Source of the DNA: Candidatus Gastranaerophilales bacterium | GTDB taxonomy: Bacteria > Cyanobacteriota > Vampirovibrionia > Gastranaerophilales > Gastranaerophilaceae | DNA length: 59,673 nucleotides | Assembly: GCA_905236775.1 (NCBI GenBank) | Contig: CAJOOM010000003.1 | Location: forward strand, 1-59,673 | Direction: 5' to 3' | Shown: one piece after another, positions 1 through 59,673 of the stretch | Position numbering within the stretch: the stretch's first letter is position 1 | Layout of the letters: each line of letters begins with the position of its first letter | Notes under the pieces: model-generated | Told to the model about the DNA's origin: nothing | Database searches by the model: none | The model's input: only the letters and a program-made list of their open reading frames with translations | Program-made: the position numbers and the translations under genes

Positions 1-227
1 AAATAAACCGATTCGCTACTGTGTGGTGTTATTTCAAAGTCAAGTCCTTTTGACTTATAAAACCCCTCTGCCGTTTCACCTTTGAATTTTTGCAAAGGTT
101 CTCTCATAGCTTTTTTAATAGCCTCAACAATAGGCTCTTGCACCTTATTGAAGTTAATATTTTTCGGCTGATAAATTGCACCGAAACTTGTTTGATTATT
201 TTGAGTATTTACCACTTGCACTTGCAT
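1..227 (-). CDS. Unknown protein, 5' end only (continues past the window start)
   Basis: An open frame runs from an ATG at 227 off the edge of the window, giving about 75 residues. The start has an AGGAG Shine-Dalgarno site a suitable distance upstream, just after ftsQ ends at 240. The N terminus is polar and Gln/Asn-rich and carries a TSFGAIYQPK motif about 14 residues in, followed by a lysine-rich helix-like stretch. I do not recognise a family. It is not FtsZ, although ftsZ often follows ftsQ. The early SFG motif recalls the SFKG-type N termini of other proteins in this window. Confidence 0.75.
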   Translation of the reverse strand, partial: MQVQVVNTQNNQTSFGAIYQPKNINFNKVQEPIVEAIKKAMREPLQKFKGETAEGFYKSKGLDFEITPHSSESVY

Positions 228-239
228 AATTATTTACTC

Positions 240-1115
240 CTATTCATCCAGTTTTATAAAATTAGAATCCCATCTTAGGTCAAGGTATTTGATTTTTTTA
301 TTAAGCATTTTTACTTGCGGAACAAGGGTTCTTAGTCTTTGAGTTTTGCCATAAACTCCTGCATTAAAGCTTCCGAGTCTTATATTTACGGTCGGGATTT
401 TTACGTAAACGTCTTTTGGGTCTCTATAATCTATATATTCTACGTTTTCGCCGGATGCATTTTCTACCATCAAAGCGAGTTTTTTAAAATTATTTACTTT
501 TGTTCTGTCCCAATTTCTATAATCGTCTCCGACTCCGTAAGTAATTACTCTCACCGTTTTAAACTCGGGAGGTAGAGGCATATAGTCTCTTCCGATTAAT
601 TTTCCGTCCGAAGAAAAGAATGCAATCGGCGGTACTTCTATGTCCGGAGATATAGTTAATGCCGGAGTCCTCTCAATTATAATAATTTTTAATCTTGCAG
701 GATACCAAAATCTTCTTATATAAACATCTTGAACAGGTTCTAGTTGTTTAATACTTTCTTTTAGGTTGTCTGTTTTTACTAGGAATATCGGTTTAGTTGA
801 AACTCGATTCCTTCTGAGAGCTGATAACACTTTATGTGATGGTACAATCTTGTTGTTTACTATCTCCAATGCCGGATTATCCAAGCTGTCAAACGCATTT
901 GAATGCAATCTCCACTGGGGATGTTTTAAAAGTGTATAACAAGTAAAACACAAAACTAACAATATAAACAGTTTTAAAAATATTCGAAATTGTTTCCATC
1001 GCCGATTCGATCTTTTTGCTTGGCGCTGCATTTTTCTGACTTTAATTCTTCTATACTGTCTTGGAATTGTTAAGTCATCACTGTTATTGTTATTTCTTAA
1101 ATCATCATTATGCAT
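240..1115 (-). CDS. ftsQ: Cell division protein FtsQ/DivIB
   Basis: A 291-residue single-pass membrane protein. The N terminus is strongly basic (many Arg/Lys, residues 17-42), followed by one hydrophobic helix at about 43-62 (FRIFLKLFILLVLCFTCYTL). A periplasmic region follows that fits a POTRA domain: threonine-lysine-rich start, then PVQDVYIRRFWYPARLKI and ERTPAL, the classic FtsQ stretch. FtsQ bridges FtsBL and other divisome parts at the septum. The ATG overlaps the ddl stop by one base (TAATG), so translation is probably coupled. Order murB-ddl-ftsQ is the normal cell-wall cluster order, though murC is not next to murB here. Confidence 0.88.
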   Translation of the reverse strand: MHNDDLRNNNNSDDLTIPRQYRRIKVRKMQRQAKRSNRRWKQFRIFLKLFILLVLCFTCYTLLKHPQWRLHSNAFDSLDNPALEIVNNKIVPSHKVLSALRRNRVSTKPIFLVKTDNLKESIKQLEPVQDVYIRRFWYPARLKIIIIERTPALTISPDIEVPPIAFFSSDGKLIGRDYMPLPPEFKTVRVITYGVGDDYRNWDRTKVNNFKKLALMVENASGENVEYIDYRDPKDVYVKIPTVNIRLGSFNAGVYGKTQRLRTLVPQVKMLNKKIKYLDLRWDSNFIKLDE

Positions 1116-2053
1116 TACTTATTTAGTCCTACACTGTTAAGTATTGTTAATACAAGATTATCATAGTCTATTCCCATTACTTTTGCTTGAGCCGGCAAGT
1201 CGCTTGTGTCTGTCATTCCCGGATTTGTGTTTATTTCCAAAAAATACGGTTCGTCATCTTTTATCATGAAATCTATCCTTGAAACACCGCTGCAGCCTGC
1301 TGTTTGGTGAGCTTTGACTGCAATGTCTTTTACTTTTTGAGTTGCTTGTTGACTTAAACCTGTTGCAGGAACTATAAATTCTGATAAGCCTTTTGTATAT
1401 TTTGCATCAAAATCGTACCATTCAGTCTTTGTTCTGATTTCCAGAATCTCTGTTGCAAATTCTTTTCCTTGTAAACCTATGACACCTACTGTTACAAAAA
1501 ATCCGTCAATGAATTCTTCTATTAAAACATCATCATTGAATTTTATTGCTTCTTCGTATGCTTTCAGAAGTTCTTCCGGTTTATTAACTTTCGTCATGCC
1601 GAAACTGGAACCCTCTGAAACAGGTTTTGTTATAAGAGGATATTTTAAATCTTTTACGGCATCTTTTAAATTATCACCTTTTCTTACAAATACAGACTTT
1701 ATTAACGGAATATCTTTGCAAGTCGAAAGAATTCTCTTTGTGTATTCTTTATTCATACAAATTGCGCTTGACATTACACCGCAGCCAGTATAAGGAATTT
1801 TTAATATTTCCAAAATACCTTGTATACATCCGTCCTCGCCATATTTACCGTGCATAGTATTATAGGCATATTCAAATCCTTTTAAGTCATCCATGATATT
1901 AGGAGAAACGTCGACCAATGCTGAATTTTCATAACCCAATCTTTTTAATGCACCTAAAACATTTTTCCCAGACCGAAGTGAAACTTCTCGCTCTGATGAC
2001 ATCCCGCCGCATAAAACGGCTATTTTTGCTTCTTTTGGCACAATATATTCCAT
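1115..2053 (-). CDS. ddl: D-alanine--D-alanine ligase
   Basis: A 312-residue ATP-grasp enzyme making D-Ala-D-Ala for the peptidoglycan stem peptide. Motifs visible in order: GGMSSEREVSLRSG (substrate-binding Glu), HGKYGEDG, KPVSEGSSFGM (Ser loop), the omega-loop Tyr in FDAKYTKG, SRIDFM (Arg and Asp) and FLEINTNPGMT (metal-binding Glu and Asn). Length is normal for the family. The start overlaps the end of murB by 34 bases, and its stop overlaps the ftsQ start by one base, so the three genes form one transcription unit. Confidence 0.95.
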   Translation of the reverse strand: MEYIVPKEAKIAVLCGGMSSEREVSLRSGKNVLGALKRLGYENSALVDVSPNIMDDLKGFEYAYNTMHGKYGEDGCIQGILEILKIPYTGCGVMSSAICMNKEYTKRILSTCKDIPLIKSVFVRKGDNLKDAVKDLKYPLITKPVSEGSSFGMTKVNKPEELLKAYEEAIKFNDDVLIEEFIDGFFVTVGVIGLQGKEFATEILEIRTKTEWYDFDAKYTKGLSEFIVPATGLSQQATQKVKDIAVKAHQTAGCSGVSRIDFMIKDDEPYFLEINTNPGMTDTSDLPAQAKVMGIDYDNLVLTILNSVGLNK

Positions 2054-2928
2054 AATTCTTCCTCTTTTTCTGTTTTATCGCCGATAAAAATGATTTCCGG
2101 TTTTAATTCTATTGTATACAAGTTTTTAACCGCATTATACATCATAACCATTAATGTTAAAATATCCTCTGAAGTAGCATCTCCCTTATTTATTATAAAG
2201 TTAGCATGATTTTGCCAAACTCTTGCACGCGGTAAATCAAAAGTTTTAACACCTGCTTTGTCAAGAAGTCTGCCCGCTGAATCATTTTCCGGATTTTTAA
2301 ATACCGAACCGGCATTTGGAAATGCTAGCGATGGTTGAATATTTTTCCTGAATTCTAAATTTCTCTCTATTAATGATTTTATTTCGTCTGTTGATGATTT
2401 TTTTAAATCAAATTCCGCATGCACAAGAACGTATCTGCCATCTTGAATTAATGAATGTCTATAACTAAAATCCATTTCGGATTTAGTTTTATATACAATT
2501 TCTTTTTTTTCTCTGTCAAATAAGCAGCATTGAGTTAAATTATCCGAGATAGATTGTCCGTGCGCTCCTGCATTCATACAAATGTCTCCGCCAATTGAGC
2601 CTGGGAAACCAATCATAAATTCAAATCCGCTGAGTCCTGCTTCTGCTGTTTTTTGCGCAAGTAACGGACCTTTAACTCCTGCTGAGGTAAATAACTTTGT
2701 CCCGCGGATTTCAAATTGTTTTAATTCTGAAGTCATGATGATTGTTCCATCATATCCGTTTGATGAAAATAAAACATTAGAACAACTACCCAAAACCAAA
2801 CACTCCGGATTTTCTCTCAACAGTTCCGTAAATTCACCCTGAGTTTCAGGGAATAAAACTTTCTTTACTACCCCGCCTATTTTGTACGTTGTTAAATTCT
2901 TTATCTCAAAATCTTCTTTAACTATCAA
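2020..2928 (-). CDS. murB: UDP-N-acetylenolpyruvoylglucosamine reductase
   Basis: A 302-residue FAD enzyme that reduces UDP-GlcNAc-enolpyruvate to UDP-MurNAc in the cytoplasm. Visible motifs: NLTTYKIGG at the start, LGSCSNVLFS, GFPGSIGGDICMNAGAHG (FAD binding), YRHSLI, and NAGSVFKNP containing the active-site Ser, then HANFIIN near the C terminus. The start codon appears to be TTG at 2928, preceded by a weak GGGA site; no in-frame ATG lies near the expected N terminus. First gene of the murB-ddl-ftsQ unit, divergent from map. Confidence 0.93.
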   Translation of the reverse strand: MIVKEDFEIKNLTTYKIGGVVKKVLFPETQGEFTELLRENPECLVLGSCSNVLFSSNGYDGTIIMTSELKQFEIRGTKLFTSAGVKGPLLAQKTAEAGLSGFEFMIGFPGSIGGDICMNAGAHGQSISDNLTQCCLFDREKKEIVYKTKSEMDFSYRHSLIQDGRYVLVHAEFDLKKSSTDEIKSLIERNLEFRKNIQPSLAFPNAGSVFKNPENDSAGRLLDKAGVKTFDLPRARVWQNHANFIINKGDATSEDILTLMVMMYNAVKNLYTIELKPEIIFIGDKTEKEEELWNILCQKKQK

Positions 2929-3072
2929 TTTTTATCCCAATTCCACAAAACTCGTTACTTATATAAGTATATCATAATAAAAACAATCTTGATAAAGAAC
3001 CTAATTCTTATTTTTAATGTCTGCTCAAAATGAATTTTGTGCTAAAATCTAAGTATAAAAAGGTGTAAAATT

Positions 3073-3825
3073 ATGATAAACAGAAAATCCAGAGACGAAA
3101 TTAAACGTATGAGACACGCAGGACATATTGTAGCTCTCGTGCATCAAAAAATGAAAGAAGTTGTTGAACCGGGGATTTCAACAAAAGAACTCGATAACAT
3201 AGCTATGAAAGTAATTAAAGAGAATCGAGCCGTTCCTACTTTCTTGGGTTACAACGGTTTTCCGGCAAGCATTTGCACTTCTATAAACGAAAAAGTAGTT
3301 CACGGTATCCCGAGTGATAAAGAAATCCTTAAAGAGGGTGATATAATTGCAATTGACGTTGGTGCAACATATGGCGGCATGGTAGGTGATAGTGCGTGGT
3401 CATATGCAGTAGGTAAAATCTCGGAAGAGAAACAACGTCTTATGAAAGCGACTGAAGAGGCTCTCTATGCCGGTATATCAAAAATGAGAGCAGGAAATGT
3501 TCTAGATGACATATCAGGAGCGGTAGAAGACGTTGCTAAGTCATATAATCTTGGAATTGTTCGTCAATACGGCGGGCATGGTGTCGGACACGAAATGCAC
3601 GAAGACCCGTTTTTATTTAACTATAGAGTCGGAGACAGAACCCTTATAAAACAAGGTTACGTTATAGCAATTGAGCCGATGTTGAACTTGGGTTGCGATG
3701 ATGTATTTGTAGAAGACGACCACTGGGGTGTAATTACAAAGGACAGAATGCCGTCAGCCCACTTTGAACATACAGTACTTGCTACTGAAGACGAACCGAT
3801 TATGATGACGACTCTAATGGAATAG
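3073..3825 (+). CDS. map: Type I methionine aminopeptidase
   Basis: A 250-residue metalloprotease that removes the initiator Met from new proteins in the cytosol. The five metal ligands are visible: Asp in AIDVGA, Asp in GDSAW, His in GGHGVGHEMHE, Glu in AIEPML and Glu in SAHFEHTVLAT. There is no N-terminal zinc-finger extension, so it is the short bacterial form. The ATG at 3073 has AGGTG upstream. A likely extended -10 (TG-C-TAAAAT) sits near 3040-3049. Monocistronic: a terminator follows directly. Confidence 0.95.
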   Translation: MINRKSRDEIKRMRHAGHIVALVHQKMKEVVEPGISTKELDNIAMKVIKENRAVPTFLGYNGFPASICTSINEKVVHGIPSDKEILKEGDIIAIDVGATYGGMVGDSAWSYAVGKISEEKQRLMKATEEALYAGISKMRAGNVLDDISGAVEDVAKSYNLGIVRQYGGHGVGHEMHEDPFLFNYRVGDRTLIKQGYVIAIEPMLNLGCDDVFVEDDHWGVITKDRMPSAHFEHTVLATEDEPIMMTTLME

Positions 3826-3837
3826 GGTTAAATGAAT

Positions 3838-3888
3838 AAATATACAAAAGCGGACTCAATTTGCTTGGTGCACTTTTGTATATTTTTG
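3838..3888. terminator. Bidirectional intrinsic terminator
   Basis: A perfect inverted repeat, arms TATACAAAAG (3841-3850) and CTTTTGTATA (3873-3882), extended by flanking A/T pairs to a run of T on the plus strand and A on the other. It lies between the converging genes map and the gene at 3893-4321, so it can serve both. Confidence 0.7.
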
Positions 3889-3892
3889 GTAA

Positions 3893-4321
3893 TTATTTTG
3901 TTTGCCAGATGCTGACATTATGTCTATATTGCGTTGAATAAACACCGTTATTGTAACTTGCCCCTCCATTTTTGACACCTCTTGTAACTTCGTAACCCAT
4001 AATTGTGTTTATGCGTGTATTATCATTGCTGGCATGTGAAAAATATTGTTTAGCATCTTTCATATCTTTTTCAGAGAAAGTATAATCTGCAGCTAATTCT
4101 GCGGTATTTGACATGCCTATAAATTGATAAGCCAAAGCTTTCGGCAAGTCTAAATTCTTAACAGTATTACCTGTTCTAGTCTCATATACTTGACCATTAT
4201 TAGTCCTATATTCACGACCATCAATTTTGAATCCAAAATTTCCTTTGAATTTCAAAGGTTGTGATACTTTTTTACCATCGTCTACATAATTTACAATAAT
4301 AGTTGTAATTCCGTCTGGCAT
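3893..4321 (-). CDS. Unknown 142-residue protein
   Basis: A small soluble protein with no signal peptide or membrane segment. The first half looks beta-rich (TTIIVNYVDDGKKVSQ, FGFKIDGREYRTNNG, YETRTG), the second half mixed and polar, ending in SIWQTK. I do not recognise a family. The ATG has a strong AAGGAG Shine-Dalgarno site. Its upstream region (4356-4386) shares a 31-bp element with the region upstream of the gene at 10884-12101, so both may belong to one regulon. Confidence 0.7.
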   Translation of the reverse strand: MPDGITTIIVNYVDDGKKVSQPLKFKGNFGFKIDGREYRTNNGQVYETRTGNTVKNLDLPKALAYQFIGMSNTAELAADYTFSEKDMKDAKQYFSHASNDNTRINTIMGYEVTRGVKNGGASYNNGVYSTQYRHNVSIWQTK

Positions 4322-4355
4322 ATTTTTTCTCCTTTTTTCTTTATTATCCTCTATG

Positions 4356-4386
4356 TATATATAAAGTATTTCAAGAAGAAATAATT
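4356..4386 (-). promoter_or_regulatory. Shared upstream element, copy 1
   Basis: Plus-strand reading TATATATAAAGTATTT, six variable bases, then GAAATAATT. The same 25 fixed bases with the same spacing occur at 12129-12159. Here it lies 35 bases upstream of the start at 4321. It does not match the TTGACA/TATAAT promoters seen elsewhere in the window, so it may be a promoter for another sigma factor or an activator-dependent site. Confidence 0.5.
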
Positions 4387-4460
4387 GCCTTTTTTTGTTA
4401 AAATATTAAGTTTTGTAAACAAAAAGGGTAATCAAAACTAGGTACAATCTAGTAAATTCG

Positions 4461-6353
4461 CTAGTCTAAGTCATTTCTTACAATAGAAATAAATTCACTT
4501 GCCAGGCGTTCGTTCCACTTGGTGTTAATCTCACCTGTAATGGTTTTTAATGCTGCATCTTTGGTCATTGCATCACGATAAGGACGTTTTTCCAGCAGTG
4601 CAAAATAAGAATCAATAATAAGTATAATTTGTGATTCTATTGGGATTTCTTCACCTTTAATATTGTCGGGGTAGCCTGTTCCGTTCCAATTTTCGTGGTG
4701 TTTTTCTATTATTGGTATTATATTGCTTATATTGGATATTGGTTTTAAAATCTCACGTGCAGCAATAACCGGATGTTGTTTTATAGATTCTTTTTCTTCC
4801 TCGCTTAGAGGTTCTGTTTTGTTGAGTAATTCTTTCGGAATCATAGTATTTCCGATATCATAAAGCAAAATTGCAATTTTAAGCTTATCTATATCAGCTT
4901 TTGAAAGGTCAAATCTTTTGGCAAGCAGTGTTCCCAGAAGAATCTTTTGTTTTATGCTTCCGTCATTGTGGTCCGGATTATATGTTGAAACAAGCGCATC
5001 TGCTACTTGGTAAAGTTTTTCGTTGTTAATATTTATCTCTCTGAGTTTTTGGGTTAAGAGTTTTGAAGTTGTTTCATCAATAGGAATTCTATGTTTAGTA
5101 AGGATATCAATATATGTTTTTATTGCAATATCTTGCCAAGACGTTTCTTTAGCGGGTTTAGCGAGTGTAACTCTATTTCTGCCGTTTCGTTTCGATTCGT
5201 ACATTGCCTGATCAGTGAGTTCAAGTAGTTCGTCTAAATCATCCGAATGTTCTAAATAAGTAGCCACACCAACACTTGCTGTAATGTGTCCTATTTTTTC
5301 AAGCTGAACCCCCTCTATTGCTTTTCTTATACGTTCCGCTGCTACAAGACCGCCAGCTGAGTCGACTCCCGGAAGTATTAGGTTAAATTCTTCTCCGCCC
5401 ATTCTTGCCGCAACATCAATCGAGCGGGCATTATTTTTAAGTACTTCTGCAATAGCTTTTATTGCAATGTCGCCGTAGTTGTGACCATATACATCATTAA
5501 TTTGTTTTAAGTGGTCCAAATCCAATCCAATTACGGTAAAATGCTGATTTTGTCTTTCCGAACGAATTGCTTCTTTTTTTATAAATTCTTCAAAGTATCT
5601 TCTGTTATAAAGTCCTGTCATACTATCTGTTACGGCTTGTGCTTTTACAGCTTGAAATAAATCGGCAATTGTAATTGCAAGTTCTATTTGCTTTGCAAAA
5701 AGTCCCAGAAAGTTTAATTCGTTGCTGCTAACTTTTTCCCGAGAAGAAAATACAATCAATGAACCGAAGTGAACATCTTTAGACATAAGTGGTACAAGAA
5801 TGTACGATTTCATCTTAGCATCTTCAAAAAATCTTGAAAGTCTGTTTTTATCAAGGTTTGGAATGAATCCGCCTATAAGTTCAACCAGATTTTCTGATTG
5901 GTATATTTTATTATGAATTACAGCTTCTTTGAGGTCTTGAATTTCCGGATATACCATTTTGTAATCCGAAAGTTTGCAATTGAAGTATCTGGCGAATTTA
6001 TCCGAAAAATCCTGTCTGGAAGATGCTGCTACTTGAATATAACTTTCACCGTTTTCTATATGAGGCTTGATTATGAAACTGTAAACATATCCGAGTTCTC
6101 CTTGCAGGCTGTTAACAATTGCATTTAAAACACTAGATAACGGCTCTGAAGAATTCATCATGTTCCAAATATGCTGCAATGTGAGCATTTGTTTATTGGC
6201 TCTATCGAGTTCTAACGTCCTTTGCTCAATTTCTTTTTCCAGTTTAGCATTGCGTTCATATACTTCTATAAGGGTTTTACTTCCGTAGTAAACGGAAGAA
6301 TCTACAGCATCAAGTTGAGATTTATATTTTTTAAAACTTTCAAAAAAACCCAA
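4461..6353 (-). CDS. GAF-like/GGDEF diguanylate cyclase with degenerate HD-GYP half
   Basis: A 630-residue signalling protein. Residues about 25-60 look coiled coil; about 60-230 fit a GAF-type sensor (ending LVPLMSKDVHFGSLIVFSS). The GGDEF domain (about 240-400) has DSMTGLYNRRYFE and an active-type GGEEF, with an RxxD inhibitory site (RSID) five residues before it, so c-di-GMP synthesis with product feedback is likely. The C-terminal 200 residues are HD-GYP-like: HHENWNGTGYP is kept, but the HD pair reads YDIGN instead of HDIGK, which removes a metal ligand. That half may be a binding or sensor module. The start is TTG at 6353 with GAGG upstream. No TM segment is seen. Confidence 0.88.
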   Translation of the reverse strand: MGFFESFKKYKSQLDAVDSSVYYGSKTLIEVYERNAKLEKEIEQRTLELDRANKQMLTLQHIWNMMNSSEPLSSVLNAIVNSLQGELGYVYSFIIKPHIENGESYIQVAASSRQDFSDKFARYFNCKLSDYKMVYPEIQDLKEAVIHNKIYQSENLVELIGGFIPNLDKNRLSRFFEDAKMKSYILVPLMSKDVHFGSLIVFSSREKVSSNELNFLGLFAKQIELAITIADLFQAVKAQAVTDSMTGLYNRRYFEEFIKKEAIRSERQNQHFTVIGLDLDHLKQINDVYGHNYGDIAIKAIAEVLKNNARSIDVAARMGGEEFNLILPGVDSAGGLVAAERIRKAIEGVQLEKIGHITASVGVATYLEHSDDLDELLELTDQAMYESKRNGRNRVTLAKPAKETSWQDIAIKTYIDILTKHRIPIDETTSKLLTQKLREININNEKLYQVADALVSTYNPDHNDGSIKQKILLGTLLAKRFDLSKADIDKLKIAILLYDIGNTMIPKELLNKTEPLSEEEKESIKQHPVIAAREILKPISNISNIIPIIEKHHENWNGTGYPDNIKGEEIPIESQIILIIDSYFALLEKRPYRDAMTKDAALKTITGEINTKWNERLASEFISIVRNDLD

Positions 6354-6448
6354 TATTTATACCTCATGACTGGAATACAAGGAAATTATATCACATTATC
6401 CAGTGCTATTCAACACCGGAAGATTCGAGAAAATACTTAAAACCAAAA

Positions 6449-6492
6449 GCGGGGAAAAATCTTTACACACCTTTAAGGTCGTGTTTTCCCGC
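6449..6492 (-). terminator. Probable terminator after the PHP-domain gene
   Basis: GCGGGGAAAA (6449-6458) pairs with TTTTCCCGC (6484-6492), just past the stop of the minus-strand gene at 6504-7901. On the minus strand the stem is followed by GCTTTTGGTTTT, a modest T-rich tail. Confidence 0.5.
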
Positions 6493-6503
6493 ACACTCAA
6501 TAG

Positions 6504-7901
6504 TTAAACAGGAAATTTAAAATTATCTCTATGCATGTCTCGTCCGCCTATGCTTATTAGACCGGCATTTTCCATTATTTTATTTGTTTCTTCTATCTCT
6601 CCCGCGGTAATGTTATTTGGAGGATATGCTTGGTGATAGCTTTCAGAGTATTTTAGTCTGCCGTCTGACTTTTCAATATAATTGCGTACATTTTCTGCCA
6701 TTGTACTTTTTGTCATATTTTGCAATGTGAATCCCGGATGTGCAAAGGCTAATTGTGCATTCTCTTGATTTGCTAATGTTACAATCTCATCGAAAGAGCT
6801 ATCAGCTTTATTTATAAAAAGCGGGCCTTTGTAGTGAGGGCTAATTTCTTTCATTATATTATATGCCTCATCAAGATATGTTTTTGAATTGTTATTGATA
6901 TTGTTATTTTCTAAATATTTGTTTAATGCATATCCGTCAAACCCTCCAAAGCGCGGTAATTCGGGCATGATTTTTGAATACAGTTCTTCCGGATTTTTAT
7001 TAAGCTCTTTTGCAATTTGTGTAATACGCATTTTTAAATTTACATATTGAAAAATTCTCCAATGCTGGTATAGCATACAATATGGAGTTTTTTTTCTAAG
7101 AAAGTAACTGTTGTATTCCTCTTCTGAAAATTTTATATTCGCAATATTTTCCGATGCGTATTTTAACGAACTTTCAATAGCGCATTTACGTTTATTATAT
7201 AAATTTGTGAAGTAGTTCTCCGAGTTTTTAGAAAACGGATTTATTCCGTATATTAATAGTTCCGCCATTTCTATTTCATTATGAAAGTTATTATGTTTTA
7301 CACTTCCGGGTTCTGATATTATCGGAAAACTGAGTTCTGCTGCAGGTATAAATTTAATATTTTTATACTTCTTGGGATTTTCTGCAATTAATTTTAGAGC
7401 TTCTTTAACTCCTCCTACACCATCATGGTCAGAGAGAGCAAACAAGAATTTTTCACCGTTAATTTTATTAAGCTTGTTTCCGTATTCTGCCGCCTGTGAT
7501 AAAATATCCTCCACAGAGCTCGCACCGTCTGAAAACATAGAGTGAGAGTGAAAATCCGCCCTAAATATTCCTTTTTTTATATTCTCTGGAGAGGATATAT
7601 AGTTTTCTTTTTTTAGTGATTTTGTATATTTTTCAAATTCCTTAATAGACATTACTGATTTTAAATCAGCAGGTCGTATCTTTTTTTTTAATTCTATTGA
7701 TAAATCTTTAGCTAAAGCTTTTATCATTTTGTCCGGAGTAGTCTTTTTTATAATAACCGCGCCGGACACACCAATCACTCCAAGAGCAAGAGATTCTGCA
7801 ATCAAATTTTTGGGCTTTAAAACTTTTTCCCTAAATTTGGTATTATTTTGTTTAAAACCTGCTGAACAAAATGATAAATTGTTTATAGTAGTAATTCTCA
7901 T
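6504..7901 (-). CDS. PHP-domain metal-dependent phosphoesterase-like protein
   Basis: A 465-residue protein. The first 45 residues hold MRITTINNLSFCSAGFKQN and a hydrophobic ESLALGVIGVSGAVIIK stretch. The PHP domain begins near residue 115 with ADFHSHSMFSDG (HxH metal site), then ALSDHDG, AHPGF and a C-terminal GGRDMHRDN, all typical metal-ligand positions. PHP domains hydrolyse phosphate esters; the substrate is unknown. The large middle insertion (about 200-380) is not recognised. The start lies one base from the stop of the upstream gene and uses an AGGAG inside that gene, so the two are co-translated. Confidence 0.82.
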   Translation of the reverse strand: MRITTINNLSFCSAGFKQNNTKFREKVLKPKNLIAESLALGVIGVSGAVIIKKTTPDKMIKALAKDLSIELKKKIRPADLKSVMSIKEFEKYTKSLKKENYISSPENIKKGIFRADFHSHSMFSDGASSVEDILSQAAEYGNKLNKINGEKFLFALSDHDGVGGVKEALKLIAENPKKYKNIKFIPAAELSFPIISEPGSVKHNNFHNEIEMAELLIYGINPFSKNSENYFTNLYNKRKCAIESSLKYASENIANIKFSEEEYNSYFLRKKTPYCMLYQHWRIFQYVNLKMRITQIAKELNKNPEELYSKIMPELPRFGGFDGYALNKYLENNNINNNSKTYLDEAYNIMKEISPHYKGPLFINKADSSFDEIVTLANQENAQLAFAHPGFTLQNMTKSTMAENVRNYIEKSDGRLKYSESYHQAYPPNNITAGEIEETNKIMENAGLISIGGRDMHRDNFKFPV

Positions 7902-7902
7902 A

Positions 7903-9147
7903 CTATTTTAATGCTCCTAATAACGAATCATACCTGCCCTTTATATCATCATCATTGACAAAATATTTAGAAAATCGTGTACTTTGATCATTGGATGAAT
8001 ATTTCACAACATCCTTGATTAATTCATATCTGTCCTCATTTGTCATATAGTTAAAATCTCTTTCCAATTGCTCCCTGTTACGAAGTTTTGATTTTAAATA
8101 ACCGTTGTTAATCTTTCTTTTCCAAGCACCGATTTGAGTTACATTTGAATTCCTTACAAATGGTGAACGTCTGATATTATCAAAAAGTGAGCTATTTTTA
8201 TTATAATTATATTCATTAAGATTTGATTCGACCGTTTCTATAAAAAATGCAAAATTTTTGGCGCTTTCTCGGTCTTTTGATGATGGAATTCTTGATGCCA
8301 ATTCCCGATTAAATTCTGCTGCCGTATATGGGTTTGTTTCATTTGAGTCTTTTATTTTTTCATATTTTTCTGTATCGCCAAGAAATCTTGTTGTCATAAG
8401 CATACCTAAAGGAACACCTAACGGACCTAGCAAAATATCCCCGACGATTGCTCCGGTTGCTGCAATTAGTCCGGATTGTGTACTTCTGTCTGTTATCTTT
8501 TGGGTTATATTGTCTAATTCATCAAGTTTATCATTTACTTGTTTTTCGGTATAAACTTCAGGTGTTGTATCAGGATGGTTTAAGCTTACTATTCTCTGAT
8601 CTAAATTATCCCATAATGCACCTTTAAATTCATTAACTACCTGAGTATCGCTTTTATATGCATGGTTCCCTTCAAGTATAACATACCCTTTATCTAAATC
8701 ACTTCCGGGAAATGCTTTCTTTAAGCTGACAGAACAGGTGGGGTCATATCCTGCATCTACTACTCTATAGGGACTTCTGCTATATGTTTGACTGTTTAGC
8801 TGGTAGGATATTTTTGAAAGACAAGAATGAAATACTTCATCAATTTTGCTGCTAATTTCTGATAATTTTGGAAATTTTGTGAATTCGCAAAATTTTGATA
8901 TAAAAGCAGATTTATCTGTATAAGAGCTAAGTTTATCCAAGAATGAATAATTATTTTCTCGTATATGCTTGTAGCCATAACTATGAGCATCAAGATATTT
9001 CGCTTGTTTGAGCATTTCCCAATATTTAATTGCATCATGCCAATCGTGAACATTTATGGAAGAAATTCTTTCCGGTATTCCTTTAAACGATTTACATTTC
9101 GGCGACGAGAAATTACCATTAGATAATTTCAAAGGTTGACATTTCAT
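7903..9147 (-). CDS. Unknown 414-residue protein with N-terminal SFKG motif
   Basis: Starts at the ATG at 9147 (MKCQPLKLSN), which has AGGAG ten bases upstream. A longer reading from 9207 is excluded because a near-perfect promoter (9173-9201) would start the transcript inside it. The motif KSFKGIPERI sits about residue 18-27. A short Gly-rich hydrophobic stretch (GLIAATGAIVGDILLGPLGV, about 230-250) could insert in a membrane. The rest is polar and helix-rich. No family recognised. Pairs with the PHP protein downstream, with which it shares an operon. Confidence 0.78.
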   Translation of the reverse strand: MKCQPLKLSNGNFSSPKCKSFKGIPERISSINVHDWHDAIKYWEMLKQAKYLDAHSYGYKHIRENNYSFLDKLSSYTDKSAFISKFCEFTKFPKLSEISSKIDEVFHSCLSKISYQLNSQTYSRSPYRVVDAGYDPTCSVSLKKAFPGSDLDKGYVILEGNHAYKSDTQVVNEFKGALWDNLDQRIVSLNHPDTTPEVYTEKQVNDKLDELDNITQKITDRSTQSGLIAATGAIVGDILLGPLGVPLGMLMTTRFLGDTEKYEKIKDSNETNPYTAAEFNRELASRIPSSKDRESAKNFAFFIETVESNLNEYNYNKNSSLFDNIRRSPFVRNSNVTQIGAWKRKINNGYLKSKLRNREQLERDFNYMTNEDRYELIKDVVKYSSNDQSTRFSKYFVNDDDIKGRYDSLLGALK

Positions 9148-9172
9148 ATAATACACACTCCTAATTAGCCTA

Positions 9173-9201
9173 ATTATAGTGTTTTTATTAATATTTGTCA
9201 A
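9173..9201 (-). promoter_or_regulatory. Consensus sigma70-type promoter
   Basis: On the minus strand TTGACA (9201-9196), 17 bases, TATAAT (9178-9173): an exact match to the consensus with ideal spacing. The predicted start of transcription near 9166 leaves a leader of about 20 bases before the ATG at 9147, and drives the SFKG protein plus PHP-domain gene. Confidence 0.88.
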
Positions 9202-9217
9202 TAACATGTTGAAGTTT

Positions 9218-9316
9218 TTAAGAGCAAAATAGAAATTTCCTCTTTTTGAAAAACAGCGAGTTTATTTGTCTCCAAGGATGTATAGATTTAACATTAGAGA
9301 TTTCTTTTCTGTTCAT
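9218..9316 (-). CDS. Possible 32-residue basic peptide
   Basis: A short frame starting at ATG 9316 just after the XRE gene ends, with AGAGGAAG about nine bases upstream. The peptide is Lys/Arg-rich with a central IHPWRQINSLFF segment and ends at a TAA (9218-9220). It could be a small partner of the XRE regulator or chance. No family is recognised and coding potential cannot be judged at this length. Confidence 0.3.
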   Translation of the reverse strand: MNRKEISNVKSIHPWRQINSLFFKKRKFLFCS

Positions 9317-9330
9317 TGTTTTAACTTCCT

Positions 9331-9639
9331 CTAAGGTAAACTTTTCAATGTTTTATATAAAGAAACAATATTTCTTTTATTTTCAAGAGATTTGATAATC
9401 TCACCTTTCATTTCTTCATAAGGAATTGGGTTATCGAATACAAATAATTCATAAAAATCTATATTTAGAACGCGAACTATAGAAGTTAATGTATCAGGAG
9501 AAGGATAATTATTACCATTTTCAATTTTGCTTACATTTTTATAGTCAATTCCTATTAAATCTGCGAATTGTTCTTGTGTTAAATTATTCAATTTTCTATA
9601 ATGTTTTATATTTTTCCCTAGATTTTGTTTAAGCAACAT
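9331..9639 (-). CDS. XRE-family transcriptional regulator
   Basis: A 102-residue DNA-binding protein. The helix-turn-helix spans about residues 5-60: NIKHYRKLNNLTQEQFADLIGI, then YKNVSKIENGNNYPSPDTL, a textbook Cro/C1-type fold. The C-terminal 40 residues are a short helix, no enzyme domain. I chose the ATG at 9639, which has AGAGG six bases upstream, over a TTG six codons earlier. It is divergent from the two TRL-like genes, so it may regulate them and itself; that is inference from position only. Confidence 0.85.
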   Translation of the reverse strand: MLLKQNLGKNIKHYRKLNNLTQEQFADLIGIDYKNVSKIENGNNYPSPDTLTSIVRVLNIDFYELFVFDNPIPYEEMKGEIIKSLENKRNIVSLYKTLKSLP

Positions 9640-9726
9640 AATAACCTCTGAAATCAATATAGCTGTTTATTTTAAAATTCGTAACAATTTATTACACCTC
9701 TTTTTAATTAAAATCTATTCAATGAG

Positions 9727-9755
9727 TTGACTAAATTCTATTCTATATGTATAAT
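9727..9755 (+). promoter_or_regulatory. Near-consensus promoter of the TRL pair
   Basis: TTGACT (9727-9732), 17 bases, TATAAT (9750-9755), 45 bases before the ATG of the first TRL-like gene. It faces away from the XRE gene. Confidence 0.82.
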
Positions 9756-9799
9756 ATTCTTGTTTTTCTATTCATAGGAGTTTATAGAAAGGAGTATTG

Positions 9800-10192
9800 A
9801 TGGTTATTAGAAAAAGTTTAGCAATAGCTTTATTTGCCAGCTTTCTTGTATTCTCAAATGCTTTACGGGCAGATGCTTACTCAGCAGGCAGAGGTTTTCA
9901 ATATGTTGATGACGGTGGTATTTTTACAAATACTTCTACTCCGGTTGATGCTGCTAAAGCTGAAAATGGAGAAATAGATATTGATTTAAAGGATTTGAAA
10001 ACCGGTGAATCAGTTGCCAGAAACATTCTCTATATTGTGGAAACAGGAGATGCCAGCATTGATGCTGCTGCAAGAAATGGTGGAATAACAAAAATTAAGT
10101 ATGTTGATGCAAAAACGTGCAAAGTATTTATTCCATTAGGATTTATACCAATTCTTGTGAGAGAAACAAAGACAATAGTATATGGTGAATAA
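9800..10192 (+). CDS. Exported TRL-like protein 1
   Basis: A 130-residue protein with a signal peptide (MVIRKSLAIALFASFLVFSN...ADA). The mature part matches the TRL-like family: a FTNTSTPV segment near the start, NILYIVETGDASIDAAARNGG, then ITKIKYVD and a terminal TIVYGE. These are the conserved parts of that small family, whose role is unknown; members sit in the envelope. The ATG at 9800 follows AGGAG by five bases; the TTG three bases earlier is less likely. A second copy follows directly. Confidence 0.85.
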   Translation: MVIRKSLAIALFASFLVFSNALRADAYSAGRGFQYVDDGGIFTNTSTPVDAAKAENGEIDIDLKDLKTGESVARNILYIVETGDASIDAAARNGGITKIKYVDAKTCKVFIPLGFIPILVRETKTIVYGE

Positions 10193-10205
10193 AAAGGAGA
10201 AAAGT

Positions 10206-10526
10206 ATGAAAAAATTTTTATTAGCAGGCTTTATAGCTACAGTATTAGCTTTTTCAACACAAGGTGATGTACAGGCTATGGGATTATTTTACACAAATGC
10301 AACGTACCCAGTAACTGCAACCGGAACAACAACACCGGATTTATCAAAACTTAAAAAAGGTTCAGCATCAACAACTAACGTACTTTTTGTTGTAGAAGTA
10401 GGTGATGCAAGTATTGATGAGGCTGCTAAAAAAGCAGGAATTAAGAAAATTAGCTATGTAGATATGAATGAAAAAAGTGTATTCATATTTTGGAGACAGC
10501 TTACGATAAATGTTTATGGTGAATAA
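10206..10526 (+). CDS. Exported TRL-like protein 2
   Basis: A 106-residue paralogue of the preceding gene. Signal peptide MKKFLLAGFIATVLAFSTQG, then FYTNATYPV, NVLFVVEVGDASIDEAAKKAG, IKKISYVD and a final INVYGE. The ATG at 10206 has GGAG five bases upstream and begins 13 bases after the first copy stops, so both are on one transcript ended by the terminator at 10537-10570. The two mature proteins share the GDASID and YGE landmarks but differ elsewhere, so the duplication is not recent. Confidence 0.83.
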   Translation: MKKFLLAGFIATVLAFSTQGDVQAMGLFYTNATYPVTATGTTTPDLSKLKKGSASTTNVLFVVEVGDASIDEAAKKAGIKKISYVDMNEKSVFIFWRQLTINVYGE

Positions 10527-10536
10527 GATTTTATCT

Positions 10537-10570
10537 AAAAGAGTCAGTTCAAGTGAATTGGCTCTTTTTT
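10537..10570 (+). terminator. Intrinsic terminator of the TRL operon
   Basis: AAAAGAGTCAGTTC, a four-base loop, then GAATTGGCTCTTTTTT: a 14-pair stem with two G-U pairs and a T tract, ten bases after the stop codon. Confidence 0.88.
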
Positions 10571-10647
10571 AATCCGATTTTAAGTATTGAAAAATGCAAT
10601 AAAAAATGCTAAAATAAGTTGTCTTATTAGTTTAGCTTGGAAGAAGT

Positions 10648-10839
10648 ATGGAATTATCTAACGAAGATAAAGTTACCCGATTATTATCGACTAGTGAAAT
10701 CTTAAAGACCAATGGTTCTGTTAAGCATAAATCGCGTCTTTTGTTTAAAGCAAGTCCAAAGTATGATTTGACAGGATTCTTGAAATCAGAAAAAAATGCC
10801 CCGAGTAGATTCGGTAAAAAATATATTTTTGTTAAATAA
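10648..10839 (+). CDS. Small basic protein, unknown
   Basis: A 63-residue, Lys/Ser-rich protein (SKxKSRLLFKASPKYDLTG-like middle, ending KKYIFVK). It starts at an ATG with GGAAG nearby. A partial palindrome (GCTAAAATAAG ttgt CTTATTAGTTTAGC, 10608-10636) lies in its leader. No membrane segment or known family. It stands alone between a terminator and a converging gene, and the composition is protein-like, but evidence for translation is thin. Confidence 0.5.
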   Translation: MELSNEDKVTRLLSTSEILKTNGSVKHKSRLLFKASPKYDLTGFLKSEKNAPSRFGKKYIFVK

Positions 10840-10850
10840 TTATTTATTTA

Positions 10851-10907
10851 CTCTTGCTCTTGCTCTTGCTCTTGTTTTTGTTTTTATTCTTGTTCTTGTT
10901 CTTGTTC
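10851..10907 (-). repeat. CAAGAR hexanucleotide tract split by a stop codon
   Basis: Nineteen codons alternating CAA with GAA/GAG (two AAA variants) in one frame, encoding Gln-Glu repeats. The TAA that ends the gene at 10884 stands where a GAA would be. Past it the same frame continues through the repeats to another TAA at 10848-10850. Confidence 0.85.
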
Positions 10908-12101
10908 AACAAGTCTAATATTGTGTTCATGAGCGAATTTTTCTACCTTGTGTTTTAATCTCTCTATTTGATAATTATTTGTATTTTTCTTTTTATCATC
11001 TTGTTGTTTATAACTGCTTATTTTTTTATATAAATCCAAAACAACAGCCGGAGAACTTTCACTTGTTAAACTTTCAACTTGTGATTGTAAATCTTTGATT
11101 CCAGCTTTGTCTTCATCTTTTTTAGTAAAGAATTCTGGCACTCTTTTAGCAAAATTTAATGCAGCATTTGCATAATCACGAATCTTTTTCTTTGGTTTAG
11201 CTACATGAGTTACCAAATCTTCTCTAAAATATTTTACATAAAGTTTGCTTACTTTTTTAGCAAGCTTGTTTAATGATTTAATATCTTTATCATCGTCAAC
11301 ATTATCAAGATTAGCTTTCTTTGCATTAATATTATTGTACAAAGCTTGAATGTCTTCTTTTTTAGCTTGTCCGCCTTGAGCTTTTAAAACTTTTAACCTT
11401 GATTTATAGTCATTTATATCTTTTAAATCAGCGTTTGTTTTTGTTTTTTCGTCGTCTTTATTTGAAGGTTCTTCCTTTGCTCGAGTTTCTTCTTGATCCG
11501 GTTTTTGTTCCTGAGCTTGAGCCGGTTTTTGTGCCTGCGCTTTATCTTCGTTTGCTGCATCACTTGATTCCGTCCTTGTTTGAGGTGTAGGAGCCGGACT
11601 CTCTGTTTCAGCCGGACTCTCTGCCGGAGTCTCTGTTTCAGCAGAAGTTGATGCCGGAGTTTGGCTTGAAGACGGAGCGGCAGCAGTAGAAGGAGCCGGT
11701 GTCGTCGGATAAGCAGGTATTTGCGGAGTATATAATCCGAAACCGCCATAATTCATCTGCGGATATGCTTGAACCCCGCCATACAATCCAAATTGTGTAT
11801 ATGGAGTGTAACCTCCGCCAAAACAGCCGCCATAGTTATAGTTATAGTTTTGAGTATAAGAACTGTCTCCGTTTTTACCGTTTATCAATCTATCAACAAA
11901 TCTTAAGCCGATATTCACAAGTCCGGCACCTAACCCAAAGGCTAAGCTGCTTCTAAAAGCCTCTCCAAAACTGGGCATTTGCCAAGAATAAGAATAGCTG
12001 AATACACTATTGCAAGAACTGCCGTAATCGCTCTGCATTTGGTATAAAAAATATCTCTGTGTAGGACTGGCTATTTGTCTTATATTTATTTCATTGCCCA
12101 T
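10884..12101 (-). CDS. Low-complexity Gly/Tyr- and Pro/Glu-rich protein
   Basis: A 405-residue protein of modular composition. Residues 1-75 hold a possible amphipathic helix (SFGEAFRSSLAFGLGAGLVNIG). About 80-130 is Tyr/Gly-rich (NYNYNYGGCFGGGY). About 130-215 is a Pro/Ala/Ser/Thr/Glu linker with repeated AESPAETESPAP-like units. The C-terminal 190 residues are charged and helical, ending in Gln-Glu repeats. No enzyme motif and no clear signal peptide. The start has GAGG upstream, and the upstream element at 12129-12159 is shared with the gene at 3893. It may be a scaffold or surface-associated protein; function unknown. Confidence 0.78.
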   Translation of the reverse strand: MGNEINIRQIASPTQRYFLYQMQSDYGSSCNSVFSYSYSWQMPSFGEAFRSSLAFGLGAGLVNIGLRFVDRLINGKNGDSSYTQNYNYNYGGCFGGGYTPYTQFGLYGGVQAYPQMNYGGFGLYTPQIPAYPTTPAPSTAAAPSSSQTPASTSAETETPAESPAETESPAPTPQTRTESSDAANEDKAQAQKPAQAQEQKPDQEETRAKEEPSNKDDEKTKTNADLKDINDYKSRLKVLKAQGGQAKKEDIQALYNNINAKKANLDNVDDDKDIKSLNKLAKKVSKLYVKYFREDLVTHVAKPKKKIRDYANAALNFAKRVPEFFTKKDEDKAGIKDLQSQVESLTSESSPAVVLDLYKKISSYKQQDDKKKNTNNYQIERLKHKVEKFAHEHNIRLVEQEQEQE

Positions 12102-12128
12102 GGAAATACCTCATATATTAATATGTTA

Positions 12129-12159
12129 TATATATAAAGTATTTAAAAATGAAATAATT
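12129..12159 (-). promoter_or_regulatory. Shared upstream element, copy 2
   Basis: TATATATAAAGTATTT, six variable bases, GAAATAATT, identical at the fixed positions and in spacing to 4356-4386. It lies 28 bases upstream of the start at 12101. Confidence 0.5.
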
Positions 12160-12188
12160 TACTCTCTTTTTATAAATTGTTACAAAAG

Positions 12189-12716
12189 TTAATAATCACT
12201 TTGTTCAAAATCATCATCGTCTTTTAATGATGATAAGTCTGATGAATAGCTTGCATCGAAGTCTTCAGGTAAATATTCATTATCAGGCCAAATAGTATCT
12301 TCATCAAATCTGCAAGCGCTCAAGTTTTCTGACATTGAAAAATCTGAATTTGTTAAATCCGCACTTAGAAAAATTGCACCGGCTAAATCAGCATCAGAAA
12401 AGTTTCCATAATCTACAGTCGCATAACTAAAATCGGTACCATTTAGGACTGATTCATTAAAAGAGCATTCAACAAGATTTGCTCTTGTAAAATCAACTGA
12501 TGTTAAATCGCAACCGTCGAAAATTACATTTGTCAAATGAGAGTCCGCAAAAGTTGACGAATTTAAATCCGCATTATAAAACTCTGCGCCCTCTACATTT
12601 ATATTCGAAAAATCCATCTCGGATAAGTCAGCTCCGCCTTTTATATTCTTTACTTCATTGTTAAAAGTTTTTATATCTGTAGATAATAAATCAAACAATT
12701 CTTCTTTTGTCAGCAT
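12189..12716 (-). CDS. Pentapeptide-repeat protein
   Basis: A 175-residue protein with about 20 A(D/N)Lxx-type repeats between residues 28 and 130 (GADLSEMDFS, GAEFYNADLN, ANLVECSFN, ADLAGAIFLSADLTNSDFS). These fold as a right-handed quadrilateral beta helix. The C-terminal 40 residues are acidic and Ser/Asp-rich. Family roles are diverse; a DNA-mimic or scaffold role is possible but not shown. It is the last gene of the signalling operon, nine bases after the response regulator at 12726. Confidence 0.9.
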   Translation of the reverse strand: MLTKEELFDLLSTDIKTFNNEVKNIKGGADLSEMDFSNINVEGAEFYNADLNSSTFADSHLTNVIFDGCDLTSVDFTRANLVECSFNESVLNGTDFSYATVDYGNFSDADLAGAIFLSADLTNSDFSMSENLSACRFDEDTIWPDNEYLPEDFDASYSSDLSSLKDDDDFEQSDY

Positions 12717-12725
12717 TATATTCTC

Positions 12726-13352
12726 CTAGTTTATCAAATTTATTTCCATAGCAAGTAAAACTGCTTGTGTTCTGTTAGAAACCTTAAGTTTCTTGAATAT
12801 GCTATTTAAATGGGTTTTAACTGTAACATCCTGAACAAATAGCTGTTCTGCAATTTCTTGATTGCTAGCGCCTTTTGCAACCAGTGCCAGCACTTCTTTT
12901 TCTTTCGGTGTTAGTGCATCAATATTAACATTTTTATTAATTTTTGTTTCTTTTTTCGCTATTGATTCTGACTGCCATTTACTTCTTCTTAAAACAGCTT
13001 CTATTCTGGCAAGTAAATTCGGTAAAATAAAAGGTTTAACGATGTAATCGTCAGCCCCTATTTTGAGACCTGAAACAATTTTTTGGTCTTCACTTACGGC
13101 TGTAATCATAATTACCGGTATATATTGAGTTTTAGGATTTTTTCTGATTGCCTTTAATGTGTCCCACCCATCCATATTTGGCATCATTACATCAAGAAGA
13201 ATTAAATCAAAATGTTCCTTTTCTCCGGATAATATCTTTAAAGCCTCAATGCCATCTTCTGCAACAGTTACGTCATAACCGTACATCGGTAAAGCATCTT
13301 TTAAATACTTTGGATTGTCGTCTACTACTAAAATTGAAGCAATTCCGTCCAT
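12726..13352 (-). CDS. Response regulator, receiver plus LuxR-type HTH
   Basis: A 208-residue protein. Receiver domain residues 6-120: VVDDNP (acidic pocket), phospho-acceptor Asp in LILLDVMMPNMDG, Thr in MITA and Lys in IVKPF. After a short linker comes a LuxR/NarL HTH (about 142-205): LTPKEKEVLALVAKGASNQEI, then VKTHLNSIFKKLKVSNRTQA. DNA-binding regulator, activated by phosphorylation. No histidine kinase is in the operon. The gene starts one base after the paralogue upstream stops. Confidence 0.93.
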   Translation of the reverse strand: MDGIASILVVDDNPKYLKDALPMYGYDVTVAEDGIEALKILSGEKEHFDLILLDVMMPNMDGWDTLKAIRKNPKTQYIPVIMITAVSEDQKIVSGLKIGADDYIVKPFILPNLLARIEAVLRRSKWQSESIAKKETKINKNVNIDALTPKEKEVLALVAKGASNQEIAEQLFVQDVTVKTHLNSIFKKLKVSNRTQAVLLAMEINLIN

Positions 13353-13353
13353 A

Positions 13354-13998
13354 TTAAACCAATCTTTCTTTTAAAGCTTTTAGTGCAGCCTGAAGTCTAT
13401 CATCGACTTCTAATTTTTGTAAAATACTTGCTACATGAGCTTTTGTAGTATTTATACTTACATAAAGCTCATTGGCTATCTCATTATTGCTATAACCCTC
13501 TGTTATTAGTTTTAAAATTTGTGTTTCTCTTGAAGTTAAACCATAATCTCTTGCAGGATAAGAATTATCAACTTGAGATTTTGTAGCTGCTTGTAATACA
13601 ACGTGAGAAATTGCCGGGTCAAACCATGCAGCTCCGTCCAGTACGGATTGAACAACTTGTATAAGTCTTTTGGGATTAATTTCTTTTGAACAGTAAGCAT
13701 TTGCACCGGCTTTTAAGCTGTTTAGAACTTCTTGTTCGTCATTATGTGATGTTAATACGACTACTTTTATATCTTTATTTAGTTCCTTAATTTTTTGCGT
13801 AGCTTCGATTCCATCCATGCCGGGAAGTCCTAAATCCATAATAATCAAATCTACATTTTTTGACTCAATTATTTCTAATCCTGCCTCCGCGGAATCAGCT
13901 TCATAAATGTCAGATATAAAATCATAGGACTCAAATGCTGTTTTAAGTCCAAATCTTGTTAATTCATGATCTTCAACTATTAAAATACTAGTTCCCAT
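13354..13998 (-). CDS. NarL/FixJ-type response regulator
   Basis: A 214-residue regulator: receiver (ILIVEDHELTRFGL, Asp in LIIMDLGLPGMDG, VVLTSH, Lys in CSKE) and a C-terminal LuxR HTH (LTSRETQILKLITEGYSNNEI, TTKAHVASILQKLEVDDRLQ). I prefer the ATG at 13998 because the receiver begins directly there; an in-frame ATG at 14046 would add 16 residues inside the upstream gene. It overlaps the TPR gene by 11 bases. It resembles the orphan regulator at 46512-47171, especially in the last 25 residues. Confidence 0.92.
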   Translation of the reverse strand: MGTSILIVEDHELTRFGLKTAFESYDFISDIYEADSAEAGLEIIESKNVDLIIMDLGLPGMDGIEATQKIKELNKDIKVVVLTSHNDEQEVLNSLKAGANAYCSKEINPKRLIQVVQSVLDGAAWFDPAISHVVLQAATKSQVDNSYPARDYGLTSRETQILKLITEGYSNNEIANELYVSINTTKAHVASILQKLEVDDRLQAALKALKERLV

Positions 13999-15514
13999 AA
14001 TAATACTCGCTATATCCGGATTTAATATTTGCTTCGTAATCTGCATTTATATCAGCACATCTTACCAAAGAACGGTTTGCAGCTTCTATATCACCATTCG
14101 CTCTTAAGACCTGACTTAAATAATAATAATATTTATAATTATTTTCGTCAATATAAAACGAATTATTAAGATAAGTTGCAGCCATTTTATAATTACCGTC
14201 TTTTATTGCATGATTTGCAAGTCCAAGCCAAATATCGTTGTTTGTTAAATCAATAGACGCAACTCTTGGCAGATAATAGTCTACTCTGTGCGGGATAATT
14301 TTTAAAGATTCAACAAGCAAGTCCTCATTCATTTTATTTTTTTGAAGTAATTTTTCGTACATCTTCTTGGCTTTTTTAGAGTTTTCCATCGCCAAATATG
14401 TTTTTGCAATTCCAACCAAAGGAGCTACGTCTTTTGTGAGTTTTTTTGCTTTTTTATAATATTTTAAAGATTCATCAAATCTTTTTGAATCGTATGTAAC
14501 ATCTGCAAGAGTGAGTGCTGCAATATAATTATTCTTGTCCTCTCTATATGCACGAGATGCAAATTCCTCAGCTTTTACAGGCTCACTGTTTTCATAATAA
14601 ATTCTCCCTAAAAGAGCATATATATCAGGACTGTATTTTTTTGCAGTAAGTGTTGCAGATTGTAAAACTTTTGTCGCTAAAAGACTTTTATCTTGTAAAT
14701 GGTAGTAATAAGCCAAATGATAATCTTTTAAAGTTTCGGATTTCGAGGTCTTGTACAAAACATATTCCTCTGTTGCTCTTACTTTTTGCTGAAAATCAAT
14801 AGTTAAAAAAGGTGTTTTTTTAATTTCTGCAAGAACTTTTAATGCTTGATTGTTTTTTTTCAAGTCTGCTAATATTCTTGCTTTTAAGCTTAAATAATTA
14901 ATGCTGATATCATTTTGTTTTATTGCATATTCAATATATTTAAGAGCCATTTTTAAATTATTTGACTTGTAATATCCTAAAGCAATTAAATAATTTTTGT
15001 AATCACTTTCTTCAAATTTAACTGAATTTATAAGTTCTGAAGTAGTTTCAAGAGCCATATTGTTGTAGACTATATTAGAATAGGCATCAGCAAGTCCTAT
15101 GATTTCTTTTTGGCTTAAAAGAGATGTCGGATAATAATATCGTTTCATATCTTTTACGTATGAAGCGGTAAAATGGTTATTATCAAGCCTTTGTATTAAT
15201 GTATCCGATAAATCGAACAGTCCATACTCTGCCATTTTTATGCCATACAAAAGAAATACATAATCATCATGGGTTGCTTTCAAGATTAAATCATTAAAAT
15301 CATCATAAGAAGCTTTAACATTGTTTTGTATAAAGCGATTTTCTGCTGAAGCATATTTGGACTTTATATAGTTATCTTTTAACACTATATCAATATTAGC
15401 AACTGACGTTTCTGTTTTTGCTTTTAGCGGCTTTAGAGTCGTCTCTGCATAAGAACAAGACGAAATTAAAGAAAATATTAAAAAACTTGTTATTATAAGT
15501 TTTACTCTATTCAT
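13988..15514 (-). CDS. TPR-repeat (lipo)protein
   Basis: A 508-residue exported protein. The signal peptide ends FSLISSCSYA, giving either a lipobox (ISSC) or a type I site (SYA). Tetratricopeptide-like helical pairs fill residues about 170-500, for example NYLIALGYYKSNNLKMALKY, AALTLADVTYDSKRFDESLK and VGIAKTYLAMENSKKAKKMY. TPRs bind partner proteins, here probably in the periplasm. The start overlaps the end of the HD-GYP gene by eight bases and its end overlaps the response regulator, so it is embedded in the operon. Confidence 0.87.
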   Translation of the reverse strand: MNRVKLIITSFLIFSLISSCSYAETTLKPLKAKTETSVANIDIVLKDNYIKSKYASAENRFIQNNVKASYDDFNDLILKATHDDYVFLLYGIKMAEYGLFDLSDTLIQRLDNNHFTASYVKDMKRYYYPTSLLSQKEIIGLADAYSNIVYNNMALETTSELINSVKFEESDYKNYLIALGYYKSNNLKMALKYIEYAIKQNDISINYLSLKARILADLKKNNQALKVLAEIKKTPFLTIDFQQKVRATEEYVLYKTSKSETLKDYHLAYYYHLQDKSLLATKVLQSATLTAKKYSPDIYALLGRIYYENSEPVKAEEFASRAYREDKNNYIAALTLADVTYDSKRFDESLKYYKKAKKLTKDVAPLVGIAKTYLAMENSKKAKKMYEKLLQKNKMNEDLLVESLKIIPHRVDYYLPRVASIDLTNNDIWLGLANHAIKDGNYKMAATYLNNSFYIDENNYKYYYYLSQVLRANGDIEAANRSLVRCADINADYEANIKSGYSEYYYGN

Positions 15515-17180
15515 GCTCTAAGTCCACACCTACGTAATATTTATTGAATACTTGTAATAACCTGTTACTACAATTATTTACTATTGAGTAATATAAATCA
15601 AGTAGGTTATATTTTTCTAAAGTGGCTAAATCATTTTCTTCAATCTTCAAACAGTTTTCTGTGCAAAATACTTTAACAATTTCGCTTAATTTAACCGCCA
15701 AAAATTTTTCTACGACAAGCGGGTCAAAGTGAGAGCCTGCTCCGTCTTTGATAATATTAATTACCTTATCAATCGGCATTTTGTCACGATAATGACGTTT
15801 TGACGTAATTGCGTCAAAAACATCTGAAACAGCCAAAATTCTTCCGCCAAAAGGAATTTCTTCGCCCTTTAAATGACGATAGTATCCGGTACCGTCAAAT
15901 TTTTCGTGATGAGAGCAAGCTATTTCCATAATTTGTTGGAAATCCTTTGACATATGTATTTTCTCCAAAATATGGTGTGTAATCTCAACATGTTGCTGAA
16001 TGTGTTTATATTCTTCCGGTGTTAATTTCCCCTCTTTTTGAAGGACAGCATCTCTGATTCCGATTTTACCTATATCGTGTAGAGCCGCCGCTTTTTCCAG
16101 TATATATAAATCATTTTGCTCCATGCCAAATTCATTTGCTATAAGAATAGAGTACATTTTTACACGTGTAGAGTGACCTGATGTAATCTTATCGCGAGCA
16201 TCAATTGATGTTGCTAAAGTTTCAATAAAGCTATCAAGAACTACCTTTTGTTCTTCTAACAGCTTCCTTTGTCTTTCAAAAAGTTGTGCATTTTCTAGTG
16301 AGATACCGGCATTAGAGGCAATTGCTACTAATAAGTCCTCATCTTCCGGAGTAAAATATTCATCAAATTTATTTAATACTTGAAATACACCGATTATTTC
16401 CTGATTAAAATTTTTAATTGGCATACAAAGCATATTTTTTGTTCTGTATCCAGTTTCTTTATCTACTTCCGAATTGAATCTTTTATCGCTATATGCATCT
16501 TTGATATTTATCGTTTCTCCGGTTTTAAGTACATGACCGGCAAGACCTTTATCAGCAGGAATTCTTAATTCTTTTATGTCTAAACCTGTAGCAACTTTTG
16601 AATAAAGTTCGTCTGTTTCCTTGTCATAAAGATAAACTGTACATCTATCTGCATTTAATGCTGTTTTTGTTTCTTCTGCAATAGTTTTAATCAGGAGATT
16701 AATGTTCTTTTCTGCGGCGACTGCTTGACCGATTTTTACGAGTGCAATTAACGGATCTTTTGCCTGTCCTCCGTGATTCGAGGTGAAATGACTTATTGGC
16801 GGACACTTCAACATGGCATTCAATTTTTCAAAAAACTCTGTCTTTTGATTCTTAATGGAGAGTTTTCTTGCTTTGTTGTAACTTATAGAATACAGAGTTG
16901 CATTTTTTTCAGTAAAATTAACATAGCCAAGAACCATTTCATGGAAAATTTTTGTTATAGGGTCAGAAGTTTGATCAACAAGAAAAGATGCATCATTCAT
17001 AAATTGATAAAAGTTATCAAAATCTTGTTTTATAAATGTGCTTAGTGCGAGTAAACTAAAGCATATTGCTGTGTCATCATGATAGATGTCTTTATGTTTT
17101 TCAATTCTTGTTTCTGCCGAATCGTTATTTCCTTCAAGTATTTCAGAAACAGATTCGTATACAAAATTTTCCAGTGTCAT
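15507..17180 (-). CDS. GAF domain plus HD-GYP phosphodiesterase
   Basis: A 557-residue cytoplasmic protein from the ATG at 17180; an upstream TTG at 17240 lacks a Shine-Dalgarno site and a TATAAT-like box lies between. N-terminal 140 residues are helical and unrecognised. A GAF domain follows at about 145-310 (KGLAGHVLKTGETINIKDAY, GVFQVLNK). The HD-GYP domain (about 325-500) has GHSTRV, ALHDIGKIG, CSHHEKFDGTGY and SDVFDAITSKRHYRDKMP. It should hydrolyse c-di-GMP; the motif reads GYY rather than GYP, but the metal ligands are intact. First gene of the five-gene signalling operon. Confidence 0.9.
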   Translation of the reverse strand: MTLENFVYESVSEILEGNNDSAETRIEKHKDIYHDDTAICFSLLALSTFIKQDFDNFYQFMNDASFLVDQTSDPITKIFHEMVLGYVNFTEKNATLYSISYNKARKLSIKNQKTEFFEKLNAMLKCPPISHFTSNHGGQAKDPLIALVKIGQAVAAEKNINLLIKTIAEETKTALNADRCTVYLYDKETDELYSKVATGLDIKELRIPADKGLAGHVLKTGETINIKDAYSDKRFNSEVDKETGYRTKNMLCMPIKNFNQEIIGVFQVLNKFDEYFTPEDEDLLVAIASNAGISLENAQLFERQRKLLEEQKVVLDSFIETLATSIDARDKITSGHSTRVKMYSILIANEFGMEQNDLYILEKAAALHDIGKIGIRDAVLQKEGKLTPEEYKHIQQHVEITHHILEKIHMSKDFQQIMEIACSHHEKFDGTGYYRHLKGEEIPFGGRILAVSDVFDAITSKRHYRDKMPIDKVINIIKDGAGSHFDPLVVEKFLAVKLSEIVKVFCTENCLKIEENDLATLEKYNLLDLYYSIVNNCSNRLLQVFNKYYVGVDLEHE

Positions 17181-17338
17181 CTTAAACTCTACTCTCTCTA
17201 TTATAAGTATAATCATATAATAAAACTTGTTTTTTGGCAAAGAATTTAATGCAAAATTTTAAGAATTAATTATTTGATAAAAATTTGTCAAATGTTTTTC
17301 AAGATGGTAATATAAAATAAGTTGGAGGAGAGAACGCG

Positions 17339-18436
17339 ATGTCAGAGACATTTAATATAGTAGAATTTTTAAAAAGTGCTGTTGCAACAGGAGCATCAGA
17401 TGAACATTTGGTAGTTGGACATGCTCCGTTTATAAGAAAAAACGGATTTATAGTAAAAACCAAAATGGAAGCATTGACCAAAACAGATGTTGATAATGCG
17501 GTTATGGAAATTGCGCCGACTGCTATGCGTGATAAAGTGTTGACCCTCTGTGATTTAGATTTTATGTTTGAAATAAAAGGATGCTCAAGATTCCGTGTTA
17601 ATTATAATAGGCAGCTTGGGTTACCTGGACTTGTGATAAGAAATATAGCATATGACATTCCAGAACTTAAAGAGCTGTCTTTGCCTGATATTTTATATTC
17701 AATAGTGGAACAACCTAACGGTATTATTCTGGTTACCGGTCCTACAGGCAGCGGTAAATCTACTACAATTGCGTCCTTGATAAACCAGATAAACATGACT
17801 TCGTCTAAACACATTGTAACAATAGAAGACCCTATAGAATATGTATTTGGGTGTAAAAAAAGTGTAGTTTCACAACGTCAAGTCGGTGTTGATACAAAAA
17901 CATTTTCTGATGGTATAAAATATTCATTGCGTCAAGATCCAGATGTTATATTTATTGGCGAGATAAGAGACAGAGAAACTATGGAAGCCGCCTTAAAGGC
18001 ATCAGAGACTGGGCACTTAGTTCTGTCTACTCTTCATACGAACGATGCTGTTCAAACAATCAACAGAATCGTAAACATGTTTGATGAATCAAATAGATTT
18101 CTTGTTCGCAGACAATTAGCAGAAACTCTAAGAGCTACTATTGCTCAAAAATTGATTTATTCCGAGCATGAAAGGAAAAGATATCCGGCATGCGAAATTA
18201 TGGTAGTTACATCTACTATTAAAGATTACATAAATAAAGATAATACTGAAGAAATATACGAACTTCTTAGAGACAATATGGTTGATAATATGATATCAAT
18301 GAATACATCGCTTGCTAAACTTGTAGATTGCGGCGCAATAACCGAAGAAGAAGCTCTAATGAATTCAAATGATGAATCAGAACTTGAAAAGATGTTTAGA
18401 GGTGTTTACCAAGGGACAAAAGCTTATTATGAATAA
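17339..18436 (+). CDS. pilT: Type IV pilus retraction ATPase PilT
   Basis: A 365-residue hexameric ATPase that disassembles pilin and drives twitching. Visible: ASDEHL near the N terminus, Walker A GPTGSGKSTT (about 138-147), Walker B region DPDVIFIGEIRD, and the His box TGHLVLSTLHTNDA. Length fits PilT rather than PilB. The start has a strong GGAGGAG site. recO begins inside its last codons, so pilT, recO and the GatD-like gene form one unit. No other pilus genes lie in the window. Confidence 0.93.
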   Translation: MSETFNIVEFLKSAVATGASDEHLVVGHAPFIRKNGFIVKTKMEALTKTDVDNAVMEIAPTAMRDKVLTLCDLDFMFEIKGCSRFRVNYNRQLGLPGLVIRNIAYDIPELKELSLPDILYSIVEQPNGIILVTGPTGSGKSTTIASLINQINMTSSKHIVTIEDPIEYVFGCKKSVVSQRQVGVDTKTFSDGIKYSLRQDPDVIFIGEIRDRETMEAALKASETGHLVLSTLHTNDAVQTINRIVNMFDESNRFLVRRQLAETLRATIAQKLIYSEHERKRYPACEIMVVTSTIKDYINKDNTEEIYELLRDNMVDNMISMNTSLAKLVDCGAITEEEALMNSNDESELEKMFRGVYQGTKAYYE

Positions 18437-19196
18437 TTATGTAACAGAAGCTATAAATCTAAAATCATATAACTTAAATGATGCAGATAAAATTATAGTT
18501 ATGTATTCAAAAGATAATGGGCTAATAAAAGGAGTTGCAAAGGGGATAAAAAAGCCCAAAAGTAAATTGGGAGCAAGAATGGACTTGTTAGTGGCAAATA
18601 CTCTCCAACTTTTAAAAGGTCGTTCTATGGATACTATAATACAAGCTCAAACAGTTAACCATTTTAGAAAAACAAGGGAAGATTTGGATAAATTAACTTT
18701 ATCTACTTATGTATCTGAGGTAGTTATGAATTTTGGTGAGGGCTCAGAAAACTCATCAAAAGATATCTACGAACTTCTGTATAAAGCGTTAAATCGTATA
18801 TCAGATTCTAAAAATAAAAAAGATATGCTCATTGCCGTAATAAAATTCCAATTAAAAATTTTGCTTATTATGGGTTTTTGTGTGGAATTAGATTCGTGTT
18901 TGTGCTGCGGAGAAAGAATTCTTGACGAAGATATGTATTTTTCGACAAAAATGGGAGGTGTAATTTGCAAAGATTGTTGTGAACCTCTCGGGATAAAACT
19001 TAAAATGCATCATAAAATCAGAGATTTTATGCAGGCAATGCTGCAATTTGATTTTGATTATGAGAGCGACTATGACAAAAAAGCTACAGAAAAAGTTTGT
19101 CAGGTATGTTTTGATTTATTGGATGAGTATATAAAAATTCATACAAACAAACGTCAAAAATCCGTAAAAGTTATTAAAGAGGCTGTCTGTATATGA
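18429..19196 (+). CDS. recO: DNA repair protein RecO
   Basis: A 255-residue protein from the ATG at 18429, which overlaps the pilT stop; an upstream frame extension inside pilT is ignored. RecO loads RecA onto SSB-coated DNA in the RecFOR pathway. The N-terminal OB-fold shows TEAINLKSYNLNDADKIIVM and a KGIKKPKSKLGARM stretch. A zinc site is present as CLCCGERI and CKDCCEPLG. It ends in TGA overlapping the next ATG (ATGA), which shows TGA is a working stop codon here. Confidence 0.9.
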   Translation: MNNYVTEAINLKSYNLNDADKIIVMYSKDNGLIKGVAKGIKKPKSKLGARMDLLVANTLQLLKGRSMDTIIQAQTVNHFRKTREDLDKLTLSTYVSEVVMNFGEGSENSSKDIYELLYKALNRISDSKNKKDMLIAVIKFQLKILLIMGFCVELDSCLCCGERILDEDMYFSTKMGGVICKDCCEPLGIKLKMHHKIRDFMQAMLQFDFDYESDYDKKATEKVCQVCFDLLDEYIKIHTNKRQKSVKVIKEAVCI

Positions 19197-19900
19197 AACA
19201 ACTAAGAATTGGGCATCTTTATCCTAAACTTTTGAATATATATGGTGATGGCGGAAATATAATTACGTTAAAAAAACGCGCTGAATGGCGCGGTTTTGTG
19301 GTAATTATTGATGAAATCAACTCTGGTGATACTTTTATAAGTGAACATGATGTTTACTTTATTGGAGGCGGTCAAGATGTTCAGCAGATTGAAGTTTCCA
19401 AAGAATTGCAAAAACACAAAGATTTTTTAACCTCTGAACGCGACCGCGGCGCTGTTTTTCTTGGAATATGCGGAGGATATCAACTTCTGGGACATTATTA
19501 TCAACCGCATAATGCTGAAAAATTATTAGGTATTAGCCTTTTAGATGCGTATACTGTAGCGGGTAATAAACGGTTTATAGGAAATGTAACTGTTAAAACA
19601 GATTATGTAAATCCTAACACACTTGTTGGTTTTGAAAATCATAGCGGATTAACCTATCTGCAAGGAGAGACAAAGCCTATAGGAAGTGTATTAGTAGGGT
19701 ATGGCAACAACGGTAAGGATTTAACCGAGGGAGCAAGGTACAAAAATGTGTTTGGAACATACTTGCACGGTTCTTTTTTGCCTAAGAATCCTCATTTTGC
19801 AGATTATCTTTTGGAATTAGCATTAGGAGAAAAATTGGAACCGCTTGATGATACAATTGAGTACAATGCTCATAATTCGCTTATAAATAAAAAATATTAA
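19193..19900 (+). CDS. gatD: GatD-like glutamine amidotransferase (lipid II amidation)
   Basis: A 235-residue class I-type glutaminase subunit. It opens with LRIGHLYPKLLNIYGDGGN, typical of GatD/CobQ-like proteins; nucleophile Cys in GICGGYQLLG, and His in GTYLHGSFLPKNP. With MurT it amidates glutamate in the lipid II stem peptide to isoglutamine. The usual murT partner is not next to it: recO is upstream and the following gene is on the other strand. The four-base ATGA overlap with recO suggests coupled translation. Confidence 0.85.
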   Translation: MKQLRIGHLYPKLLNIYGDGGNIITLKKRAEWRGFVVIIDEINSGDTFISEHDVYFIGGGQDVQQIEVSKELQKHKDFLTSERDRGAVFLGICGGYQLLGHYYQPHNAEKLLGISLLDAYTVAGNKRFIGNVTVKTDYVNPNTLVGFENHSGLTYLQGETKPIGSVLVGYGNNGKDLTEGARYKNVFGTYLHGSFLPKNPHFADYLLELALGEKLEPLDDTIEYNAHNSLINKKY

Positions 19901-19904
19901 AAGT

Positions 19905-21257
19905 TTACAGATTAAGTGCGTGAACAAAAAGCTCTGCAACTTTTTTATTGTATTCTCTGCCATCTTCTTTAGTAAAAAGATTTTCCCAATGACTCTCTTT
20001 TGTACCATCTGCAGAATAGGAAGGATTTGACATCATAAGATGGTGCGTACTTGTGTCATATCGCAAAGGAAACAAATCTTCCATTTGCATAAAACTTGCA
20101 AGCTTGTCACTTGGATATTCATAAGCAAATAATGAATTGTGAATTCTGTGTAAACGTTCTTCGTAACTTCTTCCGCCGCTGTCATTGTCGTTTGAAACTT
20201 CTACCCCTGGAGAGTAATTTCTTGAATATTTGTGGTCAATTGCCTTATCTCTTACCGTATGAAAATCATTAGGGTCAATAAATCCGGTACCGGTTGATAA
20301 GCCTAAGTTTTCGTAGCGGGCAAAATCTCCGGAACTTTTTTCACCTACAAAGCTTAGGTGTGTTTTTCCGCTCCTGCTGCGAATTTCATGAATTATGTAT
20401 TGCATTTGTTCATAAGACGGTAATGCTCCGACTCCGGTATAGTTACCCATGTCATATCCGCCTATATGCTTGGCGGAATCAATAAAAATAGCTTCAAAAC
20501 CTGTATTTATTAACTCAATATGAGAATTTAAAAACAGATTAAAATGCTCGGAGTTATTCCAGTCGAATGTAATATCACTTCCGTCTGGCTGTACTACTTT
20601 TATCTGGTCTGCTGATATTACGGTTCTAAATCCGGTTTTTAATCCGTGAAAATGTGCTAAATCATTAAATGCTTGGAATTGTTCAAAAGGACTTATTTTT
20701 TTAGCAATATCAAAGTTAATTATATTTTGGCTGTAACCTGAATTCAGTTTTATTCCATAGATAGAATTTTCTTCTGTCGTTGATTTATTATAGCCGTCAC
20801 CATATATGTTAGGAAAAATCTGGGATAAAATTATACAATTTGCCCAGCTTTTGGCACTAGGAGGAATTGCCGGAAGAAGTTTTATTGTGCTTAGAAGTCC
20901 GTTTCTACAATTATTACCTGTCATTTCTGCAATTGCACGATTATTAATTTCTATATAATTTGCAATAACTCCCCAGTTGTCGCCATAATCGGGGGTTAAA
21001 ATATTATCAGGAAATTTATCATAGAAAATTCCGTCCTGACTGAGTGTATCAAGAGATTCGATACTTTCTTTAAGACTTCTTTTTAAAAGTTCAAACGGAA
21101 GAATGTTTGCTATCCATTTCCGCATTCCTGTTACAAATTGTCGTTCAATTGTCCAGTTGTCTAAAGTAAGTGTCGTATTTTCATTTAGTGCCAGTAATAA
21201 TTTGTTAACTTTGTTCATAAAATCAGTATAGAAAAAATTTGTGGAAATAATATTCAC
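19905..21257 (-). CDS. Putative TIM-barrel, glycoside-hydrolase-like protein
   Basis: About 450 residues, cytoplasmic, with no signal peptide. The middle reads like an alpha-amylase-type barrel: HFHGLKTGFRTVIS, GFEAIFIDSAKHIGG (compare the GH13 nucleophile region) and HLSFVGEKSSGD (compare the acid/base Glu region), then GFIDPNDFHTVRDKA. These likenesses are weak and the family call is tentative. The start is uncertain: GTG at 21257 and ATG at 21218 both lack a Shine-Dalgarno site. It converges with the gatD-like gene, only four bases apart. Confidence 0.5.
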   Translation of the reverse strand: MNIISTNFFYTDFMNKVNKLLLALNENTTLTLDNWTIERQFVTGMRKWIANILPFELLKRSLKESIESLDTLSQDGIFYDKFPDNILTPDYGDNWGVIANYIEINNRAIAEMTGNNCRNGLLSTIKLLPAIPPSAKSWANCIILSQIFPNIYGDGYNKSTTEENSIYGIKLNSGYSQNIINFDIAKKISPFEQFQAFNDLAHFHGLKTGFRTVISADQIKVVQPDGSDITFDWNNSEHFNLFLNSHIELINTGFEAIFIDSAKHIGGYDMGNYTGVGALPSYEQMQYIIHEIRSRSGKTHLSFVGEKSSGDFARYENLGLSTGTGFIDPNDFHTVRDKAIDHKYSRNYSPGVEVSNDNDSGGRSYEERLHRIHNSLFAYEYPSDKLASFMQMEDLFPLRYDTSTHHLMMSNPSYSADGTKESHWENLFTKEDGREYNKKVAELFVHALNL

Positions 21258-21404
21258 TGTTAGGAGATTATAAAATATGCAGGTGAATAATCTTTAAAGT
21301 TATTAAAATGTCAAATTATTCTTCAAAAATTTAGTTGAAAATGGAAAATGTTTTTTTTAAAGACACTAGGGCACTATGGCAATAAGACATTAAGTAAGCA
21401 AGTC

Positions 21405-21557
21405 TTGTCTTTCTGAGGAGGGCAATGGCTTGCACGACGAAGAATCCAGCCAGTTGAAAACTTATCAGCTATTTGATACAAAGCAATTATCGTTCATTGG
21501 AATAAAAATAGGCTGGATTCTTCGTCGCCAAAGCCTTTTGGCTCCTTAGAATGACAA
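21405..21557. repeat. Long palindromic intergenic element
   Basis: Core arms CGACGAAGAATCCAGCC (21435-21451) and GGCTGGATTCTTCGTCG (21511-21527) are perfect 17-base inverted repeats. The similarity extends outward, imperfectly, through TTCTGAGGAG / CTCCTTAGAA and TTGTC / GACAA, making arms of about 47 bases around a 59-base loop. The arm resembles the TGTCATTCTGAG...GAAGAATCC sequence that I recall as a dispersed intergenic repeat in several phyla. Confidence 0.8.
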
Positions 21558-21769
21558 CCTGCCTTTTGTTACTTCGCCATATTTTATTTTTTTTGTCTCG
21601 ACATATATTATGTCGCTATATTTAACTGCCTGTATTTGATTACAATAATTTCATATAAATTTTTATTGGACACTAATGCATTAAACTTGTCTTTGAATTT
21701 TGATTTAATATATTTTCTATTTTTGAGTGATTTTATATAATTAGTAGAATCAGAGTGAATCAGGATAGT

Positions 21770-21798
21770 TTGCTAAATCTAAAAATTAGGTTTATAAT
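21770..21798 (+). promoter_or_regulatory. Promoter of the vWA gene
   Basis: TTGCTA (21770-21775), 17 bases, TATAAT (21793-21798), 17 bases before the ATG at 21815. It supports that ATG over the earlier in-frame one at 21755, which lies upstream of the promoter. Confidence 0.7.
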
Positions 21799-21814
21799 AT
21801 ATGCGGGGGAATTT

Positions 21815-22732
21815 ATGAAAAAAAAGATTTTTACTTTAATAGCAATAGCATCAGTTATATTAGGAACTGCCGCGTTTGCAGCTAAATATACGGTTAACAC
21901 TTCCGGAACAGTTAAAACTCAAACAGGACAAATAATTACATCGCCTGCAAATAGTGTTAACCAAAATTTTTATAACAATTACCAAATGCAAAATTATGTT
22001 CAAAACAATCAAGTGAATCAGAATGCAGTAGGTACAATTGAGATAGTTATGGACTTCTCTGGCAGTATGTCAAACTGGATAGTCGCAGCTAAAAGAAGTA
22101 TGGCTGCCATACTAGCACAAATTCCCCCGACAACAAAAGTCGGATTTAGAGTATTTGGACATGATTCATACGGAAATAATCCTACAAGCATACACACCTT
22201 ACAGGATGTTAAAAAAATCGTTAAAAGCGGAAACAAATTTAAAGTTATTACTGAACGCAATCCGGTCGGAAGAACAACAGGCGCTTGCAGTGCTACAAGG
22301 CAGGTTTCACCTATTATAAGTGCTAATACAAATTCTATGCTTGCCGGAATGAATTCCGTAGATGTGGGCGGTGCAACTCCGCTTGTTTACGGTTTGGATA
22401 GGGCTGCTTACGAAGATTTTGCACCTTTTGATACTGTTACTCCTAAGAAGATTGTTTTAATAACTGATGGCGGCGAAAATTGCGGCGGAGACCCTTGTGC
22501 TTTTGCAAGAAATTTGATGAAAAAACGTTCTGATATCCATATTGACGTTGTTTTGGTATCTTATTATTCAAAAGAACTTCCTTTGTCTTGTTTGGCATCT
22601 ACAACTGGCGGTCACGTTTACAGTTTGAACAATATTGCTGATTTTTCTAAAACGTTAACAAAAACAATGACATCTGCTCCTGCTACTTTGCAAGAAATTA
22701 AGAAACAAAACTACGAATTTATTGCTGAGTAA
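21815..22732 (+). CDS. Exported von Willebrand factor A domain protein
   Basis: A 305-residue protein with a signal peptide (MKKKIFTLIAIASVILGTAAFA). A 50-residue Asn/Gln-rich linker follows (NFYNNYQMQNYVQNNQVNQN). The vWA domain begins near residue 75 with the MIDAS motif DFSGSMSN (DxSxS), the Thr in GGATPLVYGLD and the Asp in LITDGGENCGGDPC. Such domains bind a metal and a protein ligand, here probably at the outer surface or in the periplasm. Cys residues (GACS, NCGGDPC, LSC) may form disulfides. The start has GGGGA six bases upstream. Confidence 0.87.
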   Translation: MKKKIFTLIAIASVILGTAAFAAKYTVNTSGTVKTQTGQIITSPANSVNQNFYNNYQMQNYVQNNQVNQNAVGTIEIVMDFSGSMSNWIVAAKRSMAAILAQIPPTTKVGFRVFGHDSYGNNPTSIHTLQDVKKIVKSGNKFKVITERNPVGRTTGACSATRQVSPIISANTNSMLAGMNSVDVGGATPLVYGLDRAAYEDFAPFDTVTPKKIVLITDGGENCGGDPCAFARNLMKKRSDIHIDVVLVSYYSKELPLSCLASTTGGHVYSLNNIADFSKTLTKTMTSAPATLQEIKKQNYEFIAE

Positions 22733-22757
22733 AGTTATTGTACTGTTTTATTTTTCA

Positions 22758-22775
22758 TGTATTATTGATAATACA
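22758..22775. promoter_or_regulatory. Palindromic operator candidate of the flavo-diiron gene
   Basis: TGTATTAT-TG-ATAATACA is a perfect 8-2-8 palindrome. It covers a likely -10 (TATTAT, 22760-22765) whose -35 is TTGTAC (22738-22743, 16-base spacer). The layout fits a repressor blocking RNA polymerase; the ATAAT half-sites are loosely Fur/PerR-like, but the regulator is unknown. Confidence 0.55.
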
Positions 22776-22792
22776 GTAGTAGAGGAGTAAAC

Positions 22793-24025
22793 ATGTACGA
22801 TATTAGAAGAATTAGTGATGATGTTTTATATATAGGGTGTTCAGATAGGAGGCTGGCATTATTTGAAAGTGCTTATCCTATTCCGAACGGAATCTCTTAT
22901 AACTCATACTTAATAAAAGACGAAAAAACAGTTCTTATGGATACTGTAGATAAGGCTTGTTCAGGACAATTTTTCCAAAACCTTGAGGCTGCTTTAGACG
23001 GCAGAGATTTGGACTATTTGGTTGTTCATCACATGGAGCCGGATCATTGCGCGTTGATAGAAGATGTTATTGCACTTTATCCCGAAGTTAAAATTGTTAC
23101 TACTGCAAAATCAGTTGCACTTATTAAACAATTCTTTGACTTTGATATTGATTCTCAAGTGATGATTGTAAAGGAAGGCGATTTATTAAATACAGGTAAA
23201 CACGAATTTGTATTTGCAATGGCGCCTATGGTTCATTGGCCTGAAGTTATGGTATCTTATGATAAAACAGACAAAGCATTGTATTCAGCAGATGCGTTTG
23301 GTTCATTTGCTCCAATAAATGGAAATCTTTTTGATACGGAAGTCGATTTTGAAAAAGATTATCTTAATGAAGCAAGAAGATATTACACAAATATAGTCGG
23401 TAAATATGGCGCTCAAGTTCAAATGCTTCTAAAAAAAGCAAGCGCACTTGATATACAAACTATTTACCCTCTTCACGGATTAATTATAAAAGATAATATT
23501 GCTAAGTTTATAGAAAAATACGACAAGTGGTCAAGATATGAGGCTGAGGAAAATTCTGTTCTTATTGCTTATTCTTCAGTATACGGAGGAACCGAAAATA
23601 CCGCAAATATTTTAGCAGGCAAACTAGCAGACAAAGGTGTAAAAGGAATAAAAATGTATGATGTATCTCATACCCATTCATCTTATGTTTTATCAGATGC
23701 ATTCAAGTATTCTCATATTGTGTTTGCGACAACAACTTACAATAACGGAATCTTTGAAACAATGGAGCATTTTTTACACAATCTTGCTGCTCATAATCTT
23801 CAAAACAGAAAAGTCGCACTTATTCAAAACGGCTCTTGGGCTCCAACTTGCGGTCAGGCAATGAAAACTATACTAGAAAATCTAAAAGGAATTGAAATTA
23901 TTGACGATTCGATTTGTCTAAAATCAACTCTTAAAGAAGAACAGCTTGCAGAACTCGATTGTTTGGCAGAAAAAATTGTTCTAAGTATAAAAGAATCTGA
24001 AAAAGTTTTGCAAACTGTGGGGTAG
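22793..24025 (+). CDS. Flavo-diiron protein (oxygen or nitric oxide reductase)
   Basis: A 410-residue class A flavo-diiron protein. The metallo-beta-lactamase-like domain (1-250) carries the diiron ligands: HHMEPDH (His, Glu, Asp, His), MVHWPEVM (His), LYSADAFG (Asp) and PLHGLI (His). The flavodoxin domain (255-400) opens with IAYSSVYGGTENTAN for FMN. It reduces O2 to water, or NO to N2O, protecting anaerobes. Electrons would come from the rubredoxin encoded just downstream. AGAGGAG precedes the start, with the palindrome at 22758-22775 upstream. Confidence 0.93.
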   Translation: MYDIRRISDDVLYIGCSDRRLALFESAYPIPNGISYNSYLIKDEKTVLMDTVDKACSGQFFQNLEAALDGRDLDYLVVHHMEPDHCALIEDVIALYPEVKIVTTAKSVALIKQFFDFDIDSQVMIVKEGDLLNTGKHEFVFAMAPMVHWPEVMVSYDKTDKALYSADAFGSFAPINGNLFDTEVDFEKDYLNEARRYYTNIVGKYGAQVQMLLKKASALDIQTIYPLHGLIIKDNIAKFIEKYDKWSRYEAEENSVLIAYSSVYGGTENTANILAGKLADKGVKGIKMYDVSHTHSSYVLSDAFKYSHIVFATTTYNNGIFETMEHFLHNLAAHNLQNRKVALIQNGSWAPTCGQAMKTILENLKGIEIIDDSICLKSTLKEEQLAELDCLAEKIVLSIKESEKVLQTVG

Positions 24026-24037
24026 GGTAAATAAATT

Positions 24038-24128
24038 TAGGTCGGATTTACAAAGCTGATAAAAAATAAAAGTAGGTCGGGTGAAATCCAACAAAAAAGT
24101 GTAGGGTGCAATTATTTGCATCGCAATA
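24038..24128 (+). repeat. Cluster of three short intergenic repeat units
   Basis: TAGGTCGGATTTACAAAGCTGA (24038-24059, split here as two halves of one unit), TAGGTCGGGTGAAATCCAAC (24073-24092) and a TAGGGTGCAATTATTTGCAT-type unit (24102-24128). Each begins TAGG and can form a small hairpin. The first resembles the sequence at 42232-42256. They sit between the flavo-diiron and rubredoxin genes. Confidence 0.5.
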
Positions 24129-24142
24129 AAAGGAGAAAAATT

Positions 24143-24304
24143 ATGCAAAAGTATGTATGTTCAGTATGTGGTTATGTTTATGATCCAGAAGTAGGTGATC
24201 CGGATAACGGTATTGCAGCAGGGACTGCTTTTGAAGACTTACCGGAAGATTGGGTTTGTCCTCTATGCTCTGTTGGTAAAGACATGTTCAATTCAGAAGG
24301 CTAA
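24143..24304 (+). CDS. Rubredoxin
   Basis: A 53-residue iron protein. Both iron knuckles are present: [15 protein letters not shown] and [13 protein letters not shown] (four Cys). It is a one-electron carrier, here the likely donor to the flavo-diiron protein upstream. The ATG at 24143 has AGGAG seven bases before it; a longer reading from 24116 lies in repeat DNA and is rejected. Length is typical for rubredoxin. Confidence 0.95.
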
Positions 24305-24354
24305 GAGTGTTCGCTTATCAAGCCTTAGTGTCTAAATAAAATCAAGTGTACACA

Positions 24355-24385
24355 AATTTCCCTCTCCTAGCTGGAGAGGGAAATT
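24355..24385. repeat. Perfect 13-bp hairpin after rubredoxin
   Basis: AATTTCCCTCTCC (24355-24367) pairs exactly with GGAGAGGGAAATT (24373-24385) around a five-base loop. It lies 50 bases after the rubredoxin stop. No T tract follows at once, so it may be a terminator, an mRNA-stabilising stem or a dispersed repeat. Confidence 0.6.
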
Positions 24386-24542
24386 CGTCAATAAAATTTT
24401 TCTTGGATACTAATGTTTATAAAAACACTAATGTAAAGGCGAATGCCGGATAAATTTTAAATTACACGATATCAAATGTTTTAATTTTCATTTACATTTC
24501 CTCAAACTTATGCTAATTATATTATAAGGTATTGAGGTGAAA

Positions 24543-26219
24543 ATGTTTGAAGAAAATTTGGCATATATAAATAATCAAAATTTGAAGAGCCGATTAGAAA
24601 GCTTAAAAATAGAAGAAAGCTGCGCGGATTTATCTTACTGTATGACAACTTCTAATGATTATTTATTAATGAAAAATAGTGTTCCATTAGATGATTTAAA
24701 TAATCCCAGAAAAGCAATACAAGATATGCTTTCTGAATTAATTAAAAAACCAATGGGAAAGAATGATATTATAATCACTTTTGGTATAGGTTTGTGTTAT
24801 CAGCTTGATGAAGTCTTTAATACTTATCCATCAAGAATTTTTGTTTATGAACCGGATATAAAACTATTGCACTTTGTATTAAATAATGTTGATATCTCGG
24901 ACCACTTAAAAAGTGGAAGAGTTTTTATCTTTGATGATTTAAATGATTTGATAGAAAAATTGTCAGAAATATATCTGACTAAAGATAAAGTTGAAGTTGT
25001 ATATTTAAAAAATTATGCAATTGTAAAAAGTCAAGAGTTATTAGAGCTTACTCAAAAAGTTTATGATGCTTGCAAGAGTAAAACTGTAGATATAAACACG
25101 ATTACAAGATATTCTAGAGATTGGCTCGCTAATACTATAAAAAATATTAGCGCTGTAAATAAAGGAACGGCATATAAGTTATCAGATTTAGAGGGGAAAT
25201 TTACAGGACAAGCTGCATTAGTTGCAGCAGCAGGTCCATCGCTTATTGAAAATATAGAGTTTATAAAGAATAATCGTGAAAAATTTGTTATTTTTGCCGT
25301 AAATAAAGCTTTAAAAGTTTTAAATAAAGAGGGAATAACTCCGGATTTTCTTGTTTGCACGGATGCAAAATTCGTAAATAAGACTCTAGATGGGTTAGAA
25401 GAATATCTATCAAATATTAATTGTATAATGAATATTAATTCTGACAGTGATATTATTTCTAACAACTTTAAAAAATTATTTATTACTTTCCCAACCAATG
25501 ATATGGTTGTAAATAAACTTTCAGAGTATAATCCGTTTATTGTAACACAAGAGAGCGGGGGTTCTGCTACCACTATGGCATTTGTAACAGCCGTAAAAAT
25601 GGGTTTTTCAAAAGTAGTTATGTGTGGTGTGGATTTAGCTTTTAAGGGAAGTACTGTTTATGCTGACGGTGGTACTTATGAAAAAATCTCAGCAAATGAA
25701 ATGAAAATAAATTATATAGTTAAAAACTTAACAACAGTTCCTTCAGTTACCGGCATGGATGTCGTAACAAGTGCCGATTATGCAGCTTTTGTAAAACATT
25801 TTGAGTATTTGATTAAAGAATTAAATTATGTATCTGTGTATAATACATCTTCTTTCGGAGCTTTGATTCCTGGGATGAAAAATGTTCCTATTGATAAGAT
25901 TCCGTTGTTTGGAATATCTAATACAACATCTATTTTGCTTGGTGAGGTTCAACCATTTAAATTTGAAACAAAAAAATGGACTGAAAACGAACTTTTGCTT
26001 ATCAATAATATTATTGATTTGTTATCACAAAATACTTTTTCTTCAGCACTCATAGCAGCAGTCGTAAAATCACCAATGATGTATCAGTATATGCAAGCTG
26101 ATATTCTTCAAGTATTGCAAACAAATATGGCGGATGAGATTGCTGAAAGCTTTATTGCAAAAACAAAAGAGGGAATAAAATTTATAGTAGATTCTTTGCA
26201 AGCGAATGGATTGATATAA
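24543..26219 (+). CDS. Maf/DUF115-family protein (flagellin glycosyltransferase-like)
   Basis: A 558-residue cytoplasmic protein. The middle shows the DUF115/Maf hallmark AAAGPSLIENIEFIKN, then FAVNKALKVLNKEGITPDF, and the TQESGGSATTMA and VVMCGVDLAFKG segments. Maf proteins transfer nonulosonic acids to flagellin; related members include MptE-like pyrophosphokinases. A flagellar cap gene is present in the window, so a flagellin-modifying role is plausible but unproven. I chose the ATG at 24543, five bases after GAGG. It is followed one base later by the exported protein gene. Confidence 0.78.
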   Translation: MFEENLAYINNQNLKSRLESLKIEESCADLSYCMTTSNDYLLMKNSVPLDDLNNPRKAIQDMLSELIKKPMGKNDIIITFGIGLCYQLDEVFNTYPSRIFVYEPDIKLLHFVLNNVDISDHLKSGRVFIFDDLNDLIEKLSEIYLTKDKVEVVYLKNYAIVKSQELLELTQKVYDACKSKTVDINTITRYSRDWLANTIKNISAVNKGTAYKLSDLEGKFTGQAALVAAAGPSLIENIEFIKNNREKFVIFAVNKALKVLNKEGITPDFLVCTDAKFVNKTLDGLEEYLSNINCIMNINSDSDIISNNFKKLFITFPTNDMVVNKLSEYNPFIVTQESGGSATTMAFVTAVKMGFSKVVMCGVDLAFKGSTVYADGGTYEKISANEMKINYIVKNLTTVPSVTGMDVVTSADYAAFVKHFEYLIKELNYVSVYNTSSFGALIPGMKNVPIDKIPLFGISNTTSILLGEVQPFKFETKKWTENELLLINNIIDLLSQNTFSSALIAAVVKSPMMYQYMQADILQVLQTNMADEIAESFIAKTKEGIKFIVDSLQANGLI

Positions 26220-26220
26220 G

Positions 26221-26913
26221 ATGAAGATAAAATTAATAATAACAATAATGGCAATAATATTTTCTATTAACACAGCAAATGCTGCGATTAATAAGGTGAA
26301 TGTGGAAGCTGTTTCGGATTTTAGTACTAAAAATCCTGTCGAAGAAATTGATGTAAAAGTCGTAAAAGATTCCAAAATCGGTACTTATGAACTTCATGCA
26401 GGTGATGTTATACATTGTAAAGTCTTAAAAGTAATTCCTCCTAAAATAGGAAAGAGAGCTGCTAGTTTTAATGTTTCTCCGCTTTCATATACTTCAGAGG
26501 GGCAAACAACAGTTATAAATGAGCAATTTAGCGGAAAATATTTTAAAAAAGTTTTATCTAAAGAAACGATAAAAACAATGGATAAGAAAAAAGCCGGTAT
26601 CAAGGCTGCAACAACAGTCGGCGGTTTTTTTGTAAAAGGAGTAGCACCGGCAGTATCGCTTGCGGAGGGTATGATTATAAATGAGGACGGAAATCGTCTG
26701 GAATCAGGTGTTAAGCAAGTATACAAAGATTCACCTTTATCTTTCCTAGAAAAAGGAAAATATGTAGAACTTAAATCTGGTGAAGAGTTTAATTTATTTT
26801 TTAAACAATTGAAAAATAAAAAATCATCTAAGGAAAAAGATAATGATGAATCAAATGAATCAAATGAAATAAATGATACAAATGCTGATATTCAAGCGGA
26901 AGAAGTCTTGTAG
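26221..26913 (+). CDS. Exported protein of unknown function
   Basis: A 230-residue protein with a signal peptide (MKIKLIITIMAIIFSINTANA). The mature part looks beta-rich (YELHAGDVIHCKVLKVIPP, KRAASFNVSPLSYTS) with a Gly-rich hydrophobic patch (TVGGFFVKGVAPAVSLAEG). It ends in a charged tail with repeated Asn-Glu-Ser units. No family recognised. It sits one base after the Maf-like gene and nine bases before the kinase-like gene, so all three are on one transcript. Confidence 0.75.
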   Translation: MKIKLIITIMAIIFSINTANAAINKVNVEAVSDFSTKNPVEEIDVKVVKDSKIGTYELHAGDVIHCKVLKVIPPKIGKRAASFNVSPLSYTSEGQTTVINEQFSGKYFKKVLSKETIKTMDKKKAGIKAATTVGGFFVKGVAPAVSLAEGMIINEDGNRLESGVKQVYKDSPLSFLEKGKYVELKSGEEFNLFFKQLKNKKSSKEKDNDESNESNEINDTNADIQAEEVL

Positions 26914-26922
26914 GTTGTTCAG

Positions 26923-27861
26923 ATGCAAAATAATGTATTAATGCCAGGAGATTCAGCTGGGAATTATGATAAACACTGGACAAAAACATTTGATTTAAAG
27001 TTTTTAATATTATGGATAATATTGTTTATTTTTTTATTAAGCTGGACAATAATTTTTAATCCAAATCTTTTTGAAGCAAAAGAATTTTTCTTAAGACTGG
27101 TTATTAAATTGTTTATTATGATGTTGTTGGCATTAGCAGGCGGTCTTTTATGTCGTTATTACTGTGATATTGATGAAAAAGGATATATTACAACACCTAA
27201 GAATAAATGGTTTAAAGTAAATTATACAAGAAAAATTCAGCACTTTGCAGCATATCTTGTTCCTTTGTTAAGTCCTCCGACTCAACCTTATGGTATATTG
27301 CCACATTTGTGGGAATCTTTATTTGTTTTGTTTATGTTTTTAGTATTAATAAAACCAATAAGAGAGTTTTCCGCCTTTTTTATGCTCCAATTTAATTCTT
27401 TAGACAGAATTGAAGATAGACCAAATACATTAAAATGGATTGTTTTAGGGAACATGTTACCGGGACTTTTTATTATAACAGTATTTAAACAAATTTTTGA
27501 AACTCATTTACATTTACCGCTGTTAGCAACGATAGTTGTCTTAACCGTTGCTATTGGTGACGGTTTAGCGGAACCTGTCGGAACGTATTTAGGAAAGAAA
27601 AAATATGTTGTTCCGTCTTGGAATTTAAAAAATAGATATGTAAGATCATATGCAGGCAGTGCTTGTGTTTATATTTCAGCTCTTTTATTTTTGATTTTAT
27701 ACAAAGAACAATTCGCTAATGCTCAAGAATTTTGGACTGCAATGGTACTATTTCCGCCTGTAATGACTTTATCTGAAGCATTTGCTCCGCATTCAATGGA
27801 TACACCTATAATGATGCTAATAGGTTTTTCACTATTGCTCGGAATTTGTTATATTTTGTAA
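26923..27861 (+). CDS. Polyprenol/phytol-kinase-like membrane protein
   Basis: A 312-residue integral membrane protein with about eight hydrophobic segments. The motif YTRKIQHFAAYLVP and the later GDGLAEPVGTYLGKKKY ... RSYAGSACVYI match the dolichol/phytol kinase and CDP-diglyceride synthetase-like superfamily, where GDG...E/D...G forms the nucleotide site. It would phosphorylate a lipid alcohol; the substrate is unknown. Its place after a sugar-transferase-like gene suggests supply of a lipid-linked carrier. Confidence 0.7.
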   Translation: MQNNVLMPGDSAGNYDKHWTKTFDLKFLILWIILFIFLLSWTIIFNPNLFEAKEFFLRLVIKLFIMMLLALAGGLLCRYYCDIDEKGYITTPKNKWFKVNYTRKIQHFAAYLVPLLSPPTQPYGILPHLWESLFVLFMFLVLIKPIREFSAFFMLQFNSLDRIEDRPNTLKWIVLGNMLPGLFIITVFKQIFETHLHLPLLATIVVLTVAIGDGLAEPVGTYLGKKKYVVPSWNLKNRYVRSYAGSACVYISALLFLILYKEQFANAQEFWTAMVLFPPVMTLSEAFAPHSMDTPIMMLIGFSLLLGICYIL

Positions 27862-27895
27862 GAGCGATATAAAATACTAATTTTAAAATTATTTT

Positions 27896-30154
27896 TTACA
27901 CTCTCTTTAAAATAATCATTGTATTAGCTGCAAGTTTTAAATTTTGGTTATCTGCAGTAATTTTTCTGTTTTTATTTAAATGACCGCCGCCACCATATTT
28001 AACATCATCACTATTAAAGATTTCGATATATTGTTCTTCTCGAGGAAATCCTGGTGAAGCATAAGTACCATTATGGAAATTATCAGCATAGTTTTTGAAT
28101 ACTAAGAATTTTTCACCGTCTTTTTCCAAAGAATGAATGTGAATCATATTGCCATGATCACAATAAACGGATTGAATAGTTCCTCTTCGTATAGTTTCGT
28201 TTGAATCTACTAATTTTGCTAAATCTTTATTGTATTCAATCATTTGTTCCTGAACTTTTGTAAACTCGCCTGCCGGTTTAAATTGACCCATTATTGAATC
28301 TTTCATTGCAGAATCATTAGATGTGTCATAACCTTTTTCGGCATTCATTTTTTCAGTTACACCTTTATTCAGCGGATATGCATGAAATTCCGGAGAAAAA
28401 TCTCTAAAGAATTTGAAATATGACATATCTACATTATTTTCACCTTGGAAGTACATCTTTGGTCCAGGAATAGTCATAATTGTTCCGTAAGCCAATCTGG
28501 ATTTTGCAAGAGCTGCTTTAAGTCCGTTAACAAGGGTTGTCTTATCAAAGATATATCTCATATTATAATTTTCTTGAAGCTTTTTCAAATCCTCATTTGT
28601 TGCATTTTTATCGGTTAACAATCGGACAAAAATCTCTTGTGACAAATGTGCCGCTTTTTGACCTTTGTTGTAATTTCCGTCATTCATATTATCAAAATAA
28701 TTCAAATATTGTGCCATAATTTTTGGAATCATTCTCGTTCCGTCGTGATTTCCAATTTCATCGTGGCTCATTATATATTTAACCTTGCTTAAAGAATCGG
28801 AATCAATCATTCTTTCATCAAGTGCGGTTAGTGATGTACGGTTGTTGTGTGCAATAGCATCCCATAATGCGTGCATTAATCGGAAATCCCACTCACTATC
28901 AAATCCTATTGCGTGAGGTGTTGACTCTTTTCCTCTTTGTATAAGCTCTATAAACATGTCTGTATCATTGATTCTTTCTTCATGTGAATTTTTTGCCTCG
29001 TCATATCTTAGGAGGGATAATTTCTTCTCGCGTCCGTCTTCTGCAATCATAAATGCCCCCGGATTATGGTGATTAACTTCATCTACTATTTGTTTTAATA
29101 AATAGTCTGAAGCAGTATGTTGTGTCATATCCAATCTAAGACCATCAACTTTAAATTCATTTAACCACCACAAAGCAGCATTTGCCATGAAATCTCTTAC
29201 GGATTTATTGTTTTCGTGTTCGTAGTTAAATTTTGACCCCCACTCGGAATCTCCCCATTCATATTGCCCTGTTTGTGCCAAATAGTCACCGTCTTGTCCA
29301 TTGTGATTTGGAACCATATCCATGATTACATTCAATCCTTTTCCGTGGGCATAATCAATTAATTCTTTTAATTCTGCATGTGTTCCCATACGTTCGTTTA
29401 TTGCAAACTTATCAACACCGTCATAACCCCACTGTTTAGAGTACGTATTTTCTACAGGCATAATCTCAATTGCGTTTGCAGTCCCTTCTTTTACAATTCT
29501 GTCAATCGCGCTTTTTGCTGCTAAATATGTTCCCTCTTTTGTAACTGTAGGAATGTTAATTTCTTCTATGCGTAATTTTGATAAACCATGTAAAGTTTTA
29601 TCTTCTGGATTTCTCATTATCCTTCTCGGATCTTTGCCTTCAAGCCATTTAGTATTCTTCCATTCATAGTTGTCAGGCTCATATATAGAACTCCAACCGT
29701 GTATATTTTCTTGTTTTTTAGCATAAGGGTCTTTTACTATATTAACATTTCTTGCTCCATCTACAATAATATATCTATATTTGTCGTCCGGCTTTGCGTC
29801 AATTCCTTCTGCAACATATATACCGTCGCCTTTATGTTCCATTTTGTATGCTTTAGAATTCTCATCAATCCCTATTGCTTTATCATATGACAAACCCGCA
29901 CCTGCTAAAGCTACAACCTGTACTAATCTTTCTCTTATATTTTGTAATCCTGCGGTTGCTTTGTCTGCAACTTCTACAAAAACAGCTTTTGCATCAGGAA
30001 ATGAAAACAGTTTAAAATTTGTTTTTCCTTTATCTTTAATGAAATTTGCTCCCCAACTTATATGTTCTTCCCATAATCTGCCAAAAGCAGGTTGTTTTGT
30101 TCGACTTTTTTGATTGTTATATTTGTTTTCTTGTCCTATCGCATGAATTCTCAT
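27896..30154 (-). CDS. GH13 alpha-amylase-family enzyme (branching-enzyme/TreZ-like)
   Basis: A 752-residue enzyme from the ATG at 30154, which has AGGAG seven bases upstream. N-terminal carbohydrate-binding-like region (about 20-170), then the GH13 barrel: region I MDMVPNHNG, region II VDGLRLDMTQH (nucleophile Asp), region III MIAEDG (acid Glu) and region IV MSHDEIGNHDG. Layout fits glycogen branching enzymes or trehalohydrolases. The N terminus holds KQPAFGRLWEE about 22 residues in. It is not exported. Probable role: glycogen or maltodextrin metabolism, with the phosphorylase homologue at 53085. Confidence 0.85.
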   Translation of the reverse strand: MRIHAIGQENKYNNQKSRTKQPAFGRLWEEHISWGANFIKDKGKTNFKLFSFPDAKAVFVEVADKATAGLQNIRERLVQVVALAGAGLSYDKAIGIDENSKAYKMEHKGDGIYVAEGIDAKPDDKYRYIIVDGARNVNIVKDPYAKKQENIHGWSSIYEPDNYEWKNTKWLEGKDPRRIMRNPEDKTLHGLSKLRIEEINIPTVTKEGTYLAAKSAIDRIVKEGTANAIEIMPVENTYSKQWGYDGVDKFAINERMGTHAELKELIDYAHGKGLNVIMDMVPNHNGQDGDYLAQTGQYEWGDSEWGSKFNYEHENNKSVRDFMANAALWWLNEFKVDGLRLDMTQHTASDYLLKQIVDEVNHHNPGAFMIAEDGREKKLSLLRYDEAKNSHEERINDTDMFIELIQRGKESTPHAIGFDSEWDFRLMHALWDAIAHNNRTSLTALDERMIDSDSLSKVKYIMSHDEIGNHDGTRMIPKIMAQYLNYFDNMNDGNYNKGQKAAHLSQEIFVRLLTDKNATNEDLKKLQENYNMRYIFDKTTLVNGLKAALAKSRLAYGTIMTIPGPKMYFQGENNVDMSYFKFFRDFSPEFHAYPLNKGVTEKMNAEKGYDTSNDSAMKDSIMGQFKPAGEFTKVQEQMIEYNKDLAKLVDSNETIRRGTIQSVYCDHGNMIHIHSLEKDGEKFLVFKNYADNFHNGTYASPGFPREEQYIEIFNSDDVKYGGGGHLNKNRKITADNQNLKLAANTMIILKRV

Positions 30155-30337
30155 ACACACACTCCTATGTTTTTATCTATCTATAGTATTAAAAAATCAA
30201 TTTTCTAAAATTAAATTAATTTGGGTTTGTACTATATTAACCTGTTACATTTTAAATGTAACACAAAGATATGATATTTGTAAGTAATATTACAATATAT
30301 AAAGAAAAAATTCGTTCGATTAATATATTTTGCTTAA

Positions 30338-31039
30338 TCATAACTTTTTGTTTATTTTTTTGTTTTTTATTTCCGTATAAGAATAGCTTTCCTCAATCAA
30401 TTGCATAATTTCATTGTCTGACAATTTTTCATCCAGAGTAATTGTTATCCATGATTTTTTGTTCATGTGCCATGCCGGATAAAAACCATTTTTAGTAAGG
30501 AGTTCTTGTATTTCGTTTTTATCGAGCTTTATATTAATAATTTCAACAGGCTTATCATTATTTTCTCCAATTTTGGAATAATTAATATTCATAATAATTC
30601 CATACCATTTGTTATTAGTTTTATTTTTGAATACACCGCAGTCCGGAAACTGCTCCCACATGAAATTTGGCGAATCACCATACTTAGAAATAATTAGATT
30701 TGTAATTCTATTTGTTTGTGGAAAGATAAAATATCTTTCAGAAAAACACTTATCTCTGATATCAATTAAAATTTTTTGATATTCTTCCCTTATTTTACCA
30801 ACAAAAGCACCCTGCTGTGATTCAATCTTAAGCGGCAAAAACTCGTCATTATTTTCTATATCAAAAACTGTTCCAGAGATTTTACCCGACTTGCTTATCT
30901 CAAGAATGGCTTTAAATCCGTTATTCCTAAAATTTTTTTCATATATATAATTTGTTTTATTTTTTTTAAAACCGTATTCAATTAACTTATTAAAATCCGG
31001 AGTGTATTTTTTAAAGATTTCATGTTCTATATTCAACAT
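30338..31039 (-). CDS. YjbR/MmcQ-like protein with N-terminal extension
   Basis: A 233-residue protein. The C-terminal half matches YjbR/MmcQ: FPDCGVFKNKTNNKWYGIIM, INIKLDKNEIQ, GFYPAWHMNKKSWITITLDE and the closing LIEESYS. The N-terminal 110 residues are a further alpha-beta region. The fold binds DNA or nucleotides in some relatives; function is unknown. It begins nine bases after the acetyltransferase gene ends, as the last gene of the seven-gene operon. It ends in TGA. Confidence 0.8.
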   Translation of the reverse strand: MLNIEHEIFKKYTPDFNKLIEYGFKKNKTNYIYEKNFRNNGFKAILEISKSGKISGTVFDIENNDEFLPLKIESQQGAFVGKIREEYQKILIDIRDKCFSERYFIFPQTNRITNLIISKYGDSPNFMWEQFPDCGVFKNKTNNKWYGIIMNINYSKIGENNDKPVEIINIKLDKNEIQELLTKNGFYPAWHMNKKSWITITLDEKLSDNEIMQLIEESYSYTEIKNKKINKKL

Positions 31040-31048
31040 AATTTACCG

Positions 31049-31594
31049 TTAATTTTTAAACTTCTCAGCATCGAGATATCTTATGACTTTTGCGGGATTT
31101 CCGACGACTACAGCATTATCTGGAACATCTTTTGTTACAACCGCGCCAGCTCCTACGACTGCATTTTTACCTATTGTTACTCCGGGGAGTATCGTTACAT
31201 TTACACCAATCCAAACATTCTGTTTTATGTGAACAGGTTTGCAGGTAATAACATACCTATCATACATATCGTGGTTATTTGTTGCTATAGTACAATTTAG
31301 CGAAATCATGGTGTTATCTTCAATAGTTAAACCGCCGGCTGACATACATTGAAAACCATTTAATATAGTAACATTTTTCCCGATTTTAACTTTGTCTGCT
31401 AAAATAGTGAAAATTGGAGGATGTATAATAGTATTTTCGCCTAATGTATGGTTAAAAAGTTCATCGATTAATTCTTTACATTCAGGTGTTGTAGGGTTTG
31501 TATGACTTATTCTAAAACATAGATCAGAACTTCTTCTTGCTTCCTCTATTCGTTCAGGACTTTGTGTTCTAACATCTATTCTAACTTCTTCCAT
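31049..31594 (-). CDS. Hexapeptide-repeat O-acetyltransferase 3
   Basis: A 181-residue left-handed beta-helix acyltransferase of the maltose/galactoside O-acetyltransferase type. An N-terminal helical part is followed by hexapeptide coils; the catalytic His is in TNNHDMYDR, then VWIGVNVTILPGVTIG and VGAGAVVTKDVPDN, and a final VVVGNPAKVI. It moves acetyl from acetyl-CoA to a hydroxyl. It is one of three such genes in the operon, separated by 17 bases from the flavoprotein upstream. Confidence 0.87.
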   Translation of the reverse strand: MEEVRIDVRTQSPERIEEARRSSDLCFRISHTNPTTPECKELIDELFNHTLGENTIIHPPIFTILADKVKIGKNVTILNGFQCMSAGGLTIEDNTMISLNCTIATNNHDMYDRYVITCKPVHIKQNVWIGVNVTILPGVTIGKNAVVGAGAVVTKDVPDNAVVVGNPAKVIRYLDAEKFKN

Positions 31595-31611
31595 AGCTAT
31601 ATTTCCTTTTT

Positions 31612-32151
31612 TTATTTTATACTTTTACCCATCTCATAGGCTTCTTTCATTGCAGGTTTATCTTTTATTTCTCCCTTTTCATAAACTCCATGACCGTAGA
31701 TAATCCCGCATTCTTTTGCACCGTTTACGCAGTCTGCATACCCTCTAAAGCATTCTATAGTTCTGTTTAGTCCCTCTTTGCCGTCAGCACAAGTCGCAAT
31801 ATAATAAAACTCTTTGTTTTTAACTTCGAGCCAGCGTGCAACTGTTCTGTCTATTAATGCTTTCAATTGCGCATCTATTGAATAAAAGTAAACAGGGCTT
31901 GATAAAACTATAACATCAGAATCGATAATTTTTTGCAATATTTCTGCCATGTCATCTTTGATTGCGCATTCCCCACTATGAGTCTGACAATAATAACATC
32001 CTTTACAATAATCGATTTTCTTTTTTGATACATTAATTTTTTCTACGTCATTTCCGGCTTCTATAGCACCTTTCATAAATTCATCACATAAAATATCTGA
32101 ATTACCGCCAATCCTTGGACTACCTGACAGTATTAAAACTTTTTTACTCAT
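31612..32151 (-). CDS. Flavodoxin-like FMN reductase, Fe-S flavoprotein type (2)
   Basis: A 179-residue flavodoxin-fold protein. ILSGSPRIGGNSD is the FMN phosphate loop; a compact Cys cluster GCYYCQTHSGECAIKDD follows at about 50-68, as in archaeal-type iron-sulphur flavoproteins; VLSSPVYFYSIDAQLKALIDR binds the flavin ring. A reductase for quinones, nitro compounds or metabolites is likely. Its start overlaps the end of the acetyltransferase upstream by four bases (ATGA). Confidence 0.85.
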   Translation of the reverse strand: MSKKVLILSGSPRIGGNSDILCDEFMKGAIEAGNDVEKINVSKKKIDYCKGCYYCQTHSGECAIKDDMAEILQKIIDSDVIVLSSPVYFYSIDAQLKALIDRTVARWLEVKNKEFYYIATCADGKEGLNRTIECFRGYADCVNGAKECGIIYGHGVYEKGEIKDKPAMKEAYEMGKSIK

Positions 32152-32714
32152 GATTCACCTCTTATTTCTTTTATTATTTTTGCCGGATTCCCTGCTACAA
32201 TGACATTATTAGGAACATCTTTTGTTACAACCGCGCCAGCTCCTATGATAGAATTATTTCCAATGCTTACACCTGCTAATATAGTTGTACCACCACCAAT
32301 CCAAACACTGTTTCCGACAGTTATTGGCTTTGCATATTCTAATCCTTTATTCCTAGTTATTGCATCAATTGGATGTTCTGCCGTATAAAATCCGCAATTT
32401 GGACCTATTAAAACATTATCACCAAAAGTTACTTTTGCGCAATCTAAAATTACAATATTATGGTTCGAATAAAAATTCTCACCAATTTCTATATTATATC
32501 CGTAATCACAGTAAAATGGCTGTTCAATATAGTAGTTTGTTTTTGTTTTACCTATAATTTGTTTTAAAATTTTCTTTCTTTCGTCAATATTCCCTGGTGA
32601 AATACTGTTGTATTCATGACATAAAGATTTGCATTTAATTCTTTCCTTTATTAAAGCTTCATCGCTACCTGCATAAAATAACTCACCTCTTAGCATTTTT
32701 TCTTTTTCGCTCAT
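32148..32714 (-). CDS. Hexapeptide-repeat O-acetyltransferase 2 (Maa-like)
   Basis: A 188-residue protein close to maltose O-acetyltransferase: N-terminal EKMLRGELFYAGSDEALI, a YYIEQPFYCDYGYNIEIG stretch, catalytic His in YTAEHPID, then VWIGGGTTILAGVSIG and GAGAVVTKDVPNN, ending VAGNPAKIIKEI. It overlaps the thioesterase gene by four bases and the flavoprotein downstream by four bases. Confidence 0.88.
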   Translation of the reverse strand: MSEKEKMLRGELFYAGSDEALIKERIKCKSLCHEYNSISPGNIDERKKILKQIIGKTKTNYYIEQPFYCDYGYNIEIGENFYSNHNIVILDCAKVTFGDNVLIGPNCGFYTAEHPIDAITRNKGLEYAKPITVGNSVWIGGGTTILAGVSIGNNSIIGAGAVVTKDVPNNVIVAGNPAKIIKEIRGES

Positions 32715-33532
32715 AAAACCTCTGAAGTATTAATTAATTGCGTAGTTCCGTCGTTTTTTAAATCTAAATTATATTCAACAATAGTTTCTGTATTGCTTTT
32801 CGGAATCCAGGTTGTTGCAATATCACAAACAGAAACACCGTCTTTTTCTATGATATGAGAATACGTATCAGGAATCTCCGTTTTGCTTGTTGTACAAGTT
32901 AACATATCGTTCAAGAAAGTTTCTTGGTTGAATCTTATACTTATTGTTTTTAGTGTTTTTGTCTTTCTAAATTCAATGGGCGCAGTCATTTCTGCCAAAT
33001 TTATGTAACTTTTGTTGTTAACATGTTTATTGAAATCTATATCCGACAAATTATTTTTGTGTTCTATTTTTGCGTAAACTTCAGTCGGATGAGGTAATAC
33101 AAACTTTTTATGTTCACCTAAAGTAAGTTCATTACATACATCAAATCGTTCCGCTATAATGTTTGTTCTTGCGGGACGTTTTGTTTCTTTGTCAATAACA
33201 AACCATAGAGCATTCCCTTTTGCAACAGATTTCCCTTTGTATTTTATTTCATAATCTGTATAAATTTTTAATTTAGTAATTTCAGAAATCCATATACTTA
33301 CTTCTATTTCTTCTGACCAAAACGGCAAAACTTCAATAAAATCAATATTAAATTCAGTCACAATCCATATTTGATTAGTAGCAAACAAGTCATAAGCTGC
33401 CATTTTTTTTGTTGCACACAACCTTGCAAATGCATCTTGAATATACATTATTGCTGAGATTGGTCTTAACCGGTATTCAAATAAATCCATATTATCAAGG
33501 ATTACATTATATTTTTTTGTGTATTTAGCCAT
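32711..33532 (-). CDS. Acyl-ACP thioesterase
   Basis: A 273-residue double hot-dog thioesterase. The first domain shows SAIMYIQDAFARLCATK and NQIWIVTEFNIDFIEVLPFW, a Fat-type pattern; the second has NLSDIDFNKHVNNKSYINL with the usual Asp, Asn and His. It releases free fatty acids from acyl carrier protein. It lies in the middle of the flavoprotein/acetyltransferase operon, two bases after one flavoprotein and overlapping the next acetyltransferase, so its product may feed that pathway. Confidence 0.87.
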   Translation of the reverse strand: MAKYTKKYNVILDNMDLFEYRLRPISAIMYIQDAFARLCATKKMAAYDLFATNQIWIVTEFNIDFIEVLPFWSEEIEVSIWISEITKLKIYTDYEIKYKGKSVAKGNALWFVIDKETKRPARTNIIAERFDVCNELTLGEHKKFVLPHPTEVYAKIEHKNNLSDIDFNKHVNNKSYINLAEMTAPIEFRKTKTLKTISIRFNQETFLNDMLTCTTSKTEIPDTYSHIIEKDGVSVCDIATTWIPKSNTETIVEYNLDLKNDGTTQLINTSEVL

Positions 33533-33534
33533 AT

Positions 33535-34200
33535 TTATTCCATTACCGTCAATTTCTTTCCTAAATCAAAAGCTTTTTCCATATCTTTTGGGAATTGTGT
33601 TTGTTGAACTTCGATTTTATGTGCTTCATCAAATAAATCGCAATTATATTTTGAGAAATCCACAAATTGTTTTGTATCATATGAATACAGGCTTTCTGCA
33701 TATCCCATAATATGTTTAAAACTTTTTACATTTTCTTCCAAAATAACATCATAGTTGATTTCTTTAGCAAGTTGTTCTGGACAATTCATAGTAAATATGA
33801 TTCCTGTCGGAATAACTTTATCCAACCTTCTCTTTAAACCGCCGTGTTCTTTATCAACCATGTATGTATGATTTGCAAATAGTAGCCTTTCAACAAAACT
33901 TCTGAATACACCTGTAGGATATGAAAAATAAACCGGTGATCCGATAATCAAAGCATCTGCATTTATGCATTTTTCAAGTATCGGTCTTATATCATCTTTT
34001 ATTGCACAAACTCCCTCTGTTATGCTCCCCTTTCTTTGACAGGCAAAGCAACTTCTGCAGCCTAAGAAATTATAGTCATAAAGATTAAAATATTCTGTTT
34101 CTGCGCCAATCGATTCAGCACCTTTTTGTGCTTCTTTTAGCAATCTTGCAGTATTAAAATTCTTTCTTGGAGAACCATTTAGTATAATAACTTTTTTCAT
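33535..34200 (-). CDS. Flavodoxin-like FMN reductase, Fe-S flavoprotein type (1)
   Basis: A 221-residue paralogue of the protein at 31612: FMN loop ILNGSPRKNFNTARLL, Cys cluster GCRSCFACQRKG...GVCAIKDD, and IIGSPVYFSYPTGVFRSFVER. It has a longer C-terminal region (about 150-221) than its paralogue. Likely an FMN-dependent, possibly 4Fe-4S, reductase. It begins three bases after the first acetyltransferase gene ends. Confidence 0.86.
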   Translation of the reverse strand: MKKVIILNGSPRKNFNTARLLKEAQKGAESIGAETEYFNLYDYNFLGCRSCFACQRKGSITEGVCAIKDDIRPILEKCINADALIIGSPVYFSYPTGVFRSFVERLLFANHTYMVDKEHGGLKRRLDKVIPTGIIFTMNCPEQLAKEINYDVILEENVKSFKHIMGYAESLYSYDTKQFVDFSKYNCDLFDEAHKIEVQQTQFPKDMEKAFDLGKKLTVME

Positions 34201-34203
34201 TTT

Positions 34204-34770
34204 TTACTCCTTAACTTTTCTTGTGATTTTAGCAGGAATTCCTGCAACTATAGTGTTTTTGGGGACGTCCCTTGTTACAACAGCATTAGCAGCTACGATT
34301 GCACCGTCTCCTATTGTAACACCCTGCAAAATAGTTGCATTTGAACCTATCCAAACGTTATTTCCGATTTTTATAGGTTTAGGATAAATGTTTTGCCTAA
34401 ATTCAGGTCTTTCATCGTGATTTAGAGTTGCTAATGTTACATTATGACCAATTAAAACTCCGTTACCGATTTCTATGCCACCTTGGTCTTGAAATTTGCA
34501 ACAGGCATTTATAAAAACATTTTTTCCTACTTTAATATTTTTCCCGCAATCGGTATAAAAAGGCGGGAAAAGTCTAAATGACTTATCAACATCTCTACCA
34601 ATAAGCTTTGAAAATAAAACAACAATTTCTTCTTCTGTATGATACTTGTTGTTAATTTCCATTGTGATTTTCAATGCTTCTTGAGATAACTTGTGGAAAG
34701 TTTTAAGCATCTCCCCTTGTACTAACTCTCCACTTGCCATAGTTTTACGGAAATTTTCTATATCTATCAT
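34204..34770 (-). CDS. Hexapeptide-repeat O-acetyltransferase 1
   Basis: A 188-residue Maa-type acetyltransferase from the ATG at 34770: FRKTMASGELVQGEML, FPPFYTDCGKNIKVGKN, catalytic His in ATLNHDERP, VWIGSNATILQGVTIG and ANAVVTRDVPKNT, ending VAGIPAKITRKV. A TTG eight codons earlier lies inside the predicted -10 region and is rejected. First gene of the operon, divergent from the MFS gene. Confidence 0.86.
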   Translation of the reverse strand: MIDIENFRKTMASGELVQGEMLKTFHKLSQEALKITMEINNKYHTEEEIVVLFSKLIGRDVDKSFRLFPPFYTDCGKNIKVGKNVFINACCKFQDQGGIEIGNGVLIGHNVTLATLNHDERPEFRQNIYPKPIKIGNNVWIGSNATILQGVTIGDGAIVAANAVVTRDVPKNTIVAGIPAKITRKVKE

Positions 34771-34781
34771 TGTTTCATGAT

Positions 34782-34810
34782 AACATAAATGCAATTGTTT
34801 AACATTACAA
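34782..34810 (-). promoter_or_regulatory. Promoter candidate of the seven-gene operon
   Basis: On the minus strand TTGTAA (34810-34805), 17 bases, TATGTT (34787-34782). The predicted transcript would start only a few bases before the ATG at 34770, giving a very short leader without a Shine-Dalgarno site. Confidence 0.5.
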
Positions 34811-34830
34811 TTTTTTGTGCAGAAAAATTT

Positions 34831-34874
34831 ACTAAATCTTATTTCTTGAAAAATAAAATTTAGTACAATATTAT
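34831..34874 (+). promoter_or_regulatory. MFS promoter with overlapping inverted repeat
   Basis: TTGAAA (34846-34851), 17 bases, TATTAT (34869-34874) reads toward the MFS gene. An inverted repeat with one mismatch, ACTAAATCTTATTT (34831-34844) and AAATAAAATTTAGT (34851-34864), straddles the -35 and fills most of the spacer. A bound regulator could control the exporter and perhaps the divergent operon. Confidence 0.6.
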
Positions 34875-34968
34875 AAACTTAGTAAGGTATTTTAAGTTAA
34901 GTTCTAAAAAGAACAGTTATTATCGACATTAAGCATATGCTGAAATGCCCCTTGCAGGAAGGAATTTT

Positions 34969-36534
34969 GTGGAAAATATTATAGCGGAAGAGCGGAGAGA
35001 ATCTCCCATTAGTCCGTGGCTTATTACAATTCCTCTTGTTACTGCTGCATTTTTGTTTGCACTTAATGAAACAATTGCAAATGTTGCTTTGCCGTATATA
35101 GCCGGAACAATATCAATAGGCAGAAGTGAATCAACATGGATTGTTACAAGTTATCTTGTAGCAAGTTCAATTGTCATACCTGCAATCGGATATTTTTGTA
35201 AAGTATTCGGCAGAAAAAATTATTTCATTTTTAGCATTGCTTTGTTTACTGTAGCCTCTGTTCTATGCGGGATATCTCGTTCAATGTCTATGATTATTTT
35301 GTCAAGGTTTTTGCAAGGAATTGGCGGCGGTGCAATTTTGCCTTTGGTACAGGCAATAATGATGGAGATATTTCCTCAAAAAGAATGGGGAAAAGCAATG
35401 TCTTTATATGGTTTTGCTTTCGTAATAGCTCCTATTATAGGTCCGGTTATCGGAGGTTGGCTGACAGAAAATTGGTCTTGGCCTTGGATTTTCTTGATTA
35501 ATGCACCGGTCGGACTCATTTGTGCTATATCACTAGTAAAATTAATAAAAGATCCGCCTTATGCTCAAAAACAACAAAACGCAAAAATAGATTTTTTTGC
35601 TTTCGGAATGTTAGTAATTTGGATACTTTTATTGCAGGTTGTTCTTGATAAAGGTAATGATGCAGGTTGGTTTGATGCTTCTTGGATTTGCTGGCTCATG
35701 GGAATATCTACAACAGCAGGAATTTTGTTTTTTTATACGCAATTTAAGAATAAAAAAGACCCGCTGCTTGATTTAAGATTATTAAAAAATTTAAATTTTT
35801 TATTCGGAACGTTAATTCAAATGGTTTTATTGTTTGTATTAATCGCATCAGCTATGCTTTTACCATCTATGTTGCAAGGCTTGCTTGGTTATACAGCATT
35901 TTTGGGAGGTGTATCAATGTTACCCAGAGGACTCGGAAGCTTAGCGGGACTAGTAGTTCTTGTTGCAGTTACCGGTAAAGTTCCTGAAAAAGTTTCATGT
36001 TTTATTGGTTTGGTTTTAATTGGAGTCGGCGGGTTGTTATTTGGTTTATTAAATATGCAAATATCTCTTGCAAATGTATTTATGCCAAACTTTTTATACG
36101 GAATGGGAATGGTTATGTCTATGACTCCGGTTATAAATCTTTCTTGTGCAACGTTAAAAAAAGAAGATTTAACTATGGGAAGTTCCTTACAAAATTTGAT
36201 GAAAAATCTTGGAGCATCTTTCGGAACGTCAATAGCTACAACTTGCATATCAAGATTTTCTCAAATGCACCAAAATATGATGGTAGGATATTTAAACGAT
36301 TTGAATACTGTTTTTGCAGAGCATGTAAACAATGTGGCAATAAATCTGTCTAAGTATGTTGATTTTGATACAGCGCACTATATGGCACTAAAACAAATGC
36401 ACTTCTCTCTTCTTGAACAGTCTACATTATGGGCATTTATAGATACATTTAGAATTTTTGCTTTAGCAAGTTTTATCATAATACCTTTGCTTTTGTTAAT
36501 GAGAGAAAATCGGACAAATTCTGATAATCAATAA
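34969..36534 (+). CDS. DHA2-family MFS drug exporter (EmrB-like)
   Basis: A 521-residue inner-membrane transporter with about 14 hydrophobic helices. Seen: LNETIANVALPYIAG (helix 1), motif A-like FGRKNYF, LSRFLQGIGGGAILPL, and the antiporter motif C GFAFVIAPIIGPVIGGWL. Such pumps export drugs or metabolites using the proton gradient. I chose GTG at 34969, which follows AGGAAGG by six bases, over the ATG at 34945, which has no Shine-Dalgarno site. No EmrA partner lies next to it. Confidence 0.9.
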   Translation: MENIIAEERRESPISPWLITIPLVTAAFLFALNETIANVALPYIAGTISIGRSESTWIVTSYLVASSIVIPAIGYFCKVFGRKNYFIFSIALFTVASVLCGISRSMSMIILSRFLQGIGGGAILPLVQAIMMEIFPQKEWGKAMSLYGFAFVIAPIIGPVIGGWLTENWSWPWIFLINAPVGLICAISLVKLIKDPPYAQKQQNAKIDFFAFGMLVIWILLLQVVLDKGNDAGWFDASWICWLMGISTTAGILFFYTQFKNKKDPLLDLRLLKNLNFLFGTLIQMVLLFVLIASAMLLPSMLQGLLGYTAFLGGVSMLPRGLGSLAGLVVLVAVTGKVPEKVSCFIGLVLIGVGGLLFGLLNMQISLANVFMPNFLYGMGMVMSMTPVINLSCATLKKEDLTMGSSLQNLMKNLGASFGTSIATTCISRFSQMHQNMMVGYLNDLNTVFAEHVNNVAINLSKYVDFDTAHYMALKQMHFSLLEQSTLWAFIDTFRIFALASFIIIPLLLLMRENRTNSDNQ

Positions 36535-36556
36535 CTTTTTGCAAAACAAAAAGTTA
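36532..36556 (+). other. Perfect hairpin at the MFS stop codon
   Basis: TAACTTTTTG (36532-36541) pairs with CAAAAAGTTA (36547-36556). The stop codon forms the stem base. No T tract follows, so it is a weak terminator candidate or an mRNA 3' end stem. Confidence 0.35.
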
Positions 36557-36621
36557 GATTTAAAATTTTCTTTATTAATGCTAGTATAAATATTATAGAA
36601 TGTAGTGTGATGGAGTAATGT

Positions 36622-37041
36622 ATGAATCTAATTGAACGTAATAAAGAGTTAATGAAAAAATTTGAAATTATGATAAATACTGCAGATGAAAAATTGGCTG
36701 AAGAACTTGTATCATCGGAAGCATCGTTTTATACTCCGGCAAGTCCTGAACCATTGTACGGTGGAAAGGGATATTTGTCAGTTGTACATTGGATGAGAAA
36801 GGGTTTTAGTGATGTTCAATGGCATATAACAGATATAGTTGCGGATGAAGACAAAGTTGCCGTAAAGTGGGATTTAACCGGAACTCACGATGGAGAGTTT
36901 ATGGGAATTAGACCAACTGGTAAAAAGATTTCTGTTTGTGTTATGAATTTCTATTATTTTAATAAAGAGGGCAAAGTTACAAATGATGTGGCAGCAGAAG
37001 GTATGATAGGCATTCTTCGTGGAATTGGAATGATGGAGTAA
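36622..37041 (+). CDS. SnoaL-like ester cyclase-type protein
   Basis: A 139-residue single-domain NTF2-like fold protein. Typical stretches: NKELMKKFEIMINTADEKLA, WMRKGFSDVQWHITDIVADE, VAVKWDLTGTHDGEFMGIRP and KISVCVMNFYYFNKEGKV. Relatives act on polyketide-like or small cyclic substrates; the true substrate is not known. It ends two bases before the next gene, so the two form a pair. Confidence 0.8.
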   Translation: MNLIERNKELMKKFEIMINTADEKLAEELVSSEASFYTPASPEPLYGGKGYLSVVHWMRKGFSDVQWHITDIVADEDKVAVKWDLTGTHDGEFMGIRPTGKKISVCVMNFYYFNKEGKVTNDVAAEGMIGILRGIGMME

Positions 37042-37043
37042 GT

Positions 37044-37484
37044 ATGGATTACCAAAAAATAGGTGATATAGTATATGCGCGGTTCGACAAAGGGGATGAA
37101 GTTCTTTCCGGAATTTTAAGTATATGTAAAAAAGAGAGAATTTTATCAGCAATATTTTCCGGAATAGGTGGATGTAGTGATGTAACAGTTTCCACATTAA
37201 TTCCTGAAACGAATGAATTTCTTCCGCATCATATTGATGGATGCTTGTTGGAAATGATTTCAATAAACGGAAATATTTCATCAAATGATGAAAATGAAAT
37301 TTTTGAACATACTCATGCTATGTTTTCATATTTACAAAATGGTGAAGTTAAATTCTTGGGCGGACATTTGGCACGTGCGGTTGTTTCTTATACAGCAGAA
37401 CTAGAAATTAGACCTGTGAAAAACGGTGTCATAAGAAGAAAGAAAGATGAAATGACAGGAATAACTGTTTGGAAATTGGATTAG
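37044..37484 (+). CDS. PPC/DUF296-domain protein
   Basis: A 146-residue protein matching the PPC (plant and prokaryote conserved) domain: FDKGDEVLSGILSICKKE, IFSGIGGCSDVTVS, HTHAMFS and FLGGHLARAVV with conserved His residues that bind a metal in solved relatives. Bacterial members are stand-alone trimers of unknown role. Two bases after the SnoaL-like gene. Confidence 0.87.
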   Translation: MDYQKIGDIVYARFDKGDEVLSGILSICKKERILSAIFSGIGGCSDVTVSTLIPETNEFLPHHIDGCLLEMISINGNISSNDENEIFEHTHAMFSYLQNGEVKFLGGHLARAVVSYTAELEIRPVKNGVIRRKKDEMTGITVWKLD

Positions 37485-37551
37485 ATTTTAAGTATTAGAT
37501 AATAAAAATTAACATCCAAGTAAACAATTTTATAAGAGGTTGATAATATTT

Positions 37552-38406
37552 ATGAAAAAACTTTTGATTTCAATATTAACATTGCTTTTTGTGGCGCAGA
37601 CATCCTGTTACGCAATAGAAATTAAAAATAAAGAGGTAAAAAATATGACACAAGGAAAAATCGTACAAACAGCCGGTAGGGATAATTTAGGACAATTCGC
37701 TCCTGAATTTGCTCACTATAATGATGATATTTTATTTGGAGAAAATTGGAACAATAAAGATTTATCAGTTAAAACAAGGAGCATTATAACAGTAGTTGCT
37801 TTGATGTCTCAAGGAATAACAGATTCTTCAATAAAATATCACCTTCAAAATGCAAAAAATAATGGTGTAACTAAAGAAGAAATAGCTGCGGCTATCACGC
37901 ATACTGCATTTTATGCAGGTTGGCCAAAGGCTTGGGCAACATTTAATATCGCAAAAGAAGTATGGAATGATAATACTCAATCATTAACAGAAAAGGAAAC
38001 TTATGCAAATACAATAATGTTTTCTATCGGGGAACCTAATACTGCATATGCTAAATATTTCAAGGGTAATTCATATATAAGCCCTGTTTCTACAGAACAA
38101 ATAAAAATTTATAATGTAACATTTGAACCTAAATGCAGAAATAATTGGCATATTCATAAAGCAAAATCCGGCGGCGGGCAAATGTTAATTGCTGTAGGCG
38201 GTAGAGGATATTATCAGGAGTGGGGAAAAGAACCTGTTGAGATGAAACCGGGTGATGTGATAAATATTCCGGCAAATGTAAAACATTGGCACGGTGCTGC
38301 GCCTGATAGTTGGTTCTCTCATTTAGCAGTAGAAATTGACGGTTCCGAAACTTCAAATGAATGGCTTGAACCAGTAAAGGATGAAGAGTATAGTAAATTA
38401 AAATAA
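37552..38406 (+). CDS. Carboxymuconolactone-decarboxylase/cupin fusion
   Basis: A 284-residue protein. From the ATG at 37552 it has a signal peptide (MKKLLISILTLLFVAQTSCYA). Residues 32-135 form a gamma-CMD/AhpD-like domain without the CxxC pair (VKTRSIITVVALMSQGIT, AITHTAFYAGWPKAW). Residues about 175-275 form a cupin with NNWHIHKAKSGGGQ and PANVKHWHGAAPD metal His residues. A second ATG at 37645 has AGAGG eight bases upstream, a better site than that of the first, and would give a cytosolic form. Confidence 0.85.
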   Translation: MKKLLISILTLLFVAQTSCYAIEIKNKEVKNMTQGKIVQTAGRDNLGQFAPEFAHYNDDILFGENWNNKDLSVKTRSIITVVALMSQGITDSSIKYHLQNAKNNGVTKEEIAAAITHTAFYAGWPKAWATFNIAKEVWNDNTQSLTEKETYANTIMFSIGEPNTAYAKYFKGNSYISPVSTEQIKIYNVTFEPKCRNNWHIHKAKSGGGQMLIAVGGRGYYQEWGKEPVEMKPGDVINIPANVKHWHGAAPDSWFSHLAVEIDGSETSNEWLEPVKDEEYSKLK

Positions 38407-38424
38407 TAAATACACTTTATTGGT

Positions 38425-39216
38425 TTATCGGTAATTGTTATTTAAAATTGATTGAATTATTAATGCAGATTTTTTAGAAGAAGTTTTTTTATTCTTCTCA
38501 TATTCTGATGTTGAATTGTTTTCAGAATCAGATATCGTCCTTATTACAATCAAGGGAACGTTATTTTTTTGAGCAGTTTGAGCAATAGCAGCACTTTCCA
38601 TATCTATTGCATCAGCACCAAATTCGTTTCTTATTTTTTGTTTTTGTGTTTCTTTATTAACAAACACATCTCCTGTTGCAATTGTGCCAAGTATTACATT
38701 AGTATCTTTGTCATAATTAACTTTTTTGTTGAAATTTTTTATAAGATTTTTATCGGAATGAAATACTGTAGGTTTATTAGGCTCAATTCCATTATCAATA
38801 TAGCCTTTGGGATTACCAAATGCTGTGACATCAAAATCATGTTGAACCATGTTTTTTCCAATAACAATATCACTGGGCTTTATGTCTGTAGATAAACTGC
38901 CAGCAATGCCAATGTTTATTATGTATGCAGGTTTATATTTGTCTATTAGAAACTGTGTTGTAGCAGAAGAGGCGACTTTTCCGACTCCGCTTTTTGCCAA
39001 AATGATTTTATTATTTCCTAATGTTCCTGTAGTTACTGCATAATCAAGTTTTTGATCGGTTCTGGAATGATGCAGATTATTGCGAATTTCACTTATTTCT
39101 TCGTCCATTGCACCAATAATAACAATTGTTTCTTTATGTCTATTGTAAAAATAAAATCCAAAGATACAACAAACGAAAATGACTACCAATACAGTGTTAA
39201 AGAGCTTTTTCTTCAT
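38425..39216 (-). CDS. Membrane-anchored MTA/SAH-nucleosidase-type protein
   Basis: A 263-residue protein. Residues 7-27 are a hydrophobic anchor or signal (LFNTVLVVIFVCCIFGFYFY). The rest is a nucleoside phosphorylase-type fold: IVIIGAMDEEISEI, INIGIAGSL, TGDVFVN and DAIDMESAAIAQTA with the catalytic Glu, then VIRTISDSEN. Such enzymes split methylthioadenosine or adenosylhomocysteine in the cytosol, so an exported or anchored form is unusual. It converges with the cupin fusion gene. Confidence 0.85.
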   Translation of the reverse strand: MKKKLFNTVLVVIFVCCIFGFYFYNRHKETIVIIGAMDEEISEIRNNLHHSRTDQKLDYAVTTGTLGNNKIILAKSGVGKVASSATTQFLIDKYKPAYIINIGIAGSLSTDIKPSDIVIGKNMVQHDFDVTAFGNPKGYIDNGIEPNKPTVFHSDKNLIKNFNKKVNYDKDTNVILGTIATGDVFVNKETQKQKIRNEFGADAIDMESAAIAQTAQKNNVPLIVIRTISDSENNSTSEYEKNKKTSSKKSALIIQSILNNNYR

Positions 39217-39248
39217 ATATGTATTTTATCATAAATTTAAAACTCTTT

Positions 39249-39464
39249 TTAAATATTTTTCCCTAACTCGTATGCTTGATTTGGATAGGGGGTTGATTTT
39301 AGGTGTTCAACACTTTCGATACCAACAGCATTAATAATTCCAGCATTTTCTATATTTAACCAATTTAAAATTGCTTGGTATTGTTGATTCAACGGTTCAT
39401 TAACTGCTTGTACGGGTGAATGTTGTACTGATATTAAAACCCCTTTATTTGCGATATTTGATGA
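39249..39464 (-). pseudogene. C-terminal remnant of a flavodoxin-family reductase
   Basis: The frame encodes about 70 residues that read like the end of a flavodoxin-like NAD(P)H/FMN reductase: KGVLISVQHSPVQAVNEPLN, AILNWLNIENAGIINAVG, ending PYPNQAYELGKNI. The FMN loop and N-terminal two thirds are absent. Reading backwards, likeness ends near 39450, where the opposite-strand fragment of another gene begins. No start codon or Shine-Dalgarno site supports it as a gene. The 5' limit is approximate. Confidence 0.6.
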
Positions 39465-39465
39465 T

Positions 39466-39837
39466 ATGAAGCTTGAAGGAGATAATATTGTGCGTGTTAA
39501 ATTTACCGACGGTGCGTACAAAAATTTTCCGGAATCTCAAAAAATTACAAACTCTCTTGTTATGATTAAAGCTGAAGGACATACAAAAGGTAATTCAATA
39601 TCCGTTTTGGAAGACAAAGAAAATGATTGCTATTATATGTTCCAAGGTGATGTAACATACTGTGACGCAGCACTATATGCAGATGAACTTTCTGTTGTTT
39701 TTGAAGATAAAGAAAAAGCAAGAGAAACTCTTACAAGAGTTCGTGAATTTATTAAAAACAATAAAACTATCTATTGTTCAACTCACTGTCCGGAAGGATA
39801 TTTGAATATTGAGCAACATAAAATTATGAATTTGTAG
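39466..39837 (+). pseudogene. C-terminal remnant of an MBL-fold hydrolase
   Basis: About 123 residues matching the last part of a metallo-beta-lactamase-fold lactonase-like hydrolase: EGHTKGNSISVLED, MFQGDVTYCD and CSTHCPEGYLNIEQHK. The N-terminal HxHxDH site is missing. The frame stays open upstream to 39388 and reads through TPLFAIFDDMKLEGD, with no Shine-Dalgarno site at the ATG. It lies head to head with the reductase remnant, suggesting one deletion removed the 5' parts of both. Confidence 0.6.
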
Positions 39838-39861
39838 TGATTAAATTTATAAAAAAAACAG

Positions 39862-39904
39862 TAATTAAGCCGGGAGTTGTAATTAAAAACTCTCGGCTTA
39901 ATTA
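39862..39904. terminator. Bidirectional terminator
   Basis: TAATTAAGCCGGGAGTT and AACTCTCGGCTTAATTA form a 17-pair stem with one G-U pair around a nine-base loop. It separates the MBL remnant from the minus-strand transporter cluster. Confidence 0.75.
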
Positions 39905-39955
39905 TTTGTACGATATCGTACATGTAGTTTTCTGATAAAAGATGCTATTTATATT

Positions 39956-40083
39956 TAATTGCCCAGATATTTGGATATCAAGTACATTACAACTAATGCA
40001 ATGATTACAAATATTATTGAGCTAAGGACACCTGTTCAAGAGCCTGTTGAAAATTTTTGTGATTCTTTATTATTATCTTCCAT
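39956..40083 (-). pseudogene. Small one-helix membrane protein with an in-frame TGA
   Basis: ATG at 40083 with GGAG six bases upstream. The frame reads MEDNNKESQKFSTGS, then TGA (40038-40036), then TGVLSSIIFVIIALVVMYLI and SKYLGN to a TAA: 42 codons in all. The part after the TGA is a clear membrane helix with a positive end, so the TGA interrupts a sensible protein. It may be a recent nonsense change (TGG to TGA, for example) or recoding. No obvious SECIS-like stem follows. It sits just after the ArsB/NhaD-like transporter and may be its small accessory protein. Confidence 0.5.
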
Positions 40084-40095
40084 TTTATTCTCCTT

Positions 40096-41415
40096 TTATT
40101 TTAGAAACATTGTACAAATGTATACTGAACTTATTACAAGTGAGATTCCGACAACAATTACACCGTATTTCATAAATTGCATAAATTTAATCGGATGACC
40201 GGCTTTAGCAGAATTCTCGCTTACAATAACATTAGCTGCAGCGCCAATCATTGTCATATTGCCGCCCAAACAAGCTCCTAATGATAAGCTCCACCAAAGA
40301 GGAATTGTGTAATCTACTCCCATGGATTTTTGTATTTCTACAAGCATTGGAGACATTGTTGCAGTGTATGGAATATTGTCTATTATTCCTGATATTATTC
40401 CTGAAGCCCAAAGAATCAACATTGAAGCTGCAGTTTGAGAGCCTTGAGTGATTTTTAATATCCACTCTGCCATAAGTTTTATACCGCCTGAGGCTTCAAC
40501 ACCGCCAATTATTATAAATAAACCTATAAAAAAGAATATTGTATTCCACTCAACATCCTTTAGTATTTCTGTCGGTTTTTCAAATAATAAAAGTATGCTT
40601 GCTCCTACCATAGCTGCTACGCAGGTTTCAATGTGTGTAATATCGTGAGTTACGAATCCAAATATTACCAATCCTAACACAATAATTGAACGAATCATTA
40701 AACCTTTATCAGTTATGGTTTTTGAGTTATCAATATTAATTACTTCCTGCATTTTTTCTTTTGAGGTTTTTAAATTTTTTCTGAAAACAAAAGTTAAAAA
40801 TACAATTACCGTAAAAAGAATTATTGCAATAACAGGTGTTAAGACTTTAACAAAATCCATAAATGATAATCCTGCAGCACTTCCTATAATTATATTTGGA
40901 GGGTCGCCTATAAGTGTTGCCGTTCCTCCGATATTAGAGGCAAATACTTCCCCTAATAAAAACGGTATCGGATTTATGTCTAATTTTTTAGCAACAAAGA
41001 ACGTGATCGGCATAATCAAAATAACTGTTGTAACATTATCTAAAAATGCACTAACAACTGCCGTAAATATTGCTAAAACTCCAAAAATAGCAATTGGCTT
41101 TCCTTTTGTCATTTTCAAAAGTTCATTAGCAATCCAATTAAACATACCGCTTTTTGTTGATATATTAACTATTATCATCATCGAAACAAGCAAAAATATT
41201 ACATTAAAATCAATAAAATTAACAAAATAATGCGGATTTAAAGCATTACCAATCATTTTATGTTGACTGACTAAGCCTAATAACAAAGTTATTCCTGCAC
41301 CTAGAAGTGCAATTGTAACTTTTGGAATTTTTTCTAGTGCAATAAAAATATATGAAATAATTAATAGTGAAGCTGATATTGCAACACTATTATCTGAAAT
41401 AAAACTTGCTAACAT
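40096..41415 (-). CDS. ArsB/NhaD-type ion transporter
   Basis: A 439-residue inner-membrane protein with about 11 hydrophobic segments. Typical IT-superfamily signatures: AVVSAFLDNVTTVILIMPITF, EVFASNIGGTATLIGDPPNII, WNTIFFFIGLFIIIGGVEAS, IIDNIPYTATMSPM and LGACLGGNMTMIGAAANVI. Members move Na+/H+, arsenite or carboxylates. The OadG subunit overlapping its start by seven bases hints at sodium. The substrate cannot be settled from sequence alone. Confidence 0.87.
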   Translation of the reverse strand: MLASFISDNSVAISASLLIISYIFIALEKIPKVTIALLGAGITLLLGLVSQHKMIGNALNPHYFVNFIDFNVIFLLVSMMIIVNISTKSGMFNWIANELLKMTKGKPIAIFGVLAIFTAVVSAFLDNVTTVILIMPITFFVAKKLDINPIPFLLGEVFASNIGGTATLIGDPPNIIIGSAAGLSFMDFVKVLTPVIAIILFTVIVFLTFVFRKNLKTSKEKMQEVINIDNSKTITDKGLMIRSIIVLGLVIFGFVTHDITHIETCVAAMVGASILLLFEKPTEILKDVEWNTIFFFIGLFIIIGGVEASGGIKLMAEWILKITQGSQTAASMLILWASGIISGIIDNIPYTATMSPMLVEIQKSMGVDYTIPLWWSLSLGACLGGNMTMIGAAANVIVSENSAKAGHPIKFMQFMKYGVIVVGISLVISSVYICTMFLK

Positions 41416-41660
41416 TTTATCTTGTCTCCTTTATGGATTGCAGCAGCAATTGCAAGTGCAATTTCGGCATCATTATTACATTTTTTCTTAGAGTTTTTAC
41501 AATTAGCCCCATTATTTACCTCTGCTTCAGGAAAATATCTATTTACTATATCTAATATTTTTTTACTAAAATTCATTGAATAAACCATTATGGTAAGAAA
41601 CATGAAAACGGTTCCCATGCCAATTACCATAATGAAAAAGCCTTCTTTTAATGCTTCCAT
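41409..41660 (-). CDS. OadG-family (sodium pump decarboxylase gamma subunit) protein
   Basis: An 83-residue protein with one N-terminal membrane helix, EGFFIMVIGMGTVFMFLTIM, the typical OadG opening (GxGxVFxxL). The tail has a Cys/Lys-rich patch (NCKNSKKKCNND) and a C-terminal helix ALAIAAAIHKG seen in OadG-like subunits. OadG normally joins OadA and OadB in the Na+-pumping oxaloacetate decarboxylase; neither gene is in the window. AGGAG lies eight bases before the ATG. Confidence 0.82.
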   Translation of the reverse strand: MEALKEGFFIMVIGMGTVFMFLTIMVYSMNFSKKILDIVNRYFPEAEVNNGANCKNSKKKCNNDAEIALAIAAAIHKGDKIKC

Positions 41661-41754
41661 TATGTTTTCTCCTATATTTAACTAAACAAAAAAGTGTACT
41701 TTTTAATACACTGTTAGCATGTATTAGTAATACATACTATATTTGCGCCTTCCC

Positions 41755-42135
41755 TTAAGGAGCTCTGGTGTAAATCGCATGTTTTAATTTTGGAGATATT
41801 TTATGAACGATGCGAGTGTTATGGTTGGTATTTTTATTAAAAAGTATAAACCTTAAAATATTATCTTCATTAAATACTTCGTCTCCAAAAGCTAAACTTA
41901 AATCATAATTTTTATTAGAAGAATTCGATATTTCAGTATTTGTATGGTTTTGTGCGACTATATAATAATCTTCAATTCTATGTGTTAATGTTATTTCTGA
42001 TTTTATTTCTGAAATGTATTTCTGAGAAGGTATATTAGGCAAAAAATTACTGTTAGCATAAACCGTTTCGGGTTGAATAAAAAATGCTAAGATTAAATAA
42101 ATAAAACCAACTAGTGTTGTAAAAAAACTTCTCAT
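41755..42135 (-). CDS. Exported protein of unknown function
   Basis: A 126-residue protein with a signal peptide (MRSFFTTLVGFIYLILAFFI...VYA). The mature part is polar, Asn-rich and probably beta-structured (EITLTHRIEDYYIVAQNHTN, NYDLSLAFGDEVF). A TATAAT lies only three bases upstream of the ATG, so the leader is very short or the true start is further in. No family recognised. Confidence 0.65.
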   Translation of the reverse strand: MRSFFTTLVGFIYLILAFFIQPETVYANSNFLPNIPSQKYISEIKSEITLTHRIEDYYIVAQNHTNTEISNSSNKNYDLSLAFGDEVFNEDNILRFILFNKNTNHNTRIVHKISPKLKHAIYTRAP

Positions 42136-42231
42136 GATATTATACTAGCACAAAAAATTTTGTAGATTTTGTAATTCTAATAACATTTGTACTTGGATTT
42201 ATTTGTGGTTTATAATTAGTATAGTAAGCGA

Positions 42232-42256
42232 GTAGGTTTGCTTTGCAAAGCTGACC
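42232..42256. repeat. Short palindromic intergenic repeat
   Basis: GTAGGTTTGCTTTG and CAAAGCTGACC form a hairpin with a perfect GCTTTGCAAAGC core. It resembles the unit at 24038-24059 (TAGGTCGGATTTACAAAGCT). It lies just before the hydrolase gene. Confidence 0.5.
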
Positions 42257-42284
42257 AAATATATTAAAATCAAGAGAGGTAAAA

Positions 42285-43319
42285 ATGTTAAAAAATATTT
42301 TAATAAGTTTGTTAGTATTATCTTTTGCAGCACTTGGTGTTAATGCAAAAATCTGTAGAAAGTGGGATAAAGTTTTTCCAAAATCAGATAAAGTTAATAT
42401 TCAAAAAGTGGAATTTAAAAACAGGTTTGGAATAACCCTTGTTGGAGATTTGTATTCTCCAAAAACAGTGAATAAAAATGATAAGCTCCCTGCAATAGCA
42501 GTATCAGGCCCGTTTGGAGCAGTTAAAGAACAATCTTCGGGACTTTATGCACAAACCTTAGCTGAACGTGGTTTTATTACTTTAGCATTTGACCCGAGTT
42601 ATACTGGTGAAAGCAAAGGTACTCCAAGAAATGTTGCAAGTCCTGACATAAATACAGAAGATTTTTCTGCTGCGGTTGACTTTTTAAGCAACTATAAAAA
42701 CGTAGATTCCGAAAAAATCGGGATTTTAGGAATTTGCGGATTTGGCGGCTTTGCAATAAATGCCGCTCAAATTGATACCAGAATAAAAGCAACAATAGCG
42801 GTTACGATGTACGATATGACAAGAGTTGCCGCAAAAGGATATAACGATTCAATTGAAGAAAATGCTCGTTATGAGATAAAACAAGGATTAAATAAACAAA
42901 GAACGGAAGATTATAAAAAAGGCGATTATAAAGGCGCAGACGGTTTGCCTGAAACCTTAACAGGAAATGCACCTCAATTTGTAAAAGATTATTGGTGGTA
43001 TTATAAGACAAAAAGAGGTTTTCATCCTCGCTCAATAAATTCAAACGGTAAATGGAATATGACGTCATCTCTATCATTAATAAATCAACCGATTTTGCAA
43101 TACTCGTCTGAGATAAAAACTCCTGTTTTAGTTATACATGGTGAAAAAGCACATAGCAGATACTTTGGAGAAGATGTCTTTAAAAAACTAAAAGGAGATA
43201 ATAAAGAACTATTGATTATAAAAGATGCTAATCATGTTGATTTGTATGATGGCGGTGGCGATAAGAACGCAATTCCATTTGATAAAATTGAAAGTTTTTA
43301 CAAAAATTATTTAAAGTAA
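42285..43319 (+). CDS. Exported alpha/beta hydrolase (dienelactone-hydrolase-like)
   Basis: A 344-residue protein with a signal peptide (MLKNILISLLVLSFAALGVNA). Alpha/beta hydrolase marks: GDLYSPKTVN, AERGFITLAFDPSYTGES, the nucleophile elbow GICGFGGFAI with Cys in place of Ser, VIHGEKAHSRYFGED, and the His in KDANHVDLYD. A Cys nucleophile is normal in dienelactone-hydrolase relatives. It acts on an ester or thioester, probably in the periplasm. Good AGAGG site before the ATG. Confidence 0.85.
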   Translation: MLKNILISLLVLSFAALGVNAKICRKWDKVFPKSDKVNIQKVEFKNRFGITLVGDLYSPKTVNKNDKLPAIAVSGPFGAVKEQSSGLYAQTLAERGFITLAFDPSYTGESKGTPRNVASPDINTEDFSAAVDFLSNYKNVDSEKIGILGICGFGGFAINAAQIDTRIKATIAVTMYDMTRVAAKGYNDSIEENARYEIKQGLNKQRTEDYKKGDYKGADGLPETLTGNAPQFVKDYWWYYKTKRGFHPRSINSNGKWNMTSSLSLINQPILQYSSEIKTPVLVIHGEKAHSRYFGEDVFKKLKGDNKELLIIKDANHVDLYDGGGDKNAIPFDKIESFYKNYLK

Positions 43320-43422
43320 AAGAAGCATGAAAGAAGTCGTGGATAAACTTTATTATAGTAACTAAATTTTGGAACTATAATTCATTTGTATTGATGAAAG
43401 AATGTGATAAAATTTAAATCGA

Positions 43423-44106
43423 TTATTGTTTTGTATTTTTGCCAATCTCTTTATTCCAACAAAAATAAAAATAAACTGAAAGAACTGTATATACAAACCA
43501 CATAAAAGCTGTCGAATAAACCTGCGCGTCTTTTAGTGCAATTTCAAGCCACATTGCAAAAGATAACGAATTAACAATAAACCACACAATCCATTGTTCT
43601 ATACATCTTTTTACTGTTAAATACATTCCCAATATTGAAAATACTGTTGTAATTCCATCTATTATTGGATTTTTATCTCCGAAATATCTGAGTGCAAAAA
43701 TAACACAAGCAGATACTAAAATTGCCAATGTAAAATAAATTAGTCTGTTTTTGGAAGAAAGTTTCATTTTTACGATTTCGTACTTATCAGATTTAAGATT
43801 TTTATTCCATTGAAAAAATCCCCAAATTTGCATTGGAATATAGTAACATAAGTACAAAATCATATTTCCCCAAAGATGACTTGCAAAGGATAAATATGCG
43901 TACAGAGCAGAGCCTGATGCACCAATCGGATAACAAATAGGAACTCCTTTGCCCGCTAAGATAGTATAAGTTATTCCGCAAACAGCAGATATAAGTGCAA
44001 TTATAGAATCATGTGTAATATATGCATTAATAAATAAAAATAAGTATACAAAAATGAATGCTATATATTCAATCTTCTTCTGTTTTGTAAATTTATCAAT
44101 ACTCAT
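43423..44106 (-). CDS. pnuC: PnuC nicotinamide riboside/NMN transporter
   Basis: A 227-residue membrane protein with about seven helices. Family landmarks: GKGVPICYPIGASGSALYAY, MILYLCYYIPMQIWGFFQW and EQWIVWFIVNSLSFAMWL. It imports an NAD precursor by facilitated diffusion. The start is only 24 bases from the start of the divergent gene, with a palindrome (44107-44132) between them, so the two are probably controlled together. Confidence 0.9.
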   Translation of the reverse strand: MSIDKFTKQKKIEYIAFIFVYLFLFINAYITHDSIIALISAVCGITYTILAGKGVPICYPIGASGSALYAYLSFASHLWGNMILYLCYYIPMQIWGFFQWNKNLKSDKYEIVKMKLSSKNRLIYFTLAILVSACVIFALRYFGDKNPIIDGITTVFSILGMYLTVKRCIEQWIVWFIVNSLSFAMWLEIALKDAQVYSTAFMWFVYTVLSVYFYFCWNKEIGKNTKQ

Positions 44107-44132
44107 ATTTATGTTATCTTATAAACATAAAT
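44107..44132. promoter_or_regulatory. Palindrome between divergent starts
   Basis: ATTTATGTT (44107-44115) and AACATAAAT (44124-44132) are a perfect inverted repeat with an eight-base centre. It fills the whole 24-bp gap between pnuC and the next gene and includes the first bases of the latter's ATG. No room remains for separate Shine-Dalgarno sites. Confidence 0.5.
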
Positions 44133-45096
44133 GAAAGTAAATTCGGATATCTCATTCAAAAGTATTTACACATCGACCGCCGTAAAAAAAAGCTTGGAAT
44201 TTGCTTCATCTAACGGTGCTCTTTTTGGTGCTTCTGCAACCGTTGCGTTTTCTGTACTTCGCCCGCTTTCAATTATGTGTACTCCAAAAGCAGATAAAGA
44301 AAATAAAAAAATAGCTTCAGCAAAATCTATAACGTCAAGTCTTATTAATTTAGGTCTTATGCTGGCTGTATCTGTACCACTTGCAAAATCCATAAAGAAA
44401 ATTGATAGTAATCCTGAAAAATATTTACAAAAAGAAACTATTATAAGACTTAAAGATAGTAATAAAAATTTAACAAATTCTAAAGGATATATTTTTGCAA
44501 CACAACTATTTAAACTCGGAATAGCAACCGTTGTAGCTGTTCCTAAAGCTATTATAACTGCAAGCGGCATGCCTTATATTGTTAACATGATGTCCGGTAA
44601 TAAAAAAACAGAAGAAAATAAAAATATCTCATTTAAAGGTATTACCGATAAAACTGCAAAAAAAATTGGAAATAGTTTAAATAAAAAGAAAATGCTAAAA
44701 TTCGTTGATAGATTTAAGAATTCAAATTTCCCAATGCATATAAATGCGGTAACTGATTCAATAGCAACTTTAACTTTTATGCATCAGGCAAATAACAGCA
44801 AAAGAATAAATGAAAGCAGAAAAAAAACGCTTATTTATAATGCAGGAATATCTACTATTTTAAGCATAGCTTGCGGCTATACAATAGATAAACTTTTAGA
44901 AAAACCTACTGAAAAATTTATAAATAAATATAAAGAAATTAATAAGCTGGACAAAAATCTGGAAAAGCAAATTCAAGGAATTAAAATTGCAAAGCCATTT
45001 TTAATACTCGGGACAATTTATTATTTATTAATACCTCTTATATCAACATTTTTAGCAGAACAAGCAGATATAAAAAGTTCAACACAAAAGCTATAA
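44131..45096 (+). CDS. Unknown membrane-associated protein with SFKS/SFKG motifs
   Basis: A 321-residue protein that opens MKVNSDISFKSIYTS. It has four or so moderately hydrophobic helices (LINLGLMLAVSVPLAKSI, FKLGIATVVAVPKAII, TILSIACGYTIDKLL, FLILGTIYYLLIPLISTFL) and Lys-rich linkers. A second motif, NISFKGITDK, occurs at about residue 167, which may mark an internal repeat of the N-terminal unit. No signal peptide or known domain. There is no Shine-Dalgarno site, so it may be leaderless. Its end overlaps the converging yraN gene by six bases. Confidence 0.72.
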   Translation: MKVNSDISFKSIYTSTAVKKSLEFASSNGALFGASATVAFSVLRPLSIMCTPKADKENKKIASAKSITSSLINLGLMLAVSVPLAKSIKKIDSNPEKYLQKETIIRLKDSNKNLTNSKGYIFATQLFKLGIATVVAVPKAIITASGMPYIVNMMSGNKKTEENKNISFKGITDKTAKKIGNSLNKKKMLKFVDRFKNSNFPMHINAVTDSIATLTFMHQANNSKRINESRKKTLIYNAGISTILSIACGYTIDKLLEKPTEKFINKYKEINKLDKNLEKQIQGIKIAKPFLILGTIYYLLIPLISTFLAEQADIKSSTQKL

Positions 45097-45435
45097 GTTT
45101 TTTAAATGTTCAATTTTAAATTCAGGTTTAATCAATATAGATACTGCATCTATACGGTATCTTTTATACTGTTTATTTTCTTGAAGATAAAGAAATACAC
45201 CTTGTTTTATATGATTGTATTTAGTTTTGGTAATAGCTTCAAAAGGGTGACCGCAAATGTTTGTTTTTCTTGTTTTAACTTCAACAAACACAAGAACATT
45301 CCTATCAAGAGCAATAATATCAATTTCGCATAATTTAGAAAATCTTTTATTGCGTTCTAATATTTTGTAACCTTGTTTTTCCAAATACTTTACAGCAATA
45401 TCTTCGCCGTTTTTACCTAAGGAAATATTGGACAT
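45091..45435 (-). CDS. YraN/UPF0102 family protein
   Basis: A 114-residue endonuclease-fold protein. Motifs: GEDIAVKYLEKQGYKILERN, CEIDIIALDRNVLVFVEVKT (the Asp and Glu-x-Lys of the nuclease core), GHPFEAIT and RIDAVSI. The Holliday-junction-resolvase-like fold suggests DNA processing, but the role is unproven. Length is typical. The gene is followed by a converging unknown gene. Confidence 0.93.
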   Translation of the reverse strand: MSNISLGKNGEDIAVKYLEKQGYKILERNKRFSKLCEIDIIALDRNVLVFVEVKTRKTNICGHPFEAITKTKYNHIKQGVFLYLQENKQYKRYRIDAVSILIKPEFKIEHLKNL

Positions 45436-45444
45436 GGCATTCCT

Positions 45445-46329
45445 CTATGAAAGGTACAATTCCTGAATGATTACTATAATCTTATTCAAAAAGTTTTTAT
45501 ATTTAATTCTATCAGCGGAACCTGATAAAATAATATCAGCTTTTGATTTACATGGTCTTATGTAGACTTCAGCTTTTGAATTAGCATTGGCATAAATATG
45601 TTCTGCAGAATCACCTAAACCGCGCTCTTTAGCTCTTATAAAAAATCTTTCTTTCTTAATATTTTCTTCTATATCAACATAAATTTTAAAATCAAACGCA
45701 TCACAAACTTTATCAGTGAGTGTAAATAAACCTTCCGAAATAATAACTTTGGAAGGTTTAGCGAGTGTATAATTGTCATGACGAATAGCAGTACCGCTCA
45801 TATCATACTTTGGAAGATAAGTTGATTTACCGGAAAGCAATTCTTTTATGTGTTTGCTCATAAGTTCTAGCTCTAATGCTTGAGGGACATCAAGGTCATA
45901 GTTCTTTGCAAATTCAGAAAAACTACCGGCAGCTTTAACCATTTCTGAGCGATCATAGTAATAATCATCCGTATTAACACGTGTAATAGCATTTTCTATA
46001 TTGAACTCTGTCGCAAAGGATTCTATTGTATCAATTAAATCCATTGTAATTGTAGACTTACCGCTTGCAGTTTCGCCTGCAATGCCGATTGAAGCTGGCA
46101 TTTTAATCTTACCGGATAAGTATCCGGCAATCTTTTTAACTACAAAAGGATTGTAATCCAGTAGTATAGAACCTGTTTGCGCCATCTCTTGTTCGAAAAT
46201 ATTATTTAAATATTTTTCGAGTGTATCACTGACCGAAATGGGACTTGTTACTGACTGTGATTTAAACGGACTTTTTTGCAATTTGTTGGATATATCTTGT
46301 AACATAGTAAAAATTCTTTCTTGTTCCAT
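45445..46329 (-). CDS. Uridine-kinase-like P-loop kinase
   Basis: A 294-residue protein. Residues 75-270 form a P-loop kinase: Walker A GIAGETASGKSTIT, NTDDYYYDRSEM, DLDVPQALELELM, YDMSGTAIRHD and VIISEGLFTL, the usual uridine kinase/phosphoribulokinase pattern. The N-terminal 70 residues are an extra helical part. Substrate may be uridine or another nucleoside. I chose the ATG at 46329 over a GTG three codons earlier; neither has a clear Shine-Dalgarno site. Nine bases separate it from yraN downstream. Confidence 0.82.
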   Translation of the reverse strand: MEQERIFTMLQDISNKLQKSPFKSQSVTSPISVSDTLEKYLNNIFEQEMAQTGSILLDYNPFVVKKIAGYLSGKIKMPASIGIAGETASGKSTITMDLIDTIESFATEFNIENAITRVNTDDYYYDRSEMVKAAGSFSEFAKNYDLDVPQALELELMSKHIKELLSGKSTYLPKYDMSGTAIRHDNYTLAKPSKVIISEGLFTLTDKVCDAFDFKIYVDIEENIKKERFFIRAKERGLGDSAEHIYANANSKAEVYIRPCKSKADIILSGSADRIKYKNFLNKIIVIIQELYLS

Positions 46330-46511
46330 TATACACAATTCAAAACTAATGAAAAGTTTTTTTGCTATAAATTGAAATAAATTTTACAAATATTTACATG
46401 GCAAACTGAAAAAGCTTTTGTATTGTATTAAATATATCTAACTAGACTTAATATTAATATTAGTAAGGTTTTAATTGCTATTGCAGAACAAACTCCTGCA
46501 CAGAACTCGAA

Positions 46512-47171
46512 TCAGACTAACCCCTCTTTAAGCGCCTTTACAGCAGCTTGTGTTCTGTCATCTACCACAAGTTTTTGTATTATATTGCAAACATGAGCTT
46601 TCGCTGTATGTTCACTAATTGTAAGAGTCTTTGCTATCTCGCTATTAGACTGACCGTCTACAACCAGTTTTAAAACCTCGTATTCCCTTTGTGTTAAATT
46701 AGAATGATTTTGTCTAAATGCACTTCTTGAAAGTTGTCTGGATGGAATTGCACCATTATTTTTATCTCTTATAAACGGAACGACATGTGGATCAATCCAC
46801 ATAGCTCCCTCTTTAACCATTTTTATTACGTACATGAGAAAATCTGTTTTTATATCTTTTATTACATACGCATTTGCACCGGCACTTAATGCACCATTTA
46901 ATTCAATATCATTGATATGTGAGGTTAGTATTACAACTTTTATATTGTTATTATTTTCTAAAATCTGTTTTGTCGCATCGATTCCTGATATGTCAGGTAA
47001 ACCAATATCCATAAGAACTATATCGGGTTTTATAAGTTTTGATTTTTCGATAGCTTCTTTACCATTAATTGCCTCTCCAATAACTTCCATATCAGGATAA
47101 TCATTGAACAAAGATTTTATACCAATTCTCATTAATTTTTGGTCCTCAACAAGTAAAATTTTAATTTGCAT
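46512..47171 (-). CDS. Orphan NarL/FixJ response regulator
   Basis: A 219-residue regulator: receiver LLVEDQKLMRIGI, phospho-Asp in IVLMDIGLPDISG, VVILTSH and Lys in VIKDI; then a LuxR HTH, LTQREYEVLKLVVDGQSNSEI and HTAKAHVCNIIQKLVVDDRTQ. It closely resembles the regulator at 13354-13998. No kinase gene is nearby. A strong palindrome (47280-47308) lies about 110 bases upstream and could be an autoregulatory site. Confidence 0.93.
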   Translation of the reverse strand: MQIKILLVEDQKLMRIGIKSLFNDYPDMEVIGEAINGKEAIEKSKLIKPDIVLMDIGLPDISGIDATKQILENNNNIKVVILTSHINDIELNGALSAGANAYVIKDIKTDFLMYVIKMVKEGAMWIDPHVVPFIRDKNNGAIPSRQLSRSAFRQNHSNLTQREYEVLKLVVDGQSNSEIAKTLTISEHTAKAHVCNIIQKLVVDDRTQAAVKALKEGLV

Positions 47172-47279
47172 ATTACCTCCTTAAAATTTGCCTCATTTTG
47201 AGTTTTAATTATCTACTGAATTATGATATTCCATAAGTTTATTAAGTTGAATCGTATAATCTTAAAATTTAAGAAGAAT

Positions 47280-47308
47280 ATTTACTTTATTAAACTAATA
47301 AAGTAAAT
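47280..47308. promoter_or_regulatory. Perfect 13-3-13 palindrome between divergent genes
   Basis: ATTTACTTTATTA, aac, TAATAAAGTAAAT. It lies between the response regulator and the gene at 47378, both transcribed away from it, so a terminator role is unlikely. It is a candidate operator. Confidence 0.55.
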
Positions 47309-47377
47309 TTAATTAAAAATCTTTATTTAAATAATTAACATAAAACGCAAGTTGTATTTATGTTATTATACAAGTGT

Positions 47378-47704
47378 ATGAAAGTTCAATTATTAGTAAA
47401 TGATATAAAAAAAGATATTACCTCGTCCGGAAAGCGCGTTAAACATGCCAGCAATGAGGGGTTTTCTATTGCTAATAGAACTGCAAAAATATATAAACAA
47501 AATAATTTAAGGCGATATTATAATATTACAAAAAGTATAACCGGTAAAATAATAAAAGGTACAACTGTCAAGGAATTTCCGTACCTTGGAGGAGCTATTG
47601 GTATGTTTATTCCTATTCCGTTGGCATCTCCTATATTAATGGGATTGGGTTTTATAGCAAAATACTGTTCTAATGCAAAAAATACGCTTAAATTAAAGTA
47701 TTAG
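47378..47704 (+). CDS. Small protein of unknown function
   Basis: A 108-residue basic protein (many Lys/Arg, for example NRTAKIYKQNNLRRYYN). One hydrophobic, Gly/Pro-rich segment, GGAIGMFIPIPLASPILMGL, near the C terminus may sit in a membrane. I chose the ATG at 47378 over one at 47360. A TTATTATAC -10-like box lies just upstream, so the leader is short. No family recognised. Confidence 0.6.
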   Translation: MKVQLLVNDIKKDITSSGKRVKHASNEGFSIANRTAKIYKQNNLRRYYNITKSITGKIIKGTTVKEFPYLGGAIGMFIPIPLASPILMGLGFIAKYCSNAKNTLKLKY

Positions 47705-47749
47705 TTCCACTTAAAAAAACATGCTCTTTTATAATTTAAGAGTTGTAAA

Positions 47750-49216
47750 TTATATTTTCCCAATAAATTTTATATCACACTCCGATACAAGTTCTTCATG
47801 TGCAAGAATTGTTAAATCCGGTATAAATTCACTTAATATAACAAATATCATATGACGAATTTCCATCGGCACAACAATAACCGGATTAGTTATTTTTTTT
47901 GCCTTAGTAAATTTTGTAATTCTATCTGCAATATCTTCTACATCTTTTGCTTCAATTCTTACTATACCTTCTTCATCGTCTCTGCCTAAAAAGCCGTATA
48001 TTTTTTCTGTTATTTCATCGGATAATTCTATTACTTTGAGTTCGCCATCTACTGCTAAGTCTTTTATTATATGTTTTGATAGTGCTAATCTTACTTTATC
48101 TAACAAATCCTCTTTTGTCGGCTCACCTGCATAATCATTAATTTTTTCAAAAATATAAACTATATTTCGAACTGATACCTTTTCCCTTATTAAACAAGAT
48201 AGTAAATATTTTAAATCTGATGCAGTAATAAAGTCCGGTAAAATATTGTCTACAAGGAAAGAATTTGTTTCTATAACTTTTTCAACATAGTTATTAACAT
48301 CATTGTAATCCATAATATCGGAGACTTCTTCAATAGAAATTGTCTCTATGGCTTTCCCTATATACTCTACCGCACTCATACCATGAACCCAGAAATCTTT
48401 AACTTTCTGCTGAGGTATCCATATAAGTTTTTTGCCTGTAAGTTCGTCATTTAGTACAATATCATCATCAGAAACTTTGTAACCTTTAAGTTCATCTTTA
48501 TAAAATGCTATATAACCGGGAAATACAACTGTTCTAAATAACTCTATGTCATGTATTTTTATGTTAAATTCATTTTGACTAAGCTCATCACTGTTATGAA
48601 AATGTATATGAGGAATTACATAACCTAAAGAATCTGCGAGTTTTTGCCTTATTTTCACCGTTTCTGCAAGAAGATTATCATTCGCTTCCATAGAAATAAG
48701 TTCTAAAATCTCTTCAGAAAGATTTACGACAAACTTTTCTTCTTTAATAGTCGAAAACATTGTATTTGGGGATATCTCATTAACCAAAGCCTGCTTCAAA
48801 CCGTCTAATTGCCTTAATTCATCTGACATCTGGTTGTTTAAATGTGTTTTTTCTTCAGGAGATAGATGTTCACTCTCCAATTGAGATTTTATTTTTTTTA
48901 TACGTTCTTTTTGATTTGAAATCTTTAACTGAATTTCTTTACAAGATGCATACGGACTGGATGGAGCTGCAAGCATTTTTTCCATACGATATTTAAAGCT
49001 TGTAATATTCACTATATCATCTAAATCTGTCTTTTCTTCTTCTTGTTTCGGTCTCATAAAGATACAATTAAAATCATAAGAAGATTCTGTTTCAACTTCA
49101 TGCATAGTATATAAATCCCAACCGTCATCGGACATTTGGTTCAGTAAATCCTCCAATCCTTGTTTATCATCTGTTGGAACTGATTTTATTACATACTGCA
49201 TTTTTTTGTTGTACAT
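47750..49216 (-). CDS. Soluble FlhA/SctV C-domain-like protein with N-terminal DUF4177-like domain
   Basis: A 488-residue cytoplasmic protein. Residues 6-58 match a DUF4177-like module (LLNQMSDDGWDLYTMHEV, FMRPK). About 60-160 is a linker with coiled-coil heptads. About 170-488 follow the cytoplasmic domain of the export-gate protein FlhA: RQKLADSLGYVIPHIHF, EFNIKIHDIELFRTVVFPGY, KYLLSCLIREKVSVRNIVYI, DLLDKVRLALSKHI and a closing PVIVVPMEIRHMIFVILSEF. No membrane helices are present, whereas normal FlhA has eight before this domain. It could bind flagellar or other secretion chaperones. AGAGGA lies six bases before the ATG. Confidence 0.72.
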   Translation of the reverse strand: MYNKKMQYVIKSVPTDDKQGLEDLLNQMSDDGWDLYTMHEVETESSYDFNCIFMRPKQEEEKTDLDDIVNITSFKYRMEKMLAAPSSPYASCKEIQLKISNQKERIKKIKSQLESEHLSPEEKTHLNNQMSDELRQLDGLKQALVNEISPNTMFSTIKEEKFVVNLSEEILELISMEANDNLLAETVKIRQKLADSLGYVIPHIHFHNSDELSQNEFNIKIHDIELFRTVVFPGYIAFYKDELKGYKVSDDDIVLNDELTGKKLIWIPQQKVKDFWVHGMSAVEYIGKAIETISIEEVSDIMDYNDVNNYVEKVIETNSFLVDNILPDFITASDLKYLLSCLIREKVSVRNIVYIFEKINDYAGEPTKEDLLDKVRLALSKHIIKDLAVDGELKVIELSDEITEKIYGFLGRDDEEGIVRIEAKDVEDIADRITKFTKAKKITNPVIVVPMEIRHMIFVILSEFIPDLTILAHEELVSECDIKFIGKI

Positions 49217-49244
49217 TGCATTCCTCTATTCTGATATTGATGAG

Positions 49245-49277
49245 TTAGTAAAGTAAGTATAAAACTTACCTTACTAA
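49245..49277. other. Intergenic hairpin between skp and the FlhA-C-like gene
   Basis: TTAGTAAAGTAAGT and ACTTACCTTACTAA pair over 14 positions with one mismatch. Further TTACTAAC-like copies run on to 49290. No T tract on the transcribed strand, so it may slow or process the mRNA rather than end it. Confidence 0.45.
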
Positions 49278-49295
49278 CTTCACTAATCTTACTAA

Positions 49296-49742
49296 CTATT
49301 TAGAAAGTTTTAATTTGTTGATAACACTTTGAGTAATATCTATTCCGCCTACAAAAACACCTCTTGCATCCATTACTGCATCAAGCTTTTGTTCTACCAT
49401 TACTGCTTTTGCTGCATCTTGAATTTTATTGAAAACTTCCTTTTCTCTTTTGTCTCTTAAGGCAAGATAAGATGATTCCTTAGCCTTAAATTCTTGAGAA
49501 ACTCTATCTTCGAATGTTTGTTTTTTTAGCGGTGTATCAAGTGATTTGTATTCTTTTTCTTTATCAACAAGATATTGCTGCATCTCTAAACCTTTTGCAT
49601 CAACTTCTTTTGTTACTTGCTTTGCATAATCATAATTATCAATTACTTTTGCATAATCAATATATCCAACACCACCTGCATTTGCAACTCCTGTCATTGC
49701 TACTAGAGCTAAAGCTACTAATCCTAATTTAATTCCGTTCAT
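49296..49742 (-). CDS. skp: OmpH/Skp-like periplasmic chaperone
   Basis: A 148-residue exported protein: signal peptide MNGIKLGLVALALVAMTGVANA, then a Skp-type start VGYIDYAKVI, a long helical hairpin rich in Lys/Glu (KGLEMQQYLVDKEKEYKS...SSYLALRDKREKEVFNKIQD) and a final VGGIDITQSVINKL. It holds unfolded outer-membrane proteins. The ATG at 49742 has AAGGAG eight bases upstream; a longer reading from 49760 would place that site inside the gene. Downstream of bamA, as is common. Confidence 0.88.
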   Translation of the reverse strand: MNGIKLGLVALALVAMTGVANAGGVGYIDYAKVIDNYDYAKQVTKEVDAKGLEMQQYLVDKEKEYKSLDTPLKKQTFEDRVSQEFKAKESSYLALRDKREKEVFNKIQDAAKAVMVEQKLDAVMDARGVFVGGIDITQSVINKLKLSK

Positions 49743-49800
49743 AATTATTACTCCTTTCATTAAATAATTTTACATTATATATTTTTAAAATTCCATTTTT

Positions 49801-51729
49801 TTAGTACATCATATCACCCACACCGAATGTGAAGTAACCATTTCTGTTTCCGTTCGGTCCCGGGTTGGTTAATGGGAAACCATAATCTATAGAAAGAGGT
49901 CCTACACCAGGCATATTAATCTTCAACCCAATACCTGCTGTAATTGCCTGCAACGGTCTGTCATACAAAGTACTTGCAATTGTAGGATTAAATACTGTAC
50001 CTGCATCAACCCAGAATGTTAGTCTTAAATTTTGTAGGAAATTCACTTTTAATTTGTCTACAAAAGGTATTGGAGTTGCCAATTCTGCTGAACCCATTAT
50101 GAATGAAGTACCGGTACCAACACCATTAACTTTGTATCCTCTGATTGTATATGGACCACCTAAACGATATGCCATAATTTCTGGCATGTTAGACCCATGA
50201 ATTTTCAAGCCGCCTCTACCGGTTAATGCTAATGAAGATTTTTTAGCTATAGGAATATATTTTTTTACTGAACCTGTTAAACGACCATTCGTTTTGTCAA
50301 AACCGTCAAGTCCGAATGCTTCCTCAAAACGTACATTTGCAATAACACCACTACGCGGGTTTGTAAAAGAATCTCTTGAATCATATGATAACCCTGGTGC
50401 AACTTTTAAGAAAAGTCCGCCCTCAAGTTCTTTTGCTCTGTCTGCAATACTTAAACCGTGTGAACGATACATATTTATCGCTCTTGCTCTGTCACCTTCT
50501 GATAAGTCAATATATTCAGCCCCTACTGTTAATGTTGACGACATGCGATTATTAACTTTTAATCTGCGAGCTAAAGTTCCTTCAAGTCCGATTCTACGTT
50601 CCATAGCAAGCGGTATTTGATAACTGCCTAAATCTCTGTAGTACAATCTACTCATTAAAGAATTGTCTGCATTTAAGAAGTGTGGTTCAAAAAAGCTTAT
50701 TTCTGCTTGATAATTAACTTTATTTAATATAGATGAATCACTCATTAAAACACCGGAACCAACCATACCTGTAACAGAAATTCTTTGATTTCTACCTCTA
50801 AAGTTATTATCGGATATTCCTAAAGAACCAAAAACACCGGTTGCAGAATCCAAACCGCCGCCTACAGAAACTGAAGCAGTTCGTTGTTCTTTAAGTTCTA
50901 TGGTTACATCGAATTTATCCGGATCATCTTTTGAAGCTTCAATTGTTCTGTTAACATCTTTAAAAGCTTGTGTTGAATACAACCTGACCAAATCCTGTTT
51001 TATCTGGTTTTCATTGTATACAGAACCCGGTTCTGTCATGATATTACGTTCTATTATATATTGTTTTGTTTTTTCATTTCCTGTTATAGATATTGAGTTG
51101 ATTCTACCTTCTGTGATACTTATATTAAGAGTTCCGTCAGGATCATCATACAGTGAATCAATCTTAGAAAGTATATACCCTTTGCTGTAATAACATTGAT
51201 TTATCTGTTCCATAGCCTGGTTTATAGCTGCTATATTTTGTGGTTTCCCTTTTAAAGGAAGTAAATATTGCATAATCTCTTCCGAAGAAACTACTGTATT
51301 ACCCTCTATTGTAAAATCTGTTATAGGAACATTTTCTTCTACAATAATTTTTAAAGAAATCGTTCCGTTTGAATTTTTAACAGGAACAGCTTTCATTCTT
51401 TCCGTAAAATATCCCAGTTTATAAATTGTTTTTAAATCTTGCTGCATTTTACTTTTATCATACAAATCTCCCTTTTTTAAAGACATTTGAGATAAAATGT
51501 AATCTGCTTTTATTATATTAGAGCCCAAAATTTCAATATCATTTATATAAGCAGTACTTGAATCATATGCGGATTCTTCTATATAATCCAATTCTGCCTC
51601 ATTAACAATATCTGTATCTTCCTCCGCTGAAACAATGCAAGGAACAGCAAGGGCAAATATTAGCAAGCCTGTAGATATTATATTTTTATATATACCGGAT
51701 ATATTATGCAAAATTTTACTCCAACGCAT
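49801..51729 (-). CDS. bamA: Outer-membrane assembly factor BamA (Omp85)
   Basis: A 642-residue outer-membrane protein. Signal peptide about 12-35 (ending CIVSA). POTRA domains fill about 60-290 (YINDIEILGSNIIKADYILS, ITDFTIEGNTVVSSEEIMQY, INSISITGNEKTKQYIIERN). The barrel follows, with IRGYKVNGVGTG as the loop-6 motif and a C-terminal strand ending in aromatic-type residues (YFTFGVGDMMY). It inserts beta-barrel proteins. It has three POTRA-like units, fewer than the five in proteobacteria. Its presence shows a diderm cell. Confidence 0.93.
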   Translation of the reverse strand: MRWSKILHNISGIYKNIISTGLLIFALAVPCIVSAEEDTDIVNEAELDYIEESAYDSSTAYINDIEILGSNIIKADYILSQMSLKKGDLYDKSKMQQDLKTIYKLGYFTERMKAVPVKNSNGTISLKIIVEENVPITDFTIEGNTVVSSEEIMQYLLPLKGKPQNIAAINQAMEQINQCYYSKGYILSKIDSLYDDPDGTLNISITEGRINSISITGNEKTKQYIIERNIMTEPGSVYNENQIKQDLVRLYSTQAFKDVNRTIEASKDDPDKFDVTIELKEQRTASVSVGGGLDSATGVFGSLGISDNNFRGRNQRISVTGMVGSGVLMSDSSILNKVNYQAEISFFEPHFLNADNSLMSRLYYRDLGSYQIPLAMERRIGLEGTLARRLKVNNRMSSTLTVGAEYIDLSEGDRARAINMYRSHGLSIADRAKELEGGLFLKVAPGLSYDSRDSFTNPRSGVIANVRFEEAFGLDGFDKTNGRLTGSVKKYIPIAKKSSLALTGRGGLKIHGSNMPEIMAYRLGGPYTIRGYKVNGVGTGTSFIMGSAELATPIPFVDKLKVNFLQNLRLTFWVDAGTVFNPTIASTLYDRPLQAITAGIGLKINMPGVGPLSIDYGFPLTNPGPNGNRNGYFTFGVGDMMY

Positions 51730-51920
51730 TTACAAATACCATATTATCACAAACATTTAAATAAGGAAATTTTTAATATCAATTTACAAAAAATATTTAG
51801 GACAGAGTAACCTAGTATTTTTGTATAATGTTTTATTTAAATAACAATATTTATCTAGTCTTAAACTACAACTTTACAAAATAAATTTATACTTCTTGAG
51901 TTTAATAGAGATAGTTTAAA

Positions 51921-51950
51921 AACCACCTTATACTTCATACAAAGGTGGTT
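51921..51950 (+). promoter_or_regulatory. Hairpin covering a Shine-Dalgarno site
   Basis: AACCACCTT (51921-51929) pairs exactly with AAGGTGGTT (51942-51950), which contains the ribosome-binding AAGGTGG five to six bases before the ATG at 51955. When folded, the site is hidden. It may act as a temperature- or ligand-sensitive control. Confidence 0.55.
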
Positions 51951-51954
51951 ACTA

Positions 51955-52857
51955 ATGAAAAAAATTTTTACAAAAATTATAATTACTATTTCCATGCTAA
52001 GTTTTTTCTATGCAATTCCTGTTAGTGCAAATATTAATGACACTCTTACTAAAATTGAAAATAATTTGTATGGTTTTGACTATTCAAAAGATTCCAATCA
52101 AAATCGTGTTTCAAGATTAGAAAAAACAATTTATGGGAAAGCATCTTCCGGTGATATTAACAAACGTGTTAAAAAATTATCTGGCGATATTTCGGCTGAT
52201 GTTATAGGTCTTGAAATACCTCCGGTTAAAGATACATTTTTAGCGGAAGAAAATGCGCAGGAAGATAGTACTGTGAATTATCCGATTGTTGATGAAATAG
52301 AAATGACCCTATTTAAAACAACATATAAAAACAGAGATTTTCATACAAGAATTGTTACTATAGAGAAAAAGTTATTTGGAAAAATTTATGACGTAGATGA
52401 TTATTCTAAAAGAATGGATAGAATAAAAGCAAAAATGAAGCCGGAAACAATTGTCAAAAAAGATGATTATGGTGATTATGATGATGGCAGTTATTATAAT
52501 GATAGAATTTTAAACTCTATGGAGTTAGCAGGAACAGGTCACAGCAGATTTAGGATGCCATTTGGACAAAGAAATTATACGAGACCATATAATAACTATG
52601 GAGAATACGGTAGTGGCATGAACGAACCGGTTATGTCAGGAAATAATTTAAGTGACGACTTAACCCAAATGGAATATGAGACTTTTGGAACGGAATTTTC
52701 TTCAGATGATACTAATACACGTATCAAACGTTTAAATAGCGCACAAAAAGCAAAAAAATCATCGCAGAAATATGATTCTCAAAAATTTTCTCAACATTTG
52801 TCTACTGCAATGGAAATTGGAGCCATGATTTTGATGATTTTAGCCATGGTTTTGTAA
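51955..52857 (+). CDS. Exported repeat protein (LEK..G-type repeats) with C-terminal anchor
   Basis: A 300-residue protein with a signal peptide (MKKIFTKIIITISMLSFFYAIPVSA). At least four units of about 35-40 residues follow the pattern L-x-K-I/L-E-x-x-hydrophobic-(Y/F)-G...R-(V/I)-x-x-L: NNLYGFDYSKD, RLEKTIYGKASSG, IEKKLFGKIYDVDDYSKRMD and MEYETFGTEFSSDDTNTRIK. Such repeats occur in cyanobacterial and related exported proteins of unknown role. The last 20 residues (GAMILMILAMVL) are hydrophobic and may anchor it. Its translation may be controlled by the hairpin at 51921-51950. Confidence 0.75.
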   Translation: MKKIFTKIIITISMLSFFYAIPVSANINDTLTKIENNLYGFDYSKDSNQNRVSRLEKTIYGKASSGDINKRVKKLSGDISADVIGLEIPPVKDTFLAEENAQEDSTVNYPIVDEIEMTLFKTTYKNRDFHTRIVTIEKKLFGKIYDVDDYSKRMDRIKAKMKPETIVKKDDYGDYDDGSYYNDRILNSMELAGTGHSRFRMPFGQRNYTRPYNNYGEYGSGMNEPVMSGNNLSDDLTQMEYETFGTEFSSDDTNTRIKRLNSAQKAKKSSQKYDSQKFSQHLSTAMEIGAMILMILAMVL

Positions 52858-52996
52858 TATATTTTTGTCAGTAATTAAATATAACTAACCCAAAAGTATT
52901 AGATTGTAACATTTCTTAATAATACAATGTTTCTTGCTATTATTACATTTGAATAGCATGCACCATGATTTAAAAATTTATTTTTTGATAAAAATG

Positions 52997-53025
52997 TTGA
53001 TTATATAGTATATTGTTGGTAAAAT
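52997..53025 (+). promoter_or_regulatory. Promoter of the phosphorylase-like gene
   Basis: TTGATT (52997-53002), 17 bases, TAAAAT (53020-53025), 60 bases before the ATG. A small GGACT-ttgt-AGTCC hairpin (53033-53046) lies at the start of the predicted leader. Confidence 0.65.
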
Positions 53026-53084
53026 TAAAAATGGACTTTGTAGTCCTTTAGTAGTAGTTAAAAAAAATAAGAAGGTAGAAAATT

Positions 53085-54779
53085 ATGACATTACCAAACG
53101 TAGCCTATTTTTCAATGGAAATTGCAATGGATCAATCCTTAAGTACATATTCAGGTGGTCTTGGATTTTTAGCAGGTTCACATATGTTATCTGCGGGATA
53201 TTTACAAATGCCAATGGTTGGTGTAACAATGCTTTGGTCTTACGGTTATTATGATCAAAGAATTGACCATTCCGGCAATGTAGAAGTTGCTTACATTAGA
53301 AAGTATTATGATTATTTAGAAGATACAGGTATCGTTGTTGACGTTGATACTTTTGGCGAAAAAGTTAAAGTTAAAGCATACAAAGTTAATCCGGAATTAT
53401 TCGGAACTTGTCCTGTATACTTGTTAACAACTGATATCGATGGAAACAGTGATTGGGCTAAGAGTATTTCTCATAAGCTTTATGACGGAAATGAAAGAAT
53501 AAGAATTGCTCAAGAAACAGTTCTTGGTATAGCAGGTGTTAGAGTTCTTCAAGCGGCAGGATACAATTTCGATGTTATACATATGAATGAAGGTCATGCT
53601 CTTCCTGCAGCATTTGAACTTTTGAGACAATACAACGGCAATTTAGATGAAGTAAGAAAGAAAACTGTATTTACAACTCACACTCCGGTTGCTGCTGGTA
53701 ATGAAGTTCACTGGGTTGATACACTTCTTGAAGGAGGTTTCTTCTCAGGTGCAACAAGAGAAAGAGCTATTCAACTTGGTGGAGAAAACTTCTCGCTCAC
53801 AGTTGCAGCTCTCAGAATGTCAAGAATTGCTAACGCAGTTTCTCAACTTCACGGTTTGGTAGCTAATAAAATGTGGGAATGGGTTGAAGACAGATGCCCG
53901 ATTAGAGCAATTACAAATGCTGTTAACTTACATTATTGGCAAGACGAAAGAGTTGCTGAAGCACAGAATGATCCTCAAGCTCTTCTTGATGTAAAACGTG
54001 AAATGAAAGCGGAACTATTTAAATATATAGCAAATGTAGCAGGTAAAAGATTCAATCCTGATGTGTTAACTATTACTTGGGCAAGAAGATTTGCTGATTA
54101 TAAACGTGCTTGGTTAATCTTGATGGATAAAGAAAGAATCGAAAAATTACTTAACGAAGATAAGGTACAAATTATTTTCGCAGGTAAATTCCATCCTGAT
54201 GATGTTATGGGTAAAGAAATGTTCAATAAATTATTGAATCGTTCTCACTCATTAAAGAATGTTGTTGTTCTTCCGGGCTACGAACTTCAATTATCCGGCA
54301 TGCTAAAGAGAGGTTCAGACATTTGGTTAAATACACCTCTAAGACCGTTTGAGGCATCAGGAACTTCCGGTATGTCTGCTAATATGAATGGTGCTTTGCA
54401 CTTATCTATATTTGATGGTTGGACAGTAGAAGGAACTTTCAACGGAATAAATGGTTACACTGTTGAATATCCTGGATTAGATGATGATATGCCTTGGGAA
54501 GAAAGACATTGGCAAGACCATAAGTGTGTAATGGATATTATTGAAAATCAAATTATTCCTACATACTATAATAACAAAAAAGAATGGGCTAGATTGATGA
54601 GACAAGCTATCAGAACAAGTGAAGCATACTTTAACTCTGACAGAATGGTTATAGAATACTATAACAGATTATATGCTCCGATTGCTCATGATGACAGTTG
54701 CGCCGGTGAAAAGAAGAAAGAATTAAATATCTCTGAAACACCAACTTTTGATGCTTGGACTTATTCAAACATCAAATAG
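53085..54779 (+). CDS. GT35 alpha-glucan phosphorylase homologue lacking the usual cofactor Lys
   Basis: A 564-residue protein of the short bacterial/archaeal glycogen phosphorylase type: AYFSMEIAMDQSLSTYSGGL, MNEGHALPAAFELL, FTTHTPVAAGNEVHW, TWARRFADYKRAWL, AGKFHPDD and LRPFEASGTSGMSANMNGAL. In phosphorylases the last motif reads EASGTxxMK, and that Lys holds pyridoxal phosphate. Here the codon is TCT (Ser), so cofactor anchoring is in doubt. The protein could be a different glucan-active enzyme. It is monocistronic, with its own promoter and terminator. Confidence 0.85.
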   Translation: MTLPNVAYFSMEIAMDQSLSTYSGGLGFLAGSHMLSAGYLQMPMVGVTMLWSYGYYDQRIDHSGNVEVAYIRKYYDYLEDTGIVVDVDTFGEKVKVKAYKVNPELFGTCPVYLLTTDIDGNSDWAKSISHKLYDGNERIRIAQETVLGIAGVRVLQAAGYNFDVIHMNEGHALPAAFELLRQYNGNLDEVRKKTVFTTHTPVAAGNEVHWVDTLLEGGFFSGATRERAIQLGGENFSLTVAALRMSRIANAVSQLHGLVANKMWEWVEDRCPIRAITNAVNLHYWQDERVAEAQNDPQALLDVKREMKAELFKYIANVAGKRFNPDVLTITWARRFADYKRAWLILMDKERIEKLLNEDKVQIIFAGKFHPDDVMGKEMFNKLLNRSHSLKNVVVLPGYELQLSGMLKRGSDIWLNTPLRPFEASGTSGMSANMNGALHLSIFDGWTVEGTFNGINGYTVEYPGLDDDMPWEERHWQDHKCVMDIIENQIIPTYYNNKKEWARLMRQAIRTSEAYFNSDRMVIEYYNRLYAPIAHDDSCAGEKKKELNISETPTFDAWTYSNIK

Positions 54780-54820
54780 GGGTAATTTAGAGGTAAATAG
54801 GGATAAATTATTCTATAAAG

Positions 54821-54849
54821 AAAAACCGCTCAAAAGGGCGGTTTTTTTA
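54821..54849. terminator. Intrinsic terminator
   Basis: AAAAACCGCTC, four A, GGGCGGTTTTTTT: a GC-rich stem with one G-U pair and a T tract, about 40 bases after the phosphorylase-like gene. It can also end fliD transcripts from the other strand. Confidence 0.88.
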
Positions 54850-54875
54850 TTATATATTTATCAAATTGTATTTAT

Positions 54876-57800
54876 TTATACACCAATATTCATACCTTGA
54901 TATTGTCTTTGCATTGCAGATATTAAAGTTTCCATTGCACTGAATTTACGTTCAAGCATCGCTTTATATCGTGTAATTTGTGCATTAGCAGTTTTAATCC
55001 TATCATTCAATCTAGAGATTTGGTTATCATAAGATTTTGATTGCTGTATAAAGTATCCGCTGGTTGCTCTTTCGATAGCTTGTTCTGCAAGTGAAAAAGC
55101 ACCTTCATTTATTAATTGATATTTATCATCTATAACAGCCCAATCGCCTACAATAGCTGTTTTAACCTTGGCAGGATTAAGTGCTAATTCTTTATAGAAA
55201 GTATCTCTATCTAAGACTAGGTTTACAATATCAGAATTGCTTGTAGAGATATTACTTGCTGCGGCAGCTTTTGTTGTAATACCTATTTTGGTCAAATAGC
55301 TTGACATTGTTCTTTTTACTTCATCTCTTATTCGTTTTAAAGATGTTTGATCTTCTAACGAACCGCCTTTTGCAATAGATTCATCAACTGCTGTCATAAG
55401 TTCATTATATGAATTTAATGCTTCTTCTACCGCATCAGCAAGAGTTTCTTTGTCTTGTTCAACTCTAAGAGATATTGTTTCGCCTTCTGTCACATCTTTG
55501 AGAGTTAATGTAACACCTTTAAGTTTTGAAACATCTTCATCGACTGTGTTTGAAGCAGAAGTGTATGTGGTTCCGTTAATCTTAAATACAGCATTACTGC
55601 CGAGTTCTTGCGAATCTGTGTTCATTCCTTTTGTTCCGTGAATATTGTCAGTATATGTTAGTCCCAATATATCAGTTAAGTTAGAAGTACCAGTTTCTAC
55701 ATTTATAAACTGTGCACCACTTGCTTGAGATTGAATTATTATATTTCCTGCAAGACTATCCCAATATGCTGTTGCTCTAATATTCTCTGGTTCTGTAACA
55801 TAGGCAGAATTAATCATATTTACTACATCGTTGATAGTTGTATCGTCAGTTATAGTAAACTCTTTATTGCCTATAGTAAATGTACCCGCAGTTACGTTTC
55901 CGCTACGGAATGCACCTGCTGCTGTTACTTTAGTGTTTCCGTTAACTTTGTATAATTCTCTAGCGCTGACCGAACTGCCTGCTCCGTCAGAACCTATACC
56001 TGTGACAGATGAGAAGTTTGAACCGTCAGTTGAGGCGCCGACTGTAACATCGCCTTGGTTTGAACTTATAGTCAAAATACCATTTTCAACATTTACTTGG
56101 ACTGCATTAGCACCTAATTTTTCGTTGATTTTTTCTTCTAAATCATCGAATGTATCTGTTGTTTCAACTGTAATACCTGCTTTAACACCGTTTAAATATA
56201 CTGATAAAGTACCATTGGATATATTAAGAATATCCATAGTAGTATCATTATTAGCCCAGTTTGCAGCAGAACGGGATACATTGCTTTCTACTACAGATTT
56301 TACTTCTGATTGGCTTGTTACAAAGCCGCCATACTCAGCCAAATCATCATTGTAAGTAAATAATCTTGTAATATTACTTGCAGATTCATCGATTTCATCA
56401 TAACCGCTTTGTACAATGATTTTTCCGTCTACAATACTTGCGGAAAGTCCCATATTGTTGAATTTATTTACAATAGAACCAAGTGTATCGTCTGCATCAA
56501 TATTGATTGTTTTGTTTTCGCCATTAACGACAACATTTGTTGTTCCAGTAAGATTTTTCCAAGAATTTCCAATTTTTTGTTGTACTTGTCCGCCACTTAG
56601 TCTTATATTTGTGTTATCACCTATTTTCGCGATATCAGATAATTTAGTATCTTCTGTTGCATTAAAGAATTCTGTTTCTTTTGTAATTGTTTCTTGTTTG
56701 CCACTTTCATAGGATTTTGTGATAACCCATTTATCATCATTTACACCCAGAATATCCAGAATATTACTTCCGTTTTCATAAGCTTGAAGATAACTGTCAC
56801 CTTCTGCGCGGATTATTACTTGACCTTCATTGTTTATTACGGAATTAAATCCGAACATTTCAAGTTCATCAAGGAAAGTTCCAACGGTATCATTTGCATT
56901 TACGTAAAGATGAGTTTGAACACCGTCTTTAACGAGAGTTACAAGGCCTTCTTTAAATTCACCATCTCTTGTGTCGCTTGCTTCTGCTATATCGGCAAGT
57001 TTTGTATTGCGAGAAATAGCCTCTATAGTTGCAACCGGAACTTCAAGCCCATTTGAATCATAAACTTTGTTGAAATCCCATTCTGAGAAGAGAACATCAA
57101 CAACATTTGAATTTGGAGCTGCGCCAAGCATAGAAGTTGCCATAAATGATTTGTTGTGTCCATTAACCGCAATAGAACCATCTTCTGCAATATCGGCAAC
57201 AAGTCCGTAATTAGCAATTTCAGCCATAAAGTCATTTACGGTTGTATCTTCAGTGATTTCGTGAGTGGTTCTTACACCATCTTCGTAAATATAGTATGAA
57301 CCTGTTGAAATATTTAAATCATTTCCAGAAGAATCTTTTAAATCAACCATTTTAGTATTTCTTTTCATAACAGGAGACGGAGTTGTATCCATAGTTAATT
57401 GATTTGAAACACCATTATCTCCGGTAACTGTTGTTGTTACAGTAGTTGTAATTGATTGATGAAGTCCTAATGCAGATACTCCGCCTGTTGTACCTGTAAT
57501 CCAACCGTCATAGGTTCCTGTGACAGTTAAAACACCCTCAGGGTCTATACTGCCGGAGATGCCGTAACCTGCTAAAGCTGTTAACATGTCGCCGATAGTA
57601 TTTGACTCTGCGACATTAATAGTATAATCGTCGCCGCCATATTTAACACTTATGCTGCCTCTTGCAAGTCCTAAGTCAGCAAGTGTTGTATCAAGAGTCA
57701 TAACTTTGGTAACATCTCGGACTTCTTGAATTCCGGTTGTATTAGTACCATTAACAACAGTGGTTGTTGAAGTTACAGTCGACTGTTCAATGCCTAATGC

Positions 57801-59673
57801 TGATAAGCCTCCGTTTGCGCTTACTATGTATCCGCTTTCTGAACCGTTAAGAGTAAGCTTTCCATCGTTGCTTATTGTTCCAGAAATTCCGTAACCTGCA
57901 AGAGCGGAGACTAAGTCACCGATCGTATTTGTTGTGTTCATTGTTACAGTGTGAAGAACACCCATATGCGAAACTACTACTGAACCTGCGGACAGATTCA
58001 AATTTTCGAATGTTGTGTCACTGGTCATAGTTTGTGTAATAGTGCGAATTTCTTTATCACCGGCAGTCGTGTAACCTTGGACAATTGTTGAATCTCCGAC
58101 ATTAAATGCAGCAGAGATACCTAATGCTGAAATGCTTCCAGTTGCACCTGCAACATATGCATTTGTATTACCTGTAAGTATTAGTCTTCCGTCAGAAGTT
58201 ACAGCACCTGCGATTCCGTAACCGCCAAGTGAGCCAATCAAGTCTCCGATTGTATTATCAGCATTCATCGTGACTGTATAAGTGGTTCCGCCGCTAACAA
58301 CGGTAATAGTACCACTGCCTAAGCCTAAATTATCAAATGTTGTAGATGTACTCATAGAAACTGTAACGTTTTTGACATTTCTGGTTCCGGAAGAAGTAGT
58401 ACCCTGTGTTATGGTTTGCGGGATAGTTGTGTATGAATATACTATGCCCATATTTCCTGCACCAGCGCCCATTCCTCCTGTTGCACCTGTAATAAATGCA
58501 TCTTGAGTACCGACAAGAGTTAATTGCCCGTCATGAACCGTTCCGGAGATTCCGAAACCGGCAAGAGCGGAGACTAAGTCGCCGACTGTGTTATCGGCTT
58601 TCATAGAAACAGTGTAGTCTGTTCCTCTATATTTTACGGTAACTGTTCCGGCACCTATTCCAATGTCGTCGAATGTTGTATCAGAAGTCATGGAGTAAGT
58701 TACATCTTTATTGATTTGGTCTCCGCCCGAGTTTGTACCATTAACGGCAGTAATCGTAGATGTAGTGTAATTATTTTGAGTCAATCCTAATTCTGCGAGT
58801 CCGCCTGTTAAGCCTTTTAAGTACGCATATTTACTTCCCGTCAAAGTTAATTTTCCATCTTCTGAAACAGAACCTGTGATTCCTAAGCCTGCTGCGGCTG
58901 CGATAAAGTCACCAATAGTGTTATTAGCACTCATGGTTATTGTGTAATCAGTTCCATTAGAGTTAATGGTTGCCGTTCCGCCGTCTTTACCGAGTTGTGC
59001 AAGTGTTGTGCTTGAGGTCATGGAAATTGTAACAGTTCGTTTTTCTTGAATTCCTGCTGTAGTCGTACCTTGGACGGCTGTAACGGTGGAAGTTGAATAA
59101 GATGAAGCAAGCCCGAGTTTTCCGGCGCCAAGTCCGCCTGTTGCACCTGTGATGTAGCCATCTGTTGTTCCGCTTACGAATAAACTGCCGCCTCTAATTT
59201 CGCTTGATATACCATAACCACCGAGAGCGGTCATTAAGTCGCCTACAGTGTTAGATTCAAGCATAGATACAGTATAAGTTGTTCCGTTAGAAACGACTGT
59301 AACGCCGCCTGCTGCATAACCAAGTTCAGAGAAAGTTGTGTCACTTGTCATCGTTGCAGAGATGGTTCGTTCTTCTTTAACTCCCGCTGTAGTTGTACCT
59401 TGAACGGCAGTAACGGTTGAGGTTGAATAAGACGATGTGAGTCCGAGTTTGCCTGCTCCGAGACCGCCATATGCGCCTGTAATGTAGCCCTCAGAAGTGC
59501 CGGTTACAAATAAACTTCCGCCTCTGACTTCACTTTCAATGCCATAACCTGCTAAAGCGGTCATTAAGTCGCCTACTGTGTTAGATGCGAGCATAGAAAC
59601 GGTATAAGTAGTACCGTTTGAAACGACTGTTACATTACCTGCCGCATAACCGAGTTCGCTGAATGTAGTATCA
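54876..59673 (-). CDS. fliD: Flagellar cap protein FliD, repeat-expanded, 5' end outside the window
   Basis: At least 1,599 codons, open to the window edge; the true N terminus is beyond it. The C-terminal 230 residues match FliD: SYNELMTAVDESIAKGG, SDIVNLVLDRDTFYKELALN, ending RYKAMLERKFSAMETLISAM. FliD caps the filament and feeds in flagellin, and is usually 400-700 residues. The extra length comes from seven 109-112-residue repeats (57374-59673) and about five divergent ones (roughly 55450-57373), each resembling the flagellin hook IN module: GTTYTVSM, NTVGDLMTAL, then GYGI...GGLxxLGL. An ATG near 59594 is inside a repeat, not the start. Confidence 0.85.
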   Translation of the reverse strand, partial: DTTFSELGYAAGNVTVVSNGTTYTVSMLASNTVGDLMTALAGYGIESEVRGGSLFVTGTSEGYITGAYGGLGAGKLGLTSSYSTSTVTAVQGTTTAGVKEERTISATMTSDTTFSELGYAAGGVTVVSNGTTYTVSMLESNTVGDLMTALGGYGISSEIRGGSLFVSGTTDGYITGATGGLGAGKLGLASSYSTSTVTAVQGTTTAGIQEKRTVTISMTSSTTLAQLGKDGGTATINSNGTDYTITMSANNTIGDFIAAAAGLGITGSVSEDGKLTLTGSKYAYLKGLTGGLAELGLTQNNYTTSTITAVNGTNSGGDQINKDVTYSMTSDTTFDDIGIGAGTVTVKYRGTDYTVSMKADNTVGDLVSALAGFGISGTVHDGQLTLVGTQDAFITGATGGMGAGAGNMGIVYSYTTIPQTITQGTTSSGTRNVKNVTVSMSTSTTFDNLGLGSGTITVVSGGTTYTVTMNADNTIGDLIGSLGGYGIAGAVTSDGRLILTGNTNAYVAGATGSISALGISAAFNVGDSTIVQGYTTAGDKEIRTITQTMTSDTTFENLNLSAGSVVVSHMGVLHTVTMNTTNTIGDLVSALAGYGISGTISNDGKLTLNGSESGYIVSANGGLSALGIEQSTVTSTTTVVNGTNTTGIQEVRDVTKVMTLDTTLADLGLARGSISVKYGGDDYTINVAESNTIGDMLTALAGYGISGSIDPEGVLTVTGTYDGWITGTTGGVSALGLHQSITTTVTTTVTGDNGVSNQLTMDTTPSPVMKRNTKMVDLKDSSGNDLNISTGSYYIYEDGVRTTHEITEDTTVNDFMAEIANYGLVADIAEDGSIAVNGHNKSFMATSMLGAAPNSNVVDVLFSEWDFNKVYDSNGLEVPVATIEAISRNTKLADIAEASDTRDGEFKEGLVTLVKDGVQTHLYVNANDTVGTFLDELEMFGFNSVINNEGQVIIRAEGDSYLQAYENGSNILDILGVNDDKWVITKSYESGKQETITKETEFFNATEDTKLSDIAKIGDNTNIRLSGGQVQQKIGNSWKNLTGTTNVVVNGENKTINIDADDTLGSIVNKFNNMGLSASIVDGKIIVQSGYDEIDESASNITRLFTYNDDLAEYGGFVTSQSEVKSVVESNVSRSAANWANNDTTMDILNISNGTLSVYLNGVKAGITVETTDTFDDLEEKINEKLGANAVQVNVENGILTISSNQGDVTVGASTDGSNFSSVTGIGSDGAGSSVSARELYKVNGNTKVTAAGAFRSGNVTAGTFTIGNKEFTITDDTTINDVVNMINSAYVTEPENIRATAYWDSLAGNIIIQSQASGAQFINVETGTSNLTDILGLTYTDNIHGTKGMNTDSQELGSNAVFKINGTTYTSASNTVDEDVSKLKGVTLTLKDVTEGETISLRVEQDKETLADAVEEALNSYNELMTAVDESIAKGGSLEDQTSLKRIRDEVKRTMSSYLTKIGITTKAAAASNISTSNSDIVNLVLDRDTFYKELALNPAKVKTAIVGDWAVIDDKYQLINEGAFSLAEQAIERATSGYFIQQSKSYDNQISRLNDRIKTANAQITRYKAMLERKFSAMETLISAMQRQYQGMNIGV
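57374..59673 (-). repeat. Seven tandem 110-residue coding repeats in fliD
   Basis: Units begin at about 59672, 59342, 59012, 58682, 58346, 58019 and 57692 (330, 330, 330, 336, 327 and 327 bases apart). Each reads DTTFxxLGxxxG, then VxxxGTxYTVxM, NTxGDLxxALxGxGI and a GGL-xLGL turn, closing TxxGxxxxRxVTxxMTS. The array runs off the window edge, so more copies may exist. Confidence 0.85.

Follow-up and report, generated by a model that had tools for sequence, protein, structure and literature searches.

Type III systems select their cargo at the cytoplasmic domain of FlhA and SctV, which has been studied as inseparable from the membrane gate to which it belongs. The flagellar chaperones of Salmonella dock in a hydrophobic dimple of this domain (FlhA-C) that contains Asp456, Phe459 and Thr490 (PMC8166844), and Gly368 of the GYxLI hinge is needed for its open–close motion (PMC9431611). 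The linker residue at the position of Trp354 packs on the neighbouring subunit in FlhA/SctV rings (PMC8213127, PMC8166844), and isolated FlhA-C and SctV-C domains form nonamers (PMC8213127). Among the Gastranaerophilales, earlier genome papers found complete flagellar gene sets in some members and read the subsets present in the rest as non-functional flagella (PMC4040986, PMC3787301, PMC5877343). The literature that we searched, in which subscription journals are thinly covered, mentions no soluble FlhA-C paralogue, separate second apparatus or type III system in this order.

The window analysed here is a stretch of 59,673 nucleotides from Candidatus Gastranaerophilales bacterium (contig CAJOOM010000003.1). 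Its reverse strand encodes a soluble FlhA-C protein behind two genes of envelope biogenesis:

47750..49216, reverse strand (−): gene of the soluble FlhA-C protein (488 aa), with orthologues in 363/373 genomes of the family
49296..49760, −: skp/ompH-like gene, on the upstream side across a gap of 79 nt (Pfam OmpH, 9.2e-13)
49801..51729, −: bamA (Omp85 with POTRA domains), at the head of the presumed operon (Pfam Omp85, 1.2e-44)

The reading frame is intact from ATG to stop, without a frameshift, and AGAGGA lies 5 nt ahead of the start codon. Its product falls into five parts:

49043..49216, −: residues 1–58, small beta-alpha-beta-beta domain, DUF4177-like (model, weak Pfam match)
48965..49039, −: residues 60–84, low-confidence stretch, probably flexible (pLDDT <50)
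48773..48955, −: residues 88–148, two long coiled-coil-like helices replacing the membrane part (88–113 and 120–148 in the model)
48746..48772, −: residues 149–157, equivalent of the FlhA linker (column conservation, ungapped offset)
47753..48745, −: residues 158–488, FlhA-C/SctV-C with all four subdomains (Pfam, PDB profile, model, Foldseek, VIA-align)

The original prediction, an FlhA-C domain lacking its membrane part, is confirmed. Pfam FHIPEP (PF00771) matches residues 129–479 (2.1e-47) with profile positions 321–655, the entire cytoplasmic part and nothing of the membrane part; the N-terminal membrane domain with its TM helices and FHIPEP loop is thus absent from the window protein. The NCBIfam model for FlhA (TIGR01398) is matched at 5.6e-41, compared with 3.4e-26 for SctV (TIGR01399), and both equivalog cut-offs are missed (140.6 bits for a cut-off of 772 and 91.9 bits for a cut-off of 692, respectively). 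A profile built from 22 orthologues (A1) and searched against the PDB gave 3.1e-40 to Bacillus subtilis FlhA-C and significant matches to SctV-C of several injectisomes as well. The AlphaFold2 model (mean pLDDT 81, pTM 0.63) matches both FlhA-C and SctV-C over all subdomains: Foldseek gave E 1e-21 and a TM(target) of 0.85 to Salmonella FlhA-C, and VIA-align gave Z scores of 23–31 over 296–339 residues (best Z 30.9, over 339 residues). No membrane helix was found in the window protein by 19-residue hydropathy (maximum 1.64), and the median maximum over 133 orthologues is 1.44, compared with 2.98 for the membrane-bound homologues. It is thus almost certain that the protein carries the complete FlhA/SctV cytoplasmic domain. 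The domain had been placed in the last 320 residues; the match in fact starts at about residue 130–145, takes in the FlhA linker and covers about 350 residues.

The N-terminal module is less firmly assigned. Its beta-alpha-beta-beta fold (strand 6–14, helix 18–30, strands 34–42 and 47–56) is predicted with good confidence both alone and within the whole protein, with a pLDDT of about 91–93 over residues 11–40. A small GW-type domain joined to FlhA-C had been correctly recognized, but its similarity to DUF4177 (PF13783) is weak: the N-terminus of the window protein alone scores 16.3 bits, below the Pfam gathering score of 25. Among the 22 orthologues, 18 N-termini match DUF4177 at E<0.1, the best at 5e-5, so that a relationship of residues 1–58 to this family is likely but unproven. 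Foldseek returned no relative of the N-terminal domain at E<0.001, the PDB profile search nothing meaningful, and the literature searched holds no description of a DUF4177–FlhA-C fusion. For helices 88–148, the PDB gave only matches to long helices of a generic kind.

We considered whether the protein could be what is left of a full-length FlhA, or be produced from one by a frameshift, a reading suggested by homology that is limited to the C-terminal half of FlhA. An intact skp lies directly upstream, where a severed membrane part would have to be, and the protein, with its own N-terminal domain, is found at full length in hundreds of genomes. Moreover, pairwise dN/dS within the genus is 0.02–0.055; dS is near saturation, which makes the ratio approximate but leaves it far below one. 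The gene is under strong purifying selection, and the relic reading is refuted, as is the assembly error or frameshift that the original prediction had named as one way in which it could fail. A viral origin was also checked. PHROG 12657 matches at 1.5e-24, a scan of IMG/VR confirmed nothing, and the only phage records with a match are two unannotated faecal contigs (23–24% identity), probably ordinary flhA in mislabelled contigs; the annotated plasmid matches are ordinary flhA too. The free FlhA-C without a membrane part is a real and strongly conserved protein.

In a sample of 373 genomes of the family, 363 (about 97%) have the full architecture and 10 lack it, a protein being called present when its best E was below 1e-60 (membrane homologues give 1e-30 to 1e-40). 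In the genus sample it is held by 57 of 58 genomes, although G036 has just a 228-residue piece, and G012 gave matches through membrane homologues only. The one genome sampled from a second family of the order encodes it at full length (G317, 1.5e-143). No full architecture occurs outside the order among the matches listed in the class and phylum samples, and the five genomes from other families of the class examined with PF00771 gave only full-length gates or pieces at contig ends. The gene of the soluble FlhA-C protein belongs to the core of the Gastranaerophilales and is not peculiar to a single genome.

A full-length flhA, which the original prediction proposed to look for elsewhere in the genome, was found twice. 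One product is the flagellar FlhA (C172, L001; 855 bits for the NCBIfam cut-off of 772). The second FlhA (C17, L002) reaches 709 of 772 bits for FlhA and 588 of 692 for SctV, missing both cut-offs, and is encoded in a fliE–fliF-like–x–fliH–flhA cluster; another cluster of this second system encodes a FliM/N-C protein, FliO, FliP and FliQ- and FliR-like proteins. Gene x (L084:8294-9316 (+) and equivalents), between fliF and fliH, occupies the place of fliG and has no Pfam or NCBIfam match. Loci of the second system were read in G000:C17 (L088), L084, L257, L252 and L253, and at a contig end of G095 a protein of 1641 residues with a flagellin-like start (L251:909-5834 (+)) directly adjoins the second-system FlhA. 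Flagellar-type FlhA, counting matches above 840 bits, occurs in 58 of 146 sampled family genomes (about 40%), and only about a dozen of 373 lack a clear second FlhA. FliP was found in 24/24 genomes, a FliI-type ATPase over its cut-off in 14/14 and rod-type proteins in 14/14, including genomes that lack flagellar FlhA; these inventories come from family searches, not from whole-genome annotation. Judged by gene content, nearly all genomes of the family have a second, divergent flagellum-like export system, even where flagellar FlhA is missing. In families f4–f10 the second system is present without the soluble protein. The 10 genomes without the soluble gene and the dozen or so without the second FlhA overlap in one 63%-complete genome only, the pattern that gaps in the assemblies would give. 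With so few losses co-inheritance cannot be demonstrated, and comparison of co-loss across the 373 genomes is uninformative because both genes are near-universal.

In a tree of 50 rows (LG+C20, IQ-TREE), all soluble proteins fall into a single clade (support 100/100). This clade groups with the second-system FlhA of families f1, f2 and f4 (branch 98/90; 97–98/89–90 across both trees), to the exclusion of flagellar FlhA and of the second-type FlhA found in f6 and f7. The second of these trees, larger and earlier, agrees once rows L078_0 and L080_0, unrelated ORFs of similar length, are left out. A tree constrained to join the soluble copies with flagellar FlhA is worse by 3.5 log units but passes the AU test (p 0.10), and the soluble clade has a long stem (1.5–1.9 changes per column). 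The soluble copy therefore probably descends from the FlhA of the second export system, a better but unproven reading because of this AU value and the long stem.

To see what has been kept of the docking machinery, residue columns were compared for the soluble (133), second-system (17) and flagellar (40) proteins, in a register taken from alignment to Salmonella FlhA-C (entries 6ch1 and 6ai2) and fixed by the F459A mutant. Five stretches are concerned:

48701..48718, −: residues 167–172 (SEEILE), equivalent of the GYxLIP hinge, with the hinge glycine (Gly368) replaced by serine
48611..48625, −: residues 198–202 (GYVIP), conserved subdomain 1 stretch, not the Gly368 hinge (G198 100%, Y199 92%, P202 97%)
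48419..48448, −: residues 257–266 (DELTGKKLIW), equivalent of pocket stretch 456–465 (DPAFGLDAIW), with Asp kept and Phe459 replaced by Thr260
48389..48397, −: residues 274–276 (DFW), near-invariant in the soluble proteins only (D 95%, F 93%, W 98%)
48350..48355, −: residues 288–289 (K-A), equivalent of Thr490-His491 (column conservation)

At residue 167, the position of Gly368, serine is found in 94% of the 133 orthologues; in both kinds of membrane FlhA that these bacteria have, the column is 100% glycine. The GYVIP stretch at 198–202 resembles the hinge but was ruled out as its equivalent, since the Salmonella register and the columns place Gly368 at residue 167; this GYxIP stretch is common to the soluble, second-system and flagellar groups. 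In the pocket, the equivalent of Asp456 is kept in 96% of the soluble proteins. The position of Phe459 is Thr in 91% of them, Phe in 100% of flagellar and Tyr in 82% of second-system FlhAs; that of Thr490 is Arg (50%) or Lys (38%), 88% in all, compared with Thr in 82–100% of membrane FlhAs; and that of His491 is Ala in 83%, compared with His in 100% of membrane FlhAs. Of the three residues with which the pocket holds flagellar chaperones, Asp456 alone thus stays and two are replaced. The DFW motif is unconserved in membrane FlhAs. The linker, on the other hand, is conserved among the orthologues (S149 96%, P150 98%, M153 97%, Y/F154 95%). Met153 stands at the Salmonella Trp354 position by ungapped offset from E360 (residue 159); it is hydrophobic, not aromatic, and methionine occupies this position in 97% of the soluble proteins and 100% of the second FlhAs, which share the linker signature (N/S)P..M(Y/F) (NP..MY in the second FlhA). 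The soluble protein thus keeps the fold and probably the linker anchor, and as read from these columns the sites that define cargo docking are rewritten.

These results bear on the suggestion that a free FlhA-C might capture the chaperones of the true flagellum and so act as its decoy or regulator. The window's genome does encode a flagellar FlhA (L001) and Asp456 is conserved, but the soluble gene is present in about 97% of family genomes and flagellar FlhA in about 40%, and Phe459, Thr490-His491 and the hinge glycine are replaced. A flagellar decoy is largely refuted by this distribution, and we regard it as very improbable. The docking hub also suggested would mean docking something else by other means.

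Among the functions first suggested, a part in another transport process fits best, the nearest relative being the FlhA of a second, non-canonical export system. We tentatively favour, as a possibility short of an even chance, that the soluble protein is a cytosolic adaptor of this second machine with binding surfaces of its own. The cytoplasmic domain of the second-system FlhA would have been duplicated, and the resulting soluble copy would still serve the same machine. Its N-terminal domain and the new surface around the rewritten pocket (DFW 274–276, Thr260 and the basic residue 288) may bind a particular cargo or partner, helices 88–148 may let it form oligomers, and through the conserved faces of FlhA-C and the linker it could be seated at the membrane FlhA ring or the associated ATPase complex, either on the outside or within. 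Having lost the hinge glycine and the chaperone dimple, it would serve as a scaffold with little motion, not as another docking platform that opens and closes in cycles. Alternatively, the protein could form a free nonamer-like ring that caps the second-system membrane FlhA ring or competes with it, as a gatekeeper or negative regulator. Of the features needed for rings, the fold is kept and so, probably, is the hydrophobic linker anchor; isolated FlhA-C and SctV-C domains assemble in this way (PMC8213127), and a ring that stays static would be in keeping with the lost hinge, but the additional helices of the model suggest a different oligomeric state, and we consider such a ring unlikely.

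Several findings speak against the adaptor. Families f4–f10 have the second system and not the soluble protein, and since the hinge and the chaperone pocket are not kept, an export role is not implied by conservation of function-critical residues. The gene context points the same way: in the contigs examined, the soluble gene lies not beside the second system but in a bamA–skp cluster. The linkage figures refer to the 80 contigs closest to the query, 74 of which have room upstream. The position next to skp and bamA and outside a flagellar cluster, pointed out from the window, recurs there, with bamA near the orthologue in 73/74 and skp in 72/74. Near these 80 orthologues no export-system genes were found, except for one match to the unassigned second-system gene (x). 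The same cluster is kept in several distant genera, and the bamA–skp–gene region of the window holds no terminator-like site. Together with the rewritten hinge and chaperone pocket, this context supports the main rival, an exapted envelope factor: the FlhA-C scaffold would have left type III export and would now be expressed together with BamA and Skp, acting in the cytosol as a scaffold or regulator for the biogenesis of outer-membrane proteins and holding, for example, precursors or transcripts before Sec export. However, the count covers only the nearest contigs, and several divergent genera carry the gene elsewhere, for instance beside a clpP-like gene. A pyrimidine-nucleoside phosphorylase-like (33) or uridine phosphorylase-like gene (25), so named from a reading of the sequences and not from a family search, often stands between skp and the orthologue, so the context may be a housekeeping one. 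In addition, BamA and Skp work outside the cytosol, and the soluble protein has no signal or membrane segment. We therefore hold an envelope role to be somewhat unlikely, and retain the adaptor of the second machine as our working reading.

Other detached FlhA-C-like proteins occur in these bacteria. Among 24 genomes searched with PF00771, nine gave short additional matches (G000, G019, G032, G062, G069, G081, G086, G095 and G101), that of G062 being a broken piece. The window's own genome, one of these nine, holds such a protein (C139, 216 aa, L004), and further solo loci are L242, L243, L244, L246, L247, L248, L249 and L250. Most of these proteins have 212–296 residues, skip the subdomain 2 part and stop before subdomain 4; two have an N-terminal hydrophobic helix. 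By BLAST they are nearest to second-system FlhA or to the soluble protein, and their genes are scattered, with no export genes beside them in the stretches read. A protein of 593 residues in G070 (L245:6042-7823 (−)), whose gene adjoins response-regulator-like genes, consists of a strongly hydrophobic segment followed by FlhA-C without most of subdomain 2, and its N-terminus resembles gene x of the second system (26% over 98 residues, E 6e-07). This resemblance hints at a link between the detached FlhA-C modules and the second system.

A broader and rather doubtful possibility is that a second, rod-bearing flagellum-like secretion machine is served by several kinds of free FlhA-C-like protein: the soluble protein described here as the core type, and a number of short, fast-changing types without the chaperone-binding subdomain. 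If so, detached gate domains would be exchangeable cargo receptors or gatekeepers, a sorting layer that we know from no type III system. A conserved free-standing FlhA-C with rewritten pocket and hinge suggests that the domain can work apart from the membrane, and offers a natural comparison for deciding which of its features serve which function. The finding also points to a second flagellum-like apparatus where gene subsets were earlier read as non-functional flagella (PMC4040986, PMC5877343).

Compared with the known families, the N-terminus shares with DUF4177 (PF13783) the GW(D/E)LYSM pattern and the predicted beta-alpha-beta-beta fold, and differs in staying under the Pfam cut-off. With the cytoplasmic domain of SctV (TIGR01399) the protein shares the fold (VIA Z 23–30); it shows the same departures as from FlhA and scores lower to the SctV than to the FlhA model. 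FlhA-C (PF00771, TIGR01398) has in common with it the complete four-subdomain fold, the linker, the Asp456 equivalent and the GYxIP stretch at 198–202. Yet the window protein is only 15–22% identical to solved FlhA-C, lies outside a flagellar cluster, has no membrane domain or FHIPEP loop, carries a new DUF4177-like and helical N-terminus, and has replaced the hinge Gly368, Phe459 and Thr490-His491. The nearest relative in the trees is the second-system FlhA (L002), with which it shares the (N/S)P..M(Y/F) linker and an FE..(N/C)DY region, whereas that FlhA is a full-length membrane protein encoded in the fliE–fliF–x–fliH–flhA cluster and keeps the hinge glycine, a tyrosine at position 459 and Thr-His in the pocket.
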